36,564 nucleotides of DNA from Actinomycetota bacterium (GTDB taxonomy: Bacteria; Actinomycetota; Actinomycetes; Nanopelagicales; Nanopelagicaceae): the NCBI GenBank assembly GCA_016870855.1, contig VGAF01000003.1:1-36564 (forward strand), written 5' to 3'. Positions within the stretch are counted from its first letter, which is position 1; every line of letters starts with the position of its first letter. This document shows positions 1 through 36,564 of the stretch, one piece after another. The position numbers and the translations under genes are program-made. The notes below the pieces were generated by a model. It saw nothing but the letters and a program-made list of their open reading frames with translations, had not been told where the DNA came from and did not search any database.

Positions 1-427
1 CTTCCGCACCCGTTGCATCGCCACCAGCATGGAGAATTCGATTTCGTAAATGGCCACCTTCGCGAGTAAGTGCAATCTCACCGGTTTCTGATTTATCAAA
101 GACTGCGCCACGAGCGATTAACTTTCGTACCGCTTCTGGGCCTTCAGTTACCAATACTTTTACAGCTGGTAAATCACATAACCCAGCGCCAGCAACCAAG
201 GTGTCACGTTCATGATCTTCTGGTGAATCACCAGGGCCAAGAGCTGCAGCGATTCCACCTTGGGCCCATTTGGTAGAGCCTTCATCGACTTGGGCCTTAG
301 TTATCAGCATTACTGAGAGGTCATGAGAACGGATTTGCAGCGCAGTAGTTAGCCCCGCAACGCCAGAGCCGATTACAACAGCATCAGCAGATGCGCTCCA
401 ACCAGGTAGTGGTGCACGTAATCTCAT
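1..427 (-). CDS. nadB: L-aspartate oxidase, N-terminal part (runs off window start)
   Basis: Reverse-strand translation MRLRAPLPGWSASADAVVIGSGVAGLTTALQIRSHDLSVMLITKAQVDEGSTKWAQGGIAAALGPGDSPEDHERDTLVAGAGLCD...; FAD-binding GSGVAGL and KWAQGGIAA motifs; ATGA overlap with panC stop. Confidence 0.9.
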   Translation of the reverse strand, partial: MRLRAPLPGWSASADAVVIGSGVAGLTTALQIRSHDLSVMLITKAQVDEGSTKWAQGGIAAALGPGDSPEDHERDTLVAGAGLCDLPAVKVLVTEGPEAVRKLIARGAVFDKSETGEIALTREGGHLRNRILHAGGDATGAE

Positions 428-1233
428 AGCTTCACCAAGCTCCGCGACATCGCCGCGTTATCTATCAAGCGCACCCCATCTACCCAACCGGCAATGAGTG
501 CCCGTGGTCTTACCGTGCTCTCCGTCGCTAACTCGAAACTCTCTTCATCGATGATTACCGCATAATCCAATTTGAACTTTGGTTCATTCTCCAACCTTGC
601 CAATTCCAACTTCATATCAGATATTGACTCTTTTGTTGAAGCCGCCCGAAGCGCTTTTGAAATTGATTGCGCGGTCAGCACTCCTTCTTGGCTAAGTCGA
701 ACATTTCGAGATGAGAGTGCGAGCCCAGAGGCTTCGCGAATAGTGGGGGCGGCGATAATTTCAATTTCCGGATGGAGTTGCGCAGCCATTCGCTTGATAA
801 GAAAAAGTTGTTGAAAGTCTTTTTCCCCAAAGATTGCATACTTTGGTCTAACTAATTCAAAGAGTCTATTTACTACAGTCAATACGCCATCAAAATGTCC
901 CGCTCTACTTGCGCCCTCAAAGCGTCTACCTAACTCCCCAGCGCTTAATTTCATCTCAGTTCCGGGATATAAATCACCAACTTCAGGTCGCCAAAGAATT
1001 GTTGCGCCGGCTTCCTGTGCAAGTCGCTCATCGATTTCTGGAGTCTTGGGGTATTTAGCGAGATCATCCTTATCTTCGAATTGCAGTGAATTTACAAAGA
1101 CCGATACAACTACTTCATCGCAATATTCGCGGGCAATCTTGATAAGGGATTGGTGGCCAGCATGAAGCGCGCCCATAGTCGGCACAAATGCGCATGGGCG
1201 ATCGAGCGCCTTGAGGCTTTGCGCTACTTTCAT
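424..1233 (-). CDS. panC: pantothenate synthetase
   Basis: PTMGALHAGH, FGEKDFQQL and SSRNVRLS motifs. Confidence 0.95.
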   Translation of the reverse strand: MKVAQSLKALDRPCAFVPTMGALHAGHQSLIKIAREYCDEVVVSVFVNSLQFEDKDDLAKYPKTPEIDERLAQEAGATILWRPEVGDLYPGTEMKLSAGELGRRFEGASRAGHFDGVLTVVNRLFELVRPKYAIFGEKDFQQLFLIKRMAAQLHPEIEIIAAPTIREASGLALSSRNVRLSQEGVLTAQSISKALRAASTKESISDMKLELARLENEPKFKLDYAVIIDEESFELATESTVRPRALIAGWVDGVRLIDNAAMSRSLVKL

Positions 1234-1281
1234 TTCTAGCTCCAGTCCGCTTGGGGTACCAGGCTCGTAAAGTCTACTTTC

Positions 1282-1731
1282 TTAAGTTAGAGCGGCCAAA
1301 AGTTCGCTTATTGGGCCTCTTCCGGGGAGGTGCGCGGATGGCTCAATCTCAAGCCAGGGCTCTAAAACAAAGCGTCTTTCGTGGGCCCGTGGGTGGGGCA
1401 AGGTGAGTGAGCCACTTTCCATAAAGAGTCCACCAAGATCAATAATGTCGATATCAATAAGGCGTGCTGCGTTTTGGAAGGAGCGAGTTCTACCAAGGAC
1501 ATTTTCAACTTCAAGGAGCGAGTTCATTAGATCCAGCGGTTTGTAATCTGTTTCGCCGATTAGCACCGCGTTTATGTAATTCGGTTGGGTATCCGGAACA
1601 CCAAAGGGCGCAGTTTCATAGAGTGATGAAACTACTTTTACATTTAAAAGTTTTCTAATTTCATCAATCGCTCTAGTTACTTGGGAGCGGGGCTCACCAA
1701 GATTTGCACCGAGAGCGATTACTGCTTTCAT
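1282..1731 (-). CDS. folK: 2-amino-4-hydroxy-6-hydroxymethyldihydropteridine diphosphokinase
   Basis: ALGANLGEP, LLEVENVLGR and LPHPRAHERRFVLEPW motifs; folate operon context. Confidence 0.95.
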   Translation of the reverse strand: MKAVIALGANLGEPRSQVTRAIDEIRKLLNVKVVSSLYETAPFGVPDTQPNYINAVLIGETDYKPLDLMNSLLEVENVLGRTRSFQNAARLIDIDIIDLGGLFMESGSLTLPHPRAHERRFVLEPWLEIEPSAHLPGRGPISELLAALT

Positions 1732-2090
1732 CGCTTCTTCTTGAGGGTTACCGAGACATCATCAAAGGGAACCGAAATCGGCGCTTTTGGTTTATGAACC
1801 GTAACTTTAACCTCTTCAATCAGATTAAAGGAGTGCAGCACTCGAATTGCAATTCGATCCGCGAGAGCTTCGATTAAATTTAAGGAAGGACCCTTAATCA
1901 CCTCAACTACTAACTTGGCGACCGCGTCATAATCAACGGTTTCGCTCAAGTCATCTTCTTCGGCCGCTTTCTCTAAATCAAGTTCTAATTCAATATCAAC
2001 TATGAATGGTTGTGGAGTTAGCTTCTCTTGCTCAAGAACTCCATGCGTTCCATCGGCCTTAATGCCGGAAATCCTTATCTTCTCGCTCAT
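1728..2090 (-). CDS. folB: dihydroneopterin aldolase
   Basis: GIKADGTHGVLEQEK, ETVDYDAVAK and LIEALADRIA motifs; overlaps folK. Confidence 0.93.
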   Translation of the reverse strand: MSEKIRISGIKADGTHGVLEQEKLTPQPFIVDIELELDLEKAAEEDDLSETVDYDAVAKLVVEVIKGPSLNLIEALADRIAIRVLHSFNLIEEVKVTVHKPKAPISVPFDDVSVTLKKKR

Positions 2091-2100
2091 ATTTAGGAGT

Positions 2101-2898
2101 CTATCTTTTACCTAAGGCGTTGATTGTGGCGATTACGTCACGATGTGGCTTTACTGAGTGAGTACGGACAGCCCACACTCCCTGCTTTGCCATCGCAGCG
2201 GTAATCGCAAGCGTGGCTGCCTCACGCTCATCAGGATCTGTGCTCCCGGTTAATTCGCCTAAGAAGCGCTTCCGTGAGGCTCCGATGAGGATGGGATAGC
2301 CCAATAATGAAAGCCGATCAAGGTTTTTGAGCAGCTCCCAATTATGTTCCGCGGTCTTGGAGAATCCGATACCGGGATCGATGATGATCTGGTCTGGGTC
2401 TACGCCGGCTTCAATAGCGTAATTAATTCGCTCCTCTAGTTCTTCCTTTACTTCCTTAACAACATCTTTATAGGTGGCGAGCTCTTGCATAGTTTTGGAA
2501 TGTCCGCGCCAATGCATCATTACATATTGAAGCTGAGGGTGTTTTGCGATGAGCGGGTACATTTCTTTATCGGCTAGCCCACCCGATACATCATTCACAT
2601 ACTTCACTCCGAGCTTTATTGCATTCGCCGCAATTGAACTTCTAGTTGTATCAATCGAAACTTCAGTTCCGAGTGGAATTACTTGTTCAAGTACCAGAAG
2701 AACTCGTTCCTCTTCTTCCGCTTCGGTAATCCGCTCTGAACCTGGTTTAGTGGATTCACCGCCGATATCGATTATGTCAACGCCCTCTTCAATCATTGCT
2801 TTGGCACGACTTACGGCCGATTCGGTTGTGAAATGTTTTCCACCATCAGCAAATGAATCTGGGGTGACGTTGAGGATTCCCATCACCAGAGTGCGCAT
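2101..2898 (-). CDS. folP: dihydropteroate synthase
   Basis: MGILNVTPDSFADGG, DIIDIGGESTKPGS and GASRKRFLGEL motifs. Confidence 0.96.
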   Translation of the reverse strand: MRTLVMGILNVTPDSFADGGKHFTTESAVSRAKAMIEEGVDIIDIGGESTKPGSERITEAEEEERVLLVLEQVIPLGTEVSIDTTRSSIAANAIKLGVKYVNDVSGGLADKEMYPLIAKHPQLQYVMMHWRGHSKTMQELATYKDVVKEVKEELEERINYAIEAGVDPDQIIIDPGIGFSKTAEHNWELLKNLDRLSLLGYPILIGASRKRFLGELTGSTDPDEREAATLAITAAMAKQGVWAVRTHSVKPHRDVIATINALGKR

Positions 2899-2900
2899 AA

Positions 2901-3473
2901 CTACTTTCCAGTTATTAGTGACATCGCTTCAGCACGAGTTGCTGGATCACGGAGCATGCCACGTACAGCGCTTGTGACAGTACGTGCTTGTGGCTTCCTG
3001 ACCCCGCGCATCGACATACATAGATGCTCGCAATCGATAATGACAATCACGCCGCCTGGTTCAAGATGTTTAACAAGAGCATCTGCGATCTGGGTGGTAA
3101 GTCGTTCTTGAACTTGGGGGCGACGAGCGTAGAGATCAACGAGTCTGGCTAATTTTGAAAGCCCAGTTACTTTTCCACTTGCTCCGGGGATGTAGCCGAT
3201 GTGGGCTACGCCGTGAAATGGGGTTAGGTGGTGCTCACAGTGCGAAAAAACCTCTATATCTTTGACGATTACCAGCTCTTCATGGCCGAGATCAAAAGAT
3301 TTATTGAAGATCTCCTTTGGATCTTGAAAGAGGCCTTGAAAGTTCTCCTTCATCGCCCGGGCAACACGCCCCGGAGTTTCCTTTAAACCTTCGCGCTCAG
3401 GGTCCTCACCGATTCCAATTAATAGTTCCCGAATAGCGCGCTCGACGCGCTCTTCATCAAAATTACTGCTCAT
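2901..3473 (-). CDS. folE: GTP cyclohydrolase I (start trimmed from the ORF-track 3611 to the ATG at 3473)
   Basis: [35 protein letters not shown] motifs; ATG lies inside the ftsH 3' end (11 nt overlap). Confidence 0.95.
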
Positions 3474-5511
3474 TATTAGGAGCTGATTTCTTCTTACGTT
3501 TTGGTTTCTCTTCGGATACTTCCGGACGCTTCTTAATTTCAACCGGTGGAATCTTTGAAGGGACGCGATCAGCCGAGCCGGTCCAAGCTGGTCGCTTTGG
3601 TCTAGCGGCAACGCGTTTAAAGATTACTTCAATCTCTTCTTTATGAAGCGTCTCTCTCTCCATCAACTCTTCTACAAGTGAGTCAAGGATGGAACGGTTC
3701 TCAACGAGAATTTCATAAGCTTCTTGATGAGCGCCTTCAATCAAATTTCTAATCTCTTGATCTACGGCGCTTGCAATATCTTCGGAGTAATCGCGTTGAT
3801 GTCCGTAGTCGCGTCCTAGGAATGGAGCGGAATCACTTGTACCAAATTTGATTGCACCTAATTTCTCAGTCATTCCATATTGAGTAACCATGGCACGGGC
3901 AAGGGCGGTTGCTTTCTCAATATCGTTAGAAGCGCCGGTGGTTGGATCGTGGAAGACGAGTTCTTCCGCAGCGCGACCACCCATTGTGTAAGCGAGTTGA
4001 TCAAGCATCTGATTACGAGTAGTTGAATATTTATCTTCATCTGGAAGAACCATGGTGTAACCAAGCGCATGTCCGCGCGGCATGATCGTAATTTTGTGTA
4101 CCGGATCGGTATGTGGAAGCGCATGCGCAACAAGTGCATGGCCACCTTCGTGATAGGCGGTAACGCGACGCTCTTCCTCGCTCATAAGCCTTGATTTACG
4201 CTGGGGGCCGGCCATTACGCGATCAATTGCTTCATCGACATCATCGCGGGAGATAACTTTTCGATTCTCTCTAGCGGTTAGGAGAGCAGCTTCATTTAGA
4301 ACGTTGGCGAGATCAGCGCCGGTAAATCCTGGGGTACGACGTGCGATTGCAAGAAGGTCGATATCTTTCTCAAGCGGTTTACCTTTTGCATGGACCTTCA
4401 TTATCGCTTCGCGACCCTTTACATCTGGACGATCAATTCCAATCTGGCGATCGAAGCGACCGGGACGTAGTAGCGCTGGATCAAGAATGTCAGGGCGGTT
4501 TGTGGCAGCAATGAGAATTACTTGGTCATGTGGTTCAAAGCCATCCATCTCAACAAGTAATTGATTGAGGGTCTGTTCGCGCTCATCATGTCCACCGCCA
4601 AGTCCGGCGCCACGATGGCGACCGACGGCATCGATCTCATCGACGAAGATGATTGAGGGTGAATTCTCTTTAGCTTGTTTAAAGAGATCTCTTACGCGCG
4701 CCGCACCAACGCCCACGAACATTTCCACGAAGTCCGATCCAGAGATTGAGTAGAAAGGAACTTTTGCTTCACCGGCAACAGCTCGTGCAAGGAGAGTCTT
4801 ACCGGTTCCTGGAGGGCCAAAGAGCAGTACGCCCTTTGGAATCTTTGCTCCGATTTCTTGGTACTTCTTTGGTGAGGCGAGGAAATCTTTAATCTCACGG
4901 AACTCTTCGATTGCTTCATCGGCTCCAGCAACATCAGCAAAAGTAACTTGTGGAACTTCATTGGAGTGAAGTTTGGCGCGCGAGCGACCGAAGGAAAATA
5001 CTCGCGACCCACCTTGGGATTGACTGAGGAAGAAGAGCAATAAGAAGAAGAGAAGAAGGATCGGTCCTAGTGTGAAGAGAATCGAAACAAAGATATTGGT
5101 CCGTGGGACTGTTACATCCCAATCCTTTGGAGGTGGGTTTGCGCTAAGTAAATCAACCAAAATTGGCTCTTGGCCGGTTACATAAGAAGCCTCGACCTGG
5201 GTGGCGCCTTCGACTGCGATGCCGGGCTTAAGGATTAGTCGGATGACTTGCTCGCGATCGACGATAGTTGCGGCTTCAACATCGCCACGGGTGATTGCGG
5301 CCATCGCTTCGGAGGTATTTACCTTTGTAAATTGATTTCCACTTGAAGAGATCTGGCCGAAGATTGTGACTGCAGCAATCGCAACGAGAATCCAGAAGAG
5401 CGGACGGCGCGTTAACCGTACCGGGGGCTTAGCGCCCGGTTTTTTGGATTGGCGATTAGGAAGCTTGGGCTTCTTAATCTTTAAATTACTGTTCTTCTTT
5501 TCGTTAGCCAT
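3463..5511 (-). CDS. ftsH: ATP-dependent zinc metalloprotease FtsH
   Basis: Walker [12 protein letters not shown] region [20 protein letters not shown], zinc motif HEGGH, N-terminal TM segments. Confidence 0.97.
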
Positions 5512-5513
5512 AT

Positions 5514-6065
5514 TTACTCGTACATATGCTTTGCCAGGACTGCGATAAAGGGAAGGTTGCGATACTTCTCATTGAAATCTAAGCCATAACCAATAACGAA
5601 ATCTTTTGGAATATCAAAGCCAACATAGCGGATATCAACCTTTACCATCGCCGCATCCGGTTTTCTCAAGACCGTCATAATTTCAACAGAGCCAGCGCCG
5701 CGGGACTTAAGGTTTTGAGATAACCAGTCAAGAGTTAATCCGGTATCAACGATATCTTCGATGATTACAACATTGCGTCCGGTGATGTCGCGATCTAAAT
5801 CTTTAAGGATTCTTACTACGCCGGATGATTTTGTTCCTGATCCATAAGAAGAGACCGCCATCCAATCAATCTCAACATGGCGGTTGATGTGGCGAGTTAA
5901 ATCAGCCATCACCATGACCGCGCCTTTAAGTACGCCGATAAGAAGTAGATCTTGATCCTTGTAATCGTTCTCAATCTGGCGGGCAATCTCCTTCAAGCGA
6001 TTCTGGAGTTGCTCTTCGTTAACGATTACCTTCTCGATATCGCTCTGTACCGATGCGAGATCCAC
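5514..6065 (-). CDS. hpt: hypoxanthine phosphoribosyltransferase
   Basis: PRPP motif VVIIEDIVDTGLTL; LLIGVLKGAVMVMADL; GTG start; adjacent to tilS and ftsH. Confidence 0.93.
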   Translation of the reverse strand: MDLASVQSDIEKVIVNEEQLQNRLKEIARQIENDYKDQDLLLIGVLKGAVMVMADLTRHINRHVEIDWMAVSSYGSGTKSSGVVRILKDLDRDITGRNVVIIEDIVDTGLTLDWLSQNLKSRGAGSVEIMTVLRKPDAAMVKVDIRYVGFDIPKDFVIGYGLDFNEKYRNLPFIAVLAKHMYE

Positions 6066-6098
6066 TTGGCACCTTTCTCGAGGCGTTAAATCAGGGCT

Positions 6099-7073
6099 TT
6101 AAGAGAGCGAAAGTCTGCCCGAAATCCGCGCCACGGTCACACTGCCTGGTAGCGATACCGCTCCTTGCCCCTTCCAGGCTGTGACTAGAGCCTCAACCGG
6201 CTCAAGATGTTCAGCAGAAAGTGAGCCGGATGGGGCGCCAGCGAGATAGATAGCTTTTCGAATCACCCTTGAGCGGATCGCTCGAGGCAGGCTAGCGAGG
6301 GTCTCGATATCTATTTCGATTGGATCCATCTCGATAAGATCCATCTCATCTAACACTTCCTCGGCCCATTGATCTAGCGCATCAGCATCATCGCGGAGAA
6401 TTTTTGCGGAGCGAGTTAGCGCATCTGCGATTCCGGGGCCAATCTCAGCTTCCATTAACGGAAGTACTTTCTCGCGCACTCTTACTCGAGCATATTCCAT
6501 CGATTGATTATGTGGATCGTTCCAATATTTAATTCCAACTTCTTTACATGCCGCTTCGGTCTGGCTTCTAGTAACAGAGAGAAGTGGGCGGCGGTACTTA
6601 TCAATTCGCTCAGCCATTCCGGAAAGTGATCTTGTTCCGGAACCGCGGGCAAGTCCAAGTAGAACGGTTTCAGCTTGATCATCCTTTGTGTGGCCTAAGA
6701 AGACGGCGACAGCGCTTGTGCTTTCGGCAATCTCATTTAGAGCGGCATATCGAGCTCGCCGAGCTGATGCTTCAATTCCATCAGTTACTTCAACTTTGAT
6801 CCGTTTGATTTCGATATTTGTATATCCCGCTTTTGCTAACTCTGCTTTGGTATTCATCGCAACATCTGCGCTATTTGGTTGTAGCGCGTGATCGATGATG
6901 ACTGCAATTGGGCGAATCGCCTTATCTTTCACCTCCGCAAGTAATCCTGCTGCTAAGGCCGAAGAGTCCGCGCCACCACTAACTGCAACAAGGACGGTAT
7001 CGCCAGCGTTTAAGTCGCTTAACTCAGCCCGTACCGCAAGGCGGATTTGATAGAGCGGAGTTACTTCTGCCAT
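6099..7073 (-). CDS. tilS: tRNA(Ile)-lysidine synthase
   Basis: PP-loop VAVSGGADSSAL; GHTKDDQAETVLLGLARGSG. Confidence 0.93.
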   Translation of the reverse strand: MAEVTPLYQIRLAVRAELSDLNAGDTVLVAVSGGADSSALAAGLLAEVKDKAIRPIAVIIDHALQPNSADVAMNTKAELAKAGYTNIEIKRIKVEVTDGIEASARRARYAALNEIAESTSAVAVFLGHTKDDQAETVLLGLARGSGTRSLSGMAERIDKYRRPLLSVTRSQTEAACKEVGIKYWNDPHNQSMEYARVRVREKVLPLMEAEIGPGIADALTRSAKILRDDADALDQWAEEVLDEMDLIEMDPIEIDIETLASLPRAIRSRVIRKAIYLAGAPSGSLSAEHLEPVEALVTAWKGQGAVSLPGSVTVARISGRLSLS

Positions 7074-7094
7074 AAGGCGTAAGCGTAGTTACTG

Positions 7095-8303
7095 CTAGAC
7101 CCGGCCTCCATACGGCATCAATCCCTTGATGCTGTAGATATTGGAGAAGAGCAGGCCTTTACCTTTTGAATTCGCCTCCCACATCATCCCGTTTCCGGCA
7201 TAAATCGTGATGTGGTGGATTGTGTTCACAGTTCCCTTATATGAATAGAAGAGAAGATCTCCGGGCACAAGATCCTTGATGGGAACGTGTTTTGTATAAG
7301 AGAAATAGAGCGAAGAGTTAAGGCGATCCCAATTCGGCCAACTTAAACCGGCGGCGCGGTATGCGGCATAAACAAGTCCAGAGCAATCAAAGGCATTTGG
7401 GCCCTCATCTCCCCAGATGTATGGCTTGCGAGCGAGGACTTGCTTCTTTGCAAATGCCACAGCTTCAGCTCTCATTTCCGGAGTTGAGCGTGAGGTGGAG
7501 CGACCTTTGAAACCAATGTCGGGCCAGATTTTCGTGTAGATAGCGGTGCCTTGAGCGATAGTTGCATTCGCTTCTTCCAAGAGCGCTAGTTGGCGCTGTT
7601 GCTCAAGAGTTACACGTTTTGCACGTGCAGCATTCAATTCTTTTAGAACCTGATCTTGAATCTTTTGGAGTCGATCAACTTCTTTCTGTTGAGCATCGCG
7701 GGCGGCATCGGCTTCGGCTTTTGCTGCAGCTACTTTTGCGGTCGCAACACGTTGCCGCTCTTCGGCAGCATCGGCGAGCTTCTTTGCTTCGCGCGCAGCA
7801 TCTTCAGCAGCCTTAAATCTAAAGAGCGCTTGAGTGTTCTGTTCTCCGAGTGAATCTAATGTAGATAGCCGATCCATTAAATCTTGCGGGCCATCAGAGT
7901 GAAGTAGTGAATCAAAGTCAGTGAAACCACCGCCCATTATGTAAGCATTGGTGGCGAGGCGTCCGATTGCATCATGCGCTGCTTTTACTTGTTTCAAAGC
8001 TTCTTGATAAGCCGCGGCGGCGGCATCGGCTTCACTAGTTGCGCGAGCTAACTCAGCGCGCGCTGCTTCATAGCGAACTCGAGCGGTATTTGCGACAGCA
8101 ATTAATTGGCGAAGGGTGAGGTTTGCTTTTGCTAAACGCGCTGCTGCGGCATCGGCTGCTTTCTTAGCTTCTGCTTCCAACTTCTTTGCCGCTTCGATCT
8201 GGGCAATTGTTGGCTTCTTAGGATTTGCCAGCGCAGGCGTCGTCGAAAATAGAAGTAGCGATGCTATTGCGAGCGCTATCCGACGCTTAGAACTAAATCT
8301 CAC
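7095..8303 (-). CDS. secreted NlpC/P60-family peptidoglycan endopeptidase (RipA-like) with coiled-coil N-terminus
   Basis: Signal peptide, long Ala-rich coiled coil, C-terminal FDCSGLVYAAYRAAG ... GDLLFYS ... HHITIYAGNG; GTG start with AGGGAG 7 nt upstream. Confidence 0.9.
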   Translation of the reverse strand: MRFSSKRRIALAIASLLLFSTTPALANPKKPTIAQIEAAKKLEAEAKKAADAAAARLAKANLTLRQLIAVANTARVRYEAARAELARATSEADAAAAAYQEALKQVKAAHDAIGRLATNAYIMGGGFTDFDSLLHSDGPQDLMDRLSTLDSLGEQNTQALFRFKAAEDAAREAKKLADAAEERQRVATAKVAAAKAEADAARDAQQKEVDRLQKIQDQVLKELNAARAKRVTLEQQRQLALLEEANATIAQGTAIYTKIWPDIGFKGRSTSRSTPEMRAEAVAFAKKQVLARKPYIWGDEGPNAFDCSGLVYAAYRAAGLSWPNWDRLNSSLYFSYTKHVPIKDLVPGDLLFYSYKGTVNTIHHITIYAGNGMMWEANSKGKGLLFSNIYSIKGLMPYGGRV

Positions 8304-8389
8304 TAATTGGCTCCCTGGGGAAATGGGGGTCAGTTACTTGTGAAAAGGGTAAAGGGAGAGTTTCAAAAATCTCTGCATTTGGAATGTGA

Positions 8390-8466
8390 CCTTCCTGGCT
8401 AACCTTTCGGTAAGGGCCGCTAGGGGCCCCTTTCGCCAGGAAGGGACGTTTAGAGAAACCTAGCGG
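8390..8466 (-). ncRNA. candidate structured leader RNA upstream of the NlpC/P60 gene
   Basis: Minus strand CCTTCCTGGC ... GCCAGGAAGG (8390-8399/8435-8444) 10-bp perfect stem enclosing AAGGG(G)CC-CCTAGC-GGCCCTT and ACC-GAAA-GGT hairpins; CCGCTAGG/CCTAGCGG complement upstream (8459-8466 vs 8417-8424). Confidence 0.55.
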
Positions 8467-8514
8467 TCTTCAGTGAGTGATTCCTGAGAACTTCTACGGA
8501 GCGTTGAGCGGGAT

Positions 8515-9351
8515 TTAGAGAAATACTCCAACAACTAGCGCGATTGAGTAGAGGCTTAGGTAAGTGATGGAACCGTGGAAGATCGGGCCAGAATTCTTAT
8601 CTGGGTCGCGTAATTGGTAGGCAAATCCAATTCCAAGTATCGCCGTTACTACGTAGGTCCAGCTTGAAAGTCCGGCGGAGTAGAGCGTTAAGAATGAAGT
8701 GATGATCATGGCGATGGTGTGAAACCACATCTGCTGGGTTACTTTTCTTATTGGCGCAACCACAGGAAGCATCGGGATTCCGGCGGCTTCATAATCATCT
8801 TTGTACTTGATGGCAAGGGCCCAAAAGTGAGGTGGCGTCCAGAAGAAAATAACCATAAAGAACCAGAACGCCGTCCACGAAAGTGTTTCAGTCACCGCCG
8901 CCCAGCCGATAAGAACGGGTAAGCATCCAGCAATTCCGCCCCAAACTATGTTCTGAGAGGTACGGCGCTTTAGCTCAACGGTGTATCCAAAGACATAGAA
9001 AGCGATTGCGCTTACGGTCAAACCAGTCGCAAGTGGATTAGTAAATACCCAGAAAATCGCAAGTGAAATTGCGCTTATTACAAATGCAAAGGTAAGTGCT
9101 TGGGTTTCGGTCACTTGTTCATTGACAATCGGACGCTTTGAGGTTCGCTCCATCATCTTGTCGATATCACTTTCAATCACCATGTTAAATGCATTTGCCG
9201 CCCCGGCGGCAAGAGTTCCGCCGATAAGAGTTGCGAAAGTTATATCAAGTGGTGGAACTCCATTCGCAGCAAGGAAGAGAGCTGGCAGAGTTGTAACAAG
9301 TAAAAGCTCTACAACCCGTAATTTCATTAGGGCGATGTAGGGCGAAATCAT
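8515..9351 (-). CDS. ctaB: protoheme IX farnesyltransferase (heme O synthase)
   Basis: UbiA-family NMVIESDIDKMMERTSKRPI and WTPPHFWALAIKYKDDYEAAGIPMLPVV motifs; multiple TM segments. Confidence 0.94.
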   Translation of the reverse strand: MISPYIALMKLRVVELLLVTTLPALFLAANGVPPLDITFATLIGGTLAAGAANAFNMVIESDIDKMMERTSKRPIVNEQVTETQALTFAFVISAISLAIFWVFTNPLATGLTVSAIAFYVFGYTVELKRRTSQNIVWGGIAGCLPVLIGWAAVTETLSWTAFWFFMVIFFWTPPHFWALAIKYKDDYEAAGIPMLPVVAPIRKVTQQMWFHTIAMIITSFLTLYSAGLSSWTYVVTAILGIGFAYQLRDPDKNSGPIFHGSITYLSLYSIALVVGVFL

Positions 9352-9380
9352 GTGACGAGGTTACCGGGTAGATTGAGCGG
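9352..9380. promoter_or_regulatory. 29-bp divergent leaderless promoter region (ctaB / YVTN protein)
   Basis: Plus: TAGATT(9369-9374)-gagcgg-GTG(9381); minus: TAACCT(9363-9358)-CGTCAC-ATG(9351). Confidence 0.65.
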
Positions 9381-10457
9381 GTGAGGATTCGAGTTCTCTT
9401 AATCGCGTATCTGATGGTGATTGCTATCTCACCAAGTAGCGCTGAAATGCTCTCAGCAGATACAAAGATGAAACTTGCTACCACTATTACTGGTGATATC
9501 GCCCCGAAGTCAGTTCGAGCTTCAAGTAATGGCCTGGTTTCGGCGCATAACATGATGTATCGCCACTCTGTGACTGTTTATGACGGATCAGCTTTAACTC
9601 TTACAAAGACAATTCCAGATCGCGTTGATCTAAAGGCGCTTGGCTTTAAGGGTTACACCGGAACCCACCGGGGCGCACCAGTTGAGGGCGCGTTCTCACC
9701 CGATAACGCTTATCTATATGTAACTAACTATGCGATGTATGGGCCCGGTTTTAACCGTGAAGGTACCGATATCTGTAAACCGGCCGATCGATATGACCGC
9801 TCATTCTTATATCGAATCTCAACCTCCACTTGGGAAGTCGATGCTGCTTATCGAGTTGGAGTAGTTCCCAAAGTTGTTGATGTATCGCCGGATAATAAAT
9901 ATGTATTGGTATCAAATTGGTGTTCTTACGATTTATCAGTAATTTCTTTGGCGGAACAGAAAGTTGTTAAGACTATTTCAATCGGTGCTTACCCCCGTGG
10001 AATAACAATCTCAAAGGATTCTAAGTTCGCTTATGTTGCCCAGATGGGTGGTTCGGTAGTTCATAAGATCACGCTAGGAACTTGGGAACGTGAAACTTTA
10101 AACGTAGGCTCAAATCCGCGCGCGATTGTTCTCTCACCCGATGACCAAACTCTCTATGTTTCGCTAAACGCTGCTGGTCGAGTAGTTGCTTTTGACTTGA
10201 ATGAGGGAAAGGTGGTTCGCTCGGCAAAAACCGGTAACGCAGCTAGAAGCCTTGATATCTCTAAAGATGGTACAGCGCTCTATGTTGTTAACTATAAGAG
10301 CAATACTTTGGTCAAGTTAAATGCAAGCACTTTTGAAGTTATGCAAAGAATTCGCCCATGTAGCGAACCAATCGGTGTTACTTATGAACCGCTTAATAAA
10401 CGAGTCTGGGTGGCTTGTTACGGCGGAGCGATAAAAGTATTTAATGATCACCCTTAA
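9381..10457 (+). CDS. secreted YVTN/NHL-type beta-propeller protein
   Basis: N-terminal signal peptide; repeated SPDxxxxYVxN blades (FSPDNAYLYVTN, VSPDNKYVLVSN, ISKDSKFAYVAQ, LSPDDQTLYVSL, ISKDGTALYVVN). Confidence 0.85.
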   Translation: MRIRVLLIAYLMVIAISPSSAEMLSADTKMKLATTITGDIAPKSVRASSNGLVSAHNMMYRHSVTVYDGSALTLTKTIPDRVDLKALGFKGYTGTHRGAPVEGAFSPDNAYLYVTNYAMYGPGFNREGTDICKPADRYDRSFLYRISTSTWEVDAAYRVGVVPKVVDVSPDNKYVLVSNWCSYDLSVISLAEQKVVKTISIGAYPRGITISKDSKFAYVAQMGGSVVHKITLGTWERETLNVGSNPRAIVLSPDDQTLYVSLNAAGRVVAFDLNEGKVVRSAKTGNAARSLDISKDGTALYVVNYKSNTLVKLNASTFEVMQRIRPCSEPIGVTYEPLNKRVWVACYGGAIKVFNDHP

Positions 10458-11535
10458 CAATCGCCTCCAATAACCGATCCATCGCGGCCCGGGCGCGATT
10501 TCGATATTTGAGGCTCGGCGTTATCCCATCAGCAAGAATCGCAAAGGCGTATTCCTTCTCACCGCTCTTTACATAACCAGCAAGTGTGACGCTATTACTA
10601 ACCCAACCAGTCTTGGCCCGCACATTTCCTTTTGCTTCCGGTGTGTTCTCAAAGCGCTTAACAAGTGTTCCGGTCTCGCCGGCAATTGGAAGACCCTCGT
10701 ATATTGAATTGAACTTTGCATCTCTTCTAATAGCCATAAGGACATCAACAATCATCCGCGCTGAAACCTGGTTCTTCTTAGATAGACCGCTGCCATCTCT
10801 AACTTTCAAGCCTTCGCTTGCTATACCAAGTCCAGTTAAGACATCTTTATAGGTAGCAGTTAAGCCACTTCCCGTCGTTGGATTTCCGGCCTTTCGAGCT
10901 GCAGCATCAGCTAATCGATCAGCTACGAGATTATCGCTCCATAGGGTCAGATGCTCAATCATTTTGCTAATTGGCGCTGAGGTAAGTGAAGCAATCTCAT
11001 CTTTACCTATCTCATCAGCCTGTCCGCTGCTCACCTCTATGAACTTTGCTCTTATCTTCTTATTCTTCATACCAATACTTAAGTTATAGACATCCTTTGG
11101 ATAGAGACCTTCGTAGAAAATCTTGATTCGCTTTAGATTATTGGGGTTACCTCTATTTACGAGAGTAAGTAGATTCTTATGGCCGTATTTATCGGCGATT
11201 GCGCGGCTGGTGGTTAAGAATGGATCTTTAGAACCACGAACGAGAATCTCATCTTCTTTAGCCATCTTCACAATGGAGGTAGTAAAAGTCGTATCTGCCC
11301 CCAAATTCTGAATGACAACTACTGCGGTCATTAGCTTTAACACGGAGGCCGGAATTCGCAGCGAATCTGGTTTATTCTCTGAGAGAACTTTCTTCTCGCT
11401 TTGATCCATAACTAAAAGCCCCGGTGATGCAAGCGCTGTTGCGGCGCTTCGTTTCTCAACTGTGTGCAGAGCGAGCGCGCCATCTGATGAAATTGAGAGA
11501 AAAAGCGCTAGGAAGAGGGCTAGTAGACGGCGCAC
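10441..11535 (-). CDS. dacB: D-alanyl-D-alanine carboxypeptidase / PBP4-like
   Basis: SxxK (IPASVLKLM), SDN (LWSDNLVADRLAD), KTG (RAKTGWV) motifs; signal peptide; overlaps the 3' end of the convergent plus-strand ORF by 17 bp. Confidence 0.88.
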   Translation of the reverse strand: MRRLLALFLALFLSISSDGALALHTVEKRSAATALASPGLLVMDQSEKKVLSENKPDSLRIPASVLKLMTAVVVIQNLGADTTFTTSIVKMAKEDEILVRGSKDPFLTTSRAIADKYGHKNLLTLVNRGNPNNLKRIKIFYEGLYPKDVYNLSIGMKNKKIRAKFIEVSSGQADEIGKDEIASLTSAPISKMIEHLTLWSDNLVADRLADAAARKAGNPTTGSGLTATYKDVLTGLGIASEGLKVRDGSGLSKKNQVSARMIVDVLMAIRRDAKFNSIYEGLPIAGETGTLVKRFENTPEAKGNVRAKTGWVSNSVTLAGYVKSGEKEYAFAILADGITPSLKYRNRARAAMDRLLEAIVKGDH

Positions 11536-11557
11536 CCGGGAAGATTACTATCGGCAC
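11536..11557. promoter_or_regulatory. 22-bp divergent promoter region with overlapping -10 hexamers
   Basis: Plus TACTAT(11546-11551)-cggcac-ATG(11558); minus TAATCT(11547-11542)-TCCCGG-GTG(11535). Confidence 0.65.
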
Positions 11558-12661
11558 ATGGCAACGGGTATGAATACTGGTTATGTTTACCACGAGATAT
11601 TTGGCTGGCATGACACAGGAACTTATGTGGGAGATATGCCATCTGATCCCGGTGCTGGTTTGCAACCGTATCGAAACTATGAACACGCTGAGACTAAGAA
11701 GAGAATCCATGAGTTAGTAGTTGTCTCCGGTCTAATTGATGAGCTAACGCGGATTGCGCCACGAAAAGCAACCGAAAATGAATTAGCAACAGTTCATACT
11801 AAAGAGCACATTGAGCGGATAAAGAAGGAGAGCGCTACTCGCTTAGGTGGTGATGGTGGCGATCTAACAACTCCATTTGCGCGTGGTGGCTATGAAATTG
11901 CGGCTCTGGCTGCGGGTGGAGCAATTGAACTATTTGATGCCGTGCTCTCTGGCCAAGTAAAGAATGGCTACGCACTCACTCGACCGCCAGGACATCATGC
12001 AGTGCGCGAACGTGGAATGGGTTACTGCATCTTCTCTAATCTTGCTGTGGCTATTGGAGTTGCTAAGAAATTAAATCCTTCGCTTCGGGTTGTAGCGGTG
12101 GATTGGGATGTCCATCATGGAAATGGAACTGAGTCGATATTTATTGACGATAAAGATGTTTTGACTATCTCGCTACATCAAGATCGCCTTTATCCGCATG
12201 ACACTGGAGATATTGATGTCGTTGGCGTTGGTACAAATATAAATATCCCACTTCCAGCCGGAACTGGTGTTGGTGGTTATTACTACGCCTTTGATGAAGT
12301 GGTAGTTCCTGCAATTAGAAAGTTTAAGCCGGACATTGTTGTGGTGGCATCGGGTTTTGATTCCGCTTACTTGGATCCACTTGGCCGAATGATGATTACC
12401 GCAGAGGGTTACAAGAATCTGACTCGAAAGTTAATGGATGTTGCGGAGGAAGTCTGTGGCGGTAAGTTGATGATGACTCATGAAGGTGGTTACAGCGCCA
12501 CTTACGCTCCATTCTGCGGGCTCTTTGTATTACAGGAGTTAAGTGGCGTTACTAAGTTATCTGATCCATTTGCGCATGGAAATGGCTATCCCGGACAAGA
12601 TCTCCAACCGCATCAGCGCGCAATCGTTGATAAAGCGCGGGAATTGCTAACGAACTTATGA
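11558..12661 (+). CDS. class II histone deacetylase-like / acetylpolyamine amidohydrolase-family protein (start trimmed from the ORF-track 11462)
   Basis: RPPGHHAVRERGMGYCIFSN, DWDVHHGNGTESIF, SGFDSAYLDPLGRM motifs. Confidence 0.88.
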   Translation: MATGMNTGYVYHEIFGWHDTGTYVGDMPSDPGAGLQPYRNYEHAETKKRIHELVVVSGLIDELTRIAPRKATENELATVHTKEHIERIKKESATRLGGDGGDLTTPFARGGYEIAALAAGGAIELFDAVLSGQVKNGYALTRPPGHHAVRERGMGYCIFSNLAVAIGVAKKLNPSLRVVAVDWDVHHGNGTESIFIDDKDVLTISLHQDRLYPHDTGDIDVVGVGTNINIPLPAGTGVGGYYYAFDEVVVPAIRKFKPDIVVVASGFDSAYLDPLGRMMITAEGYKNLTRKLMDVAEEVCGGKLMMTHEGGYSATYAPFCGLFVLQELSGVTKLSDPFAHGNGYPGQDLQPHQRAIVDKARELLTNL

Positions 12662-13299
12662 CCCTGCCACCCGCAGAAATCGGACCGGGTGAGTTTTATC
12701 CCGTTGTCGGCGTTGGTCCACATCCAAAACCTTGGCCAACTGGTGAGCAATACGATCCGGAGCTTCTTGAAAGCGGCGATCGTCGTAACGTCCTAGATCA
12801 TTACCGTTATTGGAGCGTGGCTGCGATCGTTGCAGATCTTGATAAGAAGCGAAATCCACTCCGGATTGCGATTGAGAATTGGCAGCACGATCTAAACATC
12901 GGTTCGATTGTTAGGACCGCAAATGCATTTAACGTTGCAAGCGTTCACATCGTCGGTAAACGAGATTGGAATCGCCGTGGCGCAATGGTTACTGATAAAT
13001 ATCTACATGTGATTCACCATCCTGATGTCGCAGACTTCAAGGCCTGGTTTGATGAGCGCGGGATTGAAATTATTGGAATTGATAATGTCGCAAGTTCTAC
13101 TTCACTTGAAAGCGCAAAATTACCTAAGGAGTGCGTTCTTCTCTTTGGACAAGAAGGTGCTGGAATGTCAGATGAAGCGGTAAGCGCTTGTTCCAGAGTC
13201 CTTGCTATTACCCAATATGGATCAACTCGATCGATGAATGCTTCGGCCGCGGGCGCAATTGCGATGTATGCGTGGGCGATGCAGCACTTATCGAAGTAA
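12658..13299 (+). CDS. SpoU/TrmH-family RNA 2'-O-methyltransferase
   Basis: NIGSIVRTANAF, LLFGQEGAGMSDEA, STRSMNASAAGAIAMYAW motifs; ATGA overlap with upstream gene. Confidence 0.87.
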   Translation: MTLPPAEIGPGEFYPVVGVGPHPKPWPTGEQYDPELLESGDRRNVLDHYRYWSVAAIVADLDKKRNPLRIAIENWQHDLNIGSIVRTANAFNVASVHIVGKRDWNRRGAMVTDKYLHVIHHPDVADFKAWFDERGIEIIGIDNVASSTSLESAKLPKECVLLFGQEGAGMSDEAVSACSRVLAITQYGSTRSMNASAAGAIAMYAWAMQHLSK

Positions 13300-13791
13300 G
13301 GCTTCGATTAATCCATCTGTGGCGCGCTCGACCATTGTTAGGACCTCTTCAAAAGCTGAATCTGGAAGTGAGTAAGGGTCTGGGACTTCTAGAGAATCTG
13401 GATTAGTTGGATCGAATTGGCGTAGGTAAAAAATCTTCGCTTCTTCCTCATCACTTGTGACAAATTTAGAGACTTCTTGATGATTATGGTTATCCATAAC
13501 TAGTACGAGATCGGCTGAAACTAACCTCGGATAATTAAATTGTGAAGCTATATGTTCAAATCTATAACCCGCGTTCTCCCAGACTCGCTTGGATGGCGGG
13601 TTAGGTCCTTGACCAACGTGCCAATGAGAAGTTCCGGCCGAATCAACCAAGATATGTGGACTCTTTATCTTCGCCACTTTGTTATGTAGAACGGCTGCGG
13701 CCATCGGGGATCGACAGATATTGCCGTAACAGACCATGGTGATAATTAAGTTCTCGCGCCCTTTTAGAAACGAGAGATCAGGAAGCGCCAC
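13288..13791 (-). CDS. low-molecular-weight protein-tyrosine-phosphatase
   Basis: P-loop CYGNICRS; C-terminal VPDPY; convergent overlap with the methyltransferase gene. Confidence 0.88.
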   Translation of the reverse strand: MALPDLSFLKGRENLIITMVCYGNICRSPMAAAVLHNKVAKIKSPHILVDSAGTSHWHVGQGPNPPSKRVWENAGYRFEHIASQFNYPRLVSADLVLVMDNHNHQEVSKFVTSDEEEAKIFYLRQFDPTNPDSLEVPDPYSLPDSAFEEVLTMVERATDGLIEALLR

Positions 13792-14729
13792 TAATCCTCG
13801 AGAATCTCAGAAACCGAAGCGATCCGACGCTCGATTTCTACCGCTTCCTCGCTCCTACCAATCGTATGGAGGATCTCAGCAATCCGCTTTTCAATCGCAA
13901 CGATAAATTCGAAATCACGCGTTTCACTCTCAGTCGCCAAATCTAAAACCCGCTCTAAGGTCGATAGACCTTCTTCTACCTCACCATTTAGGACTTGGGC
14001 TCTGCCGAGTTCAAAAGAGGCATAAGTAAGGCGGCGTTGATCATGCGCAGTTGCGAAGACATCCGCAGATTTTTGGGCGTAACGGAGCGCTTCTTCGGCA
14101 TTACCTAACTCAACGTAGCAGTGCGCAAGTTTCTGGTCGCATCTTGCAACTTGGATTACTTCATGGGCGTGCTTGAAGTAGCTGCGGGCTTCTACAAAAG
14201 TTTCAATCGCGGATTTGTACACTTTTAGTTCACGCCAAGCGCAACCAATCAAATAAAAGTCATTAGCAGCGCCAAGTTCATTTCCATCAACGAGATGTTC
14301 GCGGGCGCACTCCTCCATACACTCAATCGTCTTGGAGTATTCTTTAGATGAGTACCACCATTCACCGAGCGTGCAGGCAAGTTCGAGCGCCATCGGAGAT
14401 TTGTTTTCGCGGAGTAACTCGACCGCTTTACTCATTGCTGAAGCCGCTTCGCCCATACGCTTCAATTGATTTAAGTTGTAACCAATAGCGCTATATGCCT
14501 GGGCGAGGCCTTCCCGCGGCGCCGCATTGCCTAATTCAGAATAGATATCTCGAGCGGTCTCAGCTAGCGCGAGCGCTTCGTCATATTGGCCGCGTGCATA
14601 GATTCGTGCGCTTAATTCGTAATAAGTGCTTGCGCGATCTACGCCTTGCGTCTCAGGTATCCGTTCCCACAACATCTCTTCAGTAATGATCTCTTCATTT
14701 GTCTCATCATCGTTGTGTTCGTTACCCAA
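13791..14729 (-). CDS. tetratricopeptide-repeat protein
   Basis: Tandem TPR-like helices (YDEALALAETARDIYSELG, GEAASAMSKAVELL, AEEALRYAQKSADVF); TTG start with AAGGAAG upstream. Confidence 0.75.
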   Translation of the reverse strand: MGNEHNDDETNEEIITEEMLWERIPETQGVDRASTYYELSARIYARGQYDEALALAETARDIYSELGNAAPREGLAQAYSAIGYNLNQLKRMGEAASAMSKAVELLRENKSPMALELACTLGEWWYSSKEYSKTIECMEECAREHLVDGNELGAANDFYLIGCAWRELKVYKSAIETFVEARSYFKHAHEVIQVARCDQKLAHCYVELGNAEEALRYAQKSADVFATAHDQRRLTYASFELGRAQVLNGEVEEGLSTLERVLDLATESETRDFEFIVAIEKRIAEILHTIGRSEEAVEIERRIASVSEILED

Positions 14730-14782
14730 AGCGCTTCCTTTCTATTTCCAACCTAAGCTAACTTAAAGCAGAACCTAGCAGT

Positions 14783-14811
14783 GCGGAGTCACGAATTTCT
14801 CGCAACTCCGC
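14783..14811 (-). other. inverted repeat / stem-loop between the htrA-like gene and the TPR gene
   Basis: GCGGAGT ... ACTCCGC, 7-bp perfect arms, 15-nt loop, no U-tract. Confidence 0.45.
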
Positions 14812-14831
14812 CGCTTGGTTAGCCTTCCAAA

Positions 14832-15944
14832 TCAGACTGAGTCAGCTTTGCCGAGCACGACATCAAATGTGCGCTTGCCACCATTGCCCGGCATATCAAC
14901 CGTAATCTTCACAGTATCTCCTGGGGCAAAAGAGCGGATCCGAACAATCGCGGCAACAAGATCATTGATCTTGCGACCTTCGATCTCGCGGATTACAGCG
15001 CCGGCTGGGATACCAGCTTTTGCCGCGGCTTCACCCTCAACTACTCGAAGGATCCGCGCTCCTTGGCCGGTGAAGAAGGGATCGAAGTTGATGCCGAGGA
15101 ATGGGCGTGATGATTTTCCAGTTTCGATGATCTCATCAACCACGCGCTTTGCTTGATTAATTGGAATAGAGAAACCAAGACCAATCGATCCAGTTGCACC
15201 ACCACTTAACGTTGCAATCGCAGAGTTGATTCCAACGAGCGCACCAGTTGCATCAACTAGTGGGCCGCCAGAATTTCCGGGGTTAATAGCCGCATCAGTT
15301 TGGATCGCATCGATAAATGATTCAGCGCCAGTGCTTCCCGTGGTTACTGGGCGATTTAAAGCAGAGACGATTCCGCTTGTGACAGTTCCTGATAATCCAA
15401 GTGGCGAGCCGAATGCAACGACTGGTTCACCGATTACTAACTTGTTCGAATTACCAACTTTAATCGCTCTTAAGTTTCCACGATTGATTCGCAGAACGGC
15501 GATGTCATAAGCGGTATCGCGACCAACAATTGTTGCTGCTTCCAAATCGCCGTTGTTTAGCTCTACCCGCACTGTGCCACTTTGGGCCGCGGATGAAATC
15601 ACATGGTTATTGGTGATAACAAATGAGTTGGTTCCTGTTGAACGATAAACAACTCCAGATCCAGTCCCATTGCCGGTAAGACCAGTTACCGCAATCGAAA
15701 CAACAGAAGGTGAGACCGCAGATGCAATTGTCTGAACATCAAGTGATGCACCAACTATCTCCATTAGCGTTCTTGTTTTAGTACAACTTCCATCGGTGCT
15801 TGCAAAGATGGCTTTAGTACGGTTATCAACGCAGACTTTTGTGGGTGGCGTATCGGGCGTCACGGCAACAGCTACACCGCCGGCCACAACAGCGCCCATG
15901 ACAAAACCACTCATTACCTTGGTGAATGTAGAGACTGAATTCAT
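14832..15944 (-). CDS. HtrA/DegP-like S1C serine protease with PDZ domain (start trimmed from the ORF-track 16136)
   Basis: Triad: TNNHVISSA, DTAYDIAVLRI, NPGNSGGPLVDATG; C-terminal PDZ (GARILRVVEGEAAAKAGIPAGAVIREIEG); N-terminal TM anchor. Confidence 0.92.
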   Translation of the reverse strand: MNSVSTFTKVMSGFVMGAVVAGGVAVAVTPDTPPTKVCVDNRTKAIFASTDGSCTKTRTLMEIVGASLDVQTIASAVSPSVVSIAVTGLTGNGTGSGVVYRSTGTNSFVITNNHVISSAAQSGTVRVELNNGDLEAATIVGRDTAYDIAVLRINRGNLRAIKVGNSNKLVIGEPVVAFGSPLGLSGTVTSGIVSALNRPVTTGSTGAESFIDAIQTDAAINPGNSGGPLVDATGALVGINSAIATLSGGATGSIGLGFSIPINQAKRVVDEIIETGKSSRPFLGINFDPFFTGQGARILRVVEGEAAAKAGIPAGAVIREIEGRKINDLVAAIVRIRSFAPGDTVKITVDMPGNGGKRTFDVVLGKADSV

Positions 15945-15971
15945 GGGGTGGACACTTTCACTTTTTCCTGA

Positions 15972-15987
15972 GAGATTCTTTAATCTC
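15972..15987. promoter_or_regulatory. 16-bp inverted repeat in the divergent htrA-like/MFS intergenic region (operator candidate)
   Basis: GAGATT-CTTT-AATCTC perfect arms. Confidence 0.4.
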
Positions 15988-16020
15988 AATTCAACCTTTG
16001 CTGGGTAGGCTTCGCAACTT

Positions 16021-17178
16021 ATGGATGAGAGCCTGCGTAGAGCACGGATCGGGGTAACCCTCGCATTTGTTGTTAATGGCTTTACCGCCGGAACATTTGT
16101 CGCCCGGATCCCAGACTTTAAGAAAATTCTTGGCATCTCCGATGGAACCTTGGGTCTCTCACTTCTATTTATCTCAATTGGTGTATTTCTTGCCCTTCGT
16201 CCAGCGGGTCGAAATAGCGCCCGTTATGGGAGCGCGCCGGTAACTTTCTGGGGAACTATCGGTATTGCGCTCTCGCTACCAATAGTTGGATTACTTCCGT
16301 CGCTGCAATTCACCTGGTTTGCATTCTTCCTCTTTGGATTTATGTTGGCTACTCAAGATGTTGCAATGAATGCACATGCGGTTGTGATTGAGCAAAGCGC
16401 TGGAAGACGACTAATGAGCACATTCCATGCGATGTTCTCCGTTGGAACATTTATTGGCGGAATCATCGGTGGCGCGCTATCGCAATATGAAGTCTCACCA
16501 ATGACACAAGCAATTACTTTTGCCCTTCTTTATCTACTCGTTGCCTTTGTTATCAAGTCGCTACTACTTCCAGCAACTATCGATCAACATCCAATAACAA
16601 AAGAGAAGAAAGCAAAGTCGCCCATCATCTTCTGGGTCTTCGGAATCTTTGGTCTCTTCGCTGCTTTGAGTGAAGGCGCGGCCGGTGATTGGGGTGGAGT
16701 TCTTGCGCGTGATGCTTTTGAGGCAACCCCATTTGTATCAACCCTTCCTTTTATTTTCTTTACCTTGGCGATGGTCATCGGTCGCTTTTCCGGTGATTAT
16801 TTAGCTCATAGATTTGGCGCCTCTAAAGTGATCGCATCTGGTGGCAGCATCGCAGGGCTCGGACTTGCTGTTGGTTTGATCGTTGGTGGAATACCGATGT
16901 TGATGCTGGCGTGGTTCTTGCTTGGTATCGGTTTATCAGTTGTTATTCCACTTATGTTTAGCGCAGCTGGAACTTTGGCAAGTACTAAATATCAAGGTGT
17001 GATTGCCCCATCCCAAGCAATTGCTCGAGTTTCTGGGGTTTCCTACTTTGGTTTTGTAATTGGTCCACCGCTCATTGGTTTCTTAGCGGAGTTAGTAGAA
17101 CTTCGTTGGGCGCTCTTCTTACTTGTGGTTCTAACTATCGCTCTGATTCCAGCAGCCCATTACGCCAAAGCTGCTTAG
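16021..17178 (+). CDS. MFS transporter
   Basis: Multiple TM segments; FVARIPDFKKILGISDGTLGLSLLFISIGVFLALRPAGR typical of MFS. Confidence 0.85.
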   Translation: MDESLRRARIGVTLAFVVNGFTAGTFVARIPDFKKILGISDGTLGLSLLFISIGVFLALRPAGRNSARYGSAPVTFWGTIGIALSLPIVGLLPSLQFTWFAFFLFGFMLATQDVAMNAHAVVIEQSAGRRLMSTFHAMFSVGTFIGGIIGGALSQYEVSPMTQAITFALLYLLVAFVIKSLLLPATIDQHPITKEKKAKSPIIFWVFGIFGLFAALSEGAAGDWGGVLARDAFEATPFVSTLPFIFFTLAMVIGRFSGDYLAHRFGASKVIASGGSIAGLGLAVGLIVGGIPMLMLAWFLLGIGLSVVIPLMFSAAGTLASTKYQGVIAPSQAIARVSGVSYFGFVIGPPLIGFLAELVELRWALFLLVVLTIALIPAAHYAKAA

Positions 17179-17182
17179 CACT

Positions 17183-18655
<1,473 letters not shown>

Positions 18656-18658
18656 TTA

Positions 18659-19585
18659 GTGCCTGAATCACTCATATCCGCGCGTGGCCTAACCAAAAAA
18701 TTCGGCGATTTCACAGCTGTTGATGGAATCGACTTCGATGTCGCTAAGGGCGAATCCTTTGGCCTCCTTGGCCCCAATGGCGCCGGTAAATCAACGACAA
18801 TGCGCATCATCGCTGCAACATCGCGCCGCACATCCGGAACGATTTCAATTCTTGGTAGAGATCCGGAAGAACATGGCCCCCAAGTCCGTGCTCATCTAGG
18901 AGTTGTCCCACAACAAGACAACCTTGATACCGAGCTAACGGTCACTGAGAACCTCTATATCTATGGAAGATACTTTGGATTAAGTAAGAAATTTGTAAAT
19001 AAGAAAGTTGAAGAGCTACTTGCCTTTGCTCAATTAGAAGAGAAGAAAGATGTAAAGGTAGAAGCCTTAAGCGGTGGCATGAAGCGCCGCCTTACTATCG
19101 CACGTGCTTTGGTAAGCGAACCTGACATCTTGATGCTCGATGAGCCCACAACTGGGTTGGATCCACAAGCCCGCCATATCTTGTGGGATCGCTTATTTAG
19201 ATTGAAAGAAGATGGCGTAACTTTGATTATCACCACTCACTTTATGGATGAAGCCGAACAGCTCTGTGATCGCTTAGTCGTTATGGATAAAGGAAAGATC
19301 ATGGCCGAGGGCTCTCCCGCTGAGTTGATCAAGCAATATGCAACTCGTGAAGTTCTCGAAGTCCGCTTTGGCTCCGACCGTAATAAAGAGGTAGCGCCGA
19401 TCCTGCGTGAGATGTGTGATCGAATCGAAGAGCTCCCAGATCGAATCTTGCTCTATGTAGAAGATGGCGAGGCGTTGTTAGAGAAAATTGTCGCTAAGAA
19501 GCTACATCCAAATACTTCGCTCGTTCGACGCAGTTCGCTAGAGGATGTCTTCCTCCGCTTAACTGGAAGGTCGCTGATCGAGTGA
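18659..19585 (+). CDS. ABC-2-type exporter ATP-binding protein (NodI/DrrA-like)
   Basis: Walker A GPNGAGKST, signature LSGGMKRR, Walker B ILMLDEPTTGLDPQ; GTG start 6 nt after TAGGAT. Confidence 0.93.
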   Translation: MPESLISARGLTKKFGDFTAVDGIDFDVAKGESFGLLGPNGAGKSTTMRIIAATSRRTSGTISILGRDPEEHGPQVRAHLGVVPQQDNLDTELTVTENLYIYGRYFGLSKKFVNKKVEELLAFAQLEEKKDVKVEALSGGMKRRLTIARALVSEPDILMLDEPTTGLDPQARHILWDRLFRLKEDGVTLIITTHFMDEAEQLCDRLVVMDKGKIMAEGSPAELIKQYATREVLEVRFGSDRNKEVAPILREMCDRIEELPDRILLYVEDGEALLEKIVAKKLHPNTSLVRRSSLEDVFLRLTGRSLIE

Positions 19586-20394
19586 ACCAGGGAGTTAGCG
19601 TTGCAAAGATAAGGCGAAATGGCGCTTTTTATGTTGCTGAGTCTCGAATCCGCCAAATGTCTAAGTGGAAGGGCATCATCACTTTAGTTGCTGTCGGAAA
19701 TCCACTCTTTTATTTAGTTGCAATCGGGATTGGTATTGGAATCCTGGTTACCGAGAACTCAGGAACTTCAGGAACTGGCGGCGTTGAATACATCGTCTTT
19801 ATCGCACCGGCACTTCTTGCTAACACTGCGCTATTAGGTGCAATGGATGAAACCGTCTTTCCAGTTATGGAAGGCTTTAAATGGAGGAAGATGTTCTATG
19901 CAACAAATTCAACTCCTATCACTGGACCACAGATTGCACTTGGAGTCTTCATCGCTGCGCTAGTTCGGGTCGCCTTTAGTGTTTTCTTATACTGGTTATT
20001 TTTAATCGCCTTTGGAGTACTTTCATTCCAAGATAGTTGGATGGCCGCGGTAGTAGCCATGTATGGCGGAGCTGCCTTTGGCGCGCTGATGATGGGCGTC
20101 GTGGCGGGAGTAAAGAAAGATGATTATTTCTTAACGGTGTTGGGTCGCCTTGTGATCACGCCACTATTTCTCTTCTCCGGTACCTTCTTCCCGCTTACAA
20201 ATATGCCGATTTACCTCCAACCTATCGGTTGGATCTCGCCGTTATGGCATACGACCGAACTAGGTCGCTACTTTGGTTATGGCGCAGAAGTCTCGACCAC
20301 CATGCTTTCGGTTCATTTCCTATTCCTTACTGCGATGCTGGTTGCAGGAATCAAGATTTCAAATATCCGCTTCGCAAATAGGTTGCTCAAATGA
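19582..20394 (+). CDS. ABC-2-type transporter permease
   Basis: Six-TM ABC2 membrane fold pattern; translationally overlaps the ATPase. Confidence 0.87.
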   Translation: MNQGVSVAKIRRNGAFYVAESRIRQMSKWKGIITLVAVGNPLFYLVAIGIGIGILVTENSGTSGTGGVEYIVFIAPALLANTALLGAMDETVFPVMEGFKWRKMFYATNSTPITGPQIALGVFIAALVRVAFSVFLYWLFLIAFGVLSFQDSWMAAVVAMYGGAAFGALMMGVVAGVKKDDYFLTVLGRLVITPLFLFSGTFFPLTNMPIYLQPIGWISPLWHTTELGRYFGYGAEVSTTMLSVHFLFLTAMLVAGIKISNIRFANRLLK

Positions 20395-21212
20395 GAAGCG
20401 CTGTCCAAATCGCTGACGCCCGCGCCAATAAACCGGGCCACCAAATTTATGCCGGTAGAGCTCGCGCAATCATTGAGCGGGCTTCTATCGCACTCCGTTC
20501 ATCGACCTGGGTCCCTATCGCTACTGGCTTTATCGAGCCGGTTCTATATCTCCTTGCTTTTGGCTATGGAATGGGCACTTTGATAGGTGATATCTCCACT
20601 AGCGCTGGCTCGATTGATTACACAGTCTTTATTGCACCTGGACTCTTGGCAACGAGCGCGATGAATGGCGCCATCTATGACTCAACTTGGAATGTATTTT
20701 TCAAACTTAATGAGAGCAAGCTCTATCAAGGCATGCTCGCAACTCCGCTTGGCCCACTAGATGTTGCTCTTGGCGAGATTATCTGGGCGCTCTTTAGAGG
20801 ACTCTCTTACTCAATCGCATTTATGTTGATTACTGCGCCACTTGGACTAGTTCCTAGTTGGAGCGCACTCCTTGCAATTCCAGCTGCGGTACTAATTGCA
20901 TTTGGATTTGCTTCATTTGGAATGGCGATTACGTCTTACTTCAAGACTTACCAACAGATGGGTTTGATTCAAATTGTCTTGCTTCCAATGTTTTTGTTTT
21001 CCGGATCGCTCTATCCAATTTCGGTCTATCCTGATTGGTTAGAGTTCACAATCAAATTACTTCCGACATGGCATGGGATTGAATTGATTAGAGATATCTG
21101 GTTCGGCGTTATCGATTTCTCAAGTTTCTCTCATTTGATTTACTTTTTAGTGATGATTGTGTTAGGTCTATTTTTTACAACGCGACGCTTACGCGATCTA
21201 TTTATGCGCTAA
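20391..21212 (+). CDS. ABC-2-type transporter permease (NodJ-like)
   Basis: FIEPVLYLLAFGYGMGTLI ... YTVFIAPGLLATSAM; overlaps the preceding permease. Confidence 0.87.
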   Translation: MRSAVQIADARANKPGHQIYAGRARAIIERASIALRSSTWVPIATGFIEPVLYLLAFGYGMGTLIGDISTSAGSIDYTVFIAPGLLATSAMNGAIYDSTWNVFFKLNESKLYQGMLATPLGPLDVALGEIIWALFRGLSYSIAFMLITAPLGLVPSWSALLAIPAAVLIAFGFASFGMAITSYFKTYQQMGLIQIVLLPMFLFSGSLYPISVYPDWLEFTIKLLPTWHGIELIRDIWFGVIDFSSFSHLIYFLVMIVLGLFFTTRRLRDLFMR

Positions 21213-21234
21213 ATTCACGCATAAGACACACCGT

Positions 21235-21264
21235 TTGACCACCCCTATTACCGAGGAGTAAACT
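21235..21264 (+). promoter_or_regulatory. putative promoter of the class III aminotransferase gene
   Basis: TTGACC (21235-21240), 18-bp spacer, TAAACT (21259-21264); -10 overlaps inverted repeat GGAGT-AA-ACTCC (21255-21266). Confidence 0.5.
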
Positions 21265-21282
21265 CCGGGAAAGTTGCAACGG

Positions 21283-21336
21283 GTTTTATAAGGCCCCAAG
21301 TTCTTATAAGGCCCCAAGTTTTTATAAGGAGAGTGG
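21283..21336 (+). repeat. 18-bp tandem repeat (TT[T/C]TTATAAGGCCCCAAG), two full copies plus a partial third
   Basis: gttttataaggccccaag / ttcttataaggccccaag / tttttataaggagagtgg. Confidence 0.8.
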
Positions 21337-21347
21337 TACCAACAAAT

Positions 21348-21381
21348 CGGTTCTTCTGAACCGTATTTGGGAAGTCCCAAA
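21348..21381 (+). promoter_or_regulatory. two consecutive stem-loops immediately upstream of the aminotransferase start
   Basis: CGGTTC-TTCT-GAACCG (21348-21363) and TTTGGGA-AG-TCCCAAA (21366-21381), ATG at 21387. Confidence 0.55.
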
Positions 21382-21386
21382 CTCCC

Positions 21387-22781
21387 ATGTTTAATCAAAC
21401 CCATCATTCGCAAACCTTTAGACAGGTACCGATTTCGGCTACCCCGGTTTCGCCCGCTCGAATCCAAGAGCTATTGAAGATTGAACAAGATAAGTTCGTA
21501 GCTCGCGCTCCTAAATCAGGTGAAGAGAATGCGCGCGCCAGCAAGGTAACCCCGCTTGGCGTCGCCTCAAGTTTCCAACACTGGGATCCATATCCAATCT
21601 CGATCGTCTCGGCTAAAGGCGCTTGGCTTAAAGATGTTGATGGCCGCGACATGCTTGATCTTTCGATGGGCTTCGGCGCTCTCCTTGTTGGCCATCTAAA
21701 TGATGAAGTCGTCAAAGAGGCTAAGGAAACCCTCGAGGTCGGAACGCTCTTCGCTACTCCTTCACCGATAACTCGCGATGGCGCTGAGATTCTCTGTCGC
21801 CGCTTCGGACTCGACATGGTCCGCTTTGCAAACTCTGGAACTGAAGCGACGATGTATGCGATTCGTACCGCTCGCGCTGCGACTGGAAAGCTTGGAATTG
21901 TAAAAATTGAAGGTGGTTACCACGGTTCTTATGACCCGCTAATGGTTTCGGCAAAACCAACTCTCGATAAAGCTGGTTCGCCGGAAGATCCAAACTCAGT
22001 CCCACTTCCAGCAACCGTTCCTGGCGAGGTTCATGTAGTTCCGTACAACGATGCCGATGCAATTGAGCGAGTATTTAAAGCGCACGCTGACTCAATCGCT
22101 TGCTTGATGATGGAACCGGTTCTTGAAAATATCGGAATTGTTCTTCCTGATATGGGATATCTAGAGCGAGTGCGCGCGCTCTGTGATCAATATGGAGTTC
22201 TACTTGTATTTGATGAGGTAAAGACTGGTCTTACTGCTGGCCCACAAGGCGCGGCCCAAAGACTCGGGGTTAAACCAGATTTGATTTCTCTTGCTAAATC
22301 AATTGGTGGTGGAATTCCGGTAGCCGCTTTCGGTGGTAAGCGTGATTATATGCAATCCGTGGTTAACGGAACCCATTCACATCTTGGAACTTTCAATGGA
22401 CATTACTTGGCTATGGCTGGGCTTCGTGCTGTGGATCGAATCTGTACTCCCGAAGCGCTACAGCGATGTGAAGATTTCAATCGCCAAGCGCTCACCCGTG
22501 TTGCTGAAATCATCAATGAATATGAACTCCCAGCTCACACAGTTGGATTTGGAGTTAAGGGCTGTATTACCTGGTCAAGTTCCCCAGTCCGTAACTACCG
22601 CGACTACCGTGCCACTGACTTTGATCTAGCGGAACTCTCATTCTTCTGGTCACAGAATAGAAATGTGATGACCCCGCCAGGACTTGATGAACAATGGTTG
22701 ATTTCACTCGCCCATGGACAGCGCGAAATCGACATCATCGTTGGCGACTTCGTAGATTTCGCTAAAGCTCTTCGCGCTTAA
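21387..22781 (+). CDS. class III (GSA-like) pyridoxal-phosphate aminotransferase
   Basis: SGTEATMYAIRTARAATG, FDEVKTGLT, DLISLAKSIGGGIPVAAFGG (PLP lysine) motifs. Confidence 0.9.
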   Translation: MFNQTHHSQTFRQVPISATPVSPARIQELLKIEQDKFVARAPKSGEENARASKVTPLGVASSFQHWDPYPISIVSAKGAWLKDVDGRDMLDLSMGFGALLVGHLNDEVVKEAKETLEVGTLFATPSPITRDGAEILCRRFGLDMVRFANSGTEATMYAIRTARAATGKLGIVKIEGGYHGSYDPLMVSAKPTLDKAGSPEDPNSVPLPATVPGEVHVVPYNDADAIERVFKAHADSIACLMMEPVLENIGIVLPDMGYLERVRALCDQYGVLLVFDEVKTGLTAGPQGAAQRLGVKPDLISLAKSIGGGIPVAAFGGKRDYMQSVVNGTHSHLGTFNGHYLAMAGLRAVDRICTPEALQRCEDFNRQALTRVAEIINEYELPAHTVGFGVKGCITWSSSPVRNYRDYRATDFDLAELSFFWSQNRNVMTPPGLDEQWLISLAHGQREIDIIVGDFVDFAKALRA

Positions 22782-23545
22782 GCGCGGTAATAGTGCTCGA
22801 GGCTCCAAGCCCTAACGCCACCAGCAACTCCTGCGGTATTAGGAACAATCACAACATCATCCCCTATTCGCTCTAAATCAATTGGGCGAATCAATCTGGC
22901 ATTTCCGCCGCCGATATATAAGCGATCCCATTTGAAAACTGGGCGGAGTTCTTCGACCAATAGCCTTATTCGACGCGACCAGAAAACGTTGCCAAGTCGG
23001 CGCCGTTCTTGCTCACCAATCCAATTGTCGTAAGTTGTTCCGCGACGGACTGTTGCATGAGAAAGTTCGAAATGTGGCGCAAGTTTTCCACCATAGAAGA
23101 TTGCAAATCCAAGTCCAGTTCCAAGAGTTATTACAACTTCATATCCAGTTCCAGTAATGATCCCAGCTCCATGCACTTCCGCATCATTTAAAACTAAGGT
23201 TGGAGCTCCTAGCTTTTCAGCGAGCGCGCTCTGGACATCAAATCCGCTCCAAAGTTCTTGTAGCTCTGGATCAATACGAGTACGTGGACCTTTAGTTGTT
23301 ATGTAATGCGGAGTAGCCACGACGACGCCGTTTCGAATCATCCCCGGCATCCCGATTGTGGCGCGATAACTAGCGGGAAGATTAGCGGCGATCTCAGAGA
23401 TAGTTTCGACAAATCGCTCTGGCGAGAGGGGATATGGGGTTTCAATTCGGTTTGGTTTTGAATGCATTGTTCCCGAGTCATCTAGGACACAACTTTTTAG
23501 ATAAAGGCCCCCGCAATCAACAGAAAGGGTAAGGCGCTCAACCAT
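22778..23545 (-). CDS. ROK-family / polyphosphate-glucokinase-like sugar kinase
   Basis: SVDCGGLYLKSCVLD phosphate motif, VLNDAEVHGAG, ITLGTGLGFAIF, LYIGGGNARL. Confidence 0.72.
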   Translation of the reverse strand: MVERLTLSVDCGGLYLKSCVLDDSGTMHSKPNRIETPYPLSPERFVETISEIAANLPASYRATIGMPGMIRNGVVVATPHYITTKGPRTRIDPELQELWSGFDVQSALAEKLGAPTLVLNDAEVHGAGIITGTGYEVVITLGTGLGFAIFYGGKLAPHFELSHATVRRGTTYDNWIGEQERRRLGNVFWSRRIRLLVEELRPVFKWDRLYIGGGNARLIRPIDLERIGDDVVIVPNTAGVAGGVRAWSLEHYYRA

Positions 23546-23597
23546 TTCGTTATCTTAAACCCCTTACAAATGACGGGCGCCCGAGTAGGGTTTTCGG

Positions 23598-24620
23598 GTG
23601 GCTTTGATAGAGATTAGAAATCTCGCTAAGGCCTTCGGCACCGTTAAAGCTGTCGATGGCGTAACCCTTGATATCGGCTCGGGTGAATTTATTACGCTCC
23701 TTGGTCCTTCCGGCTCCGGTAAAACAACAGTTCTTCGCATGATTGCCGGATTTGAAGATCCCGATGCAGGTTCAATTTCTTTGGATGGTGAAGATATAAC
23801 GCACCTTCCACCATTTGATCGCGACGTCAACACTGTCTTTCAAGATTATGCACTCTTTCCACATATGACGATTCAAGAGAATGTTGAGTATGGATTAAGG
23901 ACTCGTAAGGTTCCTAAAGTAGAGCGGGCGAAGCAAGCGCTAGAAGCAATAGCTTCTGTGAAGTTAGAACACACCGCAGATCGCCTTCCACATCAATTAT
24001 CTGGTGGGCAACGCCAACGTATTGCGCTCGCTCGTGCACTTGTTTTGCGACCGCGCGTTCTCTTACTTGATGAACCACTAGGCGCATTAGATCGCCAGCT
24101 TCGTGAAGAGATGCAAATTGAGTTAAAGAAGATTCAAAGAGATGCTGGAATCACATTTATATTTGTAACGCACGATCAAGAAGAAGCAATGCGGATGAGT
24201 GATCGAATTGTTGTGTTTAATGAAGGACGAGTCGAGCAAGTTGGAACTCCGCAAGATGTCTATAACAAGCCTGCTACCCGATTCGTTGCTGGATTCCTTG
24301 GCGCTGCAAATATTCTGAGCGGTGAAGATGCCAAGAAAGCATTTGGTAAATTAAAGACGGTGAGCATCCGTCCGGAGCGAATGCGATTACAACCAGGAAA
24401 TTCAAAGATTTCAAGCGATGAGAGCTCGGTTTCTGCGGTCGTTCAAGAAGCCGCTTTTGTTGGCGCTAATACTGTTTATATAGTCGAAACCGAATTTGGA
24501 TTCCGGCTTAACGTGAGTAAGACAAATACAGAATTGCTGGTGCAAGACAAGAGTTTTGCTGCTGGCGATCGGGTACTCGTTGTATGGCATAACAGCCAAG
24601 CAGCTGAGATTCCCGCTTAG
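23598..24620 (+). CDS. potA: spermidine/putrescine-type ABC transporter ATP-binding protein
   Basis: GPSGSGKTT, HQLSGGQRQRIALARAL, LLLDEPLGALD, C-terminal TOBE region; GTG start 6 nt after TAGGGT. Confidence 0.9.
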   Translation: MALIEIRNLAKAFGTVKAVDGVTLDIGSGEFITLLGPSGSGKTTVLRMIAGFEDPDAGSISLDGEDITHLPPFDRDVNTVFQDYALFPHMTIQENVEYGLRTRKVPKVERAKQALEAIASVKLEHTADRLPHQLSGGQRQRIALARALVLRPRVLLLDEPLGALDRQLREEMQIELKKIQRDAGITFIFVTHDQEEAMRMSDRIVVFNEGRVEQVGTPQDVYNKPATRFVAGFLGAANILSGEDAKKAFGKLKTVSIRPERMRLQPGNSKISSDESSVSAVVQEAAFVGANTVYIVETEFGFRLNVSKTNTELLVQDKSFAAGDRVLVVWHNSQAAEIPA

Positions 24621-24621
24621 C

Positions 24622-24637
24622 ACTGACGCGCGTCAGT
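24622..24637. promoter_or_regulatory. 16-bp perfect palindrome in the potA-potD gap
   Basis: ACTGACGCGCGTCAGT directly after the potA stop and 13 bp before the potD start. Confidence 0.7.
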
Positions 24638-24650
24638 CGAAAGGAAGGTA

Positions 24651-25823
24651 ATGAAGGGGAAGAAACTAGCGATACTCAGCGCACTTTCTGCTTCTGTATT
24701 GATCATCAGCGGATGTTCATCAGGTAGCGAAGATAGCTCTGGCGTATCCATCGAAGTGCCTGATATCCCAATGCATCAAGCAATGGGCGAATTTGAAGGC
24801 GAATTAAATATCGTTAACTGGTCTGGTTTCGTCGAGCCAGCCTGGACCGATAAGTTCACAGCAGATACCGGTTGCAAAGTAAATCCACGCGTCGCTGGAA
24901 CCAGCGATGAGATGGTCACCCTCATGCGTACCGGTCAATATGACATTGTCTCTGCATCTGGTGATGCAGCGCTTCGTCTGATTGTTGGTGGCGATGTTCA
25001 GCCACTCAACATCGACCTAATCCCGAACTTCAGCGATGACATTGCCGCTGGTATGAAGGGAAATGTCTACGACACCGTAAATGGCAAGCCTTATGGAGTG
25101 CCCATCGGACGTGGAGCTAACTTGCTCCAATACAACGAAGATGTAACTGGTGGCGCACCTGAGAGCTGGGATGTTGTCTGGGAGCTAGATACTCCTTATA
25201 AGGGCAAGATCACTGCTTACGATGCACCGATTTACATCGCTGATGCAGCTGTTTACTTGATGTATCACAAGCCAGAACTTGGTATCAAGAATCCTTATGC
25301 GCTAGATGAAGCCCAACTCGCTGCCGCGATCGATCTGTTGAAGCAACAGAATCAGGTCATCGGTGAGTACTGGTCAGATCCAGTCGCACAGATCACTTCC
25401 TTCGTTGGTGGAAACACCGTTGTTGGAACATCATGGGAAGTCTTGCGTAAGTTCGCTGGCAAAGAGAACCTCAAGACAACTCTTCCAGTAGAGGGTTCAA
25501 CTGGCTGGTTTGATTCATGGCTAGTTAGCTCAACTACTAAGAACATCAACTGCGCATATGCCTGGATGGATTACACCAGCAAGCCTGAAGTAAATGGCGC
25601 AATCGCTGTTAACTTCGGTATGGCACCGGCAAACACTGCGTTCTGTGCTTCAAGCCCAGAAGCTCAAGCTCACTGCGATACCTTCTTCGCAGAGGATGAA
25701 GAGTTCTTCAAGAGAATCTGGCCTTGGACCACTCCAATTGAAACCTGCGTCGATGGTCGAAAAGATGTGAAGTGCACAAGCTTCCAAGACTGGACCAACG
25801 CATGGGCAACCGTTAAAGGTTGA
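24651..25823 (+). CDS. potD: polyamine-type ABC transporter substrate-binding lipoprotein
   Basis: Lipobox LIISGCSS, LNIVNWSGFVEPAWTDKFTADTGCKV; AAGGAAGG Shine-Dalgarno. Confidence 0.85.
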   Translation: MKGKKLAILSALSASVLIISGCSSGSEDSSGVSIEVPDIPMHQAMGEFEGELNIVNWSGFVEPAWTDKFTADTGCKVNPRVAGTSDEMVTLMRTGQYDIVSASGDAALRLIVGGDVQPLNIDLIPNFSDDIAAGMKGNVYDTVNGKPYGVPIGRGANLLQYNEDVTGGAPESWDVVWELDTPYKGKITAYDAPIYIADAAVYLMYHKPELGIKNPYALDEAQLAAAIDLLKQQNQVIGEYWSDPVAQITSFVGGNTVVGTSWEVLRKFAGKENLKTTLPVEGSTGWFDSWLVSSTTKNINCAYAWMDYTSKPEVNGAIAVNFGMAPANTAFCASSPEAQAHCDTFFAEDEEFFKRIWPWTTPIETCVDGRKDVKCTSFQDWTNAWATVKG

Positions 25824-25834
25824 TTAAGTAAAGT

Positions 25835-25862
25835 CGTGGGGACTGAGAAATCAGTCCCCACG
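25835..25862 (+). terminator. strong stem-loop after the potD-like gene (partial terminator / mRNA stabiliser)
   Basis: CGTGGGGACTGA-GAAA-TCAGTCCCCACG, 12-bp perfect stem with GNRA loop, followed by TTCTTAAT. Confidence 0.7.
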
Positions 25863-25890
25863 TTCTTAATCTGACAATCTAAATCTGACA

Positions 25891-26781
25891 ATGACTCAAA
25901 TGACTCAAGTTGTAGCCAAGAAACAGAGCAAGCCAATCTCCTCGTACCTCTTACGTCGTACGAAGGTTAGATTGTTAAGCATCCTTGCTCCTCCCATGAC
26001 TTGGATTGTCGGTGTCTACATAGTTTCACTCTTCTTACTTTTAATAACAGCTTTCTGGAATGTTGATCCTTTTACTTCCTTAGTTTCACCCGGCTTCAAT
26101 CTTGAAAATTTTAAGATGGTGCTTACTGTTCCGGCCTACATCGCGACATCTATTCGAACACTTCTTATAGCGCTCGCAGTTACTGCTATCTGTATATTTT
26201 TTGCAGTCCCACTTGGGATTTATATGGCGAAGATTGCTAAGCCTTGGGTGCGAAATCTCTTAGCGGTTGCGATAACGCTTCCACTTTGGGCGGGTTACTT
26301 GGTAAAGATCATCGCGATGCGCTTAGTATTTACAGAAGAGGGATTCTTCAATTGGGCGATGGCGCCCTTTGGCATAAGAGGCCCTGGATTTTCCATTCCA
26401 ATCGTGATTTTGACACTCACTTATCTCTGGTTTCCTTATATGGCGCTCCCGGTTTACACCGCTATTCGCCAGATTCCGCCAAATCTCTTTGATGCATCAA
26501 GTGATATGGGCGCTAAAGGATTCACAACCATCTATCGCGTTGTTTTCCCGTTGATAACCCCAGCCGTGATTGCTGGTTCGGTTTTCACCTTCTCATTAAG
26601 CCTCGGTGACTATTTGGCAGCCCGCTTTACCGGTGGGGCAACCCAGATGATTGGAAGCATCATCGCCCAGAACATCAATCTAAATCCACCCGTTGCCGCT
26701 GCTTACTCGATGATTCCCATCTTTTTCATCGTTATTTATCTAATGGTCGCACGGCGAACCGGATCACTTGAGCGGATGTAG
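25891..26781 (+). CDS. potB: polyamine-type ABC transporter permease
   Basis: BPD transport inner-membrane fold; DASSDMGAKGFTTIYRVVFPLITPAVIAG (EAA loop). Confidence 0.88.
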   Translation: MTQMTQVVAKKQSKPISSYLLRRTKVRLLSILAPPMTWIVGVYIVSLFLLLITAFWNVDPFTSLVSPGFNLENFKMVLTVPAYIATSIRTLLIALAVTAICIFFAVPLGIYMAKIAKPWVRNLLAVAITLPLWAGYLVKIIAMRLVFTEEGFFNWAMAPFGIRGPGFSIPIVILTLTYLWFPYMALPVYTAIRQIPPNLFDASSDMGAKGFTTIYRVVFPLITPAVIAGSVFTFSLSLGDYLAARFTGGATQMIGSIIAQNINLNPPVAAAYSMIPIFFIVIYLMVARRTGSLERM

Positions 26782-26783
26782 CG

Positions 26784-27596
26784 ATGTTACGACTATCTCG
26801 ATTGACTAAGGCGATTCTCATCGCAATTGTTGGATTCCTTTTGATATTTATGTACACCCCGCTATTCGTACTAATTCTTAATTCCTTTAACGAATCCCAA
26901 ATCTCTGGTTGGCCGATTGAGAGCTTCTCTACAAAATGGTGGGTCTTTGCTAAGGATTACCAACCAATCCGCGATGCGCTGCTTAACTCAGTTCTAGTTG
27001 CGACCGGAGCGATGATTATTGCCTCAATCTTGGGGACGCTCTTTGCTTTTGCTATGAAAGGTTTTGACTTCTTCGGTAAGAGCACGGTGAACATCTTGAT
27101 CGTGCTTCCAATCGCGCTTCCTGGAATTGTTTCCGGTGTTGCTTTTAGCAATACCTATTCAAACTTCCTCTCACCGGCAGGTATAAATCTTGGTTTCTTC
27201 GGGATGATTGTTGCTCACGCAACTTTCTGTATCGTCATGGTTTTCAATAATGTCTTTGCCCGCTTGCGTCGAATGAATCCGAGTTTGCAAGAAGCCTCAG
27301 CAGATCTCGGAGCAGGTTTGTGGCAGACCTTTAGGCTCGTTACATTCCCACAGTTTCGAACATCATTTGCAGCCGGTGCGCTACTTGCTTTTGCACTTAG
27401 TTTTGATGAGGTGGTCGTAACAATCTTCACCGCTCCGCCTGGCGTAGATACCTTGCCGCTCTGGATTTTGAAGGAGGTCGGTCGGCCAAACCAAGCTAGC
27501 GTTGTTAACGTAGTAGCTACCGTGGTCATCTTGCTCTCATTAATCCCGGTTTATGTCTCCCAACGCCTTGCTCGTGCACAAGAAGAAGAGCGATAG
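26784..27596 (+). CDS. potC: polyamine-type ABC transporter permease
   Basis: BPD permease fold; EASADLGAGLWQTFRLVTFPQFRTSFAAG (EAA loop). Confidence 0.88.
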   Translation: MLRLSRLTKAILIAIVGFLLIFMYTPLFVLILNSFNESQISGWPIESFSTKWWVFAKDYQPIRDALLNSVLVATGAMIIASILGTLFAFAMKGFDFFGKSTVNILIVLPIALPGIVSGVAFSNTYSNFLSPAGINLGFFGMIVAHATFCIVMVFNNVFARLRRMNPSLQEASADLGAGLWQTFRLVTFPQFRTSFAAGALLAFALSFDEVVVTIFTAPPGVDTLPLWILKEVGRPNQASVVNVVATVVILLSLIPVYVSQRLARAQEEER

Positions 27597-27598
27597 CG

Positions 27599-28750
27599 AT
27601 GTTTAAAGCTTTAAAACGCCTCGTAATAACGCTCCTTGTCCTATCGCTCGCGCTCTTCGGCTTCACCAAAATTATTCGTTATCCAGATCCAATTTCTGCA
27701 ATTCGCCTTGGTCTCGCGCCGGCCTCGAAGACTCCTACCTTGATGCCCTGGCACGAGATTGCGCCGGCTGCAAAGCCAATTGAGATTCCTAAAGGCGATG
27801 AAGTTCTTCCTGCTGAAGTTCAATACTTAAAGCAGACAATGAGTTGGCAAGAATTCCTAGATGAGACCTACACAAATGCTTTCTTAGTAATTAGAAATGG
27901 CGTGCTTACACACGAGTGGTACCGCGAGGGTTTTACCGCGGAACAGCGCCTTCCCTCGTACTCAGTTGCAAAAACTATGACTTCAATAATGATCGGACAG
28001 CTAATTGAAGCTAGCAAAATCAAAGAGTCGGATTACTTCATCGACTATTTCCCGGAGTACAAAAACGGGACCGCATTTGATCGAGTTACGGTCAAGTCAC
28101 TTCTTGATATGCAAAGTGGTGTGGGTGTTTCGGATAACTACCCAACCGGACCACAAGGTTGGGGAGTTGCAATCGCCCAGATGTATGCAACTACTGATCT
28201 AAATTGGTTTATTGGCAACAACCGGAAGATGTTCTTTGAGCCTGGCTTAAATGCCGAATACCGAAGCGTTGACACCCAGATGCTCGGAATGATCATCAAG
28301 AAGGTAACCGGAATGCGAGTGGCTGATTACTTCAGTGAAAACGTATGGCAGAAAGTCGGCGCGGAATTTCCAGCCACATGGAATGTAGACCGAGTTGATG
28401 GGACCGAAAAGACATTCTGCTGCTTTAACGCAGCCGCTCGCGATTATGCGCGGGTTGGAATGGCGATACTTAATGGCGGATTTGCTGGCTCAACTCGAAT
28501 AATAAGTCGCGATTGGCTCAATCGAATAAATAATTCAGTAGTTACTTTGGACCATAACTGGGGTTACGCCGCACAGGTCTGGCATCCATTCCCCGGTACT
28601 TCAATGGCCCTTGGTTTATATGGCCAATTCATCTTTATCGATCCCGAATCAAGAACTGTAATTGTTAAGTTAAGTGACAATCCGCCTGGGAGTGATAACG
28701 AAGAGCCAACGGCTGAGGTTCTCTACGCTCTAGCTAAGGCGAAACGGTAA
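27599..28750 (+). CDS. serine hydrolase, beta-lactamase class C-like
   Basis: SxxK motif PSYSVAKTMTSIMIG; LLDMQSGVGVSDNY; ARDYARVGMAILNGG. Confidence 0.85.
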   Translation: MFKALKRLVITLLVLSLALFGFTKIIRYPDPISAIRLGLAPASKTPTLMPWHEIAPAAKPIEIPKGDEVLPAEVQYLKQTMSWQEFLDETYTNAFLVIRNGVLTHEWYREGFTAEQRLPSYSVAKTMTSIMIGQLIEASKIKESDYFIDYFPEYKNGTAFDRVTVKSLLDMQSGVGVSDNYPTGPQGWGVAIAQMYATTDLNWFIGNNRKMFFEPGLNAEYRSVDTQMLGMIIKKVTGMRVADYFSENVWQKVGAEFPATWNVDRVDGTEKTFCCFNAAARDYARVGMAILNGGFAGSTRIISRDWLNRINNSVVTLDHNWGYAAQVWHPFPGTSMALGLYGQFIFIDPESRTVIVKLSDNPPGSDNEEPTAEVLYALAKAKR

Positions 28751-29374
28751 ATCAGGTCTATCGGTAATTACACCTGACACTTTCCACCCGTTTAACTTAG
28801 GAATGTACTTCTTCTCATTTACTGTCCACACTAAGACTTCATGATTTCTTAATATTCTTCTAGCCCAGCGGGAGCTTTCTAAGAGCTCTACATCGATTGC
28901 GACCTTTTCAGTAGGAATATAGAAGAGGCGCCAGCGATGCGCAATCACAAAGGCGACATCATCTAGTTCACGTTTTAGCCTTAGTACTGCGAAAAGTGAG
29001 AACGACATCGCAGTAAATTTATATTGTTTTCCTAATTCAATAACTCTCTTTTCAATTTTGCCCCCACTTAATACTGGATGCTTAGTTTCGATTAGGACTT
29101 TCTTATCATTTAACTTCGCAAACTCAAGAAGCTCTTCTAAGGTCATGACTTCGGTTATCGCTTTTAGCTCTTCAAGGGTAAGAGAAGCAACGCGTTTCTT
29201 TACGCCCGCAATTCGCTTGGTATCACGATCATGAAAACAGACCGCAATCCCATCTTTGGTAAGCCTTACATCACATTCAAAGCCATCCGCACCTACTCCA
29301 ATCGCACCTTGATAAGCAGCGCGAGTGGCTTCTGGATATTTATGGCTAAAGCCACGATGGGCGTAGATCTTCAT
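28730..29374 (-). CDS. glycerophosphodiester phosphodiesterase family protein
   Basis: YAHRGFSHKYPEATRAAYQGAIGVGADGFECDVRLTKDGIAVCFHD. Confidence 0.9.
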   Translation of the reverse strand: MKIYAHRGFSHKYPEATRAAYQGAIGVGADGFECDVRLTKDGIAVCFHDRDTKRIAGVKKRVASLTLEELKAITEVMTLEELLEFAKLNDKKVLIETKHPVLSGGKIEKRVIELGKQYKFTAMSFSLFAVLRLKRELDDVAFVIAHRWRLFYIPTEKVAIDVELLESSRWARRILRNHEVLVWTVNEKKYIPKLNGWKVSGVITDRPDLPFRLS

Positions 29375-30132
29375 TTTGCAAAGATGAAACGGAGCGCTTT
29401 ACCAAGACCTGGCCAGGGATTATTAGTGCGGACTAGGAATGCAGCTCTATAAATCGGGGCTTTCCAGCCAAAGACTCGGCTAAAGACCTTTGCCCGGGGT
29501 GATAAATCTGCCTCACTTCCCCATCTTGACCCAGAGCTATCTTTTGGATGGATCGCGATTTTCACCGGTAAGTGCACTCCCGCTAGCCCCGCGCGAAGCG
29601 CATCGGCAATCAAAATATATTCATCTCCGAGAAAGTTAGTAGCCCCAGCGCCAAAATCTTCATCAAATCTAATCTTCTTCTCTTTCAGCGCATCAACTCT
29701 TACCAACATCTCATAGGTCGCCGCTCTCGCTGAGTTAGTTAACTTAAGTGGTGTTATCTGACTTAAATAGTTCTTCCGTAAGGCACCACTTTCATCTACT
29801 GCTTGAGCAAGAATGATTGCGCATTCCGGATGACCTTCAAAGTAAACAAGCGCCTCATCGATTCCAGATTCTATGAATTGCATATCGTCATCACCAAAAA
29901 GCAAAAACTCGCCACTCGCTCTATCGAGCGCTGCGTTTCTACTCTTAGCAACGCCCTTATTCTTTAACTCAACTAACTTTGCACTTCGCTCGGAGAAAAC
30001 GTAAGAACTTTCCTCGATGTTCTGCACTAGAACAAGAATCTCTCGATCTTCACGCCGCGAAGGGTAGGTGATTCCTTTAATGCGCCCTGGAATACTTGAA
30101 TACGCAATCGTTAACTTAGGGCGATCACTCAT
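29371..30132 (-). CDS. GT2-like glycosyltransferase (start trimmed to ATG at 30132/30135)
   Basis: KNKGVAKSRNAALDRASGEFLLFGDDDMQF; DEDFGAGATNFLGDEYILIADAL. Confidence 0.78.
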   Translation of the reverse strand: MSDRPKLTIAYSSIPGRIKGITYPSRREDREILVLVQNIEESSYVFSERSAKLVELKNKGVAKSRNAALDRASGEFLLFGDDDMQFIESGIDEALVYFEGHPECAIILAQAVDESGALRKNYLSQITPLKLTNSARAATYEMLVRVDALKEKKIRFDEDFGAGATNFLGDEYILIADALRAGLAGVHLPVKIAIHPKDSSGSRWGSEADLSPRAKVFSRVFGWKAPIYRAAFLVRTNNPWPGLGKALRFIFAK

Positions 30133-30913
30133 CATCTTCGTCAGGACTCTTTGCTCCAGCCTTCGCCTTTGCATAACGCATCAAGGAACGCGAAGTTGAT
30201 GAAAGAGAGCCATTCTGTAGCCGGGTACCGAAGAAGATAATCAAAGTATTAGCAAGGCTAATGTCCCCGTTGTAGCTCATAAAGAGTAGGACCGCTAGAA
30301 GTAATGCGATACCAAGTCCAGCTAAAAGTGAACCTAACTCCGCTGCTTTGATTCGCGTTCCATATCGTTTCTGGGGGCGAGCACGTTTTCCATCTCTTTC
30401 AACTTGTAGTTCCTGTTGAACTTTAAGTTGTTTAGCAAAAATCCTGCCAATGACTGCAAGAATTACTAGGACAACAAGAAGGTTTAAAGCGGCGAAAATA
30501 GGCTCGAGAATCACGGTGAAGGCAAGGACTGCAATCAACTGCGTTGCCTGAGTGAGGATGTTTGAGACTTCAAAAGCCATCGCCCACTCGGGGTTCTTTA
30601 CGCCGCGATTCTTCAGTTTACGGAGTGCCTTAAAAGATCTAGCAAAAGCTTTAACACGATAGATCTTTTGGTAATACTGGCTGACCCGGGTCAAGATAAA
30701 GAATATTGCCAGTCCTGCGCCAAGTAGGATGAATCGATCTCTTTCTATTTCACCTTCTTGTACAACGATGTTTACAAAGAACTTCATAACAAGGAGCTCA
30801 GAAACTGAAATAACCGCAGCGAGCATCGCAAGGACTACTAGAACATATCTAAATCTTCCACCTGGAAAGAGCTGGGTAAAACCTGACTTAATCTCACGGA
30901 CAATCGAAAGCAT
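30125..30913 (-). CDS. membrane protein resembling an ABC exporter transmembrane domain without an NBD
   Basis: FPGGRFRYVLVVLAMLAAVISVSELLVMKFFVNIVV and further TM segments; no Walker A/B or signature. Confidence 0.55.
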   Translation of the reverse strand: MLSIVREIKSGFTQLFPGGRFRYVLVVLAMLAAVISVSELLVMKFFVNIVVQEGEIERDRFILLGAGLAIFFILTRVSQYYQKIYRVKAFARSFKALRKLKNRGVKNPEWAMAFEVSNILTQATQLIAVLAFTVILEPIFAALNLLVVLVILAVIGRIFAKQLKVQQELQVERDGKRARPQKRYGTRIKAAELGSLLAGLGIALLLAVLLFMSYNGDISLANTLIIFFGTRLQNGSLSSTSRSLMRYAKAKAGAKSPDEDDE

Positions 30914-31666
30914 CTACTTATCCAACTTTCTAGAGCTGAGGATTGATGCCAGATGTCCGGCTGTCACAAATGCTGCTAGTGGAAGTCCTATCCGGATCAG
31001 ATTCTCGTTGCCAGCAAAGATCAATATCACGATTGACATCTCTACAGAATGAAAGAGGCGCTGCACAGCGAAGATTCGAAATGGCGCCTGAGCTACTCGA
31101 ATAACTAAAGACTTTGCTTCGCCCACGCTCTTACTATCTGCAAGTTTTGGCAGGCTTGCATAAGCCCGAGCCACATGGACCGAATCATTAAATCCCTTAT
31201 TAAGAAGTATAAGTATTGAGATGAGCGCTCCCAAGAAGAGCAATTCGTAACCTTCTTCACCAAGGCGCCAAGCAAGCGCGATTGGAATCAAGCTTTCAGT
31301 TAAATAATGTCCAACTCGATCAAGAAAAACGCCTTTAGGTGATTGGGTCTCGCACCAGCGAGCAATCTCGCCATCGCAACAATCCCAGAGCATCTGTAGT
31401 TGGGATAGAAGAAAGGCTACAAATAGCCCGAAAAATCCCGGAATTTGCAGAGCGGCGCTAATCGAGACTCCAGTAATAATCATCAAGTAAGTGACGCCAT
31501 TTGCCGTTATCGGCGTCTTTAGCAATAGTCTAGTTAAATATGGAGAAAGTTTTCGCAAATACAAATCTGCTACCCAATGCTCGGCATTAGAGCGACCCGT
31601 CACAGAAGGTGGCTGACAGATTGCCCGCAACTGCGCAATAGTTGGATTTTCAGGGCGCTGGCTCAC
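30914..31666 (-). CDS. CDP-alcohol phosphatidyltransferase family protein (variant motif)
   Basis: DCCDGEIARWCETQSPKGVFLDRVGHYLTE; multiple TMs. Confidence 0.85.
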   Translation of the reverse strand: MSQRPENPTIAQLRAICQPPSVTGRSNAEHWVADLYLRKLSPYLTRLLLKTPITANGVTYLMIITGVSISAALQIPGFFGLFVAFLLSQLQMLWDCCDGEIARWCETQSPKGVFLDRVGHYLTESLIPIALAWRLGEEGYELLFLGALISILILLNKGFNDSVHVARAYASLPKLADSKSVGEAKSLVIRVAQAPFRIFAVQRLFHSVEMSIVILIFAGNENLIRIGLPLAAFVTAGHLASILSSRKLDK

Positions 31667-33303
31667 CCGGTAATTCTATTCTGCTTATGTCCGATTACCC
31701 ATTGAATAGATGAGAGCGCAAGGAAGACGATCGCGAAATACCAGGCGACAAGGGTGATATTTATGCCTACTAAGAGCGCGCCACCAATAACCAAGATTCT
31801 GCCGCCCACGTAAAAACCTAGCGCACTCAACCATACTGGTTTCTTCTCGTTCTGTAAGGAGCGATAGAGGTTGTCGTAATGATGGAAGATGATGCTAAAT
31901 AAAATTATGAAACTTGGGATTCCCAAGACATCTTGATGGAAGAAAATTGCAATCAAAACTACTGCTTCGATTAATCGCAATACAGAGGGTTCGATCCAAC
32001 TAATTCGCTTAGTAAAGCTCGCCTTAATTCCAAGTAAATCTGATTGAATAATAATCAAAGAGCTCTTCAGAGGCGCCTTTTCCATTTCCTTAGTTCTAAT
32101 TGCCCTGCCCCGGAATACAACGACTGCAGATATAAAGGCAAGGATTGGCATTATTGTGAATGTGAAGGCGGCGCCACCAATAACAGCGCTTGCGCTAATG
32201 GCTAACCAACGCTCACCTATTGGGAATTGAATTATCTTTCCCAGCCAATAACGGAGCCTTTCCTTTGGCTCCCGTTCCGTAGGAACGATGCCATCGAATT
32301 CCGCCATGAAATCAACTGGGAGAGCAAACTTCTCTTCAACTCGAATCTTCACGCTCTGGGCAAAGTTGTAATCCGATAAGTGCCTAAAGGTTTGAATTAC
32401 CATCATCGCCATTGCTGGAATCCACAAATCTCTACCTTCAAGTGATGCCCCATAGGCAAGGCCTAAAAAGACTAGGTATTCCTTAACTCGATCAGTTACG
32501 GCATCTAACCAAGCGCCCAATTTTGAAAACTTACGGGTGTACCGAGCTAACTCGCCATCAACGCAATCCACGATGATGCTCAGCTGCAACAAGATTGCTC
32601 CAAGAAGAATTGGTAGGAAAGTGCCGCGTGAGAATAGAAATGCCGAATAGAGCCCGATTGCGAAGGAAAGAATTGTTACTTGATTGGGAGTAGCGCCGAC
32701 TTTCACCGCAACCCAGGTAAGAATCTTGGAGAACTTACGTAAGAAGAAGACGGAGAAGAAGCCATCGTTGGCTCGGTTCGCCATCTTTAGGCGTAGCGCA
32801 GCGATATTTAGCCCATTTATCTCGCTCTTAACTCGATCTCTTTCAAGTGAGTCATCACTTCGTGACCATGGGGCGCTCAAAACATCTACCGCATCAACCT
32901 TAATCGTGGCACGAATGAGGGCTACCAGAAGAAGATCTAGCGCATTGCCTTTTGCCTTAAAAGTGATTGCACTTTCTATTGCGGGAAGAATTGATTCACG
33001 TTGTCTTTGCGAAAGTCTAAGCGCACCTACAAAATCTCGATTGCCGATTGTTACCTTGTGCGATGCAGAACTAGCGCTAGCTACTCGATTCTGGCGGACT
33101 AGCGTGTTTCCATTTTTCACAATCGCAACAAGTGCGGCCGAAGTACTTCTTGGATAGTCCGTTAGTAGTTCTAAATGAGGATCTGTAATCACCGTTCGAT
33201 CATCGATTAGTAATAGATCTCTTGTAGAACTTTGGAAGGCTTCGAGTATTTCTGAAAGTGAGGTTTTGGCGGTGACCGTTAGAGAATCAAGTGCGCCGCT
33301 CAT
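31663..33303 (-). CDS. CDP-alcohol phosphotransferase with additional N-terminal (NTP-transferase-remnant-like) domain
   Basis: DCVDGELARYTRKFSKLGAWLDAVTDRVKE canonical motif; about 170 aa soluble N-terminal extension. Confidence 0.85.
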   Translation of the reverse strand: MSGALDSLTVTAKTSLSEILEAFQSSTRDLLLIDDRTVITDPHLELLTDYPRSTSAALVAIVKNGNTLVRQNRVASASSASHKVTIGNRDFVGALRLSQRQRESILPAIESAITFKAKGNALDLLLVALIRATIKVDAVDVLSAPWSRSDDSLERDRVKSEINGLNIAALRLKMANRANDGFFSVFFLRKFSKILTWVAVKVGATPNQVTILSFAIGLYSAFLFSRGTFLPILLGAILLQLSIIVDCVDGELARYTRKFSKLGAWLDAVTDRVKEYLVFLGLAYGASLEGRDLWIPAMAMMVIQTFRHLSDYNFAQSVKIRVEEKFALPVDFMAEFDGIVPTEREPKERLRYWLGKIIQFPIGERWLAISASAVIGGAAFTFTIMPILAFISAVVVFRGRAIRTKEMEKAPLKSSLIIIQSDLLGIKASFTKRISWIEPSVLRLIEAVVLIAIFFHQDVLGIPSFIILFSIIFHHYDNLYRSLQNEKKPVWLSALGFYVGGRILVIGGALLVGINITLVAWYFAIVFLALSSIQWVIGHKQNRITG

Positions 33304-33321
33304 TTAGAGTAGTATAAATCT
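33304..33321. promoter_or_regulatory. 18-bp divergent promoter with a shared bidirectional -10 (TAGTATA)
   Basis: Plus TAGTAT(33310-33315)-aaatct-ATG(33322); minus TATACT(33316-33311)-ACTCTAA-ATG(33303). Confidence 0.65.
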
Positions 33322-34017
33322 ATGGCCGTCCAAGTCGTGATTCTTGCTGCTGGAATGGGCACTCGACTCGGAAAACCTTGGCCAAAACCCCTCACTCCGC
33401 TCGCTGATGGGCGCTCGATTTTGCAACAGCAGATTGAGAATGTCCGGGGTGTTTTCGGTGAAGAAGTAAGGATCTCAATCGTTGTTGGTTTCAAATTAGA
33501 GATGATTATGGAAGCGCATCCTGACGTTACCTATGTTTATAACGAGGCCTACGACCAGACAAATACCTCAAAGAGCTTGTTAAAGGCGCTGAAAAATTCC
33601 CATGAGAGCGGCGTGCTCTGGCTAAATGGTGATGTTGTCTTCGACTCGAGAGTCCTTGAGCGAGTTAATGATCGAATCCGTAACGAAAAATCCTTCGTCT
33701 GTGTAAATACTGCGGCGGTAGGCGAAGAAGAGGTCAAATACACCGTAGACGGAAAAGGCTTTATCAACGCTCTCTCAAAGAAGGTTGAAAAGGCTTTAGG
33801 TGAAGCGGTTGGCATTAACTTCATCTCCACACATCACAAACCCTCGGTAATCGAGCAACTCGGCGCTTGTGCTGATAACGATTACTTTGAACGAGGGCTA
33901 GAGCTGGCGATAGAGAGCAATGGGATTGAGATTGAACCGGTTGATATCTCAGATCTATTCGCCGTTGAGGTCGATTTCCAAGCAGACCTTGATCGCGCTA
34001 ACTCCCAAATCAACTAG
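33322..34017 (+). CDS. NTP-transferase / phosphocholine- or polyol-phosphate cytidylyltransferase-like protein
   Basis: VVILAAGMGTRLGKPWPKPLTPL signature; VLWLNGDVVFD metal site. Confidence 0.82.
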   Translation: MAVQVVILAAGMGTRLGKPWPKPLTPLADGRSILQQQIENVRGVFGEEVRISIVVGFKLEMIMEAHPDVTYVYNEAYDQTNTSKSLLKALKNSHESGVLWLNGDVVFDSRVLERVNDRIRNEKSFVCVNTAAVGEEEVKYTVDGKGFINALSKKVEKALGEAVGINFISTHHKPSVIEQLGACADNDYFERGLELAIESNGIEIEPVDISDLFAVEVDFQADLDRANSQIN

Positions 34018-34597
34018 TTAAATCTAAAACTAATTCAATTCCTCTTATCATCTCCTCGATTTGCATCGTAGGTAAACCGGGAAACTCACTTACTTGTTCA
34101 TTCATTAGCGGAAGATGGATAAAGCCACTCTTGATTTCCATACCCGCGCAATGATGTTGCATGGCATAGAAAATGTGATTACAGACAAATGTCCCTGCGC
34201 TTAGCGAAATCGAAGCTGGTATTCCATTTTCATTTAATTCTTCGACCAAATTCTTTATCGGCAAGGTTGTGAAGTAAGCATCTGGACCGCCCGCTACTAT
34301 CGCGCGCTCTTTGGGAGACTTACCCGCGTTATCAGGGATTCGAGCATCATCTAGATTTATTGCGATCCGCTCTGGAGTTATCTCTTTTCTTCCCTCAGCC
34401 TGGCCGAGGGCTATGACAACAGTAGGTTTATGTTGAGCAATCAATGAAATCAACTTCAGCGACGCCTCGTTAAATGTGACCGGCAATACTTCTTTTGCCA
34501 CGAGAGAGCGGTGAGAGATTCTTCTGATGATCTCTTGAGATGGATTGAGTATCGAATTGTGAAATGGCTCAAATCCCGTGAGCAAAATTCTCTCCAT
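34010..34597 (-). CDS. pcp: pyroglutamyl-peptidase I
   Basis: LLTGFEPFHNSILNPSQEII; catalytic SAGTFVCNHIFY. Confidence 0.9.
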   Translation of the reverse strand: MERILLTGFEPFHNSILNPSQEIIRRISHRSLVAKEVLPVTFNEASLKLISLIAQHKPTVVIALGQAEGRKEITPERIAINLDDARIPDNAGKSPKERAIVAGGPDAYFTTLPIKNLVEELNENGIPASISLSAGTFVCNHIFYAMQHHCAGMEIKSGFIHLPLMNEQVSEFPGLPTMQIEEMIRGIELVLDLTS

Positions 34598-34635
34598 CAG
34601 GTTTCTTCCTCTCAGAAATCTTTGACCTAATTATG

Positions 34636-34650
34636 GGCTCTCTTAGAGCC
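34636..34650. promoter_or_regulatory. inverted repeat in the divergent pcp/dehydrogenase region
   Basis: GGCTCT-CTT-AGAGCC. Confidence 0.35.
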
Positions 34651-34710
34651 TAAGTGAATGATGAGGAAGCCGTCACGCCATCGCCAAAACTTTATTGCTA
34701 ATCTAGAAAC

Positions 34711-35829
34711 ATGGTTCGAGCGCTCGTTCTCGTTTTAGCCCTGACCCTTTCTGTCATTCCGACGCGCGCATCAGAAATTAAGGTTGCTGGGGTTGCGATT
34801 GATGTAAAGAACTTCGATGTGGAGCCAACCAAATCCCTTGGCGGAAATGATCGCGGTCCGGCTTTAGCGGTTCTTAGAGATGGAACAGTTCTCATGGGCG
34901 GCGGAAATCGGGGCGGCTCTATTTTTGCTTGGAATGAAAGTAGCCAAGAGTTAAAACTTCTTGGTGAAATAATGTCGAAACGAGAGCGGATTCAGGACTC
35001 ACGCTTTGCCATAACCGATATTGCGGTTCTATCTGAGAACAAAAGTATCGCCAACCTTCTCATCTCGTTTCCAAGGCTTACCCCATCAAGATGTGTTGAA
35101 GTTGTCGTCTTCCGCGCCACATATGACCGCGTTAAGAATTCGCTGAAGAAGAATGAGAGGTGGTTTAGAAGTAACCCTTGTGTTGCAATCTCCGCAGTAC
35201 AGCATGCAGCCGGCCGTATGGAAGTAATAAATAGCCGCTCGGCTTATCTAACAGTTGGAGATTTAGGTTTTGATGAGCTACCTAATCGCGCTAAGCGTGG
35301 TGATTTAGGTTCGGTATTTCAAATCTCAAAAAGTAAAGTAACCCGCATCTCCCAAGGCCACCGAAATCAACAGGGAATTGTCTTGTTCAACGGTAAAGAT
35401 CTTCTCGTATCTGAACACGGTCCGCGCGGAGGCGATGAGATAAATCTTGTAGAACAAGGAATCGACTACGGCTGGCCATTTGTAACTTACGGCGCTCCTT
35501 ATAGCCAAGGTGACTATGTAATACCCGGTAAGACTGGAACACATGAAGGATTTAGAGAGCCATTGAAGCAATGGAATCCATCGATTGCTCCAACCGAATT
35601 AGTTCAAGTACCAACTGGAAAGTTCGGTAAATACTCTGGTGGGCTTGCAATGGGAACGCTCCGTCAGGCTTCTCTCGTATTCATGCGCTATGAGAATGGA
35701 AAGGTATCCGATACTGAAATCGTAAACGTCGGAGCTCGAATTCGTGATCTCGAAGTGCTTCCTGATCAACGCTTGATTGCCTCGACCGATGATGGCCGAT
35801 TAATGATTTTTAGTAGCCCGACTAACTGA
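34711..35829 (+). CDS. PQQ-dependent glucose/sorbosone-type sugar dehydrogenase, secreted
   Basis: SQGHRNQQGIVLFNGKDLLVSEHGPRGGDEINLVEQGIDYGWPFVTYG; signal peptide. Confidence 0.87.
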   Translation: MVRALVLVLALTLSVIPTRASEIKVAGVAIDVKNFDVEPTKSLGGNDRGPALAVLRDGTVLMGGGNRGGSIFAWNESSQELKLLGEIMSKRERIQDSRFAITDIAVLSENKSIANLLISFPRLTPSRCVEVVVFRATYDRVKNSLKKNERWFRSNPCVAISAVQHAAGRMEVINSRSAYLTVGDLGFDELPNRAKRGDLGSVFQISKSKVTRISQGHRNQQGIVLFNGKDLLVSEHGPRGGDEINLVEQGIDYGWPFVTYGAPYSQGDYVIPGKTGTHEGFREPLKQWNPSIAPTELVQVPTGKFGKYSGGLAMGTLRQASLVFMRYENGKVSDTEIVNVGARIRDLEVLPDQRLIASTDDGRLMIFSSPTN

Positions 35830-36400
35830 CGCCTACAAACGCGGCACCGATTACAAGTCCTAGCCAGACGATATGAAAGATCGGCATAAAGCCAGAAATC
35901 TTCTCGATTGCGCTTCGCTTTTCCTCATCTTCTGTAGCTAGATACTTAATCTTTAGATTCTCTTGAATTACGCTAGAGAGAATCAAGAAATTACCAAACC
36001 AGGCAATCATGCAATAAGGGCAGAGCGCCCCAATCACAAAGGTGGTTTGTTGGGCTAGCCAATGTGAAAAGAAGATAGCTAAGAGGGTTCCAACTAGGGC
36101 CAACTTCCAGAACCAACCTGGGAATTGCACATCGCCAAAGAGAGCAACAGCGACCGCAATAAAGATCGCAAATGCAGCAAGTCCAATTAGTGAGTTGGGA
36201 AAACCAAAGACCTCGGCCTGCTTGGAGAGCATCACGCTCTTGCAGTTCAACACTTCATTTATGTTGCAGGAAGGGTTGAATTTCGCATCTTTCAAGATCT
36301 TTATCTTGTCGACTGTAAGTAAGAACGAGGCAATAAATCCGCTAATCGCTCCAAAGAGCATAAACGAAGCGGTAAAGCGACGGTCGGCGAGGAAGTTCAT
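35822..36400 (-). CDS. vitamin K epoxide reductase (VKOR) family protein
   Basis: CNINEVLNCKSVM and CPYC motifs; 4-5 TM segments; FGFPNSLIGL. Confidence 0.9.
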   Translation of the reverse strand: MNFLADRRFTASFMLFGAISGFIASFLLTVDKIKILKDAKFNPSCNINEVLNCKSVMLSKQAEVFGFPNSLIGLAAFAIFIAVAVALFGDVQFPGWFWKLALVGTLLAIFFSHWLAQQTTFVIGALCPYCMIAWFGNFLILSSVIQENLKIKYLATEDEEKRSAIEKISGFMPIFHIVWLGLVIGAAFVGVS

Positions 36401-36424
36401 AGTTAGCGAATTCTACCTAAGTTG

Positions 36425-36564
36425 TTAGAGCGCGCTCGTTGCGAGAACTCCACCGAAGATCTGCCAAGCAAGGGCTGACTTCGCGATGAATGAGAGCGTT
36501 ATATATGTGCGCTCGCCCACAAGATAATCCGCAAATCTTCCAATCTTCTTGTATTGCAGCCATT
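36425..36564 (-). CDS. heliorhodopsin, C-terminal 45 residues (partial; runs off window end)
   Basis: Reverse-strand translation ...WLQYKKIGRFADYLVGERTYITLSFIAKSALAWQIFGGVLATSAL*; TM7 SxxxK retinal-lysine pattern resembling heliorhodopsin helix G; too short for the ORF track. Confidence 0.72.
   Translation of the reverse strand, partial: WLQYKKIGRFADYLVGERTYITLSFIAKSALAWQIFGGVLATSAL

Follow-up and report, generated by a model that had tools for sequence, protein, structure and literature searches.

DUF3800 proteins are described as having a catalytically rearranged RNase H fold and as being associated with putative non-coding RNAs and with Cas12a2 loci (PMC10910872). Small RNAs of DUF3800 genes are already catalogued, and a function for them was not found in the literature as far as we could trace it. 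The catalogued family most like the RNA described here, DUF3800-IX (RF02968, typed 'Gene; sRNA' in Rfam), has an outer stem of about 11 bp, a GAA linker, two inner hairpins and a UA linker. DUF3800-XI (RF02975) is likewise a small RNA beside DUF3800 genes but differs in being a single hairpin with a conserved tail. A further known class, the c-di-AMP riboswitch ydaO/yuaA (RF00379), is found ahead of certain cell-wall hydrolase genes in actinobacteria.

We analyzed a stretch of 36,564 nucleotides (the window) from an Actinomycetota genome assembly (G000; 1.34 Mb, 177 contigs, 88.8% complete), in which an RNA element was noticed between two genes of the minus strand. The locus is composed as follows.

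7095..8303, minus strand: nlpC, an NlpC/P60 peptidoglycan hydrolase gene (Pfam PF00877), a bystander
8302..8355, minus strand: conserved promoter/leader block of nlpC itself (..TTTAYCC..GTAACTGACCCCCATTTCCCCAGGGAGCC, including the Shine-Dalgarno sequence), separate from the RNA, from genus comparison
8304-8514, non-coding: cyoE-nlpC gap of 211 bp, with cyoE upstream and nlpC downstream, both on the minus strand
8385..8445, minus strand: full-length match (1-67) to Rfam DUF3800-IX (RF02968), 33.6 bits, with E 3.9e-6 in a search of 86 bases
8390..8444, minus strand: three-way-junction RNA core, 55 nt, from the fold, covariation over 13 homologues and the covariance-model score
8444-8435/8399-8390, minus strand: outer stem P1, 10 bp, from the fold
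8431-8425/8418-8412, minus strand: hairpin P2, 7 bp, from the fold
8411-8402, minus strand: hairpin P3, ACC-GAAA-GGT, from the fold
8457..8462, minus strand: TAGGTT, probably the -10 box of a promoter belonging to the RNA itself, from recurrence of TANNNT across RNA loci
8515..9351, minus strand: UbiA-family gene (protohaem IX farnesyltransferase, cyoE/ctaB; Pfam PF01040), upstream neighbor and bystander

Within the core, GAA links P1 to P2 and UA links P3 to P1. Folding gave a minimum free energy of -57.6 kcal/mol for the 211-nt gap (z -2.0) and about -32 kcal/mol for the 55-nt core alone, and over 60 nt the RNA is among the handful of strongest folds across 317 kb of the window's genome. Our final covariance model (R3) scored the window RNA at 70.6 bits and gave no other convincing match in the window. 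In an alignment of 13 homologues, which was fitted to the structure and is thereby biased in its favor, standard pairs occupied 99.6% of the paired cells (shuffled mean 74.9), double-sided, compensatory changes occurred at 18 of 20 pairs (shuffled 8.5) and the covariation score was 0.70 versus 0.22 in shuffled alignments; the margin is nevertheless very large, with 0 of 500 shuffles reaching the observed values and slid alignments nowhere near them. G-U occupied 15 paired cells and A-C none, and the functional RNA strand is therefore the window's minus strand. Judged by this alignment, the RNA is real, with a fold well beyond chance. The earlier note had described a three-way junction on the minus strand with a GNRA loop on that strand and had suggested an analysis of covariation; both the junction and the loop (P3), whose strand is set by the G-U pairs, are borne out. 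It had also judged correctly that this is not a simple U-tract terminator, since P1 is followed on its 3' side by TCACATTCC and not directly by a U-run. A REP-like repeated element was considered and rejected: the RNA is single copy in G000, and exact matches numbered 0 in viral contigs and 1 in genome contigs, that of the relative G013.

DUF3800-IX was the top Rfam match of a scan of 86 bases, but its 33.6 bits, which arose only in this short stretch, where Infernal's filters are laxer, lie below the curated gathering score of 36.8. Rfam scans of the whole window (by gathering score) and of 311 bases (by E-value) gave no useful match. Searches with RF02968 returned no match over the whole G000 and G013 genomes, and none over 395 Actinomycetes genomes under stricter filters and without a positive control. 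The order of elements in the family's consensus, an outer stem enclosing GAA, two successive hairpins and UA, recurs when the window RNA is aligned to the model and is backed by the covariation above, and homologous RNAs from two other genomes (G246 and G120) match DUF3800-IX at 24.6 and 24.3 bits, beside the ends of DUF3800 genes; for the G120 RNA it is the only Rfam match (E 0.0016). The window RNA differs from the family in the third hairpin, which is shorter and capped by a GNRA loop, in having no clear U-run after the stem, in its score under the curated cut-off and in lacking an adjoining DUF3800 gene. As the score falls just under 36.8, we call the RNA DUF3800-IX-like without formally assigning it to the family. 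The c-di-AMP riboswitch, whose consensus the earlier note had been unable to recognize at this site, differs from the window RNA in structure and gene association, and RF00379 had no match in the whole-window, 311-base or 86-base scan. The Rfam comparison suggested there thus came out negative for that class and yielded a full-length match, below the cut-off, to DUF3800-IX.

The nearest relative with the RNA belongs to the same genus (G013). Its RNA is identical to the window's at 52 of 55 positions, against an identity of about 88% for the coding DNA around it, and divergence is visibly higher in the 70 nt that separate the RNA from cyoE. In G013 the RNA also follows cyoE, and a 660-bp opposite-strand gene encoding a DUF3800 protein (PF12686, E 4e-9) lies between the RNA and nlpC, with its TAA stop codon inside P1. 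A covariance model built from these two sequences (R1) detected the RNA at the 3' ends of DUF3800 genes in two further genomes (G246 and G117), whose proteins are 29-31% identical to that of G013. A four-sequence model (R2) detected it at DUF3800 loci that had been collected by protein similarity alone, namely in G120, the Gordonia phages Kenna and Lutum, Ruegeria and Phaeobacter plasmids, an IMG/VR contig and five further Actinomycetes genomes. At 13 of 13 testable, non-redundant DUF3800 loci, spread over Actinomycetes, Rhodobacterales plasmids and Gordonia phage, the RNA adjoins the DUF3800 gene, as in the DUF3800-associated RNAs, and lies on the opposite strand, -13 to +14 nt from the end of the stop codon; left out of this count are the loci without RNA that are truncated by a contig end (L088, L080) or hold a gene fragment only (L038), and two loci with more distant DUF3800 proteins (L096 and L097). 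These last two carry, instead of the three-way-junction RNA, the catalogued DUF3800-XI RNA at 60-61 bits, which in L097 is encoded on the same strand as the gene, close to the gene's 5' end. Wider plasmid and phage searches gave no additional records. Across these loci, comparison shows the fold, the strand and a fixed tail-to-tail position relative to DUF3800 genes.

In phage Kenna, gene 54 (L098 3302-4063), annotated as hypothetical, encodes a DUF3800 protein, and its 3' end adjoins the RNA. It is located near the integrase and overlaps the gene for the immunity repressor. The integrase/repressor region of phages is often the site of prophage-expressed protective genes, and gene 54 is a candidate lysogen-expressed defense or exclusion gene.

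The RNA appears to have its own promoter. Of 14 RNA loci, 9 have TANNNT between 17 and 21 nt ahead of P1, a count that 0 of 2000 shuffles reached and that is somewhat optimistic, as the interval was picked after the pattern had been seen by eye. In several loci AAAG or AAACG follows about 6 nt past the box. This supports an independent RNA of about 65 nt that would be transcribed from the TAGGTT box, with a predicted start near 8451 (AAACG); the length is taken from the end of the Rfam model at 8385. The earlier note's placement of the box at 8462-8457 and of the RNA start near 8450 thereby gains comparative support. Its proposed pseudoknot or switch between CCGCTAGG and CCTAGCGG was rejected: the complementarity exists, but it is missing in G013, its upstream part overlaps the -10 box and lies ahead of the inferred start, and by a rough estimate a single 8-bp match per 211 nt is close to chance.

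Protein, profile and local tblastn searches found no DUF3800 gene in the G000 assembly, of which about 11% may be missing, nor is there one beside the window copy, and we therefore regard the window RNA as an orphan. The nlpC gene is 96% identical to the window's in G013 and 92% in another, by this measure more distant relative (G007), and the latter has an N-terminal DUF3800 fragment upstream of nlpC, which suggests that the common ancestor had a DUF3800 gene and that this was deleted in G000. The ancestor of the window lineage would have carried both RNA and gene between cyoE and nlpC, an arrangement retained in G013, and deletion of the gene would have left the RNA adjoining nlpC by accident. 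In G120 (L090) an intact RNA (61.6 bits) adjoins what is left of a DUF3800 gene, interrupted by in-frame stop codons; read in this way, G120 is a second case of the RNA outliving the gene. The fragment in G007 (L006/L038) is in frame with a sequence that by eye resembles an aldo/keto reductase, a deletion fusion or an assembly error.

We propose that the element is a DUF3800-associated small RNA gene, orphaned, with DUF3800-IX as the closest Rfam family (probability about 0.9), and that an orphan DUF3800-type small RNA gene with an apparently lost partner gene is the best explanation of the locus as a whole (0.88). New here is a divergent, orphaned example of an already catalogued kind of RNA, within a group that is sharply defined by its fixed tail-to-tail geometry, apparent own promoter, strong covariation and temperate-phage immunity repressor neighbor. 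In two genomes the RNA appears to have outlived the DUF3800 gene, and an orphan of this sort can be misread as a riboswitch controlling the gene it now adjoins. Without a known partner in G000, the window RNA may be a relic, or a strong hairpin that still separates cyoE from nlpC.

An AlphaFold model of the DUF3800 protein, made from three sequences, was weak (pLDDT 65); compared with solved structures, this low-confidence model matched RNase HII best (E 1e-5) and RuvC more weakly, and a sequence search against solved structures gave no match. The PADLOC model DUF3800_VII matches these proteins. Given the RNase H-like fold, the known association with non-coding RNAs and the phage repressor context, an enzyme-plus-RNA system is the natural reading; in it, the RNase H-like DUF3800 protein would have the RNA as its non-coding partner and would most likely be bound by it. 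The RNA may act as an antidote or inhibitor, or as a cofactor, of a DUF3800 nuclease, perhaps in defense, a tentative assignment to which we give somewhat less than even odds. The RNA occurs twice without the gene, and no intact testable gene of this group occurs without the RNA, which in these small numbers fits an antidote. More doubtful is the wider proposal of a two-part nuclease system, RNase H-like and moving between phages, plasmids and bacteria, in which the RNA serves as antidote or guide. Orphan copies would then persist because the RNA without the enzyme is harmless, or because it shields the cell from incoming DUF3800 elements.

A different reading, suggested by the G013 locus before the RNA turned up at distant DUF3800 loci, makes the element no more than a strong terminator of transcription behind cyoE. 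It would be one of the terminators without a U-tract that have been reported from some actinobacteria, and in G013, where it lies between convergent genes, it would work in both directions. The RNA does lie 70 nt past the cyoE stop and ahead of nlpC's own promoter, and other strong intergenic hairpins in the window's genome also sit near gene ends, several of them without a long U-tract. We now consider this very unlikely, because of those distant loci; the three-way junction, the linkers and the fixed placement at DUF3800 genes are common to other phyla and phages, and both the G-U pairs, confined to one strand, and the -10 box ahead of the stem speak for an RNA product. The element may still terminate transcription as a side effect.

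A still smaller chance goes to a role at the DNA level, with the hairpin as the end by which a mobile DUF3800 cassette, inserting behind other genes, is recognized. The sporadic occurrence of the pair, with the DUF3800 gene in 5 of 296 family genomes, at unrelated loci and on plasmids and phages, is what such a cassette would lead one to expect. The restriction of G-U pairs to one strand (15 versus 0) instead points to selection on RNA and not on DNA, the element is single copy in G000, and no matching second end was noticed, though not in a systematic search.

The earlier note's proposal, in which the RNA controls the NlpC/P60 gene in cis as a leader or riboswitch, is scarcely credible: RNA and nlpC share a strand with no intervening gene in G000, and read-through would give a leader of about 147 nt, but an opposite-strand DUF3800 gene separates the two in G013, the homologues adjoin DUF3800 genes and not nlpC, and the genus relatives lack the RNA before nlpC and have another conserved leader. 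Orthologues of nlpC are present throughout the genus, and R1, with strict filters, found the RNA in 2 of 296 family genomes (G000 and G013); R3 did not find it at the other genus nlpC loci searched, so that the structure is not conserved with nlpC among relatives. In many of them the cyoE-nlpC gap is just 100-115 bp and therefore has no room for the RNA. A different block of about 48 nt, ending in CCCCAGGGAGCC right before the start codon, is present at 20 of 20 genus loci holding the nlpC start. On this comparison, the RNA is not an nlpC leader or riboswitch, and the earlier assignment was mistaken.

The nlpC block itself (GTAACTGACCCCCATTTCCCCAGGGAGCC with the upstream TTTAYCC) is strikingly conserved in the 20 genus loci, occurs once in the window's genome and is a possible conserved regulatory site. 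The cyoE-nlpC gap behaves as an insertion hotspot in the genus (for example, L003, L005, L007, L009, L012 and L021), holding, depending on the species, DUF3800, ApbE-like and ferric-reductase-like, signal-peptidase-like or other genes, all but DUF3800 identified by eye from translations. In a further genome (G006, L043), about 25 residues close to the C-terminal end are missing from cyoE, with GIGFA joined to SIALVLGVFL, which suggests a deletion close to the cyoE-nlpC gap.
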